A stretch of DNA of 64,000 nt, taken from contig NZ_CP045420.1 of assembly GCF_009363795.1 (NCBI RefSeq), positions 663,001-727,000 on the forward strand. Reading direction: 5' to 3'. The position numbers and the translations under genes were made by a program. This stretch comes from Palleronia sp. THAF1 (GTDB taxonomy: Bacteria > Pseudomonadota > Alphaproteobacteria > Rhodobacterales > Rhodobacteraceae). Below the pieces are notes generated by a model. The model ran no database searches, was not told the origin of the DNA, and saw only the letters and a program-made list of their open reading frames with translations. This document shows, in pieces, positions 1 to 64,000 of the stretch; position 1 is the first letter of the stretch; each line of letters opens with the position of its first letter.

Positions 1-918
1 GTCGCGTTGAAGCGCTTCGTCGAAAAACCCGATGCCCTGAGTGCGGCAGAGATGGTGGCACAGGGCAACTTCCTTTGGAACGCCGGTATCTTCCTGTTCC
101 GCGCTGCAGATATGCTTGCGGCATTCAAGGCGTTCGCCCCCGATATGGCGGAAACCATGTATCACGCTCTGGATGCAGCAACGCCCGATCTTGGCTTCTT
201 GCGGCTTGCGGTCGAGCCGTGGTCACGTCTGCCGGATATCTCCATCGACTACGCGGTGATGGAAAAGGCCAGCAATCTGACAGTCGTGCCCTTCGAAGCC
301 CACTGGTCGGATCTTGGCGGATGGGAGGCGATCTGGCGCGAGAGCGGACCCGATGCCGACGGGGTCGTCGCCGGAGCCGGGGCCACCGCCATCGACTGCC
401 GCGGCTCGCTTTTGCGGGCCGAGGATGAAGGAATGCAAATCGTCGGGATCGGACTGAAGGACATCGTTGCCGTGGCGATGAACGATGCGGTGTTGATCGC
501 GGATAGATCGCGTACCCAAGACGTGCGACAGGCAGTCGTCGCCCTTAGGGCGAAGGGCGCGATGCAGGCGGATGCATTCACCAAGGACCATCGGCCCTGG
601 GGCTGGTTCGAACGGCTTGCCGTTGGCACGCGATTTCAGGTGAAGCGGATCGTCGTGGATCCGGGGGCGGCTTTGTCGTTGCAATCGCACGTCCACCGGT
701 CGGAGCACTGGATCGTGGTCGAAGGCACTGCCCGCGTGACCGTCGATGATGACGTGCGGCTGATCTCTGAGAACGAGAGCATCTATGTTCCGCTGGGCAG
801 CAAACACCGTCTCGAGAACCCCGGCCGGGTGCCCATGGTGCTGATCGAAGTGCAAACGGGGGCTTACGTGGGCGAAGACGACATCGTGCGCTACGAAGAT
901 ATGTTCGCGCGAAGCTGA
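1..918 (+). CDS. manC: Mannose-1-phosphate guanylyltransferase / mannose-6-phosphate isomerase, C-terminal part (5' end outside window)
   Basis: The frame is open from base 1, so the gene starts left of the window. About 305 codons of the usual roughly 470 are visible. The visible part covers the end of the nucleotidyltransferase domain (SIDYAVMEK, then SDLGGWEAIW) and a C-terminal cupin domain with DHRPWGWFE, FQVKRIVVDPGAALSLQ and HVHRSEHWIVVEG, the type II mannose-6-phosphate isomerase signature with its metal-binding histidines. The family makes GDP-mannose from mannose-1-phosphate and GTP for exopolysaccharide or LPS synthesis in the cytoplasm. The next gene encodes a secreted glycanase, so an exopolysaccharide locus probably continues to the left (inference). 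Confidence 0.9.
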   Translation, partial: VALKRFVEKPDALSAAEMVAQGNFLWNAGIFLFRAADMLAAFKAFAPDMAETMYHALDAATPDLGFLRLAVEPWSRLPDISIDYAVMEKASNLTVVPFEAHWSDLGGWEAIWRESGPDADGVVAGAGATAIDCRGSLLRAEDEGMQIVGIGLKDIVAVAMNDAVLIADRSRTQDVRQAVVALRAKGAMQADAFTKDHRPWGWFERLAVGTRFQVKRIVVDPGAALSLQSHVHRSEHWIVVEGTARVTVDDDVRLISENESIYVPLGSKHRLENPGRVPMVLIEVQTGAYVGEDDIVRYEDMFARS

Positions 919-1101
919 TCCGTTGTGTCGTCCGCCCGCCGGCGCTGTGATCGCCTGCACTTGCAAAGGTGGTGCTTTTCGGCGGCACAAAGGTCTCATA
1001 AAGGCGCCACAGTCTGGGCTTAGTCATTCAGTGTGTTTTATCCAGAGTACGGCGCATCGGATATGCTGTGCGCTCCTGGAAACCGCATCGAGAGGCGCCT
1101 T

Positions 1102-3243
1102 GTGACCAGCACGTCTGACATCAATATGATCAACCTTCAGGTCATTGCCGAAGATCAGATCGCCATCGATAAAGCCGATGGAACCTATGCTGCAAACATC
1201 GCCTCTGACCCCAAGTATTATTTCTGGCATTCGGAATTTCAGACGATCCCCATCGGGATGGACGGCAATCCAGAGCAGTTCGCTCAGAAGTTGCGCGAAT
1301 CGCTTCCGCAGGTGAACACGCTGCGGATGCCGTTCAACGAGCATTCCTTCAACGCCGACGGAACCCTGCACGAACAATATGAGCGTTTCCTGAGCGCTGC
1401 GGCGGCGGAGGGCTTCGAGATCCTGTTCGTCTACGCCGGCGGCGAGGTGCAGCGCGGCGGGAACGATGCCGCCTCTGCCGATGAACTTTACGACGCGCTC
1501 GACGGCGAGATCTTTGACGGGATGGCGGAAGGCTGGTCGTCTCTTCTGTCTTGGCTGGACGACAACGCGGACGTCAAAGATGCAGTCTACGGGTTAGAGA
1601 TCGCGAACGAGCCCGAAAGCTATTCGGTCGGCGGCGATCTGGACGGGGATACGTCCGACCGGTTCCTGGAACTTTACGGCGCGCATATGATCGAGCTGGC
1701 GGCGACGATAGACGCCAGTATCGACGCGAACATCCTGGTGGGCGGCTGGCGCTATTCGGCCAGTTTCGCCGAGCTGGACGCAGGGAACATCGACGGCCTG
1801 ACCGTGATCGAGGCTATCCGCGCCGCAATAGGTGACGATCTGGTCTGGTCGTCGCACTTCTATCCCGGCTGGGCGGGCACGAACGGCGCTGAAACCACGG
1901 AAGAACTGGAAGCCTTGCTGACCGCGCATTTCGCGGCGCTCGGCGATGACCTGATTCTGATCACCGAAACCAACGCGCCCGGATCGGTGGTCGACAATAT
2001 CGACCAGATCGATAGCGCGGCCTTCCTGTTCGCGCGCTCCTACGAGTGGTTTGCCGAAAATGGAATCGGCCTTGGATGGTTTCCCGGCGTGGAGACGGGG
2101 AGCTCAAACTTCGTGGTCATCGACGCGAACGGAACCCTGCGCTTCCTGCACCAAAGCTCTCTTGCCCATGGCATGAATGCCTACTCTCTGGACGAAGCCC
2201 CCGCAGAGCACGGCATGGCAGAGACGCTGAACACCGTGCTGATCGCGGGGCGTGTCCGGAACGAGGCGTATCAGCCAGAGGGCGTTACCTTCGATGAGAC
2301 GGACGGGATCGCCTACGGTTTCGGTTACGGCGGCGACGACACCATCACCGGTCAAGACATGGCGAATGACCTGATCTACGGCGGCACCGGCAAAGACGTT
2401 CTGCACGGCGGCGGCAATGACGATCACCTTTTCGGTCAATACGACGACGACATCCTGTTCGGCGGTGACGGCGATGATCACCTGTTCGGCGGCGATGGCA
2501 ACGACTGGCTTAACGCCGGGACGGGCTTCGATCAGCTTACCGGCGGTGCGGGCGCGGACACCTTCGACGGCGGCGCCGGGCATACCGACATCGTGGACTT
2601 CGATTGGGCCGATGGCGACCGCTTCGTTGTGGGAGGCACCGTCTGGAGCCTTGCGGGCATCGTCGCGGCAGGGACTCTGGAGGATGGCGCGCTGACGCTG
2701 GACCTTTATGGCGGCTCGGTCACCTTCCACGATTTCGAGACACTGAATTTCGTCGCCGTGATCGAAGCGCTATTCGGCGCGGGGGCTGCACCTACAGTGG
2801 TCGACGGGACGGCGGGGAACGACGTGATCGATGCGGATTACACCGATGCGGATGGGAACAGTATCGGCGAGACTGTCGATATGGTGATTGCCGGTGCCGG
2901 GAACGACAGTGTTTTCGGCGGTGCGGCAGACGACGTTCTGATGGGCGGCGGCGGCAACGATACCCTGGCGGGCGGCGGCGGCAACGATACCCTGGCGGGC
3001 GGCGAGGGGAATGACACCCTGATCGGTGGCGAGGGTGACGATGTTCTGGATGGCGGCGACGGAGGTGACCTGATCATCGCGGCCGGCGTCGATCCACTGG
3101 AGTTGCTGGAGTCGTATGAATTGCTCGGAGGCGATCCGCCAACGTTCGCGCAAGCGTCATCCGTACCGCCGTTGGACTGCACGGATCAGAGTGATGCTTT
3201 CGTGTTCGAGCCGAGCACTGCGGAGTCAGATAGCTTCTTTTAG
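1102..3243 (+). CDS. Secreted glycoside hydrolase (clan GH-A type) with RTX calcium-binding repeats
   Basis: The protein has 713 aa from the GTG at 1102, which has AGAGG at 1091-1095 upstream; an in-frame GTG at 1033 lacks a comparable site. Residues about 1-350 look like a TIM-barrel glycanase: GLEIANEPES carries a candidate acid/base Glu at about 170, and ILITETNAPG a candidate nucleophile Glu at about 289, as in GH5/GH39-like enzymes. Two blocks of GGxGxDxLx nonapeptides follow (about residues 408-495 and 570-663). There is no Sec signal peptide, and the C-terminus ends in acidic/hydrophobic residues (ESDSFF), as expected for type I secretion. The substrate is unknown; the manC neighbour suggests turnover of the cell's own exopolysaccharide. 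The exact GH family is not certain. Confidence 0.8.
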   Translation: MTSTSDINMINLQVIAEDQIAIDKADGTYAANIASDPKYYFWHSEFQTIPIGMDGNPEQFAQKLRESLPQVNTLRMPFNEHSFNADGTLHEQYERFLSAAAAEGFEILFVYAGGEVQRGGNDAASADELYDALDGEIFDGMAEGWSSLLSWLDDNADVKDAVYGLEIANEPESYSVGGDLDGDTSDRFLELYGAHMIELAATIDASIDANILVGGWRYSASFAELDAGNIDGLTVIEAIRAAIGDDLVWSSHFYPGWAGTNGAETTEELEALLTAHFAALGDDLILITETNAPGSVVDNIDQIDSAAFLFARSYEWFAENGIGLGWFPGVETGSSNFVVIDANGTLRFLHQSSLAHGMNAYSLDEAPAEHGMAETLNTVLIAGRVRNEAYQPEGVTFDETDGIAYGFGYGGDDTITGQDMANDLIYGGTGKDVLHGGGNDDHLFGQYDDDILFGGDGDDHLFGGDGNDWLNAGTGFDQLTGGAGADTFDGGAGHTDIVDFDWADGDRFVVGGTVWSLAGIVAAGTLEDGALTLDLYGGSVTFHDFETLNFVAVIEALFGAGAAPTVVDGTAGNDVIDADYTDADGNSIGETVDMVIAGAGNDSVFGGAADDVLMGGGGNDTLAGGGGNDTLAGGEGNDTLIGGEGDDVLDGGDGGDLIIAAGVDPLELLESYELLGGDPPTFAQASSVPPLDCTDQSDAFVFEPSTAESDSFF
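2943..2996 (+). repeat. Two exact 27-nt tandem repeats encoding RTX nonapeptides
   Basis: The 27-base unit at 2943-2969 is repeated without change at 2970-2996, each encoding one GGGGNDTLA nonapeptide. A third, diverged unit follows. Identity at the DNA level suggests a recent duplication, so repeat number may vary between strains. Confidence 0.85.
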
Positions 3244-3255
3244 TCTTTGATCGGC

Positions 3256-4227
3256 CTAGCGCGCCATGCGGCTGAAACGGTACTCCGTGATCTGACGATA
3301 GGGGATGTTCGGGCGCGTCACGATGGACGGCCACTCCGCGCGACCGGGCGCGTCGGGCCACATCTGCGGCTCGAACGCCAGAGCAGCCCCTTTCGGATAG
3401 GGCGCGCCGTGGACAGTCGGGCCGTCGATCCCGAACTTGTGCATCCCGAAGACCTGTAGGCCCGGCGCGGTGGTGTGCATCTCCATCGCGCGGTCAGCGC
3501 CTTCCATCCGCAGGGCGAACCTCAAGGGGCCGGGGGCGTTCGTCAGACAGAAATTGTGGTCCAGCAGGGGAAGCACATCTGCGTCGAGCAGGATGCCACC
3601 GCGGAAGTCGAACGGCGTATCCGCGACCGGCGCGATCTGGCCGGTCGGGATCGTGTCGGCGTCGACGGGTAGATAGTGATCCGCCGCGATCGTCAGTCGC
3701 TGGCCACTCCAGCCGGTCGGCGCTTGCATCGTCCAGTAACCGTGATGCGCAAGGTTGACCCACGTCGGCGCATCGGTTTCGGCGGTGAGTTCTTGCACCA
3801 GAGTGCCGTCATTCAACGCATACCGCGCGCGGAACACTCGGTTGCCGGGCAATCCGCCCTCGCCATCCGGACAGTCCACGCGCAGCGTGACGTGGTCCGT
3901 GCCATGGTCCTCAACGCTCCAGTCCTTCAGGTTCAGCCCTGCTGCACCCGAATGCAGGGCGTTACAGCCGTTCTCATTAGCTTCCATCTGCATCGTGCGC
4001 CCGTCGATCTGACCGGACGCCCCTGCGATGCGGTTCGCCACCGGCCCCATGACCGCGCCGAAATGGGACATCGGTGGATCGGTATAGTCTTCCAGCGATG
4101 GCGCGCCGAGGGTGACCGAAAAATCATCCCCCACCATGCGCACGACCTGCACCACTGCCCCGCGGCGCAGGATATGCACGTGCAGGTCATCGTTGCGCAG
4201 TTCGATCATGGTGTTTTCATCGGTCAT
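3256..4227 (-). CDS. galM: Aldose 1-epimerase family protein
   Basis: This 323-aa protein interconverts alpha and beta anomers of aldoses such as galactose or glucose. Family motifs are GPVANRIAGA near residue 60, NALHSG near 90 (a conserved His), and NLAHHGYW near 160 with the catalytic His region. There is no signal peptide, so it should be cytoplasmic. It lies 7 bp downstream of soeC on the same strand and is probably cotranscribed with soeABC, although the functions are unrelated. It converges on the RTX glycanase with only 12 bp between the stop codons. The family is clear; the sugar is not. Confidence 0.85.
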   Translation of the reverse strand: MTDENTMIELRNDDLHVHILRRGAVVQVVRMVGDDFSVTLGAPSLEDYTDPPMSHFGAVMGPVANRIAGASGQIDGRTMQMEANENGCNALHSGAAGLNLKDWSVEDHGTDHVTLRVDCPDGEGGLPGNRVFRARYALNDGTLVQELTAETDAPTWVNLAHHGYWTMQAPTGWSGQRLTIAADHYLPVDADTIPTGQIAPVADTPFDFRGGILLDADVLPLLDHNFCLTNAPGPLRFALRMEGADRAMEMHTTAPGLQVFGMHKFGIDGPTVHGAPYPKGAALAFEPQMWPDAPGRAEWPSIVTRPNIPYRQITEYRFSRMAR

Positions 4228-4234
4228 GGCGGGC

Positions 4235-5086
4235 CTATCGATAGTAGTGAGAAAGGACGTGCTCGGCCTGTGCGAAGAACAGCCAGCGGATCAGTAGCGT
4301 TCCGACGATATGCGTGATCGCGGCCAGCGCGACCGTTACGCCTTCGCCCGGCAGCACAAGACACGCAAGTGGTGCGGCGTAGGCCAAGGCCAGCCCGATT
4401 GATCGCAGCCGCAACGCATGTTTGCGGCCCACGAGGAACACCATCTCTCGGGTCAGGTAGCTGTCGCCTGTGTGGGGTGGCTCGAACGGGCGAGTGTCCG
4501 GCCCAAGCCCTGTTGCGCTGCCGGTTGTCGTTGGGCTGGCTCTTCGGTCGCCCAACCGCCACGTCGCGAATTGCGCGGCACCCGTTGCGATCAGCAGGAC
4601 CGCGCCGGGCAAAGCGAGCCCGGCCAGAAGCGTGCCAGCAGTCGCGGCATGCGCCAGGAAGATAGCGGGCGTCGACCAGTGATGCCATCGCGGTACGGTG
4701 GCCAGTTGCGCGTAAATCATCGCGGTGGCGGTGACCGTCGCGATGCACAACAGCGCCGCGAGTATCCCAAGGGGTAGCGCCCAGACGCCCGCCAACGCTA
4801 GCGCGGCGAAAAGGCCGAAGGTCGCCAAGGTGGCAACGGCCAGCCAAGCCTCGCGGCTCAGCCAAGAGGTGCGCCATTCGCGAAACGCCTTCAGCGCCCG
4901 CTCGGGACGGCCCAGATGCAGTGTCGAGGCAGACAGGCCGAGGCCGGCCAGAACAATGGCCAGCGCGATACGCATGAAGCCTGCCCAGCCTTCGACCGGT
5001 CCCGCACCAAGACCCAACAACGCCATAAGGCCGAAGCCTGCACCCGACAGGGTGGTGAACGCGATCAGCGATGCGGCGGGATGCAT
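4235..5086 (-). CDS. soeC: DmsC/NrfD-like membrane anchor of molybdenum oxidoreductase, probable SoeC
   Basis: This 283-aa protein is strongly hydrophobic with about eight predicted membrane segments. It carries the DmsC-family stretch STLHLGRPERALKAFREW (about residues 55-72) and SWLSREAW. It would anchor the catalytic and iron-sulfur subunits to the inner membrane and pass electrons to or from the quinone pool. It starts 4 bp downstream of soeB and is the third gene of a three-subunit set. In Roseobacter-group bacteria and Allochromatium this gene order encodes the cytoplasmically oriented sulfite dehydrogenase SoeABC. A DMSO or polysulfide reductase is the alternative. Confidence 0.72.
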   Translation of the reverse strand: MHPAASLIAFTTLSGAGFGLMALLGLGAGPVEGWAGFMRIALAIVLAGLGLSASTLHLGRPERALKAFREWRTSWLSREAWLAVATLATFGLFAALALAGVWALPLGILAALLCIATVTATAMIYAQLATVPRWHHWSTPAIFLAHAATAGTLLAGLALPGAVLLIATGAAQFATWRLGDRRASPTTTGSATGLGPDTRPFEPPHTGDSYLTREMVFLVGRKHALRLRSIGLALAYAAPLACLVLPGEGVTVALAAITHIVGTLLIRWLFFAQAEHVLSHYYR

Positions 5087-5090
5087 TCGG

Positions 5091-5834
5091 TCAGCCCATT
5101 TTCGTCAAAGCACGGTCCAGCCAGCCCAGAAAGCCGCCGGGCTCTTCGGTGATCGGCTCCAGCAGGGGTGCCAACACGTCGATCTCTTCGTTCGGCACGC
5201 GGGCGGGCAGGTACTTGTTCACGGGCCGCGTTCCCGCCTCTGGCATCAGGTCATAGCCGCCGCGCTCGGCCACCATCAACGACACATCGCTGTCGGGATC
5301 TCCCAGATCGCCGAAATGGCGCGCTTTGGTGGGGCAGGTGCGGACGCAGGCGGGGATGCGGTCTTCCTCTGGCAGGTTGTGGTTGTCGATCCGGTCCACG
5401 CAGAGGGTGCACTTCTTCATCACCTTCTCGGACGGGTCCTGCTCGCGCGCGCCGTATGGGCAGGCCCAAGCGCAAAGACCGCAGCCGATGCACTCGGATT
5501 CGTTGACCAGCACGATCCCGTCTTCGCTGCGTTTGTAACTCGCACCGGTAGGGCAGACGGTAACGCAGGGCGCGTCGTCGCAATGCAGGCAGGACTTCGG
5601 GAAGTGGACAAGGCGTGGGGGCAGGTCGGGAGCCGTAACCTCATACGAGTGGACGCGGTTCAGGAATGCGCCGGAGGGATTGGCGCCGTGCGCATCCGCG
5701 TCGGCCAGCGGGCTGCCGTAGTTCTCGGTGTTCCACGCTTTGCAGGCGATCACGCAGGCATGGCAGCCGACGCAGACGTCCAGGTCGATCACGAGGCCCA
5801 ACTTGCGCTCGGTGCGTTCCGGAAGGGCCGTCAT
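5091..5834 (-). CDS. soeB: Four-cluster [4Fe-4S] ferredoxin subunit, probable SoeB
   Basis: The protein has 247 aa from the ATG at 5834 (MTALPERTERKLGLVIDLD). An upstream ATG at 5897 is in frame but would run into soeA. Four cysteine groups typical of DmsB/PhsB/SoeB are present: CVGCHACVIACKAWN, CLHCDDAPCVTVCPTGA, CIGCGLCAWACPYGA and CTLCVDRI with CVRTCPTKA. It transfers electrons between the molybdenum subunit and the membrane anchor. There is no Tat signal, in line with a cytoplasmic complex. It lies 49 bp after soeA and 4 bp before soeC. Confidence 0.82.
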   Translation of the reverse strand: MTALPERTERKLGLVIDLDVCVGCHACVIACKAWNTENYGSPLADADAHGANPSGAFLNRVHSYEVTAPDLPPRLVHFPKSCLHCDDAPCVTVCPTGASYKRSEDGIVLVNESECIGCGLCAWACPYGAREQDPSEKVMKKCTLCVDRIDNHNLPEEDRIPACVRTCPTKARHFGDLGDPDSDVSLMVAERGGYDLMPEAGTRPVNKYLPARVPNEEIDVLAPLLEPITEEPGGFLGWLDRALTKMG

Positions 5835-5856
5835 GCGTCTGCCTTTGCGCGGCGGC

Positions 5857-5883
5857 CATGAGTATTTATGAAAACAAAGAAGA
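5857..5883 (+). repeat. Partial copy of family-1 dispersed repeat (tail only)
   Basis: The gap between soeA and soeB holds GAGTATTTATGAAAAC followed by AAAGAAG. This resembles the GAGATATTTCCGGAAC / GGTGAAG tail of the full element at 11423-11484. The GC-rich hairpins of the full element are absent here. This is a weak copy, assigned by similarity to the tail only. Confidence 0.45.
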
Positions 5884-8712
5884 TCATTCGCGGCCACCGG
5901 TTGCGCGCGCGACCAAAGCAGGGCCTTTACCCACGGGGCTGTCCTGCCGCGCCAGCGCCGGGTGAGAGACCTTTGAGGGCTTTACCTTTTCCACCTTCAC
6001 GCGGCAGTCGAACCAGGCGGCCTGACCGGTGATAGGATCGGAGTTCGACCAGCGCAGACCGTCACCCTTTTCGGGGTGCAACTCGTGGATCAGGTGGTTC
6101 AGCAGAAAGCCCTTTCGCGCCTCTGGCGCTTTCGGGTCCAGCGCCCACGCCCCGCGCCGTTTGCCGATGGCATTCCAGGTCCAGACGGTGTTGGGGTTCA
6201 GCGCCTCCATCAACGCGACCGGCACGGTGATCTCTGCGTGGATCGAGGACACGCGCGCCCAGTCACCATCGCAAAATTTGCACTTTTCCCACAAATTCGG
6301 CGGAACATAGAGCGGATTGATCCCGTGAATTTGACGTAACCAGACATTCGGCCCGCCCCATGAGTGGTACATCGCCGCCGGGCGTTGGGTCAGGGCGTAG
6401 AAGGGGTATTCCTCTGGATCGGCATGGCCATCTTCCAGCGGCGCGTACCAGATCGGCAGCGGATCGTGGGTCAGGGCCATCCGGGCGCGCAGGTGATCTG
6501 GGGGCTGGCGTGTGCCTATCCCCTCGGCCGCCGCCTGGAAACGGCGCAGGGGTTCGGACCACAGTTCGAACAGGTAGGGCTGGGGCGCGTCGGTGAAGCC
6601 CATGGTCTGCGACCAGTCCCACCACGCTGTGTTGAACGGCTTGAGGAAGCGCGCCGCTTCTGGAACGGTGAAGGTCTTGAAGCCGCTGTTCGCGATGTAG
6701 GCGTCGATCTGGCTGCCGTTCGGTGCGCCGCGACCGTCCGTCAGTCCGGTGTCGCCCACACGCCATCCCGCCAGCGGCCCAACGCCGGGACGGCGTTCGT
6801 GGTTGGCCATGTAGTCGGCGTAGTCGGTGTAGAGCGGTTCGCCGTCCTGCACGAACCCGGGCAATTCCAGACGATTGGCAAGGTCCACCAGGACCGATTG
6901 GAAGGGCCGCACGTCCCGGTCGGGTTCCACCACGGGCCAGCGAATGGCGTCGGCGGCGTGATCGGGTTCGGATATGGGGCGGTCGAGCAGCGAGATGCAG
7001 TCGTGCCGCTCCAGATATGTCGTATCAGGCAGAACGAGGTCGGCGTAGGCAACCATCTCTGACGAATAGGCGTCGGAATAGATGATGAAGGGGATGCGGT
7101 AGTTGTCGTCTTCGTCGCGGTCCTCCAGCATCCCCATGACCTGCGCGGTGTTCATGGAAGAGTTCCACGCCATGTTGGCCATATAGAGGAACAGGGTGTC
7201 GATCTGGTACGGCTCTCCCGCGTAGGCGTTCGAGATGACCATATGCATAAGGCCGTGGAGCGACAGCGGATTTTCCCAACTGAACGCCTTGTCCAGTCTC
7301 AGGGGTTGGCCGTCGTCATCCACCAGTAGGTCGTCGGGCCCCTGCGGCAGGCCCAGATGCGGGCCATCCAACGCGCGCCGATCCGTACCCTTGGCGCAGG
7401 GTCTGGGATGGGCGCTGGCGGGCTTGGGGTAGGGCGGCTTGAAGCGCGAGCCGCCCGGCACGTCGACCGAGCCGAGCAGCACCTGAAGCAAGTGGATCGC
7501 GCGCGCCGTCTGGAAGCCGTTGGAATGGGCAGAGATCCCGCGCATGGCGTGCATCGCGACGGGGCGGGCGGTGACCGAGGCGTGCGTTTCGCCGCGAAAG
7601 TCCGTCCACTCCTGCGGATGCTCCCACGATTTGTCGAACGCCGCGTGGGCGAGGTCTGCGGCGATGCGGTGGATTTGCGCGGGGTCGATCCCACACTTCG
7701 GGCCGACGCGCTCGGGCGCGTGGTCGTCTGACAGGTAGCGTTCGGACAGTTCCAAGAAGACGGATCGGTGCGTGGTCCCCGCCTTTCGCATCTTGCCAGC
7801 AAGGTCGGGTTTCACTCCCGGCGCGTCCCAAGCGGCCAGCTTGCGGGTGGCGCGGTCCATGACAAGCGGTTTGCCATCGTCGTCGCGCAGGATGAGGCCG
7901 TAGGTGTCGGACTTGGGATCGCCATCCAGCAGGCAAGGCGCGTTGGTCCAGCGCGACAGGTAGTCCAGATCGATGCGGCCCGCCTTTAGCAGGCAATGGA
8001 TCAGCGACAGCACGAACAACCCGTCGGTGCCGGGTGTGATGCCCACCCATTCATCCGCGATGGCGTTGTAGCCCGTGCGGATCGGGTTCACGCCGATGAT
8101 CTTGGCGCCGCGCTCTTTCAGCTTGGACAGGCCCAGCTTGATCGGGTTGCTGTCGTGGTCTTCCGCTGTGCCGAACAGCAGGAAGACCTCGGCCCGCTCC
8201 CAGTCGGGCGACATGAACTCCCAGAACGCACCGCCCAAGGTATACAGGCCGGCGGCGGCCATGTTGACCGAGCAAAAGCCGCCGTGGGCCGCGTAGTTCG
8301 GCGTTCCGAACATCTGCGCCCAGTAGCCGGTGAACGACTGCGACTGATCACGCCCGGTGAAGAAGGCCAGCTTCTTCGGGTCGTCCGCGCGGATGCGGCC
8401 CAAGCGTTCGGCCACGATGCCAAGCGCCTCGTCCCAGGAAATCTCTTCGAACTTGCCGTCCCCTCGCGCCCCAACACGGCGCAACGGGGCCCGCAACCGT
8501 GCCGCCGACTCGTGCTGCATGATGCCCGCAGCGCCCTTGGCGCACAGCACACCCTTGTTGATGGGGTGGTCGCGGTTGCCTTCGATATAGGCGATCTTCT
8601 CACCCTTCATATGCACGTCAATCCCGCAACGGCAGGCGCACATGTAGCAGGTGGTCTTGCGGACCTCGTCCCCCGGTGAGGGGTGCGGATCGAAATGCGG
8701 TTCACCGTCCAT
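5884..8712 (-). CDS. soeA: Molybdopterin oxidoreductase catalytic subunit, probable sulfite dehydrogenase SoeA
   Basis: The 942-aa protein belongs to the DMSO reductase family (bis-MGD). The N-terminus has a [4Fe-4S] ligand set, CYMCACRCGIDVH with a later GVLCAKG. ISWDEALGIVAERL, TGRDQSQSFTGYWAQMFG and VNPIRTGYNAIADEWVGI are typical cofactor-domain segments, and the molybdopterin dinucleotide-binding domain is at the C-terminus (LTQRPAAMYHSWGG). No twin-arginine signal is present, which fits cytoplasmic SoeA and argues against periplasmic DmsA or PhsA. SoeABC oxidises sulfite to sulfate and feeds the quinone pool. The sulfite-releasing SuyAB operon in this window supports that role. The substrate assignment is inference. 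Confidence 0.7.
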   Translation of the reverse strand: MDGEPHFDPHPSPGDEVRKTTCYMCACRCGIDVHMKGEKIAYIEGNRDHPINKGVLCAKGAAGIMQHESAARLRAPLRRVGARGDGKFEEISWDEALGIVAERLGRIRADDPKKLAFFTGRDQSQSFTGYWAQMFGTPNYAAHGGFCSVNMAAAGLYTLGGAFWEFMSPDWERAEVFLLFGTAEDHDSNPIKLGLSKLKERGAKIIGVNPIRTGYNAIADEWVGITPGTDGLFVLSLIHCLLKAGRIDLDYLSRWTNAPCLLDGDPKSDTYGLILRDDDGKPLVMDRATRKLAAWDAPGVKPDLAGKMRKAGTTHRSVFLELSERYLSDDHAPERVGPKCGIDPAQIHRIAADLAHAAFDKSWEHPQEWTDFRGETHASVTARPVAMHAMRGISAHSNGFQTARAIHLLQVLLGSVDVPGGSRFKPPYPKPASAHPRPCAKGTDRRALDGPHLGLPQGPDDLLVDDDGQPLRLDKAFSWENPLSLHGLMHMVISNAYAGEPYQIDTLFLYMANMAWNSSMNTAQVMGMLEDRDEDDNYRIPFIIYSDAYSSEMVAYADLVLPDTTYLERHDCISLLDRPISEPDHAADAIRWPVVEPDRDVRPFQSVLVDLANRLELPGFVQDGEPLYTDYADYMANHERRPGVGPLAGWRVGDTGLTDGRGAPNGSQIDAYIANSGFKTFTVPEAARFLKPFNTAWWDWSQTMGFTDAPQPYLFELWSEPLRRFQAAAEGIGTRQPPDHLRARMALTHDPLPIWYAPLEDGHADPEEYPFYALTQRPAAMYHSWGGPNVWLRQIHGINPLYVPPNLWEKCKFCDGDWARVSSIHAEITVPVALMEALNPNTVWTWNAIGKRRGAWALDPKAPEARKGFLLNHLIHELHPEKGDGLRWSNSDPITGQAAWFDCRVKVEKVKPSKVSHPALARQDSPVGKGPALVARATGGRE

Positions 8713-8886
8713 GCCCTATCTCTGGCAGAGCATCGGACCGGCGAAAAGGGGGCGCGCACGGTGCGGCATCGCGCCGCCGGTTGCGCTCATGTCGCAAATC
8801 GCAGGCGGACGGTCGGGCGGACGCCTGTGGACGGGCGCGGTGCCGCGTTAAAGGGGCAGCGAAACGTAAGTCGAAGGACGCATGCT

Positions 8887-11418
8887 ATGCAGGATCAGGT
8901 CAAGGCGCTGGTGGTCGGCGGCGGCGCGGTGGGAACCTCCATCGCCTATCATCTGGCGCGCGCCGGGTGGGACGACGTCATGCTGCTGGAGCGGGACGAG
9001 CTGACCTCCGGCTCGACCTGGCACGCCGCGGGTCTTCTGCCCTACTTCAACATGTCCTACGCGACGACGTGGATCCACGATTACTCGATCAAGTTCTACA
9101 AGTCGCTGGAAGAGGAAACCGGCCTGAACGCTGGCTTTTACGTGGTCGGCAACCTGCGCATGGCCCAGTCGAAAGAGCGCATGGACGAGTACATGCTCTA
9201 CGCCTCCACCGCCGAGTCGGTTGGCGTGCCGTTCGAGTGGATGACGCCGGGCCAGATTGCCGAGCGGTTCCCGCTTGTGCGGACCGAGGATCTGGAAGGC
9301 GCGATCTATCACCCGACCGATGGCTACATTAACCCCGCCGATGTGACGATGGCGATGGCCAAGGGCGCGCGTCAGCGCGGCGTCACGATCGAGCGGCGCT
9401 GGCAGGTCGATGGCTATGAATGGGCAGGCGATCACTGGAAGGTCACCGTGACCAAGATGGTGGAAAAGGGCGGAAACCTCATCCCCTCTGAGGAGCAGAA
9501 GGTCATCCGCGCAGAGCATGTGGTGACCGCAACCGGCAACCACGTTCAGCGCACCGCCCGGATGCTGGGGATCAAGAGCGTCGCGATTCCGGTCGAGCAC
9601 CAATATATCGTGACCGAACCCGATCCCGCACTTGTGGAGTGGCGCAAGGAGAACGGCGAACACCCCGTTCTGCGCGACGCCGATGCCAAGTGGTATGTGC
9701 GTGAAGAGCGTGGCGGCTGGATCTTGGGCCCTTACGAGCGCAACGCGCCCTCGCGCTTCCATTACGGCGTGCCCGACAGCTTCCGCGCCGACCTGTTCCC
9801 GCTCGATCTGGACCGGATCGAAGAGGAATACATGTCGATGATCCACCGGATTCCGACCTCGGAAACCGTGGGTCTCAAGGATGATTTCAACGGTCCCATC
9901 GTCTATACGCCCGATGGCAATCCGCTGATCGGCCCTGCGCCGGGTCTGCGCAACATGTGGCTGGCCGAAGGCTTCAGCTTTGGCATCACCGCCGCCGGTG
10001 GCGCGGGCAAATACCTTGCCGATATGATGGTAGAGGGCGAGGCAGAGATCGACATGGCGTCGCTTGATCCCCGTCGCTTCGGGCAGTGGACCACCACCGA
10101 ATGGTCCTCGAAGAAAGACGAGGAAGCCTACGAGCACGTCTACATCCTGCACCACCCCGACGAAGAACGCCCTGCCGCGCGCCCCCTGCGCACCGCGCCC
10201 TGCTACGACCGCATGAAGGCGCTGGGCGCGCAGTTCGGCTGCGTTAACGGGTTCGAGCGGCCCAACTACTTCGCCATCGACCCCGACACCGGCGACGTGG
10301 ACCGCAAGGGCCGTTCGGTCGTCGATTTCTCGGACCACGACTCTCGCAGCTTCCGCCGTGGCAAGTGGTGGGAGTATGCGCGCAACGAGGCGCAAGCGAT
10401 CCGCGAGACCGCGGGCCTGATCGACGCGTCGGCTTTCGCCAAGCACGTCATCAAGGGGCCTGGCGCTGCGGCGTTCTTGGACTGGTACACGACCAACCGC
10501 TTGCCGAAAGTGGGTCGCATCAACCTGACCTACGCGCTGACCGACGCCGGAACGATCCGCAGCGAATACACCATCGTGCGGCAGGCAGAAGATCAATTCT
10601 ACCTCGTCTCTGCCGGTGGCGTGGCCGACTACGACCGCGACAATCTGGCGAAGGCGATCGAGGACAAGTTCGCCGAGTTCGGCCCCATGGTCCTGCAGGA
10701 CGTCACCACGCAATACGGCTGTTTTGCGCTGGCCGGGCCAAACTCTCGCGCCATTTTGAATGAGCTGGTGCGCGACGCCGATCCCGCGACCGTCCTGTCC
10801 AACAAGCGGTTTCCGTGGCTGTCGGCCCGCGAGATCGAGCTGGGCATGGTGCCGCTGACCGCGATCCGCGTGGCTTACACCGGGGAACTGGGCTGGGAGC
10901 TGCACCACCCTGTCGAGATGCAGAACCACCTGTTCGACCGGCTGATGGAGGTGGGCGAAAAGCACGGCCTGCAACCGGTTGGCGTGCGCGCCCAGAACTG
11001 GCTTCGGCAGGAAAAGAGCTATCGCGCCTTTGGCACTGAATTGGGACGCGATGCGACGCCGTTGGAGGCCGGTCTGGACCGCTTCGTGGATATGTCAAAG
11101 GACTTCCGCGGCAAGGCGGCGATGGAGAAAACCGGCATTCGGTCGAAATGCGTCACGCTGCTGGTCGATGGTCCATCGGACGCCGATCCGTGGGGCCGTG
11201 AGGCGCTATTGCTCGACGGCGAAAAGGTTGGGCGCATGACGTCGGGCGGGTATTCGGTGGCCTTCGGCAAGTCCATCGGCATGGGCTACGTCCGCCCCGA
11301 TCTGGCGGAACCCGGCACCAAGCTGAAGGTCCGCATGTTCCGCGAGTTGTGGGACGCCGAAGTGACCGAAGACAGCCCTTACGACCCGAAGAACGAGACA
11401 ATCCGCGTTGATGGCTGA
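8887..11418 (+). CDS. FAD-dependent oxidoreductase fused to GcvT domains (dimethylglycine/sarcosine dehydrogenase-like)
   Basis: The 843-aa protein starts at the ATG at 8887 (AAGGA about 10 bp upstream); the long in-frame extension to 8683 overlaps the soeA start and is rejected. Domains: an N-terminal DAO/FAD fold (VVGGGAVGTSIAYHLARAG, then SGSTWHAAG, whose His is the covalent-FAD site in dimethylglycine and sarcosine dehydrogenases), an FAO middle domain near residue 370, and C-terminal GcvT aminomethyltransferase domains from about 430 (YTGELGWELHHP). Family members oxidatively demethylate N-methylated glycines and pass the one-carbon unit to tetrahydrofolate. It is divergent from soeA with about 170 bp between. 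The substrate cannot be told from sequence, as Roseobacters carry many paralogues. Confidence 0.8.
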   Translation: MQDQVKALVVGGGAVGTSIAYHLARAGWDDVMLLERDELTSGSTWHAAGLLPYFNMSYATTWIHDYSIKFYKSLEEETGLNAGFYVVGNLRMAQSKERMDEYMLYASTAESVGVPFEWMTPGQIAERFPLVRTEDLEGAIYHPTDGYINPADVTMAMAKGARQRGVTIERRWQVDGYEWAGDHWKVTVTKMVEKGGNLIPSEEQKVIRAEHVVTATGNHVQRTARMLGIKSVAIPVEHQYIVTEPDPALVEWRKENGEHPVLRDADAKWYVREERGGWILGPYERNAPSRFHYGVPDSFRADLFPLDLDRIEEEYMSMIHRIPTSETVGLKDDFNGPIVYTPDGNPLIGPAPGLRNMWLAEGFSFGITAAGGAGKYLADMMVEGEAEIDMASLDPRRFGQWTTTEWSSKKDEEAYEHVYILHHPDEERPAARPLRTAPCYDRMKALGAQFGCVNGFERPNYFAIDPDTGDVDRKGRSVVDFSDHDSRSFRRGKWWEYARNEAQAIRETAGLIDASAFAKHVIKGPGAAAFLDWYTTNRLPKVGRINLTYALTDAGTIRSEYTIVRQAEDQFYLVSAGGVADYDRDNLAKAIEDKFAEFGPMVLQDVTTQYGCFALAGPNSRAILNELVRDADPATVLSNKRFPWLSAREIELGMVPLTAIRVAYTGELGWELHHPVEMQNHLFDRLMEVGEKHGLQPVGVRAQNWLRQEKSYRAFGTELGRDATPLEAGLDRFVDMSKDFRGKAAMEKTGIRSKCVTLLVDGPSDADPWGREALLLDGEKVGRMTSGGYSVAFGKSIGMGYVRPDLAEPGTKLKVRMFRELWDAEVTEDSPYDPKNETIRVDG

Positions 11419-11422
11419 GGCT

Positions 11423-11484
11423 GCGGGGGCTCTGCCCCCGCGCCCTTACGGGCGCTCCCCCGAGATATTTCCGGAACGGTGAAG
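11423..11484 (+). repeat. Full-length family-1 palindromic repeat
   Basis: The element contains two consecutive hairpins. The first has arms GCGGGGGC and GCCCCCGC around TCT. The second has arms GCGCCC and GGGCGC around TTAC. A tail CCCCCGAGATATTTCC followed by GGAACGGTGAAGG comes next. It lies right after the stop codon of the dehydrogenase gene, where it could also act as a transcription or mRNA-end structure. Copies recur inside xdhA and xdhB. Confidence 0.75.
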
Positions 11485-11526
11485 GGCAGGGTTGCGCGCA
11501 GGGCGCGTTCGGAAGCAAGTGAGTGT

Positions 11527-12345
11527 ATGCGCCGTGTCCTGACCACCCTTGCCCTTTTGCTTGTTGCCGCCGCGGCTCTGCTTGCGGCACGGCAGAATGA
11601 TCTGCTGACCGACCGCGCGCAGGGCTACGCGCAATCCATCGCGGTGAATGCGTCGGCCACCTACATCACCCTTCGCACGCTCAACGCATTTCTGTCGGCG
11701 GCGCAGGAGATCGAGGTGGGGGTGTCTCTTGTCGGGCAGGGTTCTGCCCAACCCTTGAAGACGCTGGAACCGATCGACGACACCATCGAGCGGATCGCGG
11801 ATGTGGTGTTCTGGGTCATGCTGGCCTCTGGCACACTGGCCGTGGCACTGGGGCCGGTGTCAACGATCGGGCTTGTGATGCTGTCCGCCGCCGCCGGGCT
11901 CTGGGCGGGCGTCGCGGCCTCTGGGCGGGCGAATCCCTTGGGTGGGGTGCCCCGGCAGCTGGCGGTGTACGGCGGGTTCTTGGGCTTGGCTTTGCCGCTT
12001 GCCTTCGCGGTCGCCGATCCCCTGTCGGACCGGCTGACCGATGCAACATGGGAGGCACAAACCCGCATCGTGCAGGAGATTACCGCGACGGTGGACACGC
12101 TGCCGGTGGACGAGGGACTGCGCGACAAGATCGCCCGTTACACGACGCTTGCCGAAAACCTGTGGAACCGTGCGGACGACTTGATCGCCAGCCTGCTGAC
12201 ACTTTTGGCGGTTTTTATCTTCAAGGTGGTGGTCCTGCCGATCCTGCTGATGGGCGGTCTGCTCGTGATCGCGCGGGGGCTTGCGCGACCTACGCGATCC
12301 GTCGTTGCGCCAGCCACGATTGCCACTGACCCGCCGACCCGTTGA
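11527..12345 (+). CDS. Membrane protein of unknown function
   Basis: The protein has 272 aa from the ATG at 11527 (MRRVLTTLALLLVAAAALL). An N-terminal hydrophobic segment is followed by a soluble stretch. Then come two to three membrane segments in the middle (about residues 90-170), a polar region, and a last long hydrophobic segment near the C-terminus (LIASLLTLLAVFIFKVVVLPILLMG, given here only as a location marker at about residues 220-250). I recognise no domain. Its 3' end overlaps the convergent GH25 gene by 56 bp. Confidence 0.65.
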   Translation: MRRVLTTLALLLVAAAALLAARQNDLLTDRAQGYAQSIAVNASATYITLRTLNAFLSAAQEIEVGVSLVGQGSAQPLKTLEPIDDTIERIADVVFWVMLASGTLAVALGPVSTIGLVMLSAAAGLWAGVAASGRANPLGGVPRQLAVYGGFLGLALPLAFAVADPLSDRLTDATWEAQTRIVQEITATVDTLPVDEGLRDKIARYTTLAENLWNRADDLIASLLTLLAVFIFKVVVLPILLMGGLLVIARGLARPTRSVVAPATIATDPPTR

Positions 12346-13078
12346 AGCAGTTCAGGTCGATATTGCCGCGAATGCCGTCGATCCGACCCGTCCCCGAATA
12401 CTGCCAGAACCGCCATGGCGTGCCGGGATAGACCTGCTGCACCGGCTCCGCCGTGGCGCGCAGCCACAACTCGGTTCCGACACGGTCGATCTGGGTTTCG
12501 CGGAAGAACTCCGGCGTGGCGTAGATGATCGGCTGTTGGCCGTAGTGCCGCCCAACGATGGACAGGAACCGCCGCGCGCGGTCCTGTACCTCTGCCGCCG
12601 GTGGGCGGACCGTGCAGGTGGGAGAGAAGGGGGTCCATTCCAGATCCAGCACATGCGGCAGGTCGCCTGACCGACGCGGCACGTTCTGGATGAACCAGCG
12701 TGCCTGCTGTTCAATGTCAGAGCACCAGTAGATGAAGTGATAGGCCCCAACCGCCACGCCCGCGCGCGCCGCGTCGTCATGGTGGCGGGAGAACATGTGG
12801 TCGACCACATCGATGCCCTCGGTCGCCTTGATCCAGGCGAAGTTCACGCCGGCGGCGCGGATGCGGGGCCAGTCGATCTCTCCCTGCCATTTCGACAGGT
12901 CGATGCCGTGGATCGGATAGGCGTCCGGACCGCGCGCGCCCCAATCCACCGGGTCGGCATCACCGAAATCACGCCGGGTCACAGGCGCTCCGATGGCGGC
13001 GGGGGCAGAGCGCATAGAGGTCGGCCCGCCGCAGGCGGACAGGGCAAAGGCGGACGACAGAAAGGCACGACGGTACAT
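12290..13078 (-). CDS. GH25 muramidase (lysozyme-like) lipoprotein
   Basis: The 262-aa protein starts with MYRRAFLSSAFALSACGG, a lipoprotein signal with lipobox LSAC, so it should be membrane-anchored outside the cytoplasm. The GH25 fold follows: GIDLSKWQGEIDW (first catalytic Asp), FAWIKATEG, GAYHFIYW, and VLDLEW carrying the acidic catalytic pair. GH25 enzymes cleave the MurNAc-GlcNAc bond of peptidoglycan. It may serve cell-wall turnover. The 3' end overlaps the convergent membrane-protein gene. Confidence 0.88.
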   Translation of the reverse strand: MYRRAFLSSAFALSACGGPTSMRSAPAAIGAPVTRRDFGDADPVDWGARGPDAYPIHGIDLSKWQGEIDWPRIRAAGVNFAWIKATEGIDVVDHMFSRHHDDAARAGVAVGAYHFIYWCSDIEQQARWFIQNVPRRSGDLPHVLDLEWTPFSPTCTVRPPAAEVQDRARRFLSIVGRHYGQQPIIYATPEFFRETQIDRVGTELWLRATAEPVQQVYPGTPWRFWQYSGTGRIDGIRGNIDLNCFNGSAGQWQSWLAQRRIA

Positions 13079-13153
13079 ATGGCAAACCTGCTCGGGGTGT
13101 TTTTTCCGCGCAGCCTAGCCATGCGTCGACCTGCGTCCATCAACATCTTCGTG

Positions 13154-14245
13154 TCAGCCGGAAACCGCCGTCTGCACCAAGCGCTCCGGATCGAGCGCAG
13201 TGCTTGCCTGCGCGCCCAAGGCCGGTGCGCGGCCATCGACGCGTTCTGCCAGATGACGGGCGGCGGCAGGGGCGGTCTGGAAGCCGTAACCGCCCTGACC
13301 GGCAAGCCACCAGAAGCCGGGTGCACGCGGGTCTGGGCCGATTACCAGCGTCTTGTCGTGGGCAAACGTGCGCAGGCCTGCCCAACTGTGCAGGGGGCGC
13401 GTGACCTCTTCGGTGACGGCGTCCTGATACCGGGCCAGCCCCTCGGCCAGCACCATGTCGTCGGCCCATGCGTCGCCGGGGTCGACCGGGTCGGCATCGG
13501 CGGGAGAGACCAGCCAGCGGCCCGCATCGGGCTTGGCGTACCACGCCTCGCCAACCTCTTCGACAAAGGGCCAGTCGCTCACATCGTGCCCACCGGGCGC
13601 TGCCAATTGCGCAACCGAGCGGCGATGTGGGATCAGTCTCAACGCCTCCAGACCCGCCATCGTGGCGACCGTGTCGGCCCAAGCTCCGGCGGCGTTCACG
13701 ACGTTTGCCGCACGCGCCGCGCCACTGTTCCACGTGATCTGCCAGCCGCCATCGCCGTGCGCGATGCCAGTCACCCGCGCACCTGTTTCGATCCGTGCCC
13801 CCTGAGCCAAGGCGCGGCGTCGGTAGGTCTGGATCAGAAGATCGGTGTCCAGATCCCACGCGGGCAAGGTTGCTGCGTCGGCAAGCCAGTCGGGGTTCAG
13901 AATTGGCAGGATGTCCACCGCGTCGTCCGGACCGATCCGCGTCAGCCCAAGCTCCGCAACATCCGCATCGAACGCATCGCGTTTGCTGTCCGGTGCAACC
14001 ACAAGAAACCGACGCGGCGACAGAACACCCGCCGCCTCATGCGCATCGGCGCTCGCTTCGTTCATCGCCCGCACGACAGCGTTACCATAGCACGGAAGAA
14101 ACATCGCCGCCGACCGGCCAGAGGCGTGGTAGCCCAGCTGTTGCTCTGCCTCAAACAGCAGCACCGATCCCAAGGCAGACAGTTCCGCCGCCGCTGAGAC
14201 GCCCGCCACTCCGCCGCCGATGATGGCGAAATCGACGGAACTCAC
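13154..14245 (-). CDS. FAD-dependent DAO-family oxidoreductase (glycine/D-amino-acid oxidase type)
   Basis: The protein has 363 aa from a GTG at 14245; GTGA (14242-14245) overlaps the stop of the aldo/keto reductase gene, indicating translational coupling. The N-terminal dinucleotide fold is VDFAIIGGGVAGVSAAAEL. HASGRSAAMF near residue 45, VVNAAGAWAD near 190 and GFWWLAGQGGYGFQTAP near 320 are typical of DAO oxidases. These deaminate amino acids or related amines with FAD, releasing H2O2 or feeding electrons elsewhere. The substrate is unknown. Confidence 0.8.
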   Translation of the reverse strand: MSSVDFAIIGGGVAGVSAAAELSALGSVLLFEAEQQLGYHASGRSAAMFLPCYGNAVVRAMNEASADAHEAAGVLSPRRFLVVAPDSKRDAFDADVAELGLTRIGPDDAVDILPILNPDWLADAATLPAWDLDTDLLIQTYRRRALAQGARIETGARVTGIAHGDGGWQITWNSGAARAANVVNAAGAWADTVATMAGLEALRLIPHRRSVAQLAAPGGHDVSDWPFVEEVGEAWYAKPDAGRWLVSPADADPVDPGDAWADDMVLAEGLARYQDAVTEEVTRPLHSWAGLRTFAHDKTLVIGPDPRAPGFWWLAGQGGYGFQTAPAAARHLAERVDGRAPALGAQASTALDPERLVQTAVSG

Positions 14246-15177
14246 GCTTCTTCCAGACGATCCGTGGCGGGTGCGGGCTGGCGAGACAGGGCAGTCACGC
14301 GTGCCTCCAGATCGTCGTCCCAATCCACCTGCAAGGCGTCCAGTGACGGAAGCAGTTGCTCGACCGACCGGGCAGAGGCGATGGGCGCCGTCACGCCGGG
14401 CCGGTGCATCGCCCAAGCGACGGCCAGCGTCGCCGGATCGGTACGCATTTGGCGCGCAACGGTAGCCAGATCGGCGGCAGTGTGGTGCATCCAGTCGGGG
14501 CCATAGCGCTTGGCGTATATCTCGCTTTCGAGCAGACGGCCCTCTTGCCCGCCCGCGCGGTACTTGCCGGTCAGCAGGCCGCCACCCAGCGGCGAGTAGG
14601 GGTAGCAGTCGATTTCCTGATCCACGCACATCGGTAGCAATTCCACCTCGACCTGCCGTTTCACAATGTTCAGCATCGGCTGGATGGCGTCGATGCGAAT
14701 GTCGAATTTTGTGGCGACCGACTGTGCCTTCATCACCTGCCAGGCGGCGAAGTTGGATACGCCGATATGGCGGATCAGCCCGTCGGACTTCAGAGCGGCC
14801 AGCGCTTCGAAGCTTTCTTCCAGCGGGGTCTCGTCGTCGAAACGGTGTAAGTAGAACAGGTCAATCACATCGATCCCTAATCGCGTGCGACTTTCCTCAC
14901 AGCTTTCGGTAATCGAGGCGGCAGAATTGCCGCGCTTTGAGTCGGCCTTCGTCGCGATGATCAGCCTGTCGCGTTCGGACTGAATCAATTTGCCCAGAAT
15001 TTCTTCTGATCTGCCCTCGTTGTAGACGTAGGCAGTGTCGAACATGTTCAAACCGCGCTCTCGAGAGGCGCGGAACAAATCGCGGGATGCGGCTTCGTCG
15101 GCTTTCCCGCCGAATTGCATGGCGCCGAAAGACAAGGCGGAGGGGGCGGAGCCGTCGGGGGCGGTAATTTTGCTCAT
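14242..15177 (-). CDS. Aldo/keto reductase
   Basis: The protein has 311 aa from the ATG at 15177 (MSKITAPDGSAPSALSFG). Family features are MFDTAYVYNEGRSEEILGK (catalytic Asp and Tyr), KADSKRGNS (catalytic Lys), YLHRFDD (His), and a C-terminal cofactor region APIASARSVEQL. It would reduce aldehydes or ketones with NADPH. It is the first gene of a two-gene unit with the DAO oxidase and divergent from the VWA pair. The substrate is unknown. Confidence 0.85.
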   Translation of the reverse strand: MSKITAPDGSAPSALSFGAMQFGGKADEAASRDLFRASRERGLNMFDTAYVYNEGRSEEILGKLIQSERDRLIIATKADSKRGNSAASITESCEESRTRLGIDVIDLFYLHRFDDETPLEESFEALAALKSDGLIRHIGVSNFAAWQVMKAQSVATKFDIRIDAIQPMLNIVKRQVEVELLPMCVDQEIDCYPYSPLGGGLLTGKYRAGGQEGRLLESEIYAKRYGPDWMHHTAADLATVARQMRTDPATLAVAWAMHRPGVTAPIASARSVEQLLPSLDALQVDWDDDLEARVTALSRQPAPATDRLEEA

Positions 15178-15266
15178 GTCGCAGTTTGGGGCGATCCGGG
15201 CCTGTCCCGCAAGGTGACGACGCAACGCAGTGGACGCGCAGGCGGTCCGGTGGCAGGGTTCCGCCC

Positions 15267-15941
15267 ATGCGTACTGCCATAGCCATGTTATTGTGCCTGA
15301 CCCAACCGCTTTCGGCGGCGGAAAACTGCACGGAAGACGCGATGATCGTGTTCGATGGGTCCGGGTCCATGGGTGAGATGGGATTCAACATGCTCTCGAC
15401 CCCCCGCATATTCGAGGCGCGAGAGGCCATGGCCCGCGCCGTTCCTCCCATCGCCGCGCAACGAAAGCTGGGTTTGATCGTCTACGGCCCCGGCCCGGTC
15501 CCCTGCGGCGGTGTCGATTTGCGGTTCGCGCCGATCCCGAATGCCGCGCCGCATGTGCTGGGCGCAATCGAAAGCCTGCAACCGCGTGGCGAGACGCCTC
15601 TGACCGAAGCGGTCGTCGCCGCCGCGCGCGTTCTGGGTCATCCTGAAAAACCGGGCACCGTCGTGCTCGTGACCGATGGCAAAGAGACCTGCGGCGGCGC
15701 GACCTGTCAGGTCGCCGCCGATCTGGCCGCTGAGGGCGATGGGCTGACCATCCACGTGATCGGCTTCCGCGTGCAGGGCGAGCACTTCCAATATGACGAA
15801 GGCTACGGCACCGGCACCAGCGTTGCCGACTGCATGGCCGAAGCGACCGGTGGCCAGTATATCGCCGCCGCCAATGCTGACGATCTGGCGGCTGCCATGG
15901 CGATCACGTTGGGATGTCCCATCTACGGTGCGCTGGAATGA
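15267..15941 (+). CDS. Secreted von Willebrand factor A domain protein (first of a pair)
   Basis: The protein has 224 aa from the ATG at 15267, which opens a Sec signal peptide (MRTAIAMLLCLTQPLSAAE). The VWA domain shows a complete MIDAS: VFDGSGSM (DxSxS), GETPLTE (Thr), and VTDGKETC (Asp). Several cysteines (CTEDAM, CGG, TCGGATC, DCMAEA) suggest disulfides, fitting a periplasmic or extracellular location. VWA domains bind proteins through a metal ion. The stop overlaps the start of the next gene (ATGA, 15938-15941), and the two products are clearly paralogous. Confidence 0.8.
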   Translation: MRTAIAMLLCLTQPLSAAENCTEDAMIVFDGSGSMGEMGFNMLSTPRIFEAREAMARAVPPIAAQRKLGLIVYGPGPVPCGGVDLRFAPIPNAAPHVLGAIESLQPRGETPLTEAVVAAARVLGHPEKPGTVVLVTDGKETCGGATCQVAADLAAEGDGLTIHVIGFRVQGEHFQYDEGYGTGTSVADCMAEATGGQYIAAANADDLAAAMAITLGCPIYGALE

Positions 15942-16636
15942 GGGCGCTGGCCGGGGCGCTTGCCTTGGCCACTTTGCCCGGCCTTGCGCTGGGCAGGTGC
16001 ATCGACGACGCGATGATCGTGCTGGACGGCTCGGGCTCTATGGCGCGGTCGGGCTACGCGCTGAATGCCGCTCCCCGCATCGATCAGGCCCGCGATGCGT
16101 TGGAGCGCGCGCTGCCGCTTGTGCTGCCCTCGCGCCCACTTGGCCTGCTGACCTACGGAGCCGGGCAGGGCGGTCCGTGCGACAGCATACGCGTGCGCGT
16201 TCCGCCCGCGCCGGGCACCGCCGAGACAATCTTGTCCGAGACGCGTAGCATTGCGCCCCAAGGGGACACGCCGCTTGCGGATGCCGTGGCAACGGCGGCG
16301 GCGGTTCTGGAACACACCAAGCAGCCCGCGACCATCGTTGTCGTCACCGATGGTCTGGACACCTGCAGCGGATCGGTCTGCACCACCGCGCGCATCTTGG
16401 CGAACGAGGGGCAGGACACAGCGATCCATGTCGTCTATTTCCGCACGCCCGGAGACATCTTGGCCAGCGACGAACAACTGTGGCGCACGCCGCCGGGCTG
16501 CTTGGCCTACTACACCGGCGCAGAGTTCATCCGCGTGACGGACGTGGACGAGCTGACCCGCGCGCTGTCGCTGACGCTGGCGTGTCCTCTGTTCAGCAAG
16601 ACCCAACCGGCGATATCATCCCGCCGGAAGGGCTGA
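15938..16636 (+). CDS. Secreted von Willebrand factor A domain protein (second of a pair)
   Basis: The protein has 232 aa from the ATG at 15938, again with a signal peptide (MRALAGALALATLPGLALG). The MIDAS is VLDGSGSM, GDTPLAD and VTDGLDTC. It aligns along its whole length with the upstream gene, including the Cys pattern (CIDDAM, CSGSVC, the C-terminal LACPLF against LGCPIY), so the pair arose by tandem duplication. Partners and function are unknown. Confidence 0.8.
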   Translation: MRALAGALALATLPGLALGRCIDDAMIVLDGSGSMARSGYALNAAPRIDQARDALERALPLVLPSRPLGLLTYGAGQGGPCDSIRVRVPPAPGTAETILSETRSIAPQGDTPLADAVATAAAVLEHTKQPATIVVVTDGLDTCSGSVCTTARILANEGQDTAIHVVYFRTPGDILASDEQLWRTPPGCLAYYTGAEFIRVTDVDELTRALSLTLACPLFSKTQPAISSRRKG

Positions 16637-16648
16637 CGTCTAGCAGCC

Positions 16649-17128
16649 TCAGGCCGCGGCATAGCTGTTGAAGACCTCTGTCGTGCCATCGGGCAGGATC
16701 AGGTGAACGTCATAGGCGTCGCGCTGGCTCTCGGGGCCCATTCCAGGCGACCCGTAGGGCATTCCGGGCACGGTCAGTCCGATCGCATCTGGACGGTCTA
16801 CCAGTAGCGTCCGAATGTCGGCCACCGGCACGTGACCTTCGACGACGTATCTGTCCACCGTGGCGGTGTGGCACGATGTCATGCCCGCAGGTAGGCCACT
16901 GTCGATCTTGTGCTGGCGCAGGGTGGCGTGATCGGCGTTCGTGACCTCGACGGTAAAACCTTCTGCGCGGAGTATCTCTATCCAGTCAGCGCAACAGCCG
17001 CAGCTAGGATCCTTCATCACGTGGACGGTAGTGGTTTGGGCCATGGCGCGGACCGGCAACCACGCTGTCATCACGGCAGCGCCACCAAGGGCCAAGACAT
17101 TGCGGCGGGTCATCGTGGAGCGGCTCAT
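16649..17128 (-). CDS. DUF411 metal-binding protein with Tat-like signal
   Basis: The protein has 159 aa from the ATG at 17128. The N-terminus MSRSTMTRRNVLALGGAAV resembles a twin-arginine leader ending at AMA. The DUF411 core follows: VHVMKDPSCGCCADWIEIL with a CGCC cysteine cluster, SCHTATVDRYVVEGHVP, and VPGMPYGSPGM. DUF411 proteins are small periplasmic proteins linked to copper or other metal handling. It converges on the VWA pair and precedes nothing obviously related. Confidence 0.8.
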   Translation of the reverse strand: MSRSTMTRRNVLALGGAAVMTAWLPVRAMAQTTTVHVMKDPSCGCCADWIEILRAEGFTVEVTNADHATLRQHKIDSGLPAGMTSCHTATVDRYVVEGHVPVADIRTLLVDRPDAIGLTVPGMPYGSPGMGPESQRDAYDVHLILPDGTTEVFNSYAAA

Positions 17129-17242
17129 GGGACGTTTCCTTGGGTGCGGTTCATTCATCGACCATATAGTCGGTGACCGCGCCACCGGAACCCCGCGCGC
17201 GGAACCCCGCCTGCACCTATCGCCGCATGGTCTGGAACGGCA

Positions 17243-17268
17243 AGGGGCCACCCGCATGGATGGCCCCT
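17243..17268 (-). terminator. Hairpin terminator of the xdh/nucleoside-transport operon
   Basis: On the minus strand, 11-bp arms AGGGGCCATCC and GGGTGGCCCCT (one G-T pair) enclose ATGC. The structure lies about 22 bp after the stop of the BMP-protein gene and is followed by TTGCCGTT, a weak U-tract. The same shape closes the sodC gene. Confidence 0.6.
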
Positions 17269-17289
17269 CGATAATCAGACAGCGGTCGA

Positions 17290-18393
17290 TCAGTTCGGGA
17301 TATCGCCCGTCAGACCCTCGACATAAAAGTCCATGCCCAGAAGCGTGCCGTCGTCGGCGGTCTCACCCTCGGCCAACCAGACAGAGCCGTCCTGCTTGTT
17401 GATCGGGCCGGTGAAGGGGTGCAGTTCTCCGGCGGCGATGGCGTCACGCATTTCCAGCGCTTCGGCCTTCACGTCCTCTGGCACCGCGTCAGAGATCTCG
17501 CCGATGCCGACCATGCCTTCGTCGATCCCGTGCCAGATCGACTGGCTTTCCCACGTTCCGTCCATCACGGCCTGCACGCGGTCGATGTAGTAGGGCGACC
17601 AGTTGTCGATGATCGAGCTGACGCGCGGCAGTGGGGCGTATTCGCCCATGTCGGACGCCTGACCGAAGGTGATGATGTTCGCGCCGTTCTCGTTTGCGGC
17701 CTGCGCGGCGGCTTGCGGAGCGGTGGAATCGGTGTGCTGCAGGATCACGTCGGCACCCTGCTCAATGAGCGCGGTGGCGGCGTCGGCTTCCTTGGCGGGA
17801 TCGAACCAGGTGAAGGCCCAGACCACGTTGAACTCGACGTCGGGGTTCACGGCCTTGGCGGCAAGGTAGGCGGCGTTGATGCCGCGAATGACCTCGGGGA
17901 TCGGGAAGGAGGCGATGTAGCCGATCTTGTTCGACTCCGTCATCTTGCCCGCGATGTGCCCTTGGATCATGCGGCCTTCGTAGAAGCGGGCAGAGTAGTT
18001 CGACACGTTGTCAGAGGTCTTGTAGCCCGTCGCGTGCTCGAACTTCACGTCCGGGAACTTGGCGGCGACGTTCATCGTCGGGTCCATATAGCCGAAGGAG
18101 GTCGTGAAGATCAGATCGGCACCGGACAGCGCCATCTGGGTCATCACACGCTCTGCGTCGGCGCCTTCGGGCACGTTTTCCTGGAAGACGGTCTCGACCG
18201 CATCGCCGAACTCTTCCTCGACGGCCAGACGGCCTTCGTTGTGCTCATAGGTCCAGCCGCCGTCGCCCACGGGGCCCACGTAGACGAAGCCGACCTTCAG
18301 CGGCTCGCCATCGGCAGAGTGGCTTTCGGCGAAGGCGGTGGTCGCGGTCAGCAGTGCGATTGCGGCGCTGCCCAGAAGTGTTCTTCGGTTCAT
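17290..18393 (-). CDS. BMP-family ABC transporter substrate-binding protein (purine/nucleoside type)
   Basis: The protein has 367 aa from the ATG at 18393, starting with a signal peptide (MNRRTLLGSAAIALLTATTA, cleavage after AFA). VGFVYVGPVGDGGWTYEH at the mature N-terminus and ATGYKTSDNVSNYSARFYEG near residue 125 are typical of the BMP/PnrA family, which binds nucleosides or purine bases in the periplasm. It is the last gene of the xdh-ABC run, 119 bp after the permease. The xanthine dehydrogenase genes upstream in the same unit favour a purine ligand (inference). Confidence 0.85.
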   Translation of the reverse strand: MNRRTLLGSAAIALLTATTAFAESHSADGEPLKVGFVYVGPVGDGGWTYEHNEGRLAVEEEFGDAVETVFQENVPEGADAERVMTQMALSGADLIFTTSFGYMDPTMNVAAKFPDVKFEHATGYKTSDNVSNYSARFYEGRMIQGHIAGKMTESNKIGYIASFPIPEVIRGINAAYLAAKAVNPDVEFNVVWAFTWFDPAKEADAATALIEQGADVILQHTDSTAPQAAAQAANENGANIITFGQASDMGEYAPLPRVSSIIDNWSPYYIDRVQAVMDGTWESQSIWHGIDEGMVGIGEISDAVPEDVKAEALEMRDAIAAGELHPFTGPINKQDGSVWLAEGETADDGTLLGMDFYVEGLTGDIPN

Positions 18394-18512
18394 ATCGGTG
18401 TCTCCCCATGGTGATTGCGCGCGATCATCGCGACCTTGGGGACGGGGTGCAAGAGGATGTGCCGCACTGTTCGGCATCTGCCCGAATTTTGGGCGGCCGT
18501 GTAACCGCGCGC

Positions 18513-19442
18513 CTACTGCGTGGCGTGGAACGGCTTGCCAAGGCTGGCGGGCGCAGCAGAACCGCGCTTGTGGGACGCAGAGATGACGACCAGCACCACG
18601 ATGGTGATGATGTAGGGCGACATCGACAGATACTCGACCGGCAGTGCCGATCCGGCGGCCTGCAGGTTCAACTGCAACACCGTCACGCCTCCGAAGAGAT
18701 ACGCGCCCACCAGCACACGCCCGGCGCGCCACGAGGCGAAGACCACGATGGCCAAGGCGATCCAGCCCGCGCCCGCCGTCATTCCTTCGGTCCATTGCGG
18801 CACACGGACAAGGCTTAGATACGCGCCGCCAAGGCCCGCCAATGCCCCACCGAAGGCAATGGCGGCGAAGCGCATGGCGACGACCGGCAGACCCAGCGCG
18901 TGGGCGGCGTCGTGGTTCTCGCCCACAGCGCGCAGACGCAGGCCCGCGCGGGTGCGCGTCAGGAACAGCCAGACCGAAACGACGACGCCAAGCGACAGGT
19001 AGACGATGGCGTCGTGGCTGAAGATCGCGCGGCCAAGGAACGGCAGGTCCGATAGCGGCCCCAGGTCCAGTCGCGGGGTAGAGGGCGGCTTGATGCCCAC
19101 GTAGCCTTGCCCCAGCAGTGAAGACAGGCCCAGCCCGAACAACGTCAGTGCCAGCCCCGTAGCCACCTGATTGGCCAGGAAGACCAGCACCAGCACGGCG
19201 AAGATCAACGATAGCAGCGCACCGCCGACGGCCCCGATGGCAAAGCCCAACGCGGGCGAGCCGGACTCCACCGCCGCCGCGAAACCGCAGATCGCGCCGA
19301 CGATCATCATCCCCTCGACGCCAAGGTTCAGCACACCCGAGCGCTCGACGACCAGTTCGCCAAGGGCCGCCAACAGGATCGGCGTTGCGGCGGCCATCAA
19401 AGATGCAACCAAAAGGGCAGGAGAGATGGCGCTTAGATCCAT
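18513..19442 (-). CDS. ABC transporter permease (BMP/nucleoside type, second permease)
   Basis: This 309-aa protein has about nine hydrophobic segments and the BPD_transp_2 family stretch ERSGVLNLGVEGMMIVGA near residue 35, and GENHDAAHALGLPVVAMR near 175. It pairs with the permease encoded at 20005-21090 to form the membrane channel. It starts 3 bp downstream of a small membrane-protein gene. Confidence 0.87.
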   Translation of the reverse strand: MDLSAISPALLVASLMAAATPILLAALGELVVERSGVLNLGVEGMMIVGAICGFAAAVESGSPALGFAIGAVGGALLSLIFAVLVLVFLANQVATGLALTLFGLGLSSLLGQGYVGIKPPSTPRLDLGPLSDLPFLGRAIFSHDAIVYLSLGVVVSVWLFLTRTRAGLRLRAVGENHDAAHALGLPVVAMRFAAIAFGGALAGLGGAYLSLVRVPQWTEGMTAGAGWIALAIVVFASWRAGRVLVGAYLFGGVTVLQLNLQAAGSALPVEYLSMSPYIITIVVLVVISASHKRGSAAPASLGKPFHATQ

Positions 19443-19445
19443 ATG

Positions 19446-19721
19446 TCAGCTCCAGTGCTGGCCGCTGACAGCCAGACAATAAAGGCAGGTCAAGCCCCAT
19501 GCCGCAGCGGCCGCTGGTAGCATCAGTGTGATATGTCGCAGGTTCGGGCGGTGCAATTTTCGGCGCAAGCCCGGCAACAATAGAGCAAGCCCTCCCAGAG
19601 TGACGATCAGGAGGATATGCACCAGGACAAAGGCTGCGCCTCCACCGTCTACATGCATCATCCAGGGCATCGCCAGCCCCATCACAAGGCCCATTAAAAT
19701 GGGTGTCCGGTGTCGGATCAT
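19446..19721 (-). CDS. Small membrane protein of unknown function (91 aa)
   Basis: The frame starts at the ATG at 19721 (MIRHRTPILMGLVMGLAM). Three hydrophobic segments are predicted, with a short basic loop (LRRKLHRPNLRHI) between the second and third. Its start overlaps the stop of the preceding small gene by ATGA (19718-19721). I recognise no family. Position between two permease genes suggests an accessory to the transporter. Confidence 0.65.
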   Translation of the reverse strand: MIRHRTPILMGLVMGLAMPWMMHVDGGGAAFVLVHILLIVTLGGLALLLPGLRRKLHRPNLRHITLMLPAAAAAWGLTCLYCLAVSGQHWS

Positions 19722-20008
19722 GCCGCACCTCCTGTCATGGGCGGCGCGAGAGAGCCGAGGACCAGACCGACGGCGATGGCCAGCACGATCCGCGCCCAGC
19801 TGGTGCGAAACCGTAGGAGCGCGATGCCAACGACCGCGATCAAAAGGCCAAGCAGCGCGATGGCATTCGGGGTGCCGGACAGCGCGCCCGCCCAAATGCC
19901 GCGCAGGCCGGTCAGCACGGCAGGCGCGGTCAGCGCGCCAAGGAACATGGAAACCACGAAGGCGACGCCCGCGAGGATGCTCATCAGGGTGCGGGTGTTG
20001 TCGCTCAT
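19718..20008 (-). CDS. Small membrane protein of unknown function (96 aa)
   Basis: The frame starts at the ATG at 20008 (MSDNTRTLMSILAGVAFVVS) and overlaps the permease stop by ATGA (20005-20008). It has about three hydrophobic segments and small-residue-rich sequence (GLRGIWAGALSGTPNAIALL). Both junctions are 4-nt overlaps, strong evidence for a real, coupled gene. No domain is recognised. Confidence 0.68.
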   Translation of the reverse strand: MSDNTRTLMSILAGVAFVVSMFLGALTAPAVLTGLRGIWAGALSGTPNAIALLGLLIAVVGIALLRFRTSWARIVLAIAVGLVLGSLAPPMTGGAA

Positions 20009-21090
20009 GCCGCGACCCTACGGCCCAGCCGGATGCGGTAGTTCGTCAGCACATCCACCGCGAGCAGGAAGAACAGCAGCATGCCTTGGAACGCCTGGAT
20101 CGCGGCGGCGGGGATACCCAACATGAAGGACGCCAGTTCGCCGCCGATGTAGGTCAGCGCCATCAGCAGCCCCGCCAACAGGATGCCCACCGGGTGCAGG
20201 CGGCCAAGGAAGGCCACGATGATCGCGGTGAATCCGTAGCCCACGTTGAAATCGATACTGATCTGGCCCGCCGGGCCCGTCACCTCGAACAGTCCGGCCA
20301 GTCCCGCCAGAGCGCCGGAGATGCCGAAGCAGAAGATCACCAGCCGCGCGGGGTTCACACCCGCAAAGCGCGCGGCACGGGGGGCTTGGCCTGCTAGGCG
20401 GATATGCACGCCCGTCAGATGTCTGTGCAGCAGGATGTAGGCGAAGATCACCGCGATGATCGCGGCCACCACGCCCCAATGCAGCCCAGTGTTCGGGATC
20501 AGCTCGGGGTTCATGGACGACGCCCATTGCGCAAGATTGCGGCTGCCCGGAAAACCACCGCCTTCGGGATTGCGCAGCAGGCCTACGGACATCGAGGCCA
20601 GAATGTTCTCGGCCACATAGACCAGCAGCAGCGACACAAGGATCTCGTTGGTGTTGAACTTCACGCGCAGGATTGCGGGGATCATGGCCCAAGCCCAGCC
20701 GCCCAGCGCGCCCGCTATCACCATCAGCGGAAAGATCAGCCGCGTGTCGGCGGGATACAGCGCCAGCCCCACGCCTGCACCGCACAGCGCGCCGATGATA
20801 TACTGCCCCTCTGCCCCGATGTTCCAGACGCCCGCCTTGAACCCCAGCGCAAGCCCGGTGGCGATCAGGATCAGCGGCGCGGCCTTCACCAGAAGCTGCG
20901 GCCGTGAGTAGCCCGCGAATTGCGGATCGAAGAGAGGGTCGTAAAAGATCGTGCGAATGGCCGCGACCGGGTCCTTCCCAAGCGCGGCGAACATCGCGCC
21001 GCCGACGAGCACGGTCAGCGCCACAGCCAGAAGTGGGGTGGCCCAGGCCCAGACGGTGCTGGGTTGGCGGCGTTTCTCCAGCGCGATCAT
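20005..21090 (-). CDS. ABC transporter permease (BMP/nucleoside type, first permease)
   Basis: This 361-aa protein has about ten membrane segments and the BPD_transp_2 signatures GFKAGVWNIGAEGQYIIGAL (about residues 82-101) and VGYGFTAIIVAFLGRLHPVG near 285. It forms the translocation pore with the permease encoded at 18513-19442. It lies 6 bp downstream of the ATPase gene. Confidence 0.88.
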   Translation of the reverse strand: MIALEKRRQPSTVWAWATPLLAVALTVLVGGAMFAALGKDPVAAIRTIFYDPLFDPQFAGYSRPQLLVKAAPLILIATGLALGFKAGVWNIGAEGQYIIGALCGAGVGLALYPADTRLIFPLMVIAGALGGWAWAMIPAILRVKFNTNEILVSLLLVYVAENILASMSVGLLRNPEGGGFPGSRNLAQWASSMNPELIPNTGLHWGVVAAIIAVIFAYILLHRHLTGVHIRLAGQAPRAARFAGVNPARLVIFCFGISGALAGLAGLFEVTGPAGQISIDFNVGYGFTAIIVAFLGRLHPVGILLAGLLMALTYIGGELASFMLGIPAAAIQAFQGMLLFFLLAVDVLTNYRIRLGRRVAA

Positions 21091-21096
21091 CGGGCG

Positions 21097-22611
21097 TCAC
21101 GCATGTGCAGGCTCCATATCGTGCGCACCGCCCAGCATCAGGCCGATCTCTTCCACCGTCAGGCCCGCGGCGGGGCGGAAGGCGGACAACCGGCCTTCTG
21201 TCAGCGCGGCGAACCGGTCCGACACCTCCATCAACTCATCAAGGTCCTGGCTGATGACGATTACGCCCGATCCTTCGCGGGCAAGGTCCATCAAGGCCTG
21301 CCGGATGGCCGCTGCCGCTGCCGCGTCAACGCCCCACGTGGGCTGGTTGACCACCAGGACGGCGGGGCTCTGCGCGATCTCCCGACCGATCACATATTTC
21401 TGCAGGTTGCCGCCCGACAGCGCCCGCGCCGCCGTGCTTGGCCCCGGCGTGCGCACGTCGAACCGTTCGATCACGCGTTCCGCATAGGCGCGCGTCTTGC
21501 GCCAGTTCACGAAACCGCGCGACGCCAACCCCTGCCGCGTCGCCGCAGACAGCAGCGCGTTCTCGGTCAGGCTCAGGTCCGGCGCGGCGGCGTGGCCCAG
21601 CCGTTCCTCTGGCGCGGTCAGCAATCCAGCCCGGCGCCGCGCCTCTGGGCCCGCGTGCGACAGGTCCGTGCCGCCCATGGTGATCGCGCCCTTGGCGGCC
21701 AAAGTCTCACCTGCCAAGGCGGCCAGCAACTCGTCCTGCCCATTGCCCGCCACACCGCCGATGCCCAGAACCTCTCCGGCGTGCAGCGTCAGCGACACCT
21801 CTTTCAACGCGGTGCCGAAGGCGTGGGCAGGGGGCAACGACAGGGCGTTGATCCGCAACGCCACGTCTTCGCTGGCATGCCCAACGCGCGCCGGAGCATC
21901 CAACCGGCGGCCCACCATCAGCTCGGCCAGCCGCCCCGCCGTCTCATCGCGCGGGGTGCAACGCTCGACCACCTTGCCGCCCCGCAGGATCGTCGCGGTG
22001 TCGCACAGCGCCCGGATCTCTTCGAGCTTGTGACTGATATACAGGATCGACGTGCCCTCTGCCCGCAATTGCCGCAGCGTGGCGAACAGCAGGTCGACCT
22101 CTTGCGGGGTCAGCACGCTGGTCGGCTCGTCCATGATCAGAAGGCGGGGCGCGCCCAGAAGGCAGCGCACGATCTCGACCCGCTGGCGTTCGCCTGCCGA
22201 CAGATCGCCCACAATGTGCGACGGGTTCAGCGGCAGCCCGTAGTCGCGGCTGACCTGCGCGATGCGCGGCGCCAACTCGCGGCGCGGTGGCGGGTCGGAC
22301 ATACCAAGCGCCACGTTTTCCGCCACGTCCAACGCGTCGAACAGCGAGAAGTGCTGGAACACCATTCCGACGCCCGCCGCACGCGCCGCATCCGGGCTGG
22401 AGGGCGCATAGGGCACGCCGTTCATGTGCATCGTGCCCTTGTCCGGCGACACAAGGCCGAAGATCATCTTGACCAACGTCGACTTGCCAGCGCCGTTCTC
22501 GCCCAGCAACGCATGAACCTCGCCCGTGCCGATCTGCATCGAGACGTCGTCGTTCGCCACGACGCCGGGGTAGGCCTTGGTCAGACCGTCGATCTGCAAA
22601 AGGGCGGTCAT
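21097..22611 (-). CDS. ABC transporter ATP-binding protein with two nucleotide-binding domains (nucleoside type)
   Basis: The 504-aa protein has two ABC domains. The first has Walker A GENGAGKST, signature LSAGERQRVEI and Walker B LLIMDEPTSVL. The second is degenerate, with GVAGNGQDELL in place of Walker A and signature LSGGNLQKYVIG, as in the NupA/RbsA group. It energises uptake of the BMP-protein ligand. The start overlaps the xdhC stop by ATGA (22608-22611), so purine oxidation and transport genes are translationally linked. Confidence 0.9.
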   Translation of the reverse strand: MTALLQIDGLTKAYPGVVANDDVSMQIGTGEVHALLGENGAGKSTLVKMIFGLVSPDKGTMHMNGVPYAPSSPDAARAAGVGMVFQHFSLFDALDVAENVALGMSDPPPRRELAPRIAQVSRDYGLPLNPSHIVGDLSAGERQRVEIVRCLLGAPRLLIMDEPTSVLTPQEVDLLFATLRQLRAEGTSILYISHKLEEIRALCDTATILRGGKVVERCTPRDETAGRLAELMVGRRLDAPARVGHASEDVALRINALSLPPAHAFGTALKEVSLTLHAGEVLGIGGVAGNGQDELLAALAGETLAAKGAITMGGTDLSHAGPEARRRAGLLTAPEERLGHAAAPDLSLTENALLSAATRQGLASRGFVNWRKTRAYAERVIERFDVRTPGPSTAARALSGGNLQKYVIGREIAQSPAVLVVNQPTWGVDAAAAAAIRQALMDLAREGSGVIVISQDLDELMEVSDRFAALTEGRLSAFRPAAGLTVEEIGLMLGGAHDMEPAHA

Positions 22612-23477
22612 GCGGCAGGGTGTCCCATACCGCGCAGTATGTCCGCCGCCACGCCGATCGCAATGGCCTGCGGATGTTTCCCAAGGGTTGGATCGCCGAT
22701 GGGGCAGCGGATGGTGTCGATTTCAGCGTCGGCGTGGCCCATCTGCCGCAGACGGTTGCGAAAGCGGGCCCATTTCGTGGCCGACCCGATCAGGCCGATC
22801 CGCGCAACACGGCGGATCAGCAGGCCGTGGCACAGCGCAAGGTCGGTGTCGTGGGAATGGGTCAGGATCAGGTGGTGGCTGTCTTGCCGGACGTGCGGTG
22901 TCAGCGTCTCCGGCTGTGCGGCGGGGATTTTCGTTGTCGTGGTCGGGATCTCCGCCGGAAACTTCTCGGGCAGGTCCACCCAATGCAACGCGATGCCGGG
23001 GAAGGGGGCCAGAACGCCGACCAACGCGCGCCCCACATGGCCCGCACCCCAGATGTAGACCGGCATTCCATTCGCGGACAGTGCTTCGATCACCGTATCC
23101 CCAATGCGATGGGGTAGCTTCGTGGGCCGCTCGATGTGTTCGGCGTCAGGGCCGTAGGCGCAAACGCCATCGCGGATCGTCGGCGCAACGTCCTGTCTCC
23201 ACTCCGAGATGAACAACGTCACTGCCCCACCGCAGCATTGCCCGAGACCGGGGCCGAGCGACAGGCGGTGTACCCCAATGTGGCCGGCGCGCGCCAACGC
23301 CGCGGCCTCCCACTCCAGCCGCCCACCGCCGATCGTGCCCTCTTGCCCACCGTCCCAGACCCACATCGCGGTGCCCGCCCCGCGGGGGACCGATCCGGCG
23401 GCGTCAAGAATCAACACGCGCCACACCGTCCCAAACGTTGCAGTCAGCGCTTTCAGCCGTTCGGGATCGAAACTCAT
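22608..23477 (-). CDS. xdhC: Xanthine dehydrogenase accessory protein XdhC
   Basis: The protein has 289 aa from the ATG at 23477 ([16 protein letters not shown]), overlapping the xdhB stop by ATGA. The N-terminal XdhC/CoxI segment has VPRGAGTAMWV, GTIGGGRLEWEA and GPGLGQCCGG. The C-terminal Rossmann part has VYIWGAGHVGRALVGVL and LTHSHDTDLALC, then GLIGSATKWARF. XdhC binds the molybdenum cofactor, helps its sulfuration, and inserts it into XdhB. Confidence 0.92.
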   Translation of the reverse strand: MSFDPERLKALTATFGTVWRVLILDAAGSVPRGAGTAMWVWDGGQEGTIGGGRLEWEAAALARAGHIGVHRLSLGPGLGQCCGGAVTLFISEWRQDVAPTIRDGVCAYGPDAEHIERPTKLPHRIGDTVIEALSANGMPVYIWGAGHVGRALVGVLAPFPGIALHWVDLPEKFPAEIPTTTTKIPAAQPETLTPHVRQDSHHLILTHSHDTDLALCHGLLIRRVARIGLIGSATKWARFRNRLRQMGHADAEIDTIRCPIGDPTLGKHPQAIAIGVAADILRGMGHPAA

Positions 23478-25888
23478 CCGGCGGCGCGACGCGTTGCGAA
23501 CAGGCACCGCTCTGCCGTCGCAGGGGCGTCGAGCGCGGGGTAAACCGTGCCGCAGGCCGCCGCCGCGTCCGACAGGGCCATCAGCGCGGATATCCCCAGC
23601 ATCAACGGTGGCTCGCCCACGGCTTTCGAGCGGTAGATCGTTTCAGACGCGTTCTCCTGATCCCACAGGCTCACGTTGAACACCGGCGGCCGATCCGAGC
23701 AGGCGGGGATCTTGTAGGTCGACGGCGCATGCGTGCGCAGCCGCCCCTTGTCGTCCCAGACCAGTTCTTCAGTGGTCAGCCAGCCCGCCCCCTGCACGAA
23801 GCCGCCCTCGATCTGGCCGATATCCAGCGCCGGGTTCAGCGACGCGCCGCAATCGTGCAGGATGTCCACGCGCAGCATCCGGTTCTCTCCGGTGCGGGTG
23901 TCCAGAGCGACCTCGGTCACGGCAGCCCCGTGGGCGAAGTAGTAGAACGGCGTGCCCTTGCCGCGAATGCGATCCCACTCGATGCCGGGCGTGCGGTAGT
24001 GGCCGGTGGACGACAGGCTGACGCGACCCTCGTAGGCCAGTTGCGCGGCTTCGGCGAACGTGTAGGTCGTGCCGCCGACTTGCACATTTCCTGCATCGAA
24101 AAGCACTTCTGCAGGGTCTGCTTGGTGCAGTTCTGCTACAAATCGTGCAATCCTGTCGCGGATCGTATCGCACGCGACCTTCACCGCCATACCGTTCAGA
24201 TCAGCGCCAGAGGATGCGGCAGTCGCACTGGTGTTCGGCACCTTCCCGGTGTCGGTAGCGGTGATCTTCACCTGATCCAAAGCGATCCCGAACCGGCTGG
24301 CCGCCACCTGCGCGACCTTCTGGTGCAGGCCTTGCCCCATCTCTGTGCCGCCGTGGTTCATATGCACGGATCCATCCTGATACACATGCACCAAAGCGCC
24401 GGCCTGATTAAGGTGGGTCAAGGTGAACGAGATTCCGAACTTCACCGGCGTCAGCGCGATGCCGCGCTTGATTCCCGCGTGACGCGCGTTCCAGTCGGCC
24501 ACCGCCGCGCGGCGGGCATGGTAGTCAGAGGTTTCGACCAGCCGGTCCACCATCTCGTTGAGAAGGAAGCCGCGCACCGCCATGCCGTAGGGTGTGGTCT
24601 GCGCATCAGCGGGCGCCTCTGCGACAGGCCCCGTCGGTTCCGCTGCCTCATGCAACGCGCCGCGGCTTGCCACGTCTTCGTCCGCTCCAAGTTTCACCGT
24701 TTCGGAAATACCTCGGGGGGCCGCAGGCGGGGGCAGAGCCCCCTCGGCATCCGCCGCGTAGAAATTCGCCCGGCGCACCGCGAGAGGGTCCAACCCAAGC
24801 CGGTGTGCGATCTCGTCCATCACGCGTTCGATCCCGACCATACCCTGCGGCCCACCGAAGCCGCGAAACGCTGTGGCAGACGCGGTATTGGTGCGCAGCC
24901 GGTGCGAGTTGATGCGCGCGGCGGGCAGGTGGTAGGCATTGTCTGCGTGCAGCATCGCGCGGTCGGCGACGGGGATCGACAGGTCCTGGCTCCAGCCGCA
25001 GCGGGCGAATTGTTCGAAGGCGATGCCCTGCACCCGGCCAGCGTCATCGAATCCCACATCGTAAGTGATGCGGAAGTCGTGGCGTTTGCCGGTGATGACC
25101 ATGTCGTCGTCGCGGTCGTAACGCATTTTTGCGGGGCGACCGGTCTTCGCGGCGACCAGTGCGCAGGCGACGGCCAAGGCGTTGCCCTGGCTTTCCTTGC
25201 CACCGAACCCGCCGCCCATGCGCCGCACCTCGACCCGCACGGCGTGCATCGGTACGCCCAGCGCATGCGCGACCTTGTGCTGGATCTCGGTCGGGTGCTG
25301 GGACGATGAATGCACGACCATCTCGCCACCTTCACCGGGCACGGCGAGCGCGGATTGACCTTCCAGATAGAAATGCTCTTGCCCACCGATCTCGATGCTG
25401 CCTTGCAACCGGTGTTCCGCACCCGAAAGTGCCGCGTCCGTGTCGCCCTTTTCCCAGATGCGGGGGCCGTCTTCGAACCGCGCGTCCTGCGCGAGCGCAT
25501 CGTCGATGGTCAGGATCGGGGTTTCTTCCGTGATTTCCGGGGCCGCGGCGCGGGCGGCTTTGCGCGCGGACAGATGGCTGTCAGCGGCGACAAGAAACAC
25601 AGCTTGCCCTTGATAATGAACAGTGCCGGTGGCCAGCAACGGTTCATCATGCGCGGCGGGGGCGACGTCGATGTCGCCGATGTCATCCGCCGACCACGCC
25701 AGTGTCACGCCGGGGACTGCGCGCACCGGCGCAAGGTCCAGCGCAGTGATCGTCCCGCGCGCCACGGGCGACAGGCCGAAGGCGAGATGCAGGCAGTTCG
25801 CCGGCGTCGGCAGATCGTCTACGTAGCGCGCCTGCCCGGTGACATGGAGTGCGGCACTGTCATGCGGGTGGGGCTTATGAACGGTCAT
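23474..25888 (-). CDS. xdhB: Xanthine dehydrogenase molybdopterin subunit XdhB, carrying an inserted repeat segment
   Basis: The 804-aa protein starts at the ATG at 25888, overlapping the xdhA stop by ATGA. It shows the aldehyde oxidase/xanthine dehydrogenase a/b hammerhead ([12 protein letters not shown]), Mo-pterin-binding motifs ([38 protein letters not shown]) and the catalytic Glu in [11 protein letters not shown] near the C-terminus. Oxidises hypoxanthine and xanthine to urate with XdhA. A low-complexity stretch from about residue 377 to 430 (after RRANFY, before TTPYGM) has no counterpart in the family; residues about 382-399 of it are encoded by a family-1 palindromic repeat, in frame. 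Whether the enzyme is active is not known. Confidence 0.92.
24692..24743 (-). repeat. Family-1 palindromic repeat inside xdhB
   Basis: Plus-strand sequence TTTCACCGTTTCGGAAATAC followed by CTCGGGGGGC and, after a short spacer, GGGGGCAGAGCCCCC matches the reverse complement of the element at 11423-11484. It keeps the xdhB frame open and encodes part of an extra loop. Orientation is opposite to the copy in xdhA relative to the chromosome, so it reads along the repeat in the other sense. Confidence 0.8.
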
Positions 25889-27351
25889 GGCTGAACCTCC
25901 AGAATGCCCGGCCCGGTCGCCGCAAGCCGTGCCAGCATCCCCTGCGCCGCCGCCATGCGATAGGCGCTGGAGGCGCGCATGTCCGACAGGGGCTGGAAAT
26001 CTTGCTCCAAGGCCGCCTGCGCCGCCGGAATGGCATCCGCAAGCGGTTGGCCGACCAGCGCGGCCTCGGCCTGTGTGGCACGTTTGGGCGTGCCTGCCAT
26101 GCCACCGAAGGCGATGCGGGCCTCTGTGACGATGCCGTCTTCCCGGGTGATATTGAAACACCCGCAGACGGCTGAGATGTCCTGATCGAAACGCTTGGAC
26201 AGCTTTTGGCAGATCAGCCGGTCGGGTTGGTGGGGAATACTGACGGCGGCGACAATCTCGCCCTTGCGCCGGTCCTGCTCGCCGTAGTCGATGAAGAAGT
26301 CTTCCAGCGGCATCTCCCGCGCGCCGTCCCGGTGCGCCAAGTGAAGCGTCGCGCCCAGCGCGATCAACGCGGGCGGACCGTCCCCGATGGGAGAGCCGTT
26401 GGCGATGTTGCCGCCGATGGTCGCGGCGTTGCGCACCTGGGTGGATCCGTAGCGACGGATCAGCTCGGCAAAGCTGGGGTGATGCGGCGCGATGGCCTTG
26501 CGCAGGGCGGATAGCGTGACGCCCGCGCCGATGCGGAACTGGGTGTCGCTCTCTTCGATCCGCTGAAGCTCCTCTACGCCGTTCAGGAAGCAGGCAGTGC
26601 CAAGGTCGCGCATCCCCTTGGTCACCCACAGCCCCACATCGGTTGCCCCCGCGATCAGCGTGGCGTCCGGGTGGTCGGCGTAGAAGGCGAGCAGGTCGTC
26701 CAGCGATGCAGGGCGGTAGGCGTCGCGCGTGCGGGTGGTGTTGCCGCGCATATCGGCGCCGGTGGCGGACAGCGGCGCGGTCTCGCCCCAGTCAGCAGCA
26801 ATTGGGGGCTCTGCCCCCGGCGCTGCCACGCCTCCCCCGCGGTATTTATCGAACGATGAAGGAAGGGGCGTGTCGCGCAGATGATCGGGGACCGGCGCGG
26901 TTTCGGCGACCCTGGCGGCACGGATGATGGGGGCATAGCCGGTACAGCGGCAGAGGTTGCCGGCAAGCTGGTCATCGTGATCCGTGGCCCCGTTCAGATG
27001 CGCGGCGGCCATTGTGGTGATAAACCCCGGCGTGCAGAAGCCGCACTGGCTGCCGTGATGTTCGACCATCGCGGCCTGAACCGGGTGCAGCGTCCCATCG
27101 GGGGCGGCGATGCCTTCCACCGTGCGGATCGCCTGACCATTGAGCTGGCCCATAAACAGGATGCAGGCATTCAGCGCGTGGGTGCCGCGCGCGTCGGTCA
27201 CCATGACAGAGCAGGCGCCGCAGTCGCCTTCGTTGCAGCCTTCCTTGGTGCCGGTCAGGCCTCGCACCTCGCGCAGCCAGTCGAGCAGCGTCGTGGTGGG
27301 AGCGACGTTGGCCTCTACCGGGTCTCCGTTCAGTCGGAACGTGACATGCAT
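25885..27351 (-). CDS. xdhA: Xanthine dehydrogenase iron-sulfur/FAD subunit XdhA, carrying an inserted repeat segment
   Basis: The protein has 488 aa from the ATG at 27351 ([15 protein letters not shown]). The N-terminal [2Fe-2S] domains carry [11 protein letters not shown] and CGFCTPG with NLCRCTGY. The FAD domain begins about residue 205 and contains [12 protein letters not shown] and [20 protein letters not shown]. It passes electrons from XdhB to NAD+. The interdomain linker at about residues 162-183 ([19 protein letters not shown]) is encoded by a family-1 palindromic repeat, in frame. This is the first gene of a nine-gene run and is divergent from dnaE. Confidence 0.92.
26804..26866 (+). 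repeat. Family-1 palindromic repeat inside xdhA
   Basis: GGGGGCTCTGCCCCCGGCGC, then GCCTCCCCCGCGGTATTTAT and CGAACGATGAAGGAAGG follow the 11423-11484 element block by block: hairpin, short spacer, CCCCC, TATTT, GAACG-TGAAGG. The first hairpin is intact; the second is reduced. It sits in the linker between the iron-sulfur and FAD domains and is free of stops in the xdhA frame. Confidence 0.8.
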
Positions 27352-27489
27352 TTCGTGTATCCGCCGCGTTACTCTGGTCTCGGGCGGGCGGCACGGTCGA
27401 TGCGGCGTAGAGCATGCGGCCCACCGCGATGAAAGCGGGATGAGCGGCGGTTTGCAAGAGCAGGCCGCCGCGACGTTGCGCACCAACGG

Positions 27490-27498
27490 TTATGCACA
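27490..27498 (+). promoter_or_regulatory. DnaA box upstream of dnaE
   Basis: TTATGCACA matches the DnaA consensus TTATNCACA exactly, 46 bp before the dnaE start. One exact 9-mer could be chance; a second box lies upstream of nrdJ. Confidence 0.4.
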
Positions 27499-27544
27499 AC
27501 ATCCGGCCTTTCGTCGCTGGGCGTGACGCCATATCGTGCGGTCC

Positions 27545-31066
<3,522 letters not shown>

Positions 31067-31540
31067 GTGGACAGCCGCAAGCTGGAAATGACCGTTCTGA
31101 TGACGCCCGACATGGCCAATTTCTCGGGCAAGGTGCACGGCGGCGCGTTGCTGAACCTACTGGACCGCGTGGCGTTCTCCTGCGCGTCGCGGTTCTCTGG
31201 CAGCTACGCGGTCACGCTGTCGGTCGATCAGGTCGTCTTCCGCCAGCCAATCAACGTGGGAGAGCTTGTGACCTTCCGCGCCAGCGTCAACCAAGCGGGC
31301 CGCACCTCGATGGAGATCGGCATAAGGGTAGAGTCCGAGGCGATCCGCGAAGGCACCCGCCGTCACACCAACTCTTGCTACTTCACCATGGTCGCAGTGG
31401 ACGAGGACGGTCGCCCGAAGGAAGTGCCCCCCTTGCGTGTCCTGACCGAAGAAGAGGGGCGTCGCCAGCGTGCCGCCGAGACACGCAAAAAGCTGCGCAA
31501 GGCGTTTGAAAAAGAGATGGAGAAGGCTGCAGAGGGGTAG
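31067..31540 (+). CDS. Acyl-CoA thioesterase, hotdog fold (YciA/Acot type)
   Basis: The protein has 157 aa from the GTG that follows the dnaE TAG without a gap, so it is probably read by coupled re-initiation. The hotdog signature is MANFSGKVHGGALLNLLDRV with Asp/Asn catalytic candidates, then VTLSVDQVVFRQPINVGELV. It hydrolyses acyl-CoA to free acid and CoA. The C-terminus is a charged helix (ETRKKLRKAFEKEMEKAAEG). A nested hairpin overlaps its stop codon. Confidence 0.87.
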   Translation: MDSRKLEMTVLMTPDMANFSGKVHGGALLNLLDRVAFSCASRFSGSYAVTLSVDQVVFRQPINVGELVTFRASVNQAGRTSMEIGIRVESEAIREGTRRHTNSCYFTMVAVDEDGRPKEVPPLRVLTEEEGRRQRAAETRKKLRKAFEKEMEKAAEG

Positions 31541-31574
31541 CGTCGGATTTGCGTCCGACGTGAGGCCTACCCCT
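31533..31574 (+). repeat. Nested hairpin over the thioesterase stop codon
   Basis: The outer 8-bp stem is AGGGGTAG (31533-31540) with CTACCCCT (31567-31574). The inner 7-bp stem is CGTCGGA (31541-31547) with TCCGACG (31554-31560) around TTTGCG. TGAGGC remains unpaired on one side. No T-run follows, so it is not a classical intrinsic terminator. The layout (outer stem plus fixed inner core with one-sided bulge) resembles the small structured elements in the dead IS genes. Confidence 0.6.
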
Positions 31575-31659
31575 TCCGTTCAGTGCCTGTCGCCTCATGG
31601 GTGAGATGCGCGGCCTGCATCGAATGCTATTCTGCCGTCGTTGGAAGGAGGGTGCGTCG

Positions 31660-31965
31660 ATGAAATGTTTCCGTCTCTGCCTTGCTCTGTTGCTTTTTGT
31701 ACCGCAGGTCCACGCGTATTCGGGCGATGGATACAGGGTCTGTCGCCTCGATCCCAACGGTGACAATTTCCTGGCCCTGCGCGCAGGACCGGGGACGGGA
31801 TACCAGATGATCATGCAACTGCCGCCCGAAACAGTGGTCGAGAGCCGCGGATCCGCCACGAACGGCAAATGGCTGCCGGTCGTCGTCGAATACACTCCCC
31901 AACAAACGTATCTCAGGAACTTGCCGAACGGATACGTCTGGGGCGACTACCTCTGCCGTTTGTAA
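31660..31965 (+). CDS. Small secreted protein with bacterial SH3 domain
   Basis: The protein has 101 aa from the ATG at 31660, preceded by a strong AAGGAGG site. A signal peptide (MKCFRLCLALLLFVPQVHA) is followed by an SH3b-like domain: LDPNGDNFLALRAGPGTGYQ, then NGKWLPVV and GYVWGDYLC. Such domains bind cell-wall or protein ligands outside the cytoplasm. It stands alone, convergent with slyX. Confidence 0.72.
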   Translation: MKCFRLCLALLLFVPQVHAYSGDGYRVCRLDPNGDNFLALRAGPGTGYQMIMQLPPETVVESRGSATNGKWLPVVVEYTPQQTYLRNLPNGYVWGDYLCRL

Positions 31966-31968
31966 TTT

Positions 31969-32172
31969 CTACCAATGCGGCGGACGTTCGTCCCCGATGA
32001 ACACGCCGCCGTCGCTTTCGCCGTTCTCTCTTGCGCGCTTCATCAGTAACGCCACCTGCGCTTCCAGCCGCTCTATGGCCTTCGCCTGTGCGGTCACCAC
32101 ATCCGACAGGTCGTCGTTGGCGCGGATCAGATGCGCCAGCTTTTCCTCGATCGCGTCCATCGTGTTCCCCAT
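31969..32172 (-). CDS. slyX: SlyX family protein
   Basis: The protein has up to 67 aa from the ATG at 32172; an ATG at 32160 (MDAIEEKLAHLI) is an alternative start with GGGGAA just before it. It is almost entirely one coiled-coil helix (EEKLAHLIRANDDLSDVV, AIERLEAQVALLMKR) and ends with ERPPHW, the aromatic proline-rich tail of the SlyX family. The molecular role is unknown. It is divergent from hisS. Confidence 0.78.
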   Translation of the reverse strand: MGNTMDAIEEKLAHLIRANDDLSDVVTAQAKAIERLEAQVALLMKRARENGESDGGVFIGDERPPHW

Positions 32173-32223
32173 TCTTGAAGCGCCGATGTATGTGGCCTAG
32201 ACGGGCGGCGAAAGGGACATCCC

Positions 32224-33690
32224 ATGGCCAAAGTCAAGAAACAGCCTCGCCCCAAGGCGCAGACGCCCAAAGGCTTCCGCGATTATTTCGGAGCAGAGGT
32301 GACCCGTCGGCAGGAAATGCTGGCGACCATCGCGCGCATCTATCACCTGTACGGTTTCGACGCGCTGGAAACGAGCGCGGTCGAGACGGTTGAGGCGCTG
32401 GGCAAGTTCCTGCCCGACGTGGACCGCCCGAACGAGGGCGTGTTCGCCTGGGAAGAAGACGGCGACTGGCTGGCGCTACGCTACGACCAGACGGCGCCGC
32501 TGGCCCGCGTCGCGGCGCAGTATCGCAACGACCTGCCGTCGCCCTACCGCCGCTACACGATGGGGCCGGTCTGGCGGAACGAAAAGCCCGGTCCGGGGCG
32601 ATTCCGGCAGTTCTATCAATGCGATGCCGATACGGTGGGATCGGCGTCCATGGCTGCCGACGCGGAAATCTGCGCGATGCTGTCCGACGTGTTCGAGGCG
32701 CTGGGCCTTGGCGGCGACTACGTGATCCGCGTGAACAATCGCAAGGTTCTGAACGGCGTGATGGAAGTTGCAGGTATTGGCGGACCGGAACACGAGGCTG
32801 AACGCGGTATCGTCCTGCGCGCCATCGACAAGCTGGACCGCCTCGGCGAAGACGGCGTGAGGGCGCTGCTGGGCGAGGGCCGTAAGGATGAGAGCGGGGA
32901 CTTCACGAAGGGGGCGGGGCTGTCGTCAGGGCAAGCCGATGTCATCGTCGGCTTCACCGGCGCGCGTCGTGATACAGGGGCCGCGACCTTGGAACGCCTG
33001 CGCGAGTTGGTGGGCGAAAGTCAGATCGGCACCGAAGGCATCGACGAACTGTCTCAGATCGCCGGCCTCCTTTCCGCCCAAGGCTACGGCCCCGACCGCA
33101 TCGTCATCGACCCCTCCGTCGTGCGCGGACTCGGCTACTATACCGGCCCGGTCTATGAAGCGGAGCTGACCTTTGAAATCCAAGACGAAAAGGGCCGCCC
33201 ACGTCAGTTCGGTTCTGTCGCCGGGGGTGGGCGCTACGATGATCTTGTGAAGCGCTTTACCGGGCAGGAAGTCCCGGCCACTGGCGTATCCATCGGGGTG
33301 GACCGGCTGCTCGCGGCGCTCGATGCGAAGGGGCGATTTGTGCAAGGCGCCGCAGGCCCCGTCGTCGTCACCGTCATGGATAAGACGCGCCTCGCCGACT
33401 ATCAGGCGATGGTCGCGGATTTGAGGAAATCGAACATTCGCGCCGAACTTTACCTTGGGAATCCCAAGAATTTCGGCAATCAGTTGAAGTATTGTGACAA
33501 ACGCAACGCGCCCTTTGCGGTCATCCAAGGCGAGGATGAGGCCGCGCGCGGTGTCGTTCAGGTCAAGGATCTGAAACTTGGCGCGAAATTGGCCCAAGAG
33601 CTGACGCATGAGGAATGGCGCGATCAGCCCGCACAGTTCGAGGTTGCCGTCGAAAACCTCGCCTCCGAGCTGGCGAAGCGCCTGACATGA
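32224..33690 (+). CDS. hisS: Histidyl-tRNA synthetase
   Basis: This 488-aa class II synthetase shows [12 protein letters not shown] at the N-terminus, motif 2 ([20 protein letters not shown]), the histidine-binding [14 protein letters not shown] near residue 300, GGRYDDLV and motif 3 ([15 protein letters not shown]). A C-terminal anticodon-binding domain follows. It charges tRNA-His. The stop overlaps the hisZ start by ATGA (33687-33690). Confidence 0.96.
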
Positions 33691-34760
33691 CCCGCGCCGC
33701 CGAGCGGGCAGAGGCCGCGCGATTCCTGCAGGACTTCGTGAACGCGGGCGCGCAGCCCGTCGAGACGGCGATCCTGCAACCCGCCGAAACCCTGCTGGAC
33801 CTGTATGGCGAGGACATCCGCGCCCGCGCCTTCACCACCACAGGCCCAGAGGGCGAAGCCATGCTGCGCCCTGATTTCACCGTTCCGGTCGTGCAGATGC
33901 ACATGGCGGAAGGCGGCGATCCTGCGCGGTATTGCTATTCGGGCGAGGTTTTCCGCCGCCAGCCCGCCGACGCTGAGCGGGCCGCGGAATATGTGCAGGT
34001 CGGGTTCGAGCTGTTCGGAGCCGATCCCGCGGGCGCGGACGCCGAGTGCTTCGCCCTGTTCCACCGCCTGCTCGCGCCTCTCAACCTGCGCGTCCACACC
34101 GGCGACATCGGTATCCTGACGGCGGCGGTGCGCGGCTTGAATACGACCGACGCGCGCAAGACCGCGTTGCTACGCCACGTCTGGCGGCCCCGTCGCTTCC
34201 GCGCGCTGCTCGACCGGTTCGCCGGGCGCGGCGTAGCCTCATCCAGTCGAAAGGCGCTGCTTGGAACAGCCGATCCCTTCGCCGACGCAGGCCCAGAGAT
34301 CGGCCTGCGCACCCGCGCCGACGTCGAGGCGCGTATCGAAACCCTGCGCGCCGACGCCGACACGCCGCCGATTTCGACCGGCGAGCTGGAGCTAATCGAC
34401 GACCTGCTCGCCATGCGCGAACCCAGCGACGCGGCACTGGCACACCTGCGCGACCTCTCTGTCGATCTGCCCGCCATCGCCCCTGCGGTAGACGGTCTTG
34501 CCCGCCGTCTCGACGCCCTGAATGCATCGGGTATCGCCCCGGCTTCGTTGCCGTTCGAGGCGTCGCATGGCCGGGCGACGATGGAATATTACGACGGCTT
34601 CGTCTTCTCCTTCTGCGCACCGTCGCGGCCCGACCTGCCGCCCGTCGCCACCGGCGGCCGCTACGACGCGCTGACCCGCGTGTTGGGGCAGGGGCGCGCG
34701 ACACCGGCCGTCGGCGGCGTCATCCGCCCGGCCCTGACGCTGGAGGTCGCGCAATGCTGA
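33687..34760 (+). CDS. hisZ: ATP phosphoribosyltransferase regulatory subunit HisZ
   Basis: The 357-aa protein resembles the catalytic core of histidyl-tRNA synthetase without charging activity: [52 protein letters not shown] and [12 protein letters not shown]. HisZ pairs with short-form HisG to make the active, histidine-sensitive first enzyme of histidine synthesis. It overlaps hisS by 4 nt and hisG by 7 nt. Confidence 0.92.
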
Positions 34761-35443
34761 AGATCGGCGTGCCGTCCAAGGGGCGGCTGATGGAAAAGAC
34801 CTTCGATTGGTTCGGCGCACGCGGTCTGACCATGCAGAAAGGCGCGAACGACCGTGAATACGCGGGCCATGTGGAAGGGGCAGAGGATGTCTCTCTGGTG
34901 CTGCTCTCCGCCGGTGAAATCCCGCGCGAACTGGCGGCGGGGCGCATCCACTTGGGCGTCACCGGCTCTGACCTCGTGCGCGAAAAGCTGGCCTCATGGG
35001 ATGCGCGCGTCGAGGAACTGGCGCATATGGGCTTCGGGCACGCGGATCTGGTCATCGCCGTGCCGCGCTTCTGGGTCGATGTGGACACGCTTGACGATCT
35101 GGACGCGGCGGCGGCGGCGTTCCGGCGGCGGCACGGGTTCCGTCTGCGGATCGCCACCAAGTACCACCGCCTGATCCGCGAATACCTGACCTACCACGGC
35201 GTTGCCGATTACCAGTTGATCGACAGTCAGGGCGCGACCGAGGGCACCGTGCGCAATGAAACGGCAGAGGCCATCGCCGACATAACCTCGACCGGCGACA
35301 CGTTGCGCGCGAACCATTTGAAGATGCTGTCCGACGGTCCGGTCCATTCCAGCCAAGCGATCCTGTTCCGGTCGCGCGGTGCCGATTGGTCGAACGGCGC
35401 ACGCGAACGGCTGGCTGCGCTGACGGCGCAACTGGGTATTTAG
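34754..35443 (+). CDS. hisG: ATP phosphoribosyltransferase, short form
   Basis: This 229-aa protein starts [20 protein letters not shown]. The length is that of the short HisG lacking the C-terminal regulatory domain, so it needs HisZ, encoded immediately upstream with a 7-nt overlap. GVTGSDLVREK near residue 75 and SQGATEGTVRNETAEAIADI near 160 are the PRPP-binding region. It joins ATP and PRPP to start histidine biosynthesis. It overlaps the stop of the convergent DUF1489 gene by 4 nt. Confidence 0.95.
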   Translation: MLKIGVPSKGRLMEKTFDWFGARGLTMQKGANDREYAGHVEGAEDVSLVLLSAGEIPRELAAGRIHLGVTGSDLVREKLASWDARVEELAHMGFGHADLVIAVPRFWVDVDTLDDLDAAAAAFRRRHGFRLRIATKYHRLIREYLTYHGVADYQLIDSQGATEGTVRNETAEAIADITSTGDTLRANHLKMLSDGPVHSSQAILFRSRGADWSNGARERLAALTAQLGI

Positions 35444-35871
35444 CGGACGCCCAGTTCCGACAAGGCGGCGCGCAGCTCTTCCGGCAGATCGCTTTCGCCG
35501 GATTTGCCCGCACGGATGTCGGCGGGGGCATCTTCTGGGTTCAAGTAGCGCCAGCCTTGGAACGGGCGGCGCTGCGCGTTCTCCACACGGATGATCTCTG
35601 GTTCCAGAAAGATCGCGCAGCGACGGATGCCGTCGGTGCCGATCATCTCTTCGAACGCGGTAATCTGTTGGCGCGCCTGGATCGCTCCGGCGATGACCCA
35701 ATAGATCGACCCTCCTGTTTTCAAGATCTCATCGGCACGTTTCGGCCACATCCGGGTCAGATGATAATAACGCCCGTCGCGCCGCTGGTCGGACCGATGG
35801 GTCTGCCAGCCCTGCATCTGCTCGACCGATGCGCTGCCGACCGAAAGCTTGATAAGGTGGACCCCAGCCAT
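35440..35871 (-). CDS. DUF1489 family protein
   Basis: The protein has 143 aa from the ATG at 35871 (MAGVHLIKLSVGSASVEQM). DGRYYHLTRMWPKRADEIL and GGSIYWVIAGAIQARQQI match my recollection of the alphaproteobacterial DUF1489 family, which has no assigned function. No signal peptide or membrane segment is seen. It is convergent with hisG (4-nt overlap) and divergent from nrdJ. Confidence 0.75.
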   Translation of the reverse strand: MAGVHLIKLSVGSASVEQMQGWQTHRSDQRRDGRYYHLTRMWPKRADEILKTGGSIYWVIAGAIQARQQITAFEEMIGTDGIRRCAIFLEPEIIRVENAQRRPFQGWRYLNPEDAPADIRAGKSGESDLPEELRAALSELGVR

Positions 35872-35887
35872 TGTATTCTCCACAGTG

Positions 35888-35896
35888 TTATCCACA
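35888..35896 (+). promoter_or_regulatory. DnaA box upstream of nrdJ
   Basis: TTATCCACA is a perfect DnaA box about 100 bp upstream of the nrdJ start in the intergenic region shared with DUF1489. DnaA control of ribonucleotide reductase genes is established in E. coli; transfer to nrdJ here is inference. Confidence 0.45.
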
Positions 35897-35917
35897 ATCG
35901 GTACGAGTCGCCACGCC

Positions 35918-35936
35918 ACACCCCATATATATGTTT
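35918..35936 (+). promoter_or_regulatory. AT-rich palindrome upstream of nrdJ, possible NrdR-type site
   Basis: The segment ACACCCCATATATATGTTT is centred on the perfect palindrome CATATATATG (35924-35933), 62 bp before nrdJ. NrdR boxes have an AT-rich TATAT core between ACA/TGT arms and usually come in pairs; only one clear box is seen here. Confidence 0.3.
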
Positions 35937-35995
35937 CGACCCGAACCTGCCATGCGGCGTAGGCACAGCCTGCGCCCCCGAACCAAAGAGACGCC

Positions 35996-38278
35996 ATGAC
36001 CCGTTTCGCCGCCCCCATCGCCGAACAGATCTGGGATATGAAGTACCGTCTGAAAGATGCGGACGGCGTGGCGATCGATCAGACCGTGGAAGACACGTGG
36101 CGCCGCATCGCCCGCGCCATCGCGGCGGTAGAGAACGACCCAAGCGATTGGGAAGACACGTTCTATGCCGCCTTGCAGGATTTCAAGTTCCTGCCAGCGG
36201 GCCGCATCACGGCGGGCGCGGGCACCGACCGCAGCGTGACCCTGTTCAACTGCTTCGTGATGGGAACGGTGCCGGATTCCATGTCCGGCATCTTCGAGCA
36301 TCTGCGCGAAGCGGCGCTGACCATGCAGCAGGGCGGGGGGATCGGTTATGATTTCTCGACAATCCGCCCAAAGGGCGCGCCCGTGTCTGGCGTCGCCTCG
36401 GATGCCAGCGGGCCGGTCAGCTTCATGGATGTGTGGGATGCCATGTGCCGCACCATCATATCGGCTGGCGCGCGGCGTGGTGCGATGATGGGCACGATGC
36501 GCTGCGATCACCCGGACATCGAGGATTTCATCGCCGCCAAGGCCGACCCCGCCCGCCTGCGGAATTTCAACATGAGCGTTCTGGTCACCGACCCGTTCAT
36601 GGAGGCGGTGAAAGCCGATGGCCCATGGGATCTGCGCTTTGGCGGCCGCGTCCACCGCACGATCCGCGCGCGCGACTTGTGGGACGCGATCATGCGCGCC
36701 ACCTACGACTACGCCGAGCCGGGCGTGATCTTCATCGACCGCATCAATCAGATGAACAACCTTGCCTATGCCGAGGAAATCGCGGCCACCAACCCCTGCG
36801 GTGAGCAACCCCTGCCGCCCTACGGCGCCTGCCTTCTGGGCTCGATCAACCTCGCGCGACTGGTGCAGGACGCGTTCGAGCCCGGCGCCGCGCTGGACCT
36901 TGATGCGCTTGACGATCTGGTCGGCACAGCGATCCGGATGATGGACAACGTGGTCGACGCCTCTCGCTTTCCGCTAGAGGCGCAGGCGCAGGAAGCCGCC
37001 GCCAAGCGTCGCATCGGTCTGGGCGTCACCGGTCTGGCCGATGCACTGGCGATGGTGGGCCTGCGCTACGGATCCGACGACGCGGCGCGTCTGACGCGCG
37101 ATTGGCTGAAGCGCATCGCCCGCGCCGCCTACCTGACGTCGGCGCATCTGGCGGCAGAGAAGGGCGCCTTCCCGCTTTACGACGAAGATGCCTTCCTCGC
37201 GTCCGACATGATGGAGGCGATGGACGACGACGTGCGCGACGCCGTTGCGCGCCACGGCATCCGCAATGCGCTGCTGACCTCCATCGCGCCCACCGGCACG
37301 ATCAGCCTCTATGCGGGCAATGTCTCGTCGGGGATCGAGCCTGTCTTCGCCCACAGCTACACCCGCAAGGTGCTGCAGAAAGACGGCACGCGGACCGAGG
37401 AAGAAGTCATCGACTACGCCGTGCAGGTCTGGCGCGACAAGCATGGAGACGTGGATCTGCCGGATCACTTCGTCTCGGCCCAGACGCTTGACCCGCTAGA
37501 GCATGTGGCCATGCAGGCCGCGGCGCAGGAATGGGTGGACTCCTCGATCTCGAAGACGATCAACGTGCCAGAGGATATCGACTTCGAGGCGTTCAAGGAC
37601 GTGTATCTGGAGGCCTACGAATCAGGCTGCAAGGGCTGCACGACCTATCGCCCGAACCCGGTGACGGGCAGCGTTCTGGAAGTGGCTGCCAATCAGCCCG
37701 ATACAACAGGAGAAGCTCCCGATGAACGCCATTGGCGGGAAGACGCGGACATCATTCACCTGTCCGAGCCCCTAGACCGTCCCCACACACTGGAAGGCCG
37801 AACCTACAAGCTGAAATGGCCCGGCTCGGCCCATGCCATCTACATCACCATCAACGATCTGGTGCAGGCCGGTCACCGCCGCCCGTTCGAGATTTTCGTG
37901 AACTCCAAGAACATGGAGCATTTCGCCTGGACCGTCGCGCTGACCCGCATGATCTCGGCTGTCTTCCGGCGCGGGGGAGACGTGTCCTTCGTGGTTGAAG
38001 AGCTGAAAGCCGTCTTCGACCCCCGCGGCGGCGCGTGGATCGAAGGCAAATACATCCCCTCGATCCTCGCCGCCATCGGAGGCGTCATCGAACGCCACCT
38101 GATCGACACCGGCTTCATCGCCGGGGAAGGCATGGGTCTGAAATCCGACCCCAGCGCGCAAGTCGCGGTAGTGGGTAACAGCGCCAAGGCCTGTCCGAAC
38201 TGTGGCTCCTTCGAGGTGCGGATGGTCGAAGGCTGCATGACGTGTTTGTCATGTGGTCATTCGAAGTGTTCCGGGTAA
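35996..38278 (+). CDS. nrdJ: Adenosylcobalamin-dependent (class II) ribonucleotide reductase
   Basis: The 760-aa protein carries the reductase barrel: first active-site Cys in TLFNCFVMG (Cys86), GGGIGYDFSTIRPKGAPV, the NPCGE motif (Asn266, Cys268, Glu270), and TSIAPTGTISLYAGNVSSGI. The C-terminal tail CPNCGSFEVRMVEGCMTCLSCGHSKC bears the redox-active cysteines, listed here as pairs CPNC, CMTC, LSC and SKC. It makes deoxyribonucleotides and needs B12 but not oxygen. The ATG at 35996 directly follows an AGAG stretch. An IS remnant lies 300 bp downstream. Confidence 0.95.
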   Translation: MTRFAAPIAEQIWDMKYRLKDADGVAIDQTVEDTWRRIARAIAAVENDPSDWEDTFYAALQDFKFLPAGRITAGAGTDRSVTLFNCFVMGTVPDSMSGIFEHLREAALTMQQGGGIGYDFSTIRPKGAPVSGVASDASGPVSFMDVWDAMCRTIISAGARRGAMMGTMRCDHPDIEDFIAAKADPARLRNFNMSVLVTDPFMEAVKADGPWDLRFGGRVHRTIRARDLWDAIMRATYDYAEPGVIFIDRINQMNNLAYAEEIAATNPCGEQPLPPYGACLLGSINLARLVQDAFEPGAALDLDALDDLVGTAIRMMDNVVDASRFPLEAQAQEAAAKRRIGLGVTGLADALAMVGLRYGSDDAARLTRDWLKRIARAAYLTSAHLAAEKGAFPLYDEDAFLASDMMEAMDDDVRDAVARHGIRNALLTSIAPTGTISLYAGNVSSGIEPVFAHSYTRKVLQKDGTRTEEEVIDYAVQVWRDKHGDVDLPDHFVSAQTLDPLEHVAMQAAAQEWVDSSISKTINVPEDIDFEAFKDVYLEAYESGCKGCTTYRPNPVTGSVLEVAANQPDTTGEAPDERHWREDADIIHLSEPLDRPHTLEGRTYKLKWPGSAHAIYITINDLVQAGHRRPFEIFVNSKNMEHFAWTVALTRMISAVFRRGGDVSFVVEELKAVFDPRGGAWIEGKYIPSILAAIGGVIERHLIDTGFIAGEGMGLKSDPSAQVAVVGNSAKACPNCGSFEVRMVEGCMTCLSCGHSKCSG

Positions 38279-38575
38279 CAGCGTTAGTCCAGATGTCGGT
38301 GAAACGACCATCAAAACTTGTCCACTGGACCCGTTTTTTTGACCATTTGACCACCAAATCGTGTCCATTCTCTCTGTTGGCCAATGAGATCGCGGTCTAA
38401 TAAGTCATGCTCTCGATCACAGCACGTGTTTGGTCTCCTTCAGGTAGTGCAACTGCTTCCATTGCGGCCTGTAAAATAAGGCGGGTCTTCGACCAGCCGA
38501 GACTTGGGTGCGCAATTGCAGCACGCAAAGGCGGGAGCGATGTCCGCGGTGAGGCGAAATTCGCCGGAATTTTCA
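38279..38575. other. Intergenic region between nrdJ and the IS remnant
   Basis: The first 110 bases are AT-richer than the surroundings and hold a T-run (TTTTTTT) at about 38334-38340, preceded by a 4-bp stem GTCC/GGAC; it could be a weak nrdJ terminator. The rest, read on the minus strand from the IS edge to the stop at 38397-38399, is open and may be the end of an interrupted small gene (see 38397-39611). Confidence 0.4.
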
Positions 38576-38983
38576 GGTCAGGACTCATAGCCATTAGATG
38601 ACGAGTGCTGCGAGGGCGATGGCTGACAGGAAGACCTTCGGGCACCTGTCGTAGCGGGTTGCGACGCGCCGCCAATCCTTCAACCTGCCGAACATGATCT
38701 CGATCCGGTTGCGCCGTTTGTAGCGACGCTTGTCGTACTTGACAGCTTTCTTGCGTTGCTTTCGGCCAGGGATGCAGGGCCGTATCCCTTTGTCTTTCAA
38801 CGCTTCCCGGAACCAATCGGCGTCGTAGTCGCGATCCCCGAGCAGCCAATCGACATCTGGCAGGCTGCTCAGCAATGCCCGCGCCCCGATATAATCGCTG
38901 ACTTGCCCGGCTGTGACGAACAGATTGAGCGGACGTCCCCGGCTGTCGCAGATGGCATGTAGTTTGGTGTTCCGTCCTCGGGC

Positions 38984-39006
38984 GAAACTGTCCCCCGGAC
39001 AGTTTC
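38984..39006. repeat. Family-2 hairpin element in IS copy 1
   Basis: This is a perfect palindrome with 10-base arms GAAACTGTCC and GGACAGTTTC around CCC. It lies within about 44 extra bases interrupting the transposase between GRTKG and RNTKL. The same arm layout (AAAC-nn-TCC) recurs twice in IS copy 2 with different but complementary bases. Confidence 0.75.
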
Positions 39007-39210
39007 TTCACCCCTCGAACCCCTTCGTCCGACCAATCAGACGTCCACGCCCCCCTTTTTGACGCCCAAACTGGTCGCGGTACGGTGAGCCTTCAGGTAG
39101 GTGGCGTCGATCATCACGGTCTTCTCTTCACCATGTTCGGCAGCCAGACCTGCCATCATCTGGGCGAAGATGCCTTTGTCGCTGCACCGCTTCCAGCGGT
39201 TGTAGAGCGT

Positions 39211-39256
39211 TTCAGGGGCTTACGCGGCCCCACAGGGGCCACGGTCCCCTTCAACC
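39211..39256. repeat. Family-3 hairpin element in IS copy 1
   Basis: The inner stem is GGCCCC (39226-39231) with GGGGCC (39235-39240), loop ACA. The outer stem is AGGGG (39214-39218) with CCCCT (39246-39250). The unpaired bases between stems are CTTACGC on one side and ACGGT on the other. A copy with the same unpaired bases but a different outer stem lies at 51486-51529. Confidence 0.75.
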
Positions 39257-39766
39257 GTGTGGACCGTAGGCCGAAGGGGCGTCGCGCCATCTCGACCCAT
39301 CACGATTAATGAAGATAATCCCACTCAATACACGTCTGTCATCAACGCGTGGCTTGTCGTGAGACTTGGGGGAGAAGGGCTCAAGACGCGCCATGTGCGC
39401 ATCCGTCAGCCAGAAAAGATCAGACATGTTCACCGCTCGTTTTTCGAACCGTGAATCATGCTCCTAAGCGGATATCAATGGGTCCTGACCCTAGACCTTC
39501 ACTGCTCATGAGGAAGCCGGCAGCCCGGGCGGATTGCAGGCATTCCCGCAGCTTCGCCTTGAAGCCCATCATGCGGACGGAATTGCCGTTAGCCGCAATT
39601 GATCGGTTCATGCCACACCTGCGAAGTCAGGCGGACGGACGGGCGAAAAGCGGAAATTCGTTGCATGCGTGAAATACTCGACAATTTGGGATGAGAGCAG
39701 ACTTTTGCCGTTGTCTGAAAAAGAAAGTGGCATATCGCTGCGAAGTGCTTGATGTGGCGAATGTTA

Positions 39767-40795
39767 TCAGACGACGCGTAGCGTTTCGCGCAATCTGATG
39801 TCGGTAAAGAGTTGCATGTGCGCCTCAGGTTTCTCATGCTGAAGGCGCTCAATCAAAGCTGTCGCGGACAATCGTCCCATCTCACGATGAGGGACATGCA
39901 CTGTGGTGAGCTTGGGAGTGACGACCCGCGCGACCTCGATGTCGTCGAACCCTGTGATCGAAACGTCATCCGGAACGCTCAGTCCCATTTCGGTCGCCTT
40001 GGACATCGCGCCTATTGCCAGGATGTCGTTCCCGCAGATCACCGCGGTCGGGCGTGGCGAATGGTTCATCAGAATGCCGAAGGCCTCTGCGCCATTTTCG
40101 AATGAATAGGGCGTTTCCAATATCTGAATTGCAGCGGGGTCGAGTCCACGCCCGGCTGCGGCGTCGCGCACGCCTGACACACGGTCGCGCGCGCGGTCAT
40201 TTCCATCTGTCGGGGCGCTGATCATCGCGATGCGTGTATGGCCGTACTCTATCACCGTGCGGGCCAAGTCGGCCATGGCGGTTCGGTTGTCGAAACCGAC
40301 AGAGGGCGTCTGCGATGACGGGTCATGCGCCCACGCCACCAGATGAGGCACGCCGCGTTCCCGCAGCATTTCAGTTACCTCGGGGCGGCGATCGAAGCCG
40401 ATGAGTAGAAGCGCGTCTGCACCTCGGGCCAGCAAAGTTCTGATCTGCTTTTCTTCCAGATCTGGTCGGTAAGAAGAAGAGGCGACCAGAAGGGTGTATC
40501 CGTTGAGTCCCAGCTCTTCCTGGAAAGCCTGCAGGCCGCGTGCAAAGATCGCGTTTTCCATGGTGGGTATGATCGCACCGATGGTGTTAGTGCGCTTGGC
40601 GACAAGCGCGCGCGCCCCGAAATTAGGGGCGTATCCGATGTCTGCGATGACCTGCAGCACACGTTTGCGGGTCGCTTCGCCTACCTTGTCGGGGAAATTC
40701 AGGCAGCGCGACACGGTCGCCGTCGAGACATTGGCCTCTCGTGCAACGTCCTGCACAGTGGGGGCGGGACGGGTCTGCTTGATGCTGTGTTCCAC
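39767..40795 (-). CDS. LacI-family transcriptional regulator of the sulfonate operon
   Basis: The protein has 342 aa from the GTG at 40795 with CAGAGG about 9 bp upstream; an ATG at 40837 lies inside a palindrome and is less likely. The N-terminal HTH is TVQDVAREANVSTATVSRCL, followed by the hinge and a periplasmic-binding-protein-like ligand domain (TNTIGAIIPTMENAIF, VSITGFDDIEVARVVTPKLT). It is divergent from the TRAP/sulfolactate operon, and two strong palindromes lie between. It probably represses that operon and itself until a sulfonate or pathway intermediate binds (inference). Confidence 0.85.
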   Translation of the reverse strand: MEHSIKQTRPAPTVQDVAREANVSTATVSRCLNFPDKVGEATRKRVLQVIADIGYAPNFGARALVAKRTNTIGAIIPTMENAIFARGLQAFQEELGLNGYTLLVASSSYRPDLEEKQIRTLLARGADALLLIGFDRRPEVTEMLRERGVPHLVAWAHDPSSQTPSVGFDNRTAMADLARTVIEYGHTRIAMISAPTDGNDRARDRVSGVRDAAAGRGLDPAAIQILETPYSFENGAEAFGILMNHSPRPTAVICGNDILAIGAMSKATEMGLSVPDDVSITGFDDIEVARVVTPKLTTVHVPHREMGRLSATALIERLQHEKPEAHMQLFTDIRLRETLRVV

Positions 40796-40819
40796 GGGCG
40801 TAGGCCTCTGCCGAAAGGA

Positions 40820-40841
40820 ATATGTGCCGGCCGGCACATAT
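40820..40841. promoter_or_regulatory. 22-bp perfect palindrome upstream of the LacI gene
   Basis: Arms ATATGTGCCGG and CCGGCACATAT abut with no spacer, 25 bp upstream of the regulator's GTG start. Perfect symmetry with a central CCGG suits a LacI-type or other dimeric repressor operator, probably for autoregulation. Confidence 0.6.
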
Positions 40842-40894
40842 GACTTTCCCTCTCATTAAGAATGCTCAACCGGAAGTAAACGCTTGCCTCATAA

Positions 40895-40912
40895 AATGTA
40901 AGCGCTTACATT
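40895..40912. promoter_or_regulatory. 18-bp LacI-type operator upstream of the sulfonate operon
   Basis: AATGTAAGCGCTTACATT is a perfect palindrome containing TGTAAGCGCTTACA, which fits the LacI/GalR family consensus TGWAANCGNTNWCA. It lies 37 bp before the first small gene of the operon. A degenerate copy (GTAAACGCTTGC) begins near 40876. Confidence 0.75.
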
Positions 40913-40948
40913 CATCTCGACTCGGCAAGGCAGGGGAGGGCCTAGACG

Positions 40949-41155
40949 ATGTTTCTACTCATCACGGTCGTCCTGTTCGGAGTCTATCTGTCCAACGTCG
41001 TTCTCGGCGCGCTGTCCGGATCCGCTTTCATGGGAGACGTGGGCGAGTTGCTGTTTCTGGCTGCATCCGCGCTGAGCTTCACCGCCGCGATCCTGAAAGC
41101 CGAAGCGACAAAACATCAAAAAGACCAACAGGACGTCCAAGGGAGGAACCTATGA
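40949..41155 (+). CDS. Small membrane protein coupled to the TRAP transporter (68 aa)
   Basis: The frame starts at the ATG at 40949 with GGGAGGG upstream (MFLLITVVLFGVYLSNVVLG). It has two hydrophobic segments (about residues 1-22 and 31-50) and a charged tail (KAEATKHQKDQQDVQGRNL). Its stop overlaps the dctP start by ATGA (41152-41155). It is the first gene after the operator, so it belongs to the operon. No family is recognised; a transporter accessory role is a guess. Confidence 0.65.
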   Translation: MFLLITVVLFGVYLSNVVLGALSGSAFMGDVGELLFLAASALSFTAAILKAEATKHQKDQQDVQGRNL

Positions 41156-42297
41156 CAACCGACAAGCGCGAACTCGCGTCGGCGGAACGCCGCAATTTCC
41201 TTAAGCTCGCCGGAAGCGGCGGCTTTACTGCAGCTCTCGTTGCCGGATCCGCAGGCCTTTTGTGGTCTGACGCGGCCGTCGCCCAGACAAGGCAGGAAGA
41301 GCAAGAGCGCCAAGAGGCCGCCGAGCATACCATGACGCTGGCCACGGCCTACGTTCTGGGCGCGTCGCGCAGCTACCCGATCATGCAGCTCGACCTGAAG
41401 GAAAACATCCAGAACGCCACCAACGGCAAGGTCTATGTCAAGCTCGCCCCCGGTGGTCAGCTTGGTGCGGGCGGTGCGCTGGTTCAGGCAGTGCAGGCCA
41501 ACACGATCCAGGCCGCGCAGCACTCCTTGTCGAATTTCGCGCCCTTTGCCAGTGCGGTCGACCTGATCAACCTGCCGTACTTCTGCGGCTCGAACCAGCG
41601 CTTCACGAACCTGACGCAATCCGACGCGTGGAAGAACGAAGTGCATCCGAAGGTCGAAGCCTCGGGCTTCAAGCCGCTGTTCTACGTGGTCATCGACCCG
41701 CGCGTCGTGGCCGTGCGTCAGGGTGGTGAGGCCATCTTGACCCCCGAAGACATGCAGGGCGTCAAGTTTCGCGTGCCGGGCAGCCAGATGCTGCAGCAGT
41801 ACTACCGCATGGTCGGCGCGAACCCGACGCCAGTTGCCTGGGGAGAGACGCCCTCTGCCATCAAACAGGGCGTGGCCGATGCACTCGACCCGTCTGTCGG
41901 TGCGCTGCACGTCTTTGGCTTCGGAGAGATACTGTCCCACGTCACCTTCACGCAGGCCGTGCCGGACAGTCAGGTCTATTCGATGAACCTGGAGTGGTTC
42001 AACGAACTGCCGTCCGACGTGCAGGAAGGCCTGATGTTCGCGGGTGAGATCACCACCCAGCAGAACCTGGCCAAGGTGCCCGCCGCGCGCGCCTATGCCA
42101 TGTCAGAGCTGCGCAAGAATGGTGTCGAGTTCCACACGCTGGACGACGGTCAGATGGGCCAGTGGAAAGAGGCCGGCGGCTACCAGCGTCCCGAGTGGGA
42201 TCAGTTCAAGACCGATCTGGCCGGCTCGATGGACACCTTCGCCATGCTTGAAGAAGGCGCCGACACGCAGTCGCGCTACTACGTCCACGACGAGTAA
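41152..42297 (+). CDS. TRAP transporter substrate-binding protein (Tat-exported), probable sulfonate binder
   Basis: The protein has 381 aa from the ATG at 41152. The N-terminus has a twin-arginine leader (ERRNFLKLAGSGGFTAALVA, cleavage near AVA-QT). The DctP fold follows: MTLATAYVLGASRSYPIM, FRVPGSQMLQQYYRMVGANP and PVAWGETPSAIKQGVADALD. It binds the substrate in the periplasm for the DctQM membrane unit. The operon encodes sulfolactate cleavage, so DHPS or sulfolactate is the likely ligand (inference). Confidence 0.88.
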   Translation: MTTDKRELASAERRNFLKLAGSGGFTAALVAGSAGLLWSDAAVAQTRQEEQERQEAAEHTMTLATAYVLGASRSYPIMQLDLKENIQNATNGKVYVKLAPGGQLGAGGALVQAVQANTIQAAQHSLSNFAPFASAVDLINLPYFCGSNQRFTNLTQSDAWKNEVHPKVEASGFKPLFYVVIDPRVVAVRQGGEAILTPEDMQGVKFRVPGSQMLQQYYRMVGANPTPVAWGETPSAIKQGVADALDPSVGALHVFGFGEILSHVTFTQAVPDSQVYSMNLEWFNELPSDVQEGLMFAGEITTQQNLAKVPAARAYAMSELRKNGVEFHTLDDGQMGQWKEAGGYQRPEWDQFKTDLAGSMDTFAMLEEGADTQSRYYVHDE

Positions 42298-42305
42298 CAG
42301 AACGC

Positions 42306-42335
42306 CGGGTCGGCGTGTTTGAGTGCGCCGGCCCG
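42306..42335 (+). terminator. Intra-operon hairpin between dctP and dctQ
   Basis: Ten-base arms CGGGTCGGCG (42306-42315) and CGCCGGCCCG (42326-42335), with one G-T pair, enclose TGTTTGAGTG. It is followed by ACCCCGTTTCTG. Such a structure after a binding-protein gene commonly stabilises that mRNA segment or partly terminates, giving more binding protein than membrane subunit. Confidence 0.6.
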
Positions 42336-42413
42336 ACCCCGTTTCTGCCCCCTGACGATTCACCGCCGACCGGCTGAGGCAACCCGCTTTCCAGCCCATG
42401 GGAGGACTCTGTC

Positions 42414-42926
42414 TTGCGCATCCTTCACGCCCTGAACCAGAACGCAGAACGATGGCTGCTGCTCGTCTTCTACATCATGCTGGTGGCGACGATGTTCATC
42501 GAAGTGATGCGCCGGGAGGTGCTGTCTTACTCGTCCATCTGGGGCGAAGAGGTGGTGCGTTACTCCTTCATCTATCTTGCCTGGATCGGCGCGGCTGCGG
42601 CGGTCAAGGAACGCGGTCACATCCGCATCGACGTCATTCTTCATTATGTCGGCCCGCGGGCGAAGGCGCTGTTCTACATCTTTGGCGATCTGGTGATGTT
42701 CGCCGTGGCCATCGTGGCGGTCGTCTACTCGCTGGAGACGGTCCACTTGGCCTGGAAGTTCGGATCGGTCACCGATGGCCTTCGGGTCAGCCGCGTTTGG
42801 GCGCTGATGGCCGTGCCGGTGGGTTTTGGCCTCGTGATCCTGCGCCTCGTTCAATCCTTCCTCCGCGATGTCGCGGACCTTCGTGCGGGTCGCCCCGTCT
42901 ACGAAGGCGACAAGCTCTTCGACTGA
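42414..42926 (+). CDS. TRAP transporter small permease subunit (DctQ)
   Basis: The protein has 170 aa from a TTG at 42414 with GGAGGA at 42401-42406. Four hydrophobic segments are visible, with the DctQ-family stretch WGEEVVRYSFIYLAWIGAAA (about residues 43-62) and KERGHIRIDVI. It works with DctM in sodium- or proton-driven uptake. It is 10 bp upstream of dctM. Confidence 0.85.
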   Translation: MRILHALNQNAERWLLLVFYIMLVATMFIEVMRREVLSYSSIWGEEVVRYSFIYLAWIGAAAAVKERGHIRIDVILHYVGPRAKALFYIFGDLVMFAVAIVAVVYSLETVHLAWKFGSVTDGLRVSRVWALMAVPVGFGLVILRLVQSFLRDVADLRAGRPVYEGDKLFD

Positions 42927-42936
42927 GGGACGCGCC

Positions 42937-44265
42937 ATGCTCTGGAACCAACTCGATCAGACCGTCATCCTTGGCTGGGACTTCTACAGCTCCATCATCA
43001 TCTTCGTCATCCTGGTGGCCCTTGCGGTGCCGATCTGGGCCGCAATCGGTGCCACGGCGATCACGCTGCTTTTGTGGTCCGGCGCGCTGCCGCTCAGCCT
43101 TGTGGGTGAAAAGCTGTTCACCGGCATCGACTTCTTCGCGCTGACGGCGGTGCCGCTGTTCATCCTGACGGGCGACGTATTGGTGCGAACGGGCCTATCA
43201 CGCAAATTTCTGGATGTGGCAGAGGCGTTGACCCAGTTCGCTAAAGGCGGGTTCGGATCGGCCACCGTCCTGGTCTGCGGCATGTTCGCGGCGATCTCGG
43301 GCTCTGATGCAGCGGGGGCCGCGGCCGTTGGCCGAATGACGATCGACCGGCTGGTCGAAAGCGGCTACCCGCGCCCCTACGCCTGCGCTTTGGTTGCGGC
43401 CGGCGCATGTACCGGCATCCTGATACCGCCGTCCATCGCCTACATCATCATCGGTCTTGTGCTGGGCATATCCGCCTCGACCCTGTTCCTTGCCGCCGTG
43501 GTGCCGGGCATAGCGATCCTGCTGTCGATCCTGGCGACAAACATCATCATGAACCGCCTGAACGGCTGGGAGGGCGGTGGCAACATCGGGATGGGCGAAT
43601 ACTTCAGCCGCCTGGGCACGTCGCTGAAGTCCGGCTGGTACGCCTTCCTCGTGCCCGGCATCATCTTCTACGGCATCTTTTCCGGCAAGCTGACCCCCAC
43701 CGAGGCCGGTGCCACCGCCGTTGTCGTGACCATCATCATGGGCTTCATCCTTGGCACCCTGAAGCTGTCGGATTTCCCGGCGATGCTGGTCAGTTCCGCC
43801 AAGGTGAACGGTGTGATCCTGCCAATCATTGCGTTCTCTGCCCCGCTGGCAGAGGCGCTTGCGATCATGGGCGTGCCGCAGGGGTTCGTGGCCGCCGCGA
43901 CAGGTGTCAGCGAAGAGCCTTGGGTTCTGATTCTGATGATGATCGGCATCCTGATCGCGGCGGGCTGCGTGATGGAAACCACGCCCAACATCGTCATCCT
44001 TGCGCCGATCCTGAAGCCTTTGGCCGACAACATCGGCATGAACGAGATCCAGTTCTGCATCATGATGATCACGGCGTTGGGCGTGGGCTTCATCACGCCA
44101 CCACTCGGTCTGAACCTGTTCGTGGTGGCGGGCATCACCGGCGAGTCGATCCTCAAGATCGCCTACCGCGCCATCCCCTTCGTTTTCTTCATGCTGCTGG
44201 TCACGGTCCTGATCGCCTACGTCCCCGCGATTTCGACCACCCTGCTGCCCGACATCTACAAATAG
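42937..44265 (+). CDS. TRAP transporter large permease subunit (DctM)
   Basis: The protein has 442 aa from the ATG at 42937 and about twelve membrane segments. DctM signatures are FALTAVPLFILTGDVLVRTG, GMFAAISGSDAAGAAAVG and CALVAAGACTGILIPPSIAY. It is the translocation channel for the substrate delivered by DctP. It lies 12 bp upstream of the HpsN-like gene. Confidence 0.9.
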   Translation: MLWNQLDQTVILGWDFYSSIIIFVILVALAVPIWAAIGATAITLLLWSGALPLSLVGEKLFTGIDFFALTAVPLFILTGDVLVRTGLSRKFLDVAEALTQFAKGGFGSATVLVCGMFAAISGSDAAGAAAVGRMTIDRLVESGYPRPYACALVAAGACTGILIPPSIAYIIIGLVLGISASTLFLAAVVPGIAILLSILATNIIMNRLNGWEGGGNIGMGEYFSRLGTSLKSGWYAFLVPGIIFYGIFSGKLTPTEAGATAVVVTIIMGFILGTLKLSDFPAMLVSSAKVNGVILPIIAFSAPLAEALAIMGVPQGFVAAATGVSEEPWVLILMMIGILIAAGCVMETTPNIVILAPILKPLADNIGMNEIQFCIMMITALGVGFITPPLGLNLFVVAGITGESILKIAYRAIPFVFFMLLVTVLIAYVPAISTTLLPDIYK

Positions 44266-44277
44266 GAGCGCCGTCCC

Positions 44278-45585
44278 ATGGCACGCGAATATCTTAAAAA
44301 TGCGACGCTGACCTCTGGCAGCGATGCAGGCGAAACCCAGGCCATCGTGCGCGGTATCCTCGATGATATCGAAGCGGGTGGCGACAAGGCGGCGATGGAA
44401 TACGCCGCGAAGTTCGACAAGTACGACGGCAACTTCCTGCTGACGGCCGAGGAAATCGAAGCGGCCGCCGCCAGGGTGCCCGAAAAGGTCAAGCGCGACA
44501 TCGAGTTCAGCCACCAGAACGTAAAGCGCTTCGCCGAGGCGCAGAAAGCCACCGTCACCGATTTCGAGACAGAGATCCTGCCGGGTCTGACCGCAGGTCA
44601 GAAGTCGATCCCGGTCACGGCGGCCGGCTGCTACGTGCCCGGCGGGCGCTACAGCCACATTGCCAGCGCGATCATGACCGTGACGACCGCCAAGGTGGCG
44701 GGCTGCAAGCACATCGTCGCCTGCTCGCCCCCGCGTCCGGGCGTTGGAGTAGCGCCTGCGATCATCTACGCAGCCCACGTCTGCGGTGCGGACAAGATCT
44801 TGGCGATGGGCGGTGTGCAGGGCGTCGCGGCAATGACCTTTGGCCTGTTCGGTCTGCCCAAGGCCAACATCCTAGTCGGACCGGGCAACCAGTTCGTTGC
44901 CGAAGCCAAGCGCATCCTCTTCGGCCGCGTTGGCATCGACATGTTCGCAGGCCCCACCGACAGCCTGATCCTGGCCGACAAGACCTCTGACCCCGAGATC
45001 GTGGCCGTGGATCTGGTGGGACAGGCCGAGCACGGCTACAACTCGCCCGTCTGGCTGGTGACGGACGATCGCGACGTGGCCGAAACGGTGATGGCCCGCG
45101 TGCCCGAACTGATCGAGGAACTGCCAGAACTGAACCGCGACAACGCTCGCGCGGCATGGCGCGACTACGCCGAAGTCATCCTGTGCGCCGACCGAGAGGA
45201 AATGGCCGCAACCTCCGACGACTACGCACCAGAGCACCTGACGGTGCAGGCTGACGATCTGGATTGGTGGCTGAACCGGCTGGATTGCTACGGCTCGCTG
45301 TTCCTGGGCGAAGAGACGACCGTCGCCTTCGGCGACAAGGCGTCGGGCACGAACCACGTGCTTCCCACCAGCGGGGCCGCGACCTATACAGGCGGTCTGT
45401 CTGTCCACAAGTACATGAAGATTGTCACTTGGCAGCGCGCCACCCGCGACGGCGCAAAGCCCGTGGCCGAAGCGACCGCCCGCATCAGCCGCCTTGAAGG
45501 GATGGAGGGGCACGCCCGCACCGCCGATATCCGGCTGGCCAAGTACTTCCCCGACGAGACTTTCGATCTGAGCGCGAATGAGTGA
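44278..45585 (+). CDS. hpsN: HisD-like dehydrogenase, probable sulfopropanediol 3-dehydrogenase HpsN
   Basis: The 435-aa protein belongs to the histidinol dehydrogenase family: AAGCYVPGGRYSHIASAIMT, VGPGNQFVAEAKRILFGRVG, VGQAEHGYNSPVWLV (zinc ligands Gln and His), DYAPEHL (catalytic Glu-His) and GTNHVLPTSGAATYTGGLSV. In sulfonate-using bacteria this family oxidises the C3 alcohol of DHPS to the acid, giving sulfolactate, with two NAD+. Position between a TRAP transporter and suyAB argues for HpsN rather than true HisD. It overlaps the next gene by 8 nt. Confidence 0.82.
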   Translation: MAREYLKNATLTSGSDAGETQAIVRGILDDIEAGGDKAAMEYAAKFDKYDGNFLLTAEEIEAAAARVPEKVKRDIEFSHQNVKRFAEAQKATVTDFETEILPGLTAGQKSIPVTAAGCYVPGGRYSHIASAIMTVTTAKVAGCKHIVACSPPRPGVGVAPAIIYAAHVCGADKILAMGGVQGVAAMTFGLFGLPKANILVGPGNQFVAEAKRILFGRVGIDMFAGPTDSLILADKTSDPEIVAVDLVGQAEHGYNSPVWLVTDDRDVAETVMARVPELIEELPELNRDNARAAWRDYAEVILCADREEMAATSDDYAPEHLTVQADDLDWWLNRLDCYGSLFLGEETTVAFGDKASGTNHVLPTSGAATYTGGLSVHKYMKIVTWQRATRDGAKPVAEATARISRLEGMEGHARTADIRLAKYFPDETFDLSANE

Positions 45586-46339
45586 TCCCCGCGATCTCTT
45601 TGACCTGACGGGTCGCGTGGTGTGCGTCACCGGGGCCAGTTCCGGCCTTGGGCGGCGTGCGGGCACCGTATTGGCGCGCGCGGGAGCGCGCGTCGTTGGT
45701 GTCGCGCGACGCAGCGACGCGCTGGACGCGTGGCAGGCAGAAGCGGTTGGCGAGACAGCAGCCGTCACCGCCGACCTGTCCGATCTGGATGCGATCCCCA
45801 AACTTGCGCGGCAGGTCGCGCAGCCCTTCGGCGCCCCCGACATCGTGATCCACGCGGCGGGGCTGAACACGCGCGAAACCGCCTCTGACGTGACGCGCGA
45901 AGGCTGGGAAGCCACGCTCGCCCTGAACCTCTCGGCCCCGTTTTTCCTGTCTCAAGCGCTGGTTCCGGCGATGCAGGGCAAGAGCTGGGGGCGGATCGTC
46001 AACTTCGCCTCTCTGCAGTCCTACCGCGCGTTTGCGGGCGGTATTGCCTATGGCGCCAGCAAGGGCGGTGTCGCGCAGATGACCCGCGCGATGGCAGAGG
46101 CTTGGTCCGGTCACGGCATCACAGCTAACGCCATCGGACCCGGCTTCTTCCGCACCGAACTTACCGCCGCTGTCTTCGCCGATCCAGATCGCGCCGCCCG
46201 TAATGCAGCGCAGACCTGCGCTGGCCGTAACGGCGAGCCCGAGGACATCGATGGCCCGCTGATGTTCCTGTGCGCGCCTGCGTCCGACTACGTGACCGGG
46301 CAGGTGCTGATGGTCGACGGGGGGTTCACAGCGAAATGA
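45578..46339 (+). CDS. Short-chain dehydrogenase/reductase of the sulfonate operon (HpsO/HpsP role)
   Basis: The 253-aa SDR has the cofactor motif VVCVTGASSGLGRRAGTVLA (about residues 12-31), a catalytic tetrad with NFASLQSYRAFAGGIAYGAS (Ser, Tyr, and the following SKGG Lys), and a C-terminal GQVLMVDGGF. In known DHPS clusters two oxidoreductases (HpsO, HpsP) interconvert DHPS enantiomers through the C2 ketone. This gene and the next ADH are in the right place for that. It overlaps both neighbours (8 nt and 4 nt). Confidence 0.75.
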   Translation: MSDPRDLFDLTGRVVCVTGASSGLGRRAGTVLARAGARVVGVARRSDALDAWQAEAVGETAAVTADLSDLDAIPKLARQVAQPFGAPDIVIHAAGLNTRETASDVTREGWEATLALNLSAPFFLSQALVPAMQGKSWGRIVNFASLQSYRAFAGGIAYGASKGGVAQMTRAMAEAWSGHGITANAIGPGFFRTELTAAVFADPDRAARNAAQTCAGRNGEPEDIDGPLMFLCAPASDYVTGQVLMVDGGFTAK

Positions 46340-47298
46340 AAGCGCTTGTCTATACCGGCGTGGAAACGCTTGAGCTGCGTGAGGTTCCCGACCCCGTGGC
46401 GGGGCCGGACTTGGCCGTGGTGCGGATCGAAAGTTCTGGCATCTGCGGGTCTGATATGCACGCTTACCTGGGCCACGATGATCGTCGCCCCGCGCCGCTG
46501 GTTCTTGGACACGAGGCGTCCGGCACCACCGAAGACGGGCGGCGCGTTACGATCAACCCGCTGGTCACCTGCGGCAGCTGCCCGGCTTGCCAATCGGGCC
46601 GCGACAACCTGTGCGCCACCCGGCAGATCATCTCCATGCCACCCCGAGAGGGCGCGTTCGCCAAAGCCGTCGCAATCCCGCAGCGCAACCTTTTCGAAAT
46701 CCCCGACGCCATGTCGTTCGATCAGGCGGCACTGGCAGAGCCTATCGCCTGCGGCTGGCACGCCGTCCGGCTGGCGATCGCGGCGGGCGGTTGCGGTCCA
46801 GCGCTGGTCATCGGTGGTGGCCCTATCGGCGTCGGCGCGGCGCTGTCGCTGATCGCGCAGGGCATCACCGATGTGACGGTGATAGAGCCGAACGCCACCC
46901 GCCGCGCCTATCTTGTGGATCGGTGCGATCTGAACAGCGTCGCCCCCGACACCACTCTGTCCGCGACCTTCGGCATCGTCGTCGAAGGCGTCGGATACGC
47001 CGCCACGCGCGCGCAGGCCTCTGCCCTGTGTGCGCCCGGCGGTGTTATCGCGCATATCGGGCTGGGGCAGGCGGAAGGCGGGCTCAATATCCGGCGGATG
47101 ACGCTGCAGGAAATCCGCTTCATCGGCACCTACACCTACACCGCCACCGACTTCCGCGACACTGTCGAGGCGATGTCGACCGGCCGGCTTGGCGCGCTTG
47201 ACTGGATCGAAGCGCGCCCCCTGTCCGAAGGCGCACGCGCCTTTGCAGACATTCGCGCGGGCCATGTGCCCGCTCCGAAGATCATCCTTAAACCCTGA
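46336..47298 (+). CDS. Zinc-type medium-chain alcohol dehydrogenase of the sulfonate operon (HpsO/HpsP role)
   Basis: The protein has 320 aa from the ATG at 46336 (ATGA overlap with the SDR). It has the catalytic zinc region SSGICGSDMHAYLGH with LVLGHEASG, structural zinc cysteines (CGSCPACQSGRDNLC) and the Rossmann fold ALVIGGGPIGVGAALSLIA. It is the likely partner of the SDR in DHPS enantiomer conversion. Exact assignment to HpsO or HpsP is not possible from sequence alone. Confidence 0.75.
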   Translation: MKALVYTGVETLELREVPDPVAGPDLAVVRIESSGICGSDMHAYLGHDDRRPAPLVLGHEASGTTEDGRRVTINPLVTCGSCPACQSGRDNLCATRQIISMPPREGAFAKAVAIPQRNLFEIPDAMSFDQAALAEPIACGWHAVRLAIAAGGCGPALVIGGGPIGVGAALSLIAQGITDVTVIEPNATRRAYLVDRCDLNSVAPDTTLSATFGIVVEGVGYAATRAQASALCAPGGVIAHIGLGQAEGGLNIRRMTLQEIRFIGTYTYTATDFRDTVEAMSTGRLGALDWIEARPLSEGARAFADIRAGHVPAPKIILKP

Positions 47299-47316
47299 GA
47301 CGATAGGAGACCCCAA

Positions 47317-47607
47317 ATGGCTGAAATCCCGCAACTTCTTGTTCACGATCACGACGACAACGTCGGCGTCGTGGTGGTAGAGGGCCTGACCGCCGGCACC
47401 GACATGCTGTGCTGCGTTACTCACGACAATTCCACCTTCCGCCTGACCTCGAAGCACGATGTTCCCATCGGTCACAAGGTCGCGTTGAAGGATCTCAAGT
47501 CCGGCGACACCGCCACCAAGTACGGCGAGGATATCGGCAAGATCATCGCCGACATCGGCGAAGGCGAGCACGTCCACACCCACAATTGCAAAACCAAGCG
47601 CTGGTAA
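47317..47607 (+). CDS. suyA: (R)-sulfolactate sulfo-lyase, alpha subunit
   Basis: This 96-aa protein has the SAF/UxaA N-terminal domain: LVHDHDDNVGVVVVEGL, VPIGHKVALKDLKSGDTATK YGE and GEHVHTHNCK. Altronate dehydratase (UxaA) contains this domain fused to the SuyB-like part; here they are separate genes, as in SuyAB. With SuyB it splits sulfolactate into pyruvate and sulfite. It is 18 bp after the ADH and 12 bp before suyB. Confidence 0.85.
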   Translation: MAEIPQLLVHDHDDNVGVVVVEGLTAGTDMLCCVTHDNSTFRLTSKHDVPIGHKVALKDLKSGDTATKYGEDIGKIIADIGEGEHVHTHNCKTKRW

Positions 47608-47619
47608 GGAGTCCTTCCA

Positions 47620-48801
47620 ATGGCATCGAAATACTCGAATACGACCGTCATGGCCTACCGCCGCGAGAACGGCCGCGTCGGCGTCCGCAATCACGTCATC
47701 ATCCTGCCCGTGGACGATATCTCGAACGCGGCGTGCGAGGCCGTGGCGAACAACGTCAAGGGAACCATGGCGATCCCCCACGCCTACGGTCGCCTGCAAT
47801 TCGGCGAAGACCTGGACGTTCACTTCCGCACCATCATCGGCACAGGCGCCAACGCCAACGTCCACTCGGTCGTCGTGATTGGGATCGAGCCGGGCTGGAC
47901 CAAGCGCATCGCCGACGGTATCCGCGAGACCGGCAAGGAAGTGGCCGAGTTCAGCATCGAGCAGAAGGGCGACTTCGAAACCATTCGCGCCGCCAGCTGG
48001 GCCGCCAAGGACTTCGTTCACAAGGCGACCGAGGTGCAGCGCGAAGAATGCTCGATCTCCGAGCTGTGGGTGTCCACCAAATGCGGCGAGAGCGACACGA
48101 CCACCGGTCTGGGCAGCTGCCCCACCGTCGGCAACATGTACGACAAGTTGCTGCCCGAAGGCATCACGGGCTTCTTCGGCGAAACCTCTGAGATCACGGG
48201 CGCAGAGCACATCTGCCAGAAGCGCGCGATCAACGAAGAGGTCGGCGAGCGGTGGTACAAGATGTGGAAGGCCTATCAGGACGACGTGATCTTCGCCCAC
48301 CAGACCGATGACCTGTCCGACAGCCAGCCCACCAAGGGCAACATCGAAGGTGGCCTGACCACCATCGAGGAAAAGGCGCTTGGCAACCTGGAAAAGATCG
48401 GACGCACGTCGCAGTTCATCGACATTCTGGAGCCTGCCGAAGCCCCGAAATCCGGCAACGGCCTGTACTTCATGGACTCGTCTTCGGCGGCAGCGGAATG
48501 CGTCACGCTGATGGCGGCTGGCGGGGCAGTGATCCACACTTTCCCGACGGGTCAGGGCAACGTGGTGGGCAATCCCATCGTGCCGGTCATCAAGATCACC
48601 GCGAACCCGCGCACCGTGCGCACCATGTCCGAGCATGTGGACGTGGACGTGTCCGGCATCCTGCGGCGCGAGATGACCATCGACGAAGCTGGCGACGCGC
48701 TGATCGACATGATCCGCCGCACCGCCAACGGGCGTAACACCGCGGCAGAGGCACTGGGCCACCGGGAATTCTCGATGACCAAGCTGTACCGCAGCGCCTG
48801 A
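47620..48801 (+). CDS. suyB: (R)-sulfolactate sulfo-lyase, beta subunit
   Basis: The 393-aa UxaA-family C-terminal type protein shows [20 protein letters not shown] at the N-terminus, [34 protein letters not shown] (iron/metal cysteines and substrate site) and the C-terminal [20 protein letters not shown]. Length and subunit split match SuyB. It releases sulfite, which links this operon to SoeABC and the exporter. A strong hairpin follows. Confidence 0.86.
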
Positions 48802-48809
48802 TACCAACG

Positions 48810-48834
48810 GGCCGCCCCTATCTCGGGGGCGGCC
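48810..48834 (+). terminator. Hairpin between suyB and the ComC-like gene
   Basis: Nine-base perfect arms GGCCGCCCC and GGGGCGGCC enclose TATCTCG. Only TTCC follows, so it may be a partial terminator or an RNA-stability element inside the operon. Confidence 0.6.
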
Positions 48835-48851
48835 TTCCAACGGAGCGCAGC

Positions 48852-49859
48852 ATGCCCCCCGCCACAGCAACCCTGACCCTCAGCGCCGCGACAGACCTGA
48901 TCCTGCGCGCACTGACCGCCAATGGCGTGCGACAACAGACTGCCGCTTCGGTGGCCAAGGCGCTGGTCGCCGCAGAGGCGGAAGGCCAGCAGGGTCACGG
49001 ATTTTCCCGACTGGCCGATTACGTGGCGCAGGCCCGCAGCGGCAAGGTCGTAGCAGACGCCGAACCGCAGCTGATAGTTGCGGAGGGCACAGCGTTGATG
49101 GTCGACGCGAAGTACGGCTTTGCCTACCCGGCGCTTGATCTGGCCATCGACGTCCTGTGCGATGCCGCCCACCGCATGGGCACCGCCAGCGTCGGTATAA
49201 CCCGATCCCATCACTGTGGCGCGCTGTCGGTACAGGTCGAACGGATCGCCCGGCAGGGTCTGATCGCGATCATGGTCGCAAACGCGCCTGCCGCGATCGC
49301 ACCGTGGGGCGGCAACCGACCGGTATATGGCACAAACCCCATCGCCTTCGCCGCGCCGCGTACCGGCACCGCCCCGCTGGTCATCGACCTGTCACTGTCG
49401 GTCGTCGCGCGTGGCAAGGTGATGAACGCACAGAAGACTGGCCAGCCGATCCCGGAAGGCTGGGCATTCGATTCCGACGGCGCACCGACCACGGACGCCC
49501 AAGCTGCACTGGATGGCACCATGGCGCCCATCGGCGGCGCGAAAGGCACCGCGCTGGCGTTGATGGTGGAAATCCTTGCGGCCAGCCTGACCGGCGCGAA
49601 CGCAAGTCGGGACGCGGGCAGCTTCTTCACCGCCGAGGGCGACGCTCCAGGTACGGGCCAGTTTCTGATAGCCCTACGCCCCGGCGCCGGCTTCGCCGAC
49701 CGGCTGGAACCCCTTCTGACCGCTATCGCGGACACCGAAGGTGCGCGTCTGCCGGGCGCGCGCCGTGCGCAGGCCATCGCAGCGGCAACGGCTCACGGCA
49801 TCGCGGTTCCCGAACTCTATCTACGTCAGGCGCAGGAAATGGCAGGCGATCATGGCTGA
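48852..49859 (+). CDS. comC: Malate/lactate dehydrogenase-family enzyme, probable sulfolactate dehydrogenase ComC
   Basis: This 335-aa Ldh_2-family NAD(P)-dependent 2-hydroxyacid dehydrogenase shows GQQGHGFSRLADYVAQARSG, SHHCGALSVQVERIA, WGGNRPVYGTNPIAFAAPRT and SKV-like DLSLSVVARGKVM. In sulfolactate users, ComC and SlcC epimerise sulfolactate through sulfopyruvate so that SuyAB receives the R form. No SlcC is seen in the window. The gene overlaps the exporter by 8 nt. Confidence 0.75.
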   Translation: MPPATATLTLSAATDLILRALTANGVRQQTAASVAKALVAAEAEGQQGHGFSRLADYVAQARSGKVVADAEPQLIVAEGTALMVDAKYGFAYPALDLAIDVLCDAAHRMGTASVGITRSHHCGALSVQVERIARQGLIAIMVANAPAAIAPWGGNRPVYGTNPIAFAAPRTGTAPLVIDLSLSVVARGKVMNAQKTGQPIPEGWAFDSDGAPTTDAQAALDGTMAPIGGAKGTALALMVEILAASLTGANASRDAGSFFTAEGDAPGTGQFLIALRPGAGFADRLEPLLTAIADTEGARLPGARRAQAIAAATAHGIAVPELYLRQAQEMAGDHG

Positions 49860-50880
49860 AACCACCGCTTCCCCCGAACGCGGAAAGCTGCTGTCTCGCT
49901 TCAAGCCATTGGTGCCGGGGCTGTTGATCATCATCGTGATCGCCTTCGCCAGCCAGTTCGTTGCCGAACACTATGGCGCGCCCTCAATGCTTCTGGCCTT
50001 GCTGTTCGGCATTGCGCTGAACTTCCTGTCCGCCGATGAGACCGCCCGGCCCGGCATCGAATTCGGGGCGAAGACGCTGTTGCGGATCGGAGTTGCCCTT
50101 CTGGGTGTGCGGATCAGCGCGGATGTCATAGGCTCGCTGGGATGGAGCGTCGTGGCACTGGTCGTCTGCGCGGTGCTGGCCACCATCGGTTTTGGTTTCG
50201 CGGTGTCGCGCATTTTCGGCTTTCGGTATCGCTTTGCCTTTCTGTCGGCGGGGGCAGTGGCGATCTGCGGCGCATCGGCGGCCATGGCCATCGCCGCGAT
50301 CCTGCCAAAAGACGACCGCTCAGACGAGCGGCTGATCTTCACTGTCGTCGGCGTCACCGTGCTGTCGACACTGGCGATGGTCCTTTATCCGGTGATTATT
50401 GGCGTCGCGGGCTGGGACGATCGCCAGTCGGGCCTTTTCATCGGCGCCACCATCCACGACGTGGCACAGGTCGTGGGTGCGGGTTACTCGATCTCGGACG
50501 AAGCAGGCGTGACCGCGACGTTGGTAAAACTGCTGCGCGTGCTGATGCTGGCCCCGATGGTCGTCGTAGCCGGGCTGGCGATCCGCATGCGCATGACCGA
50601 AGCGGACGACACCGGCAAGCGCCCGCCACTGGTGCCGGTCTTCGTGGCCGGCTTTCTGGGGCTGGCCGTGCTGAATGTGCTGGGTCTGCTGCCGGCCTTC
50701 ATCACCGCGCCAGCTTCAGCCGCATCGGGCTGGGCCCTGCTTGCCGCCATCGCCGCCGTTGGTCTGCGGACCGTACCGCAACGAATCCTGAACGTGGGCC
50801 TGCCTGCCGTCGGGCTTCTGGTGGCGGAAACGCTCTTCCTGGCGCTATTCGCGGGCGTTGGGCTAAGTCTGTTGAACTGA
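49852..50880 (+). CDS. YeiH/UPF0324-family membrane protein, probable sulfite/sulfate exporter
   Basis: The protein has 342 aa from the ATG at 49852 (8-nt overlap with comC) and about ten hydrophobic segments. Family motifs are PSMLLALLFGIALNFL, ARPGIEFGAKTLLRIGVALL, GGSAAMAI-type ICGASAAMAIAAILP and GATIHDVAQVVGAGYSIS. This family is annotated as putative sulfate exporters. As the last gene of a sulfite-generating operon, it probably exports sulfite or sulfate (inference from context). Confidence 0.75.
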   Translation: MAETTASPERGKLLSRFKPLVPGLLIIIVIAFASQFVAEHYGAPSMLLALLFGIALNFLSADETARPGIEFGAKTLLRIGVALLGVRISADVIGSLGWSVVALVVCAVLATIGFGFAVSRIFGFRYRFAFLSAGAVAICGASAAMAIAAILPKDDRSDERLIFTVVGVTVLSTLAMVLYPVIIGVAGWDDRQSGLFIGATIHDVAQVVGAGYSISDEAGVTATLVKLLRVLMLAPMVVVAGLAIRMRMTEADDTGKRPPLVPVFVAGFLGLAVLNVLGLLPAFITAPASAASGWALLAAIAAVGLRTVPQRILNVGLPAVGLLVAETLFLALFAGVGLSLLN

Positions 50881-51200
50881 CCGTCTTGAGTGCTTGGGTT
50901 GAGGGAGATCGCATCGCTAGGCCAAGCGCCGAAAGCAATTTCGGGACAAGGCAACGCTATTTCTCGGAAGCGCATGTAGACGGCCATTTTGCACGAAGCG
51001 CGCCCGGGATTCGCATCTGGAGTCCAGCGGCATAACAGGACGGCATGTCCAAGCCCGCGCCCACCCGCTACCGCACCCTGAACTGGTCCAGTTTCAACGT
51101 CGCGCTGCGTAGGCGTGGGGCTCTGACGGTCTGGTTCGACCCGTCGACGCCATGGCATGCGGCGCCCTCGGGCAAGCGTGGCGCGCAGCCGGTCTACAGC

Positions 51201-51244
51201 GGTAAGGAGGATCAGCAAACGGTCCAGCGGACCGTTTGCCCGGC
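51201..51244. repeat. Family-2 hairpin element in IS copy 2 (first insertion)
   Basis: Arms GCAAACGGTCC (51213-51223) and GGACCGTTTGC (51227-51237) enclose AGC. The extra segment of about 42 bases lies between VYSG and NAIQ and keeps the transposase frame, like the xdh copies of family 1. Confidence 0.75.
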
Positions 51245-51273
51245 GAACGCGATCCAAGCCTGCCCGACGGTGA

Positions 51274-51335
51274 AGGGTGAAGGGCGCCCCGGAAACGATC
51301 CGGGGGATCGTTTCAGCCCTGAAGGGGCGGATCCC
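51274..51335. repeat. Family-2 hairpin element in IS copy 2 (second insertion)
   Basis: Arms GAAACGATCC (51290-51299) and GGATCGTTTC (51303-51312) enclose GGG. Flanking GGGCGCCCC and GCCCTGAAGGGGC can form further pairing. The extra segment is about 62 bases and shifts the transposase frame between PTVK and VLFG. Confidence 0.75.
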
Positions 51336-51362
51336 CGGTCCTCTTCGGGCTGCCGCTTCGCC

Positions 51363-51402
51363 AGAGTGAGACAATGGAACGCCAATGGTCCGAGAGACAT
51401 TT
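51363..51402 (-). repeat. Family-4 structured element in IS copy 2 (first copy, reverse orientation)
   Basis: On the minus strand it reads ATGTCTCTCGGACCATTGGC then GTTCCATTGTCTCACT. The core CTCTCGGACCATTGGCGTTC matches the core of the copy at 51689-51731. The flanking stem is imperfect here (AAATG with CATTG). Confidence 0.65.
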
Positions 51403-51485
51403 GCGAACGGCTTCGTCGCGAGCCTGCTGAAGCGCGCGGGGCTGGTCCGGCCGGTGCCCGACCGCTCGACGCCGTGTCGTCGTCA

Positions 51486-51529
51486 GAATGAGATGGAACC
51501 GTGGCCCCGGTGGGGCCGCGTAAGTCCAT
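51486..51529. repeat. Family-3 hairpin element in IS copy 2
   Basis: The inner stem is GGCCCC (51501-51506) with GGGGCC (51510-51515), loop GGT. The outer stem is GATGGA (51490-51495) with TCCATC (51523-51528). The unpaired ACCGT and GCGTAAG are the complement of those in the IS copy 1 element, while the outer stem is different in sequence. Confidence 0.78.
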
Positions 51530-51688
51530 CGAACACTGGCCGTGCAACTGCCCGACCGCGGCAGCGGCGAGCCGCTGCACCCGCTCGTCACCTCTCGGGA
51601 TCATGCTGCGCATGACCCTGCCGGGCAGTGGATGGCGCCCATGACGGGTGGGCCTGCCGCGACGCCGTCGCCAACCGTGGCGCTGATG

Positions 51689-51731
51689 CGTTCGGATGCT
51701 CTCTCGAACCGATGGCATTCGCATCCTCACT
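51689..51731 (+). repeat. Family-4 structured element in IS copy 2 (second copy)
   Basis: Stem GGATGC (51694-51699) with GCATCC (51721-51726) encloses TCTCTCGAACCGATGGCATT C. CGTTC precedes and TCACT follows. It lies after ANRGA in the transposase remnant. Confidence 0.7.
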
Positions 51732-51916
51732 CCCGCCGCGTCGGACCGCCAGACCGTGGAAGAAGGACAGTCCCGGTGCGGGGGCAAGGAACGAGGCCCT
51801 GCGGGCCATAAAGCCCTTTGGACGGACGCTCTGGCGGAAATGGAGTGGCGACCATCGACGCAGCCACGTTGAGACCAAGATGAATGGCATGAAGCTCCTC
51901 GGTCAGACGCTCATGT

Positions 51917-51963
51917 CCGTTCGGCATCGGCCGCGGACCGATGGCGGCTCGATGCCTTACCTT
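51917..51963 (+). repeat. Family-4 structured element in IS copy 2 (third copy)
   Basis: Stem GGCATCG (51923-51929) with CGATGCC (51950-51956) encloses GCCGCGGACCGATGGCGGCT. CGTTC precedes and TTACCT follows, as TCACT does in the second copy. It splits the transposase between the LMS and DRQ region near its C-terminus. Confidence 0.7.
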
Positions 51964-52183
51964 CGACCGCCAGACCGCCGAACTCCAAGTCCGCATCGCC
52001 ATCCTCAACCGCTTCACCGCACTTAGCATCGCCGTCACGCAGACTGTCGGCTAACGTCAGGCGGGGAAAGGGGAGATCCGTTCGTCAGGCGTTTCGTGCG
52101 ACAAGGCCTAGCGTCGGCTGGCGCAATAACATCAGCGGATAGTTCCTGGGCAGGCAGAAAGGGGGCGGCTCAATCCCAAACCA

Positions 52184-52210
52184 AAACGGCCACCCGCTTG
52201 GGATGGCCGC
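52184..52210 (-). terminator. Intrinsic terminator of sodC
   Basis: On the minus strand the arms CGGCCATCC and GGGTGGCCG (one G-T pair) enclose AAGC and are followed by TTTTGG. It lies 23 bp after the sodC stop. Confidence 0.75.
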
Positions 52211-52232
52211 AGAGTCGCTAGGGTCGAAGTGA

Positions 52233-52787
52233 TCAGGCGGGTTCGAACACGCCGCAGGCGATCCGCTCGCCTGCATCACCGGCGGACTGCGTGATGTAAT
52301 CGTCGGGGCCTGCGTGCACGATGAACGCGGCACCATCATCGTCGAAGACCATGCTTTCGATATCCAAACGCGCGTTGAAAGCCTCGACGGTCATGGCTCC
52401 GTCAGAGCCAACGGTCGCGTTCGGCAGGTCACCCGGATGCGGGCCGTTCTCGGCAAACACACCATGCTCAGCCTCGCCAGCGATATGACCGCCCGCAGAG
52501 GTGAAATCATCGGCCGAGCAGTCGCCCGTTTCGTGCAGGTGGATGCCATGCGCACCCTCTGGCACGCCATTCAGCGCCACGATTACCAGCGACGTGCCCG
52601 ACAAGGTGCGGTTGATCGTGACGGTCCCGATGGAATTGCCCTCCCGGTCCGACACTTCAGCACGCGCCGCGGTCACGAAGCCGCTGTCGCCGATTTCGGC
52701 CATGTCGCCGTTCGAATGTTGTTCTGCCATGACGGGCAGGGCGGTCAGCGCGCCGATACTGGCGGCAGTCAGGATGGATCGAAACAT
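52233..52787 (-). CDS. sodC: Periplasmic Cu/Zn superoxide dismutase
   Basis: The 184-aa protein starts with a signal peptide (MFRSILTAASIGALTALPVM, cleavage after AMA-like VMA). Copper and zinc ligands are in GIHLHETGDC, AGGHIAGEAEHG with HPGDLPN, and the C-terminal HAGPDDYITQSAGDAGERIA with the conserved Arg and the following CGV. It removes superoxide in the periplasm. It stands alone between the dead IS and tRNA-Arg. Confidence 0.92.
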   Translation of the reverse strand: MFRSILTAASIGALTALPVMAEQHSNGDMAEIGDSGFVTAARAEVSDREGNSIGTVTINRTLSGTSLVIVALNGVPEGAHGIHLHETGDCSADDFTSAGGHIAGEAEHGVFAENGPHPGDLPNATVGSDGAMTVEAFNARLDIESMVFDDDGAAFIVHAGPDDYITQSAGDAGERIACGVFEPA

Positions 52788-52901
52788 GGGGCACTCCTTG
52801 CAAAATTACTCATTGCCCCATCAACAAGGCCACCGCCCCCTTGTTCCGCCGCATGGCCCCTTGCGACCACCGGGCGCACGGCGATAGACCACGTGGCGAG
52901 C

Positions 52902-52978
52902 GGTCCCTTAGCTCAACTGGATAGAGCAGCCGACTTCTAATCGGCAGGTTGAGGGTTCGAGTCCTTCAGGGATCGCCA
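52902..52978 (+). tRNA. tRNA-Arg (anticodon TCT)
   Basis: The 77-nt cloverleaf has acceptor GGTCCCT pairing with AGGGATC and an encoded CCA end. The anticodon stem GCCGA/TCGGC frames the loop CTTCTAA, so the anticodon TCT is at 52936-52938. The T arm is AGGGTTCGAGTCCTT. It reads AGA codons. A LacI gene begins about 95 bp downstream; no partial tRNA duplication marking an integrated element was found. Confidence 0.95.
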
Positions 52979-53073
52979 GAAATTGCATGTTGCTGCAAAG
53001 ATGGGTCTTTTGCGCGCATACACCGACGTTGCAACGCATGGATTTGAAACGACGGGTACTTGGAAGGCTGCGG

Positions 53074-54096
53074 ATGACGAGATCGACCATTCACGATGTG
53101 GCGCGCGTGGCGAATGTCAGCCTCTCTACCGTCGACCGTGTTCTGAATGGGCGCAACTCCGTCCGGCAATCGACGCGAGAGAAAGTCGAAGAGGCTGTCC
53201 GGTCGCTGGGATATGTCCGCAACACGGCTGCCGCGAACCTGTCCCGCCAGCGGCGCACGCGCTTCGTCTTCCTTCTGCCCGGCGGCGCGAACAGTTTCAT
53301 GCGCAATCTGGAAGACGCAGTCGTGTCCTATGCGAAACCGCTGATTGCCGAGGGCGTCGACGTCGTGGTGCGCACGGTGCCGGCCTTCGACGGAGCGGCG
53401 TTGTCGCGCGAGTTGAACGCATTGGATACCGATGCGCTGGACGGCGTCGCCTTCGTGGCGGTGGACGCGCCAGAGGTCAGGGACGCGGTGCAGATGCTGC
53501 GGCGCAAAGACCTTCCCGTGGTAACGCTGGTATCTGATCTGCCGCCTGACCTGCGCGCGCATTTCATCGGGATCGACAATATCTGGGCGGGTCGGACGGC
53601 AGGGCGCCTTCTGGGCCGGTTCTGCGGGGCGACGCCCGGCAAGATCGCCGTCGTCGCCGGGGCGTTGATGATGCAGGACCACGCCGCGCGCTACGCAGGG
53701 TTCCGCCAGGTGCTGACAGAGGATTTCCCCCATCTGGAACCGCTCCCGCCGATCGAGGCACGCGACGATGCACAACTGGCCGAGGGCCGGTTGACCGATC
53801 TGCTGGCTTCCACCGATGGCATCGTTGGGATCTACAGTCTGGGCGCGGGCAATCGCGGTGTGGTTGCAGCGCTCAAGACGATTCGTTCCGTGCCTCCGGT
53901 CGTCGTGCATGAACTGACAGAACACTCCCGTGACTGGTTGCTGAAGGGTGAAATTGACGCGGTCATCCGTCAGGACCCGGCGCGCGAAGCGCGGTCAGCC
54001 GTGCGCACACTTCTGGCATTGTCGCTAGGCAAACATCTGAACAAAGACGAAAATCGTGTGGGGATAGAGATCTTCTTGCGCGATAATCTACCCTGA
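53074..54096 (+). CDS. LacI-family regulator of the xyloside operon
   Basis: The protein has 340 aa from the ATG at 53074 with GGAAGG about 6 bp upstream; ATGs at 53038 and 52987 are longer alternatives. The HTH is STIHDVARVANVSLSTVDRV, followed by a sugar-binding-like domain (FVFLLPGGANSFMRNLEDAV, IGIDNIWAGRTAGRLLGRF). Its gene lies directly upstream of, and on the same strand as, the ABC/xylose operon, so a xylose- or xyloside-responsive repressor is likely. Confidence 0.85.
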   Translation: MTRSTIHDVARVANVSLSTVDRVLNGRNSVRQSTREKVEEAVRSLGYVRNTAAANLSRQRRTRFVFLLPGGANSFMRNLEDAVVSYAKPLIAEGVDVVVRTVPAFDGAALSRELNALDTDALDGVAFVAVDAPEVRDAVQMLRRKDLPVVTLVSDLPPDLRAHFIGIDNIWAGRTAGRLLGRFCGATPGKIAVVAGALMMQDHAARYAGFRQVLTEDFPHLEPLPPIEARDDAQLAEGRLTDLLASTDGIVGIYSLGAGNRGVVAALKTIRSVPPVVVHELTEHSRDWLLKGEIDAVIRQDPAREARSAVRTLLALSLGKHLNKDENRVGIEIFLRDNLP

Positions 54097-54163
54097 GTCT
54101 CACTCTCCGTTCATTCGTCACGCCGAATTAACTAGCTGTTGGCAGCAGCTTCCCCCTTTCGTT

Positions 54164-54185
54164 CGTCAAAAAATGACGTACGTTA
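54164..54185. promoter_or_regulatory. Candidate operator upstream of the xyloside operon
   Basis: Two overlapping palindromes lie here: CGTCA and TGACG arms around AAAAA (54164-54178), and TGACGTACGTTA (54174-54185, one mismatch pair). They are 50-70 bp before the binding-protein start in the 138-bp gap after the regulator gene. Either could be the LacI-type site. Confidence 0.4.
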
Positions 54186-54234
54186 GTCAGAATTGAAGGT
54201 GGCGCGAAGCCGCCAGAGTTTGGGAGGACTGACC

Positions 54235-55494
54235 ATGAAATTCTACACAACCACGGCGCTTGCCATCGCCCTGACCAGCGGGGCCGCTTTCGCGCAGCAG
54301 ACAGAGGTCAACATCCTTCGCGTGCAGCCCAGCGACGAAGAGCAGGCCTTTTACGCCGAGGTCGAGGCCGCCTACGAGGCAGAAAATCCAGACGTGGACG
54401 TGGTCTTCGAATATATCGCGAACGAGGCCTACAAATCCAAGCTGCCCACGCTGCTTCAGTCGGATGCGCGTCCGGATATCTTCTACTCTTGGGGCGGTGA
54501 AACCCTGCGTGAGCAGTTCGAGGCCGGTTTCCTGCGCCCCATCGGCGATGTCGTGTCGGACGAGGCGATGTCTGCAATTCCAGAAGCCGCGACGAATGCC
54601 TATACCGTCGATGGCTCGCTCGTCGGCTTGCCGATGTACGCGACCGAGGTCGTGTTCTGGGTCAACACCGATCTGACCGAACAGGCGGGAGTCGATCACA
54701 CCAGCATCGAGACCTGGGATGATTTCCTCGCAGCCGTGCAAACGCTCAAGGATGCAGACATCACGCCGATCATCGCAGGCGGGCAGGACAAGTGGCCGGT
54801 CCACTTCTACTGGAGCTACCTCGCCCTGCGCGAAGGCGGTCCCGATGTCGTGACGACCGCCATGTCCGGTGAAAACGACGGCTTCGAGAACGAAGCCTTC
54901 GTCGCCGCGGGCGAGGCCATGGAAGAGCTTGTCGCGCTGGAGCCATTCCAGCCGGGCGTCATCGGCACGACCTATGAAACGGCGTCGGGCATGTTCGCCG
55001 ACGGGATGGGTGCGTTCCACCTCATGGGCGACTGGGACTATCTGCCCATGCGGGGCCGCGCGACTGACGGGGTTGGCCTGTCGGACGACCAGCTTGCGAT
55101 CATGTCCTTCCCGGTGATCTCTGATCCTGTGAGTGAAGGCGGCGACGGTGCCACGTTGGGCGGGATCAACGGCTGGGCCGTCACGGCGGATGCCTCCGAT
55201 CAGGCGGTCGATTTCCTGACCTACCTGCTGAACACCGACAATCAGACGACCATCGCGGAACGTGGCATCTTCATTCCGATCGTCGAAGGCTCGGATGAGG
55301 CGCTTCCCAACGCGTTCTTCCAGCAGGTGGCACAGGACATCCAGCAGTCCGACTATCACCAGATATTTCTTGACCAATTCCTGGGGGCGTCCGTCGGCGC
55401 GACCGTGAACGATGTGTCTGCCGATCTGATCGCCGGGGCCACGACCCCCGAAGACGCGGCGGCACAAGTCCAGGAAGCCTGGGACTTCCGCTGA
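54235..55494 (+). CDS. ABC transporter sugar-binding protein (extracellular family 1)
   Basis: The protein has 419 aa from the ATG at 54235 with GGGAGGA upstream. A signal peptide (MKFYTTTALAIALTSGAAFA) is followed by the family 1 fold: DEEQAFYAEVEAAYEAENPD, RPDIFYSWGGETLREQFEAG, VDGSLVGLPMYATEVVFWVN and ETWDDFLAAVQTLKDADI. It binds a sugar or oligosaccharide in the periplasm. GH43 xylosidase and xylose isomerase in the operon point to xylosides. Confidence 0.9.
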   Translation: MKFYTTTALAIALTSGAAFAQQTEVNILRVQPSDEEQAFYAEVEAAYEAENPDVDVVFEYIANEAYKSKLPTLLQSDARPDIFYSWGGETLREQFEAGFLRPIGDVVSDEAMSAIPEAATNAYTVDGSLVGLPMYATEVVFWVNTDLTEQAGVDHTSIETWDDFLAAVQTLKDADITPIIAGGQDKWPVHFYWSYLALREGGPDVVTTAMSGENDGFENEAFVAAGEAMEELVALEPFQPGVIGTTYETASGMFADGMGAFHLMGDWDYLPMRGRATDGVGLSDDQLAIMSFPVISDPVSEGGDGATLGGINGWAVTADASDQAVDFLTYLLNTDNQTTIAERGIFIPIVEGSDEALPNAFFQQVAQDIQQSDYHQIFLDQFLGASVGATVNDVSADLIAGATTPEDAAAQVQEAWDFR

Positions 55495-55505
55495 TCCGAC
55501 CTGAC

Positions 55506-55529
55506 GGCGCGCCCTGACAGGGGCGCGCC
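55506..55529 (+). terminator. Intra-operon hairpin between binding protein and permease genes
   Basis: Nine-base arms GGCGCGCCC (55506-55514) and GGGCGCGCC (55521-55529) enclose TGACAG; no T-run follows. It lies 11 bp after the binding-protein stop, the same position as the dctP-dctQ hairpin. Confidence 0.65.
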
Positions 55530-55556
55530 ACCACGCGACACCGGGGAGGAGTTCCG

Positions 55557-56489
55557 ATGTCAGACGCTACTTCGCCACCGGATCGCCGGCTGGCATTCAA
55601 GGATCGTGTGCGCCGCGCCGCCACGAACGGCCGTTTGACGGCGGGTCTGATCCTGCTGCCGCCCGCACTGATCCTGTTCACGCTGTTCGTCATGCTCCCC
55701 CTTGGGGAATCCGGCATGTATGCCTTCTACGACTGGAATGGCTACGGCACGCCCGAGGATTTCGTCGGCCTGCGCAACTTCGAGCAGATGCTCGGCCACT
55801 CTGTCTTTTCCGTCGCGGTTTGGAACACGGTTAAGATCGTCCTGATCTCACTGCTGATCCAGATGCCGTTGGCGCTGCTGCTGGCGCTGATGATCTACAA
55901 GAAGACGCCGACCAACGCGTTCTTCCGCCTTATCTTCTTCGTTCCCTACATCATGGCAGAGGTCGCCGCCGGTCTGATCTGGAGCTTCGTGTTCGACGGG
56001 AACTACGGCGTCACCGCCTCTATCGCTGCGACGTTGGGGATTGATCGCTTCTTCGTGCTCGCAGACCGCGATCTGGCCTTCTACGCCGTCATGGTCGTGA
56101 TCGTCTGGAAATACTTCGGCTTTCACATGATGATCTACATCGCCGCCCTGCAGGGCGTGCCAGACGACCAGATAGAGGCCGCGCAGATCGAAGGTGCCAC
56201 CCGCACCCAGGTCGTGCGTCACGTGCAAATCCCGCACATCAAGCCCGCTATCGCCGTCAGCGCCTTCTTCGCCATCATCGGCGCGTTGCAGGTCTTCGAC
56301 GTCATCATCCCGCTGACCAATGGCGGCCCGTCCAACCAGACGCACACCATCGTCACCTACCTGTATGAGTTCGGCCTGACGCGCCTGCGCATCGGCTATG
56401 GCAGTGCGGTCGGCGTGGTCCTGTTCGTCGTCGCCGTGCTGGTGGCGGTCTTCTACCAGCGCATCTTCATGAAGAAAGGAACGGCATGA
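55557..56489 (+). CDS. ABC sugar transporter permease (MalF type)
   Basis: This 310-aa protein has six membrane segments (first: LILLPPALILFTLFVMLPLG region, about residues 32-52) and the EAA loop PDDQIEAAQIEGATRTQVVR near residue 200. GGAGGAG precedes the start. It forms a heterodimeric channel with the next gene's product, whose start overlaps its stop by ATGA. Confidence 0.9.
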   Translation: MSDATSPPDRRLAFKDRVRRAATNGRLTAGLILLPPALILFTLFVMLPLGESGMYAFYDWNGYGTPEDFVGLRNFEQMLGHSVFSVAVWNTVKIVLISLLIQMPLALLLALMIYKKTPTNAFFRLIFFVPYIMAEVAAGLIWSFVFDGNYGVTASIAATLGIDRFFVLADRDLAFYAVMVVIVWKYFGFHMMIYIAALQGVPDDQIEAAQIEGATRTQVVRHVQIPHIKPAIAVSAFFAIIGALQVFDVIIPLTNGGPSNQTHTIVTYLYEFGLTRLRIGYGSAVGVVLFVVAVLVAVFYQRIFMKKGTA

Positions 56490-57316
56490 CCGGTCCGCAT
56501 GTCTGGCGCAATGTCGCGCGGCTGTCCCTTTTGCTGATCGTGGCCAGCTTCGTGCTCGCCCCGCTCTGGGCGACCGTAATGGGCGGCTTCAAGACGAACG
56601 CCGAAATCCGCACCGCCGCCTTTGCCGTGCCGGATGCTTTCAACACAGAGTTCTACGGCGCGATCCTAAGCGATCCGGCGTTCTGGCGGTATCTTGGCAA
56701 CTCCATGCTGATCTCATCGGCGGCGGTGATCCTGACGCTGATCGTCGGCTCGGCTGCGGCTTACGTCTTCGCGCAGATCAAGTTCTTCGGCTCGAACTTC
56801 CTGTTCTCCTACCTGCTGCTGGGACTGATGTTCCCCTTCGCTACGGCGATCCTGCCCCTGTTCATCAAGATCCGAGACATCGGCCTGCTTGATACCTATT
56901 GGGCCGTGATCCTGCCGCAGACGGCCTTCGGCCTCAGCCTTGCCATCCTGCTGTTCCGCACCTTCTTCGCGCAACTCCCGAAAGAGCTGTTCGAGGCCGC
57001 CTACATCGACGGCTGCGGATACGTTCGCTTCTTCCTGAAATTTACGCTGCCACTGTCGACCCCGATCCTGGCAACGGTGGGCGTGTTCGTCTTCGTGCAA
57101 AGCTGGAACAATTTCCTGCTGCCGCTGGTCGTTCTGAACTCGCGCGAGGTGTTCACCTGGCCGCTTGGCATGATGCAGTACCGCGGCGAGTTCGTGACCC
57201 AGTGGAACCAGACGCTCGCATTCGTCACGCTGTCGCTGGTTCCGGCGGTCGTCTTCTTCCTTGCTGCCCAGAAATACATCGTCGCCGGTCTGACCGGGGG
57301 CGCGGTGAAAGGCTGA
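56486..57316 (+). CDS. ABC sugar transporter permease (MalG type)
   Basis: This 276-aa protein has six membrane segments and the EAA loop LPKELFEAAYIDGCGYVRFF near residue 165. GGFKTNAEIRTAAFAVPD near residue 32 is typical of MalG-type permeases. It starts within the stop of the previous permease gene and ends 3 bp before the GH43 gene. Confidence 0.9.
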   Translation: MTGPHVWRNVARLSLLLIVASFVLAPLWATVMGGFKTNAEIRTAAFAVPDAFNTEFYGAILSDPAFWRYLGNSMLISSAAVILTLIVGSAAAYVFAQIKFFGSNFLFSYLLLGLMFPFATAILPLFIKIRDIGLLDTYWAVILPQTAFGLSLAILLFRTFFAQLPKELFEAAYIDGCGYVRFFLKFTLPLSTPILATVGVFVFVQSWNNFLLPLVVLNSREVFTWPLGMMQYRGEFVTQWNQTLAFVTLSLVPAVVFFLAAQKYIVAGLTGGAVKG

Positions 57317-57319
57317 TCC

Positions 57320-58960
57320 ATGAAAATCACCAACCCCATCCTGCCCGGCTTCAACCCCGATCCTTCTATCGTGCGGGTCGGCGATGATTACTACATCGCG
57401 ACCTCCACCTTCGAATGGTATCCTGGCGTCCAGATCCATCACTCGCGCGACCTGAAGAACTGGCGGTTGGTGACCCGCCCGCTGGACCGAGCGACACAGC
57501 TCGACATGCGCGGCGACCCGGACTCCGGTGGTGTCTGGGCTCCGTGCCTTAGCTATGCGGACGGGCAGTTCTGGCTGATCTACTCGGACGTGAAGCGCCG
57601 CGATGGGGCGTGGAAGGACAGCCACAACTATCTTGTCACCGCGCCCTCCATCGATGGGCCGTGGTCCGACCGGGTCCATCTGAATTCGTCGGGCTTCGAT
57701 CCGTCATTGTTCCACGACGCGGACGGGCGGAAGTGGCTTTTGAACATGATCTGGAACCACAACAAGCAGGGCGGCGACCGCTTCGGCGGGATCGTCATGC
57801 AGGAATATTCCGTCGCCGAGCAGAAGCTGACCGGCGAGATCCACAACATCTATCGCGGCACCGATCACAAGCTGGTCGAGGGGCCGCATCTCTATCGCCG
57901 TGACGGCTGGTATTATCTGCTGACTGCCGAAGGGGGCACCGGCTACGACCATGCGGCCACGATGGCCCGCTCGCGCGACCTGTTCGGCCCCTACGAGACC
58001 GATCCGGCCAAACACGTGCTTACTTCGAAGGACACCGACCCCGATCACCTGCTGCAGCGCGCCGGGCACGCCGACATCGTCGAGACGCAATCCGGTGAGC
58101 ACTTCATGGTCCACCTGTGCTCGCGCCCCTTGGAGGAAACGCGAACCATCGTCACCAACACGAGCATCCACGCCGATGACGTGCGCCGCTCTCCATTGGG
58201 GCGTGAGACTTCGATCCAACGGTTGATCTGGGAGGAGGGTGCGTTCCCGCGCCTTGCCCACGGCGGTCCGGCCCCCGCAACCGAGATCGACGGCCCCGAT
58301 TTGCCCGAAGCCCCCGTGGACGCGATCCCCACGCGACGCACCTTCGAAGACGGTTTACCGCCAGAGTTCCAGTGGCTGCGCACGCCCGACGCCGACCGCT
58401 TGTTCTCGACCACCGAACGCGCCGGCGCGCTGCGCATATTCGGTCGCGAAAGCCCCGGCTCCCAATTTGAACACGCCCTTGTCGCCCGGCGCCAAGACGC
58501 GATCCATTACACTGCGGAAACAGAGCTGGAGATGACGCCCGGCGACTACCAGCATTTCGCGGGTCTGATCGCGTGGTACGGGCGCAACAAGTTCCACTAC
58601 CTCGCCGTCACCGCCGACGAGGCGGGCGGGCGCGTCCTGACGATTTACAGCTGCGCTGCCGATTGGCCCGACGCTGCGATCAGCTATCCCGTAGAGCCGA
58701 TTCCGCTGCCCGCCGACGGCCCGATCCGCCTTGGCTGCGACGTGGACTCTTCTGAGTTGCGCTTTCGCTACGCAACCGAAGGTGGCGATTGGATCGACAC
58801 CGGCGTCGTGCTCGACCAGTCCGCCATCTCGGACGAGGCGGGCAACGGTCCGGGCAACAATTTCACCGGAGCCTTCGTCGGCATGTGCGCCCACGACACC
58901 TCTGGCCGCGGGCGTTTCGCCGATTTCCTGTCGTTTACCTACGAGGCCCGCAATGGCTGA
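57320..58960 (+). CDS. GH43 beta-xylosidase/arabinofuranosidase, cytoplasmic
   Basis: The 546-aa protein has the five-blade propeller catalytic residues of GH43: Asp14 in GFNPDPSIVRVGDDYYIA, Asp127 in SSGFDPSLFHDADG and Glu187 in LVEGPHLYRRDGWYYLL. A C-terminal beta-sandwich (about residues 350-540, DUF1349/GH43 C2-like) gives the length of XynB-type xylosidases. There is no signal peptide, so hydrolysis should follow import by the adjacent ABC transporter. It overlaps the ATPase gene by 8 nt. Confidence 0.92.
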   Translation: MKITNPILPGFNPDPSIVRVGDDYYIATSTFEWYPGVQIHHSRDLKNWRLVTRPLDRATQLDMRGDPDSGGVWAPCLSYADGQFWLIYSDVKRRDGAWKDSHNYLVTAPSIDGPWSDRVHLNSSGFDPSLFHDADGRKWLLNMIWNHNKQGGDRFGGIVMQEYSVAEQKLTGEIHNIYRGTDHKLVEGPHLYRRDGWYYLLTAEGGTGYDHAATMARSRDLFGPYETDPAKHVLTSKDTDPDHLLQRAGHADIVETQSGEHFMVHLCSRPLEETRTIVTNTSIHADDVRRSPLGRETSIQRLIWEEGAFPRLAHGGPAPATEIDGPDLPEAPVDAIPTRRTFEDGLPPEFQWLRTPDADRLFSTTERAGALRIFGRESPGSQFEHALVARRQDAIHYTAETELEMTPGDYQHFAGLIAWYGRNKFHYLAVTADEAGGRVLTIYSCAADWPDAAISYPVEPIPLPADGPIRLGCDVDSSELRFRYATEGGDWIDTGVVLDQSAISDEAGNGPGNNFTGAFVGMCAHDTSGRGRFADFLSFTYEARNG

Positions 58961-59969
58961 AGTCCGCCTGGAGAATGTCACCAAGTCCTTCGGAAACCTG
59001 ACGGTCATCCCTGACCTGTCGCTGTCCGTGCCCGACAAGTCCTTCACCGTGCTGGTCGGCCCATCGGGCTGCGGCAAGTCTACCTTGTTGCGCCTGATTG
59101 CGGGATTGGAGCGTCCCACCAGCGGCACCATCCGCATCGGCGGTGACGACGTGACCGATGACGAGCCATCCAAGCGCGGCATCTCGATGGTGTTCCAGTC
59201 CTACGCGCTGTATCCGCACATGACCGTGGCGCGGAACATCGACTTCGGCCTCCGCATCTCGAACATGCCCGCCGAGGAGCGTGAAAAGCGGCTGGCAGAG
59301 GCGGCACGCATCCTTGCGCTGGAAGACTACCTGGATCGCAAGCCCTCGGAACTGTCGGGCGGTCAGCGTCAGCGCGTCGCCATCGGACGGTCCATCGTGC
59401 GCAACCCCAAGGTGTTCCTGTTCGACGAGCCTCTGTCGAACCTAGATGCCGCCCTGCGCACGCAGATGCGCGTCGAACTGGCCGAGCTGCACCAATCCAT
59501 CGACTCCACGATGATCTATGTCACCCACGATCAGGTCGAGGCGATGACGCTCGCAGACCAGATCGTCGTGATGAACAAGGGCCATATCGAACAGATCGGC
59601 ACGCCGATGGACCTGTATGACACGCCCGCTTCGGTCTTCGTCGCGGGCTTCATCGGTTCGCCCAAAATGAACCTTCTGCCCGGTAAAGCCGTCGGCAGGC
59701 CTGACGTCGCAACGGTCGGCATCCGCCCCGAAGACGTGGAAGTCACCGAAGGCGAGGGCTGGGAGACGAAGGCCCGCGTGGTCGAAACGCTGGGCTCGGA
59801 CACCATCGCCTATGTGCGGGTGGAGAACGTGGGCGAGATGACCGTCCGCCTGCCGGGCCACATCCGCATCCAAGGGGGTGAGCGGTTGAAGCTGCACGCC
59901 GACCCCGCACGCTACCATCATTTCGATCAAGACGGTCGCCGCATCGAACGGACAGAAGTATCCGCATGA
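58953..59969 (+). CDS. ABC sugar transporter ATP-binding protein (UgpC/MsmK type)
   Basis: The protein has 338 aa from the ATG at 58953. Walker A is GPSGCGKST, the signature LSGGQRQRVAIGRSIV, Walker B VFLFDEPLSNLD and switch YVTHDQVEAM. A C-terminal TOBE domain (about residues 235-330) marks the carbohydrate-uptake group. It energises the permease pair. The following gene starts within its stop (ATGA). Confidence 0.93.
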   Translation: MAEVRLENVTKSFGNLTVIPDLSLSVPDKSFTVLVGPSGCGKSTLLRLIAGLERPTSGTIRIGGDDVTDDEPSKRGISMVFQSYALYPHMTVARNIDFGLRISNMPAEEREKRLAEAARILALEDYLDRKPSELSGGQRQRVAIGRSIVRNPKVFLFDEPLSNLDAALRTQMRVELAELHQSIDSTMIYVTHDQVEAMTLADQIVVMNKGHIEQIGTPMDLYDTPASVFVAGFIGSPKMNLLPGKAVGRPDVATVGIRPEDVEVTEGEGWETKARVVETLGSDTIAYVRVENVGEMTVRLPGHIRIQGGERLKLHADPARYHHFDQDGRRIERTEVSA

Positions 59970-61036
59970 CCGGCATCGGGATCATCGGCTGCGGTGTCAT
60001 CAGCGGCATCTACCTCGATAATATCGCCCGCCTGTCGGGGCTGGAGTTGCGGGCCGTCGCGGATGCGAAGGCGGACGCCGCGCAAAAAGTCGGGCAGGCG
60101 CGCGATGTGCCCGCCCTGTCGGTCGAAGACCTGCTGGCCCGCGACGATATCGACATTGTCGTGAATCTGACGATCCCCGCCGCACACGCGCCGGTCGGTC
60201 GGCAAATCCTAGGGGCGGGCAAGCACCTCTACCTCGAAAAACCACTCTCTGCCTCGCTGAACGCTGCACAAGACCTGATGCAATTGGCCGAAGATCGCGG
60301 CCTGCACGTCGGTTGCGCACCGGACACCTTTCTGGGCGGCGGCCTTCAAGCGGCCCGCGCCGCCCTCGATGCCGGGAAGATCGGGCGGGCGATCGGCGGC
60401 AGCGCCACGATGATGGTCGCGGGCCACGAACGCTGGCACCCGAACCCGGACTTCTACTACAGCGCCCCCGGCGGCGGCGCGCTGATGGACATGGGGCCGT
60501 ACTACCTGACCGCTTTGGTCAATCTGCTCGGTCCCGTGCGCGAGGTCGCGTCCCTGTCCAGCCGCCCGCGCAGCGAACGCCGCATTGCCACCGGTGACCG
60601 CGCCGGACAGACCCTCCCGGTCGAGGTCGACACACATTTGCTGGGCCTTCTGGCTTTTGAGACCGGCGCGCTCATTCAGATCGCCATGAGCTTCGACGTC
60701 CAGACCCACTGGCACAGCCCGCTCGAAGTGTATGGCACCGAAGGCTCCATGCGCCTGCCGGATCCCAACCGCTTCGACGGCGAAGTCACCTTCGGCGACG
60801 AAACGACCATGCCCGCGTCCGACCGCGTATATGGCGCAGGCAACTGGCGCGGGATCGGTCTGGCGGACATGGCGGACGCAATTGCAACGGGTCGCGATCA
60901 CCGGGCGAGCGGCGCGCTGGCGCTTCACGTCCTTGAAGTCATTGACGCGCTGCACCACGCCGCCGACACCAAGAGAACCATCCACATCAAAAGCGACTGC
61001 ACTCGACCGCTGGCGCTGGAAACGGAACTGACATGA
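59966..61036 (+). CDS. Gfo/Idh/MocA-family sugar oxidoreductase
   Basis: This 356-aa protein has an N-terminal Rossmann fold (MTGIGIIGCGVISGIYLDNI), the EKP motif in YLEKPLSASLNAAQ (about residues 90-103) and a C-terminal GFO_IDH domain with GGGALMDMGPYYLTALVNLL. It oxidises or reduces a sugar with NAD(P). In this operon it could handle a modified pentose or the glycone of an imported xyloside. The substrate is unknown. It overlaps the ThuA-like gene by 4 nt. Confidence 0.85.
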   Translation: MTGIGIIGCGVISGIYLDNIARLSGLELRAVADAKADAAQKVGQARDVPALSVEDLLARDDIDIVVNLTIPAAHAPVGRQILGAGKHLYLEKPLSASLNAAQDLMQLAEDRGLHVGCAPDTFLGGGLQAARAALDAGKIGRAIGGSATMMVAGHERWHPNPDFYYSAPGGGALMDMGPYYLTALVNLLGPVREVASLSSRPRSERRIATGDRAGQTLPVEVDTHLLGLLAFETGALIQIAMSFDVQTHWHSPLEVYGTEGSMRLPDPNRFDGEVTFGDETTMPASDRVYGAGNWRGIGLADMADAIATGRDHRASGALALHVLEVIDALHHAADTKRTIHIKSDCTRPLALETELT

Positions 61037-61686
61037 GCGATCCGCGCGCACTGATCTTCTGGGGCGGCTGGGACGGGCACGACCCCGAAGCCTGCGCCGC
61101 CGTCGTGGCGACGATGCTCGAAGAAGAGGGCATGGCCGTCACATCCGTTCAGGGCGCCGAAGTCCTGCGTTCTGACGACCTGACCGACTATGCGCTGATC
61201 GTGCCGATGATGACGCAGGTCGCCTCGGACAAGGACGGGATCGATAAGCTCTGCGCTGCCGTTCGTGGCGGCGTCGGCCTTGGTGGCTTTCACGGCGGCA
61301 TGGGCGACGCATTTCGCGATTCCCCGGCCTACCAGTTCATGGTCGGCGGCCAGTGGGTCGCGCATCCGGGCGACTTCATTGACTACCGCATCGAGGTTAC
61401 GCGCCCCGATCACCCGCTGATGGAGGGGATCGACAGCTTCGACTACCACTCCGAGCAGTATTTCATGCACGTGGACCCCGGCAACGACGTGCTCGCCACG
61501 ACCACCTTCACCGGCGAACACGCGCCAGAGATCGATGGCACCACCATGCCCGTCTTCTGGACCCGCAACTTCGGCAAGGGCCGGGTTTTCTACTCGGCGC
61601 TGGGCCACAACTCCGCCGAACTCGCCCATCCCCAAGCGCGCGAAGTCCTGCGCCGCGGCCTGATCTGGGCCACCGCTACCACATAA
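61033..61686 (+). CDS. ThuA-like protein (trehalose-utilisation family)
   Basis: This 217-aa protein has the ThuA class I amidotransferase-like fold: ALIFWGGWDGHDPEAC, GGVGLGGFHGGMGDAF and FDYHSEQYFMHVDPGNDVLA, ending GKGRVFYSALGHNSAEL. In rhizobia ThuA works with the Gfo/Idh enzyme ThuB in disaccharide use through 3-keto sugars. The same gene pair lies here with 4-nt overlap, so a 3-keto-sugar step is possible. Confidence 0.85.
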   Translation: MSDPRALIFWGGWDGHDPEACAAVVATMLEEEGMAVTSVQGAEVLRSDDLTDYALIVPMMTQVASDKDGIDKLCAAVRGGVGLGGFHGGMGDAFRDSPAYQFMVGGQWVAHPGDFIDYRIEVTRPDHPLMEGIDSFDYHSEQYFMHVDPGNDVLATTTFTGEHAPEIDGTTMPVFWTRNFGKGRVFYSALGHNSAELAHPQAREVLRRGLIWATATT

Positions 61687-61718
61687 TTCAACATCCGAAC
61701 TAAAGGAGAGCCGCCAAG

Positions 61719-63014
61719 ATGAGCGACTTTTTCAAGGGCATCAGCCCGCTAAGCTACAACCCCGACGCCGATGATCTGGCCTTCCGCCACTACAACCCGG
61801 ACGAGATGCTGATGGGCAAGCGCATGGAAGACCACCTGCGCTTTGCCGTCGCCTACTGGCACAGTTTCGCATGGCCCGGTGGCGACCCCTTCGGCGGCCA
61901 GACCTTCGACCGCCCCTGGTGGGGCGAGACGATGGAAGGCGCGCGCCTCAAGGCCGACATCGCGTTCGAGATGTTCGACATCCTGAACGCGCCGTTCTTC
62001 TGCTGGCACGACCACGACATCCGCCCCGAAGGCGACACCTTCGCCGAAAGCAAGCGCAACTTCGACGAGATCATCGATATCTTCGAGCAGAAGATGGAAA
62101 GCTCGAAGACGCGCCTTCTGTGGGGTACGGCGAACCTGTTTTCCAATCGTCGCTTCATGTCGGGTGCCGCCACCAACCCCGACCCGGACGTATATGCCTG
62201 GTCGGCGGCGACGGTGAAAGACTGCCTTGACGCCACCCACCGTCTGAACGGCGAAAACTACGTTCTGTGGGGCGGCCGCGAAGGCTACGAGACGCTGCTG
62301 AACACCGACATGGGGCAGGAACTGGAGCATATGGGCCGCTTCCTGTCGATGGTCGTCGACTACAAGCACAAGATCGGCTTCAAGGGCCAGATCCTGATCG
62401 AGCCGAAGCCGCAGGAACCCACCAAGCACCAGTATGATTACGACGTGGCGACCGTCTACGGCTTCCTCCAGCGCTTCGGGTTGGAGAAGGAGGTGAAGGT
62501 CAACATCGAGCAGGGCCATGCGATCCTTGCAGGCCATTCGTTCGAACACGAGCTGGCCTTGGCACGCGAGCTTGGCATCCTCGGCTCCATCGACATGAAC
62601 CGCAACGACTACCAGTCCGGCTGGGACACCGACCAATTCCCGAACAACGTGCCGGAAGTCGCCTTGGCCTATTATGAGGTGCTGAAGGCGGGTGGCTTCA
62701 CCCAAGGTGGCACCAACTTCGACGCCAAGCTGCGCCGGCAGTCGCTGGATCCGTCGGATCTGATCGCGGCCCACGCTGGGGCCATGGACGTCTGCGCGCG
62801 CGGCCTGAAGGCGGCGGCGAAGATGCTGGAAGATGACGCGCTCGAAGCCCCGCGCCGCGCCCGCTACGCCGGATGGGATACGGATGAGGCGCAGAAGATG
62901 CTGACCGGCGATCTGGAAACCGTTGCGGCGCGTGTCACAAAGGAAAACCTGAACCCGCAGCCACGCTCAGGTCAGCAGGAGAAGCTGGAAAACATCGTTA
63001 ATCGCTACGTCTAG
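61719..63014 (+). CDS. xylA: Xylose isomerase
   Basis: The 431-aa protein matches class II Xyl[34 protein letters not shown] with catalytic His, [17 protein letters not shown] (metal-binding), [18 protein letters not shown] (metal Glu), [19 protein letters not shown] and [20 protein letters not shown] (metal Asp and His). It converts xylose to xylulose in the cytoplasm. No xylulokinase gene is visible before the right edge. Confidence 0.96.
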
Positions 63015-63034
63015 AAGCGATGGGGGAGGGGACC

Positions 63035-64000
63035 ATGAAGACCATCAAGGGGCCGGGCTTGTTCCTGGCGCAATTCGCCGGGGACGACGCGCCGTTCAAT
63101 TCGTGGAGCGCCATCACCAAATGGGCGGCGGATTGCGGCTACAAAGGTGTTCAGGTCCCCGTCTGGGACGCGCGGCTGGTCGATCTGGACAAGCTGGCGA
63201 CCTCTCAGACCTATTGCGACGAATGGGCCGGAGAGGCGCGCGACAACGGCGTCGAGGTGACGGACCTGTCGACCCACGTTCTTGGCCAGTTGGTCGCGGT
63301 CCATCCTGCCTATGACGCCTGGGTCGATGGTTTCGCCGCGCCAGAGGTGCAGGGCAAACCAGACGCCCGCACCGACTGGGCGATCGAGCAGGTCAAGAAG
63401 GCGCTGACCGCGTCGAAGAACCTGGGAATCAGCCAGCACGTCACCTTCTCGGGCGGTCTGTGCTGGCCCTTCATCTATCCCTTTCCCCAACGCCCTCAGG
63501 GCATGGTGGAAATGGGATTCGACGAGCTCGCGCGCCGCTGGCGGCCGATCCTAGACCACGCAGAGGATTGCGGCGTCGATGTCTGCTACGAAATCCACCC
63601 GATGGAGGACCTGCACGACGGCATCACCTTCGAGATGTTTCTTGAACGCTTGGACGGCCACAAACGCTGCAACATGCTCTACGATCCGTCGCATTACGTG
63701 CTGCAATGCCTCGATTATCTGGAGAACATCGACATCTATGCCGAGCGCATCGCGATGTTCCACGTCAAGGATGCCGAGTTCAACCCGACCGGCCGCCAAG
63801 GCGTTTACGGCGGCTACCAACCGTGGGTGAACCGCGCGGGCCGCTTCCGCAGCCCCGGTGACGGTCAGGTCGACTTCGGTGCGGTCTTCGCGAAGATGGC
63901 GGCCAATGACTTCGACGGCTGGGCCGTCGTCGAATGGGAATGCGCGCTCAAGCACCCCGAAGACGGCGCGCGCGAAGGCGCGCAGTTCGTCAAGGACCAC
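63035..64000 (+). CDS. Sugar phosphate isomerase/epimerase family protein, 3' end outside window
   Basis: The ATG at 63035 follows GGGAGGGG by 4 bp, and 322 codons are open to the edge. The AP-endonuclease-2-like TIM barrel shows MKTIKGPGLFLAQFAGDDAP, CYEIHPMEDLHDGITFEMF, NMLYDPSHYVLQCLDYLENI and MFHVKDAEFNPTG, the metal-binding Glu, Asp and His of this superfamily. It lies 20 bp after xylA. In such operons it often isomerises a keto sugar next to Gfo/Idh enzymes. Confidence 0.85.
   Translation, partial: MKTIKGPGLFLAQFAGDDAPFNSWSAITKWAADCGYKGVQVPVWDARLVDLDKLATSQTYCDEWAGEARDNGVEVTDLSTHVLGQLVAVHPAYDAWVDGFAAPEVQGKPDARTDWAIEQVKKALTASKNLGISQHVTFSGGLCWPFIYPFPQRPQGMVEMGFDELARRWRPILDHAEDCGVDVCYEIHPMEDLHDGITFEMFLERLDGHKRCNMLYDPSHYVLQCLDYLENIDIYAERIAMFHVKDAEFNPTGRQGVYGGYQPWVNRAGRFRSPGDGQVDFGAVFAKMAANDFDGWAVVEWECALKHPEDGAREGAQFVKDH

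Follow-up and report, generated by a model that had tools for sequence, protein, structure and literature searches.

The window analysed here is a 64,000-nucleotide stretch of the Palleronia sp. THAF1 genome (positions 663001-727000 of contig 1; genome of 3.34 Mb in two contigs). On its plus strand, at 50982..52108, it contains the remnant of an IS5-family insertion sequence (IS) of the ISPko1-like group, bounded by left and right inverted repeats (GGCCATTTTGCAC and GTGCGACAAGGCC) and made up of pieces collinear with an annotated IS5 transposase. Ordered matches to the intact transposase of a Limimaricola relative (L031, WP_322337851.1) correspond to residues 1-63, 67-103, 101-120, 195-278 and 281-311. 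Two pieces of the Pfam family DDE_Tnp_1_5 (profile positions 2-35 and 55-86) flank the first inserts, each scoring under the curated cut-off. A flanking CTAG pair had been taken in a preliminary description of this DNA to mark the target duplication of the host IS. As the inverted repeats sit at 50982 and 52108, with the left CTAG about 60 nt outside, this pair is not a duplication of the host IS, and no clear target duplication was found when the flanks of four related loci were inspected. Directly outside the left inverted repeat, at 50930-50945, lies a perfect hairpin, CCGAAAGCAATTTCGG, which is perhaps a further insert. Rfam gave two matches on the remnant segment, far under the gathering scores, and these were taken as chance.

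The remnant is interrupted by seven inserts of 39-62 nt belonging to four families (A twice, B and C once each, and D three times). Insert A1 (51202..51248, plus strand, edges accurate to within a few bases) is a hairpin with the arms AAACGGTCC/GGACCGTTT, and insert A2 (51276..51337, plus strand) is a hairpin with the arms AAACGATCC/GGATCGTTT; the perfect arms of these two AAAC palindromes are 11 bp and 10 bp long. They are followed by a D insert on the minus strand (51367..51407), with the core CGGACCATTGGC and an imperfect outer stem, and by insert C (51487..51532, no strand assigned), a GGCCCC/GGGGCC hairpin. Insert B (51590..51630, plus strand) has residue 120 of the transposase on its left and residue 195 on its right, and residues 121-194 are absent from the window copy, the gap falling exactly at this insert. 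Two further D inserts lie on the plus strand, at 51691..51729 with the outer stem GGATGC/GCATCC and at 51920..51959 with the outer stem GGCATCG/CGATGCC. A1 and one D are in frame.

Six of these structured segments had been recognised in the preliminary description and assigned to three families. All six are present, with their edges now refined; the seventh (B, 51590-51630) had been missed, and the families number four. The proposal that the known transposase could serve as a ruler proved sound, in that alignment with the intact relative L031, which has none of the seven inserts, defined what had been inserted. A Paracoccus yeei plasmid copy (L032) is also without the window's inserts, and carries one D and one A insert elsewhere. 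In a Marinibacterium copy (L033) an A1 insert with a different stem and common flanks occupies the same place as the window A1, accompanied by two B-like inserts. The host IS is of the same kind as ISPko1, an intact copy of which is present at locus L207; unlike ISPko1, the window copy is interrupted and without its central residues. The available part of a study in which functional Paracoccus ISs were captured places ISPko1 in the IS903 group and does not contain the word 'hairpin' (PMC3281130). We conclude that the window copy is probably a dead IS5 element into which tiny non-coding hairpin elements of four families have inserted at least seven times, in agreement with the earlier view of a dead IS5 relative holding several families of small structured elements.

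Whole-genome pattern searches found the insert families again, both in the same genome and in related genomes, as had been anticipated. Neither of the two outcomes named beforehand as contrary to the proposal was seen: the hairpins are not normal sequence in the intact relative, and they are not absent elsewhere. A second IS5-type remnant in the window, detected by transposase homology at 38700-39470 on the minus strand (locus L035), contains an A hairpin (38984..39006), located by the genome pattern search, and a copy of insert C (39219..39245; 96% over 27 nt). Family C has three copies in this genome, including the window insert.

Family A consists of AAACNNTCC/GGANNGTTT hairpins in which two variable letters mostly change together. 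Six such palindromes were found in this genome, against none for a reversed-pattern control, and 67 of 149 genomes of the bacterial family were positive, the reversed control pattern being found in 12 of the 149. Transposase homology was detected at 12 of 35 A loci (five of six in this genome, seven of 29 elsewhere) and was absent at 23. The A hairpins outside ISs (L150-L178) often have longer common flanks, of the GAACGGGCGGAGCCC type, and the inner parts of these flanks also seem to pair and covary. Family D has the core CGRACCNNTGGC within a variable outer stem. The core was matched 51 times in this genome against 25 in the control; a single D core match therefore proves little, and the analysis of D was restricted to cores with an outer stem. 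In the sequences collected, 18 of the 45 distinct CGGACC cores, together with 9 CGAACC cores, lie within an outer stem of 6 bp or more, and at least one of the 18 (L052) looks like chance. One IS5 transposase of this genome (L002, contig C1, approximately 1683883-1684971) carries a D insert in frame, which adds 12 residues and introduces no internal stop.

Family B elements are 34-47 nt long and are laid out as CCCTCTC, a stem and CTGCCGGGCAGTG. The stem was scored on 59 distinct 41-nt forms only, and 499 of 531 cells were Watson-Crick; 2000 shuffles, which ignore relatedness among the forms, averaged 372 and never exceeded 398. Slid versions of the stem yielded at most 145 paired cells. In 53 of the 59 forms a bulged A occupies position 10, and the pairs 9:26 and 11:25 to 16:20 each occur with at least two Watson-Crick types. 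B retains its fold although both arms of its stem vary in sequence.

B inserts in either orientation, usually after C and before GA. At 124 non-redundant sites, C was found at position -1 in 73%, G at +1 in 74% and A at +2 in 69%. The junctions were clean in comparison with intact IS3 relatives (L205, L208): four inserts of 38, 40, 38 and 38 nt in an IS3 of genome G013 were accompanied by no other indel, and no target duplication was found at these four aligned junctions. Hairpins were not enriched at empty B target sites (8.04 versus 8.00; 120 sites). Insertion of B usually shifts the reading frame.

The exact B pattern occurs at 9-10 places in this genome, and its reversed control at none. 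Thirty-three of the 149 family genomes were positive, this one included, with 1 to 8 places in each of the 32 others and control counts of zero in all 149; two of the positive genomes, G040 and G071, have only one long match each, lacking a clear stem. When one genome per species was scanned across 84,980 species, at least 120 matching stretches were obtained. Among the 80 matches listed, to which the counts are confined, 75 carried Rhodobacterales or unspecified alphaproteobacterial names, one was from Labrenzia and four were from other bacteria (Halomonas, Kitasatospora, Microcella and Streptomyces), the last four lacking the stem. Six viral contigs also matched B, two of them with IS3-type homology nearby.

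We assembled a census of at least 163 B instances, comprising 82 from the listed scan matches and 81 from earlier searches, and leaving aside the window's own B, locus L094 and the four stemless matches. Transposase homology lay within 600 nt of 142 of the 163 instances, within 60 nt of 120, and on both sides of 83. Among non-redundant sites, 120 of 140 had transposase homology, representing 11 IS families: IS5 (47 sites), IS3 (46), IS481 (7), IS66 (6), IS110 (5), IS256 (3), IS630 (2), and IS21, IS1182, IS6 and IS30 with one site each. In the far flanks the transposase library covers 5,421 of 331,866 bp, a baseline that is too low for ISs outside the library, since these very loci were its source. 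Pfam assigned a transposase-type family to the pieces flanking B in 28 of 30 cases (10/10, 9/10 and 9/10), L021 and L261 giving none. Other lesions in B-bearing transposases were tallied at seven loci with pieces on both sides, and three of the seven had no stop; the number is so small that only L089 is used as an example below. Alignments running through the element were inspected at 18 sites, and most of them, which cross it with a shifted reading, were left out of the counts. The suggestion in the preliminary description that such elements land in neutral DNA in general does not hold for B, which is concentrated in the transposase genes of 11 IS families and, as shown below, reuses the same codon boundaries.

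Twenty of the 140 sites were without transposase homology. They include short-stem forms located between housekeeping genes, as well as three loci (L021, L095 and L141) that appear IS-like by eye. Short-stem forms of the GGCGGC/GCCGCC type were seen between ordinary genes at L214, L251, L260, L281 and L096, that at L281 lying between apparent dnaN and recF; they may constitute a separate intergenic family. At L134 the element lies inside a gene resembling the RelE-type toxin of a toxin-antitoxin pair, and L097 combines a B element with a peptide reading, EEDEQGVQWTACPTNG, that resembles the one of insert A1.

Small palindromic elements in bacteria are known mostly as extragenic repeats, and the Rickettsia palindromic elements are palindromes inside coding sequence, some of them in frame. 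Compared by description only, the latter resemble the present elements in being inserted in coding sequence and sometimes in frame, as are A1 and one D of the window remnant and the D of L002, but differ from B, which usually shifts the frame and prefers transposases. RPE-4 and RPE-6 are named among the Rickettsia elements in the available part of PMC3733652. B is small, dispersed and non-autonomous like a MITE, and differs in having no target duplication at the four aligned junctions. As described in the parts of the sources available, REPs and REPINs are also non-autonomous, dispersed palindromes of 20-60 nt with a conserved fold (PMC3733652, PMC3116915), and REPs have an unpaired GTAG or CGTC tag at one end and lie mainly between ORFs (PMC3733652). 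B and the other families could therefore be read as new REP families moved by a RAYT, an explanation that we consider rather improbable. The size, the bulged hairpin and the dispersal without target duplication all agree with it, as does the frequent location of A hairpins outside transposases. B itself departs from the REP pattern in three respects: its ends at the 124 sites, which are fixed by the construction of the pattern, are CCCTCTC and CAGTG and have neither tag; its copy number is low, with 10 exact-pattern places here and the 1 to 8 given above for each of the other positive genomes; and it is found mainly in transposase genes, a location criterion that A, with 23 of 35 loci away from transposase homology, fits better. 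In the open-licence literature, where most papers were judged by title-level entries, no description of these elements was recognised.

The sites of B within IS5 transposases were mapped onto ISPko1, and 27 of the 47 IS5-hosted sites could be placed. Eleven of the 27 lie between residues 120 and 121, directly before DSTGIK, and three lie at or beside residue 195, before DGAYD or a variant of it. All 14 are in the sense orientation; the other 13 mapped sites are divided into seven sense and six antisense. A position matrix derived from 82 non-IS5 B sites does not include the 120/121 boundary among its 12 best positions and gives it a share of less than 1.4%. The probability of the excess is approximately 4e-15 for 11 of 27 sites, and 5e-9 for a cautious count of 7 of 23. 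The hosts of the 11 hits are divergent, with 43-87% identity over the next 60 nt, apart from L246 and L272, which are 98% identical and come from one genome. L227 and L288 likewise share a genome, and the 11 hits are therefore not 11 events. B thus recurs at identical codon boundaries in hosts that have diverged from one another.

Similar placements were observed in other hosts (a slash marks the junction): MI/DATYLK in IS427-type elements, HHT/DRGAQY, HHP/DRGAQY and VS/DNGTEL in IS3, IVT/DKLRSY in IS6, A/DGYSGFN and S/DAYGGYN in IS66, and LT/DNGIQF in IS481. We take the Asp codons of DSTGIK and DGAYD, and the Asp at these similar placements, to be catalytic. Three B hits in IS427-type elements (L046, L129 and L130) lie at KY/DKRRYKRRN, presumably not an active-site motif, and 52 of 107 IS-hosted B sites are not followed by an Asp codon in the given reading. 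B might be a homing-like element specialised on transposases and aimed at conserved active-site codons, acting as a heritable IS silencer in which recombination between hot spots removes the core; we put this forward tentatively, as a possibility with the odds against it. In IS5 such an element would be aimed at the position preceding either the first or the second Asp, and in IS3, IS6, IS66 and IS481 at the one preceding the equivalent Asp, and its target would therefore be present in almost every IS. In the window copy the central gap spans the interval between the two Asp hot-spot codons, with a single B element joining its edges. The same 120-to-195 join was found at L127 in genome G075, and in that genome L122 retains a B before DSTGIK. 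On the simplest reading, two B copies, one ahead of DSTGIK and the other ahead of DGAYD, would have recombined and thereby removed residues 121-194 of the window copy.

ISs that carry inserts have also moved. G013 contains six full-length IS3 copies (L179-L184) of 1385 bp, 99-100% identical and with the same four B inserts, and three of the six have a 3-bp duplication. No uninterrupted full-length copy of this IS3 was found in G013, where the remaining matches are shorter pieces. Two IS3 stretches of 1226 bp in the Palleronia genome are 100% identical and contain two B and one D, one of them also being without the right end. Such movement would agree with an account in which the inserts are passed over in expression and the interrupted transposases still work, and the hits at conserved codons are reminiscent of introns and inteins. 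In Magnusiomyces mitochondria, bypassed blocks have been described that are short and interrupt coding sequence at numerous positions (available part of PMC5009743). The interrupted transposases, in contrast, show no sign of coding constraint: 12 coding differences among five aligned G013 copies (L181 omitted) fall six times at first, four times at second and twice at third codon positions, and 10 of the 23 differences between L140 and L142 are at third positions, both numbers being small. B is moreover found in both orientations, and the insert lengths shift the frame. Bypass or splicing of the inserts is thus unsupported by the codon positions of the changes, and we regard it as very improbable. 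As the interrupted ISs have transposed, yet their copies show no clear coding constraint, we read the insert-bearing ISs as dead and moved in trans.

Taken more widely, it is likely that mobile hairpins are concentrated in ISs. The reason would be either that insertions elsewhere are purged or that the hairpins are aimed at ISs. Aiming is favoured by the hot spots, and plain tolerance fits the absence of constraint and the short target. In the simplest form of tolerance, insertion is widespread and survives only in dispensable ISs, and the repeated sites reflect the C/GA target together with ISs spreading with their inserts; we give this neutral account a little under an even chance. The insert-bearing copies do decay without coding constraint, interrupted ISs multiply, as the six G013 copies and the pairs in the Palleronia genome show, the target consensus of B is short, and 23 of the 35 family A loci are outside transposase homology. 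The account does not readily accommodate the 11 of 27 mapped hits at a boundary to which the matrix gives so small a share, nor the condition of some of the hosts. At L089, the IS5 that holds B shares 92-98% identity with ISPko1 and neither of its pieces contains a stop, and the IS3 of G013 has no indel other than its four B inserts.

Under the wider claim of concentration in ISs, hits would persist mainly there, where only a parasite is silenced. A putative enzyme supplied in trans would read the folded single strand and place the hairpin. Because the fold is the conserved part of B, an enzyme that reads folded DNA seems likely; our guess is a RAYT-type Y1 transposase, the REP-type Y1 transposases being the nearest model.

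That B is found mostly inside jumping genes in related bacteria, and often recurs at a small set of codons, hints that mobile DNA may be disabled naturally by a route that is little known. Since the same groups also include intact ISs, direct tests of where B prefers to insert, of which enzyme moves it and of whether it silences its host are feasible. If the interpretation is true, a transposase-dwelling family that conserves its fold, and that recurs at the same codon boundaries across 11 IS families, would represent a new kind of check on mobile DNA.
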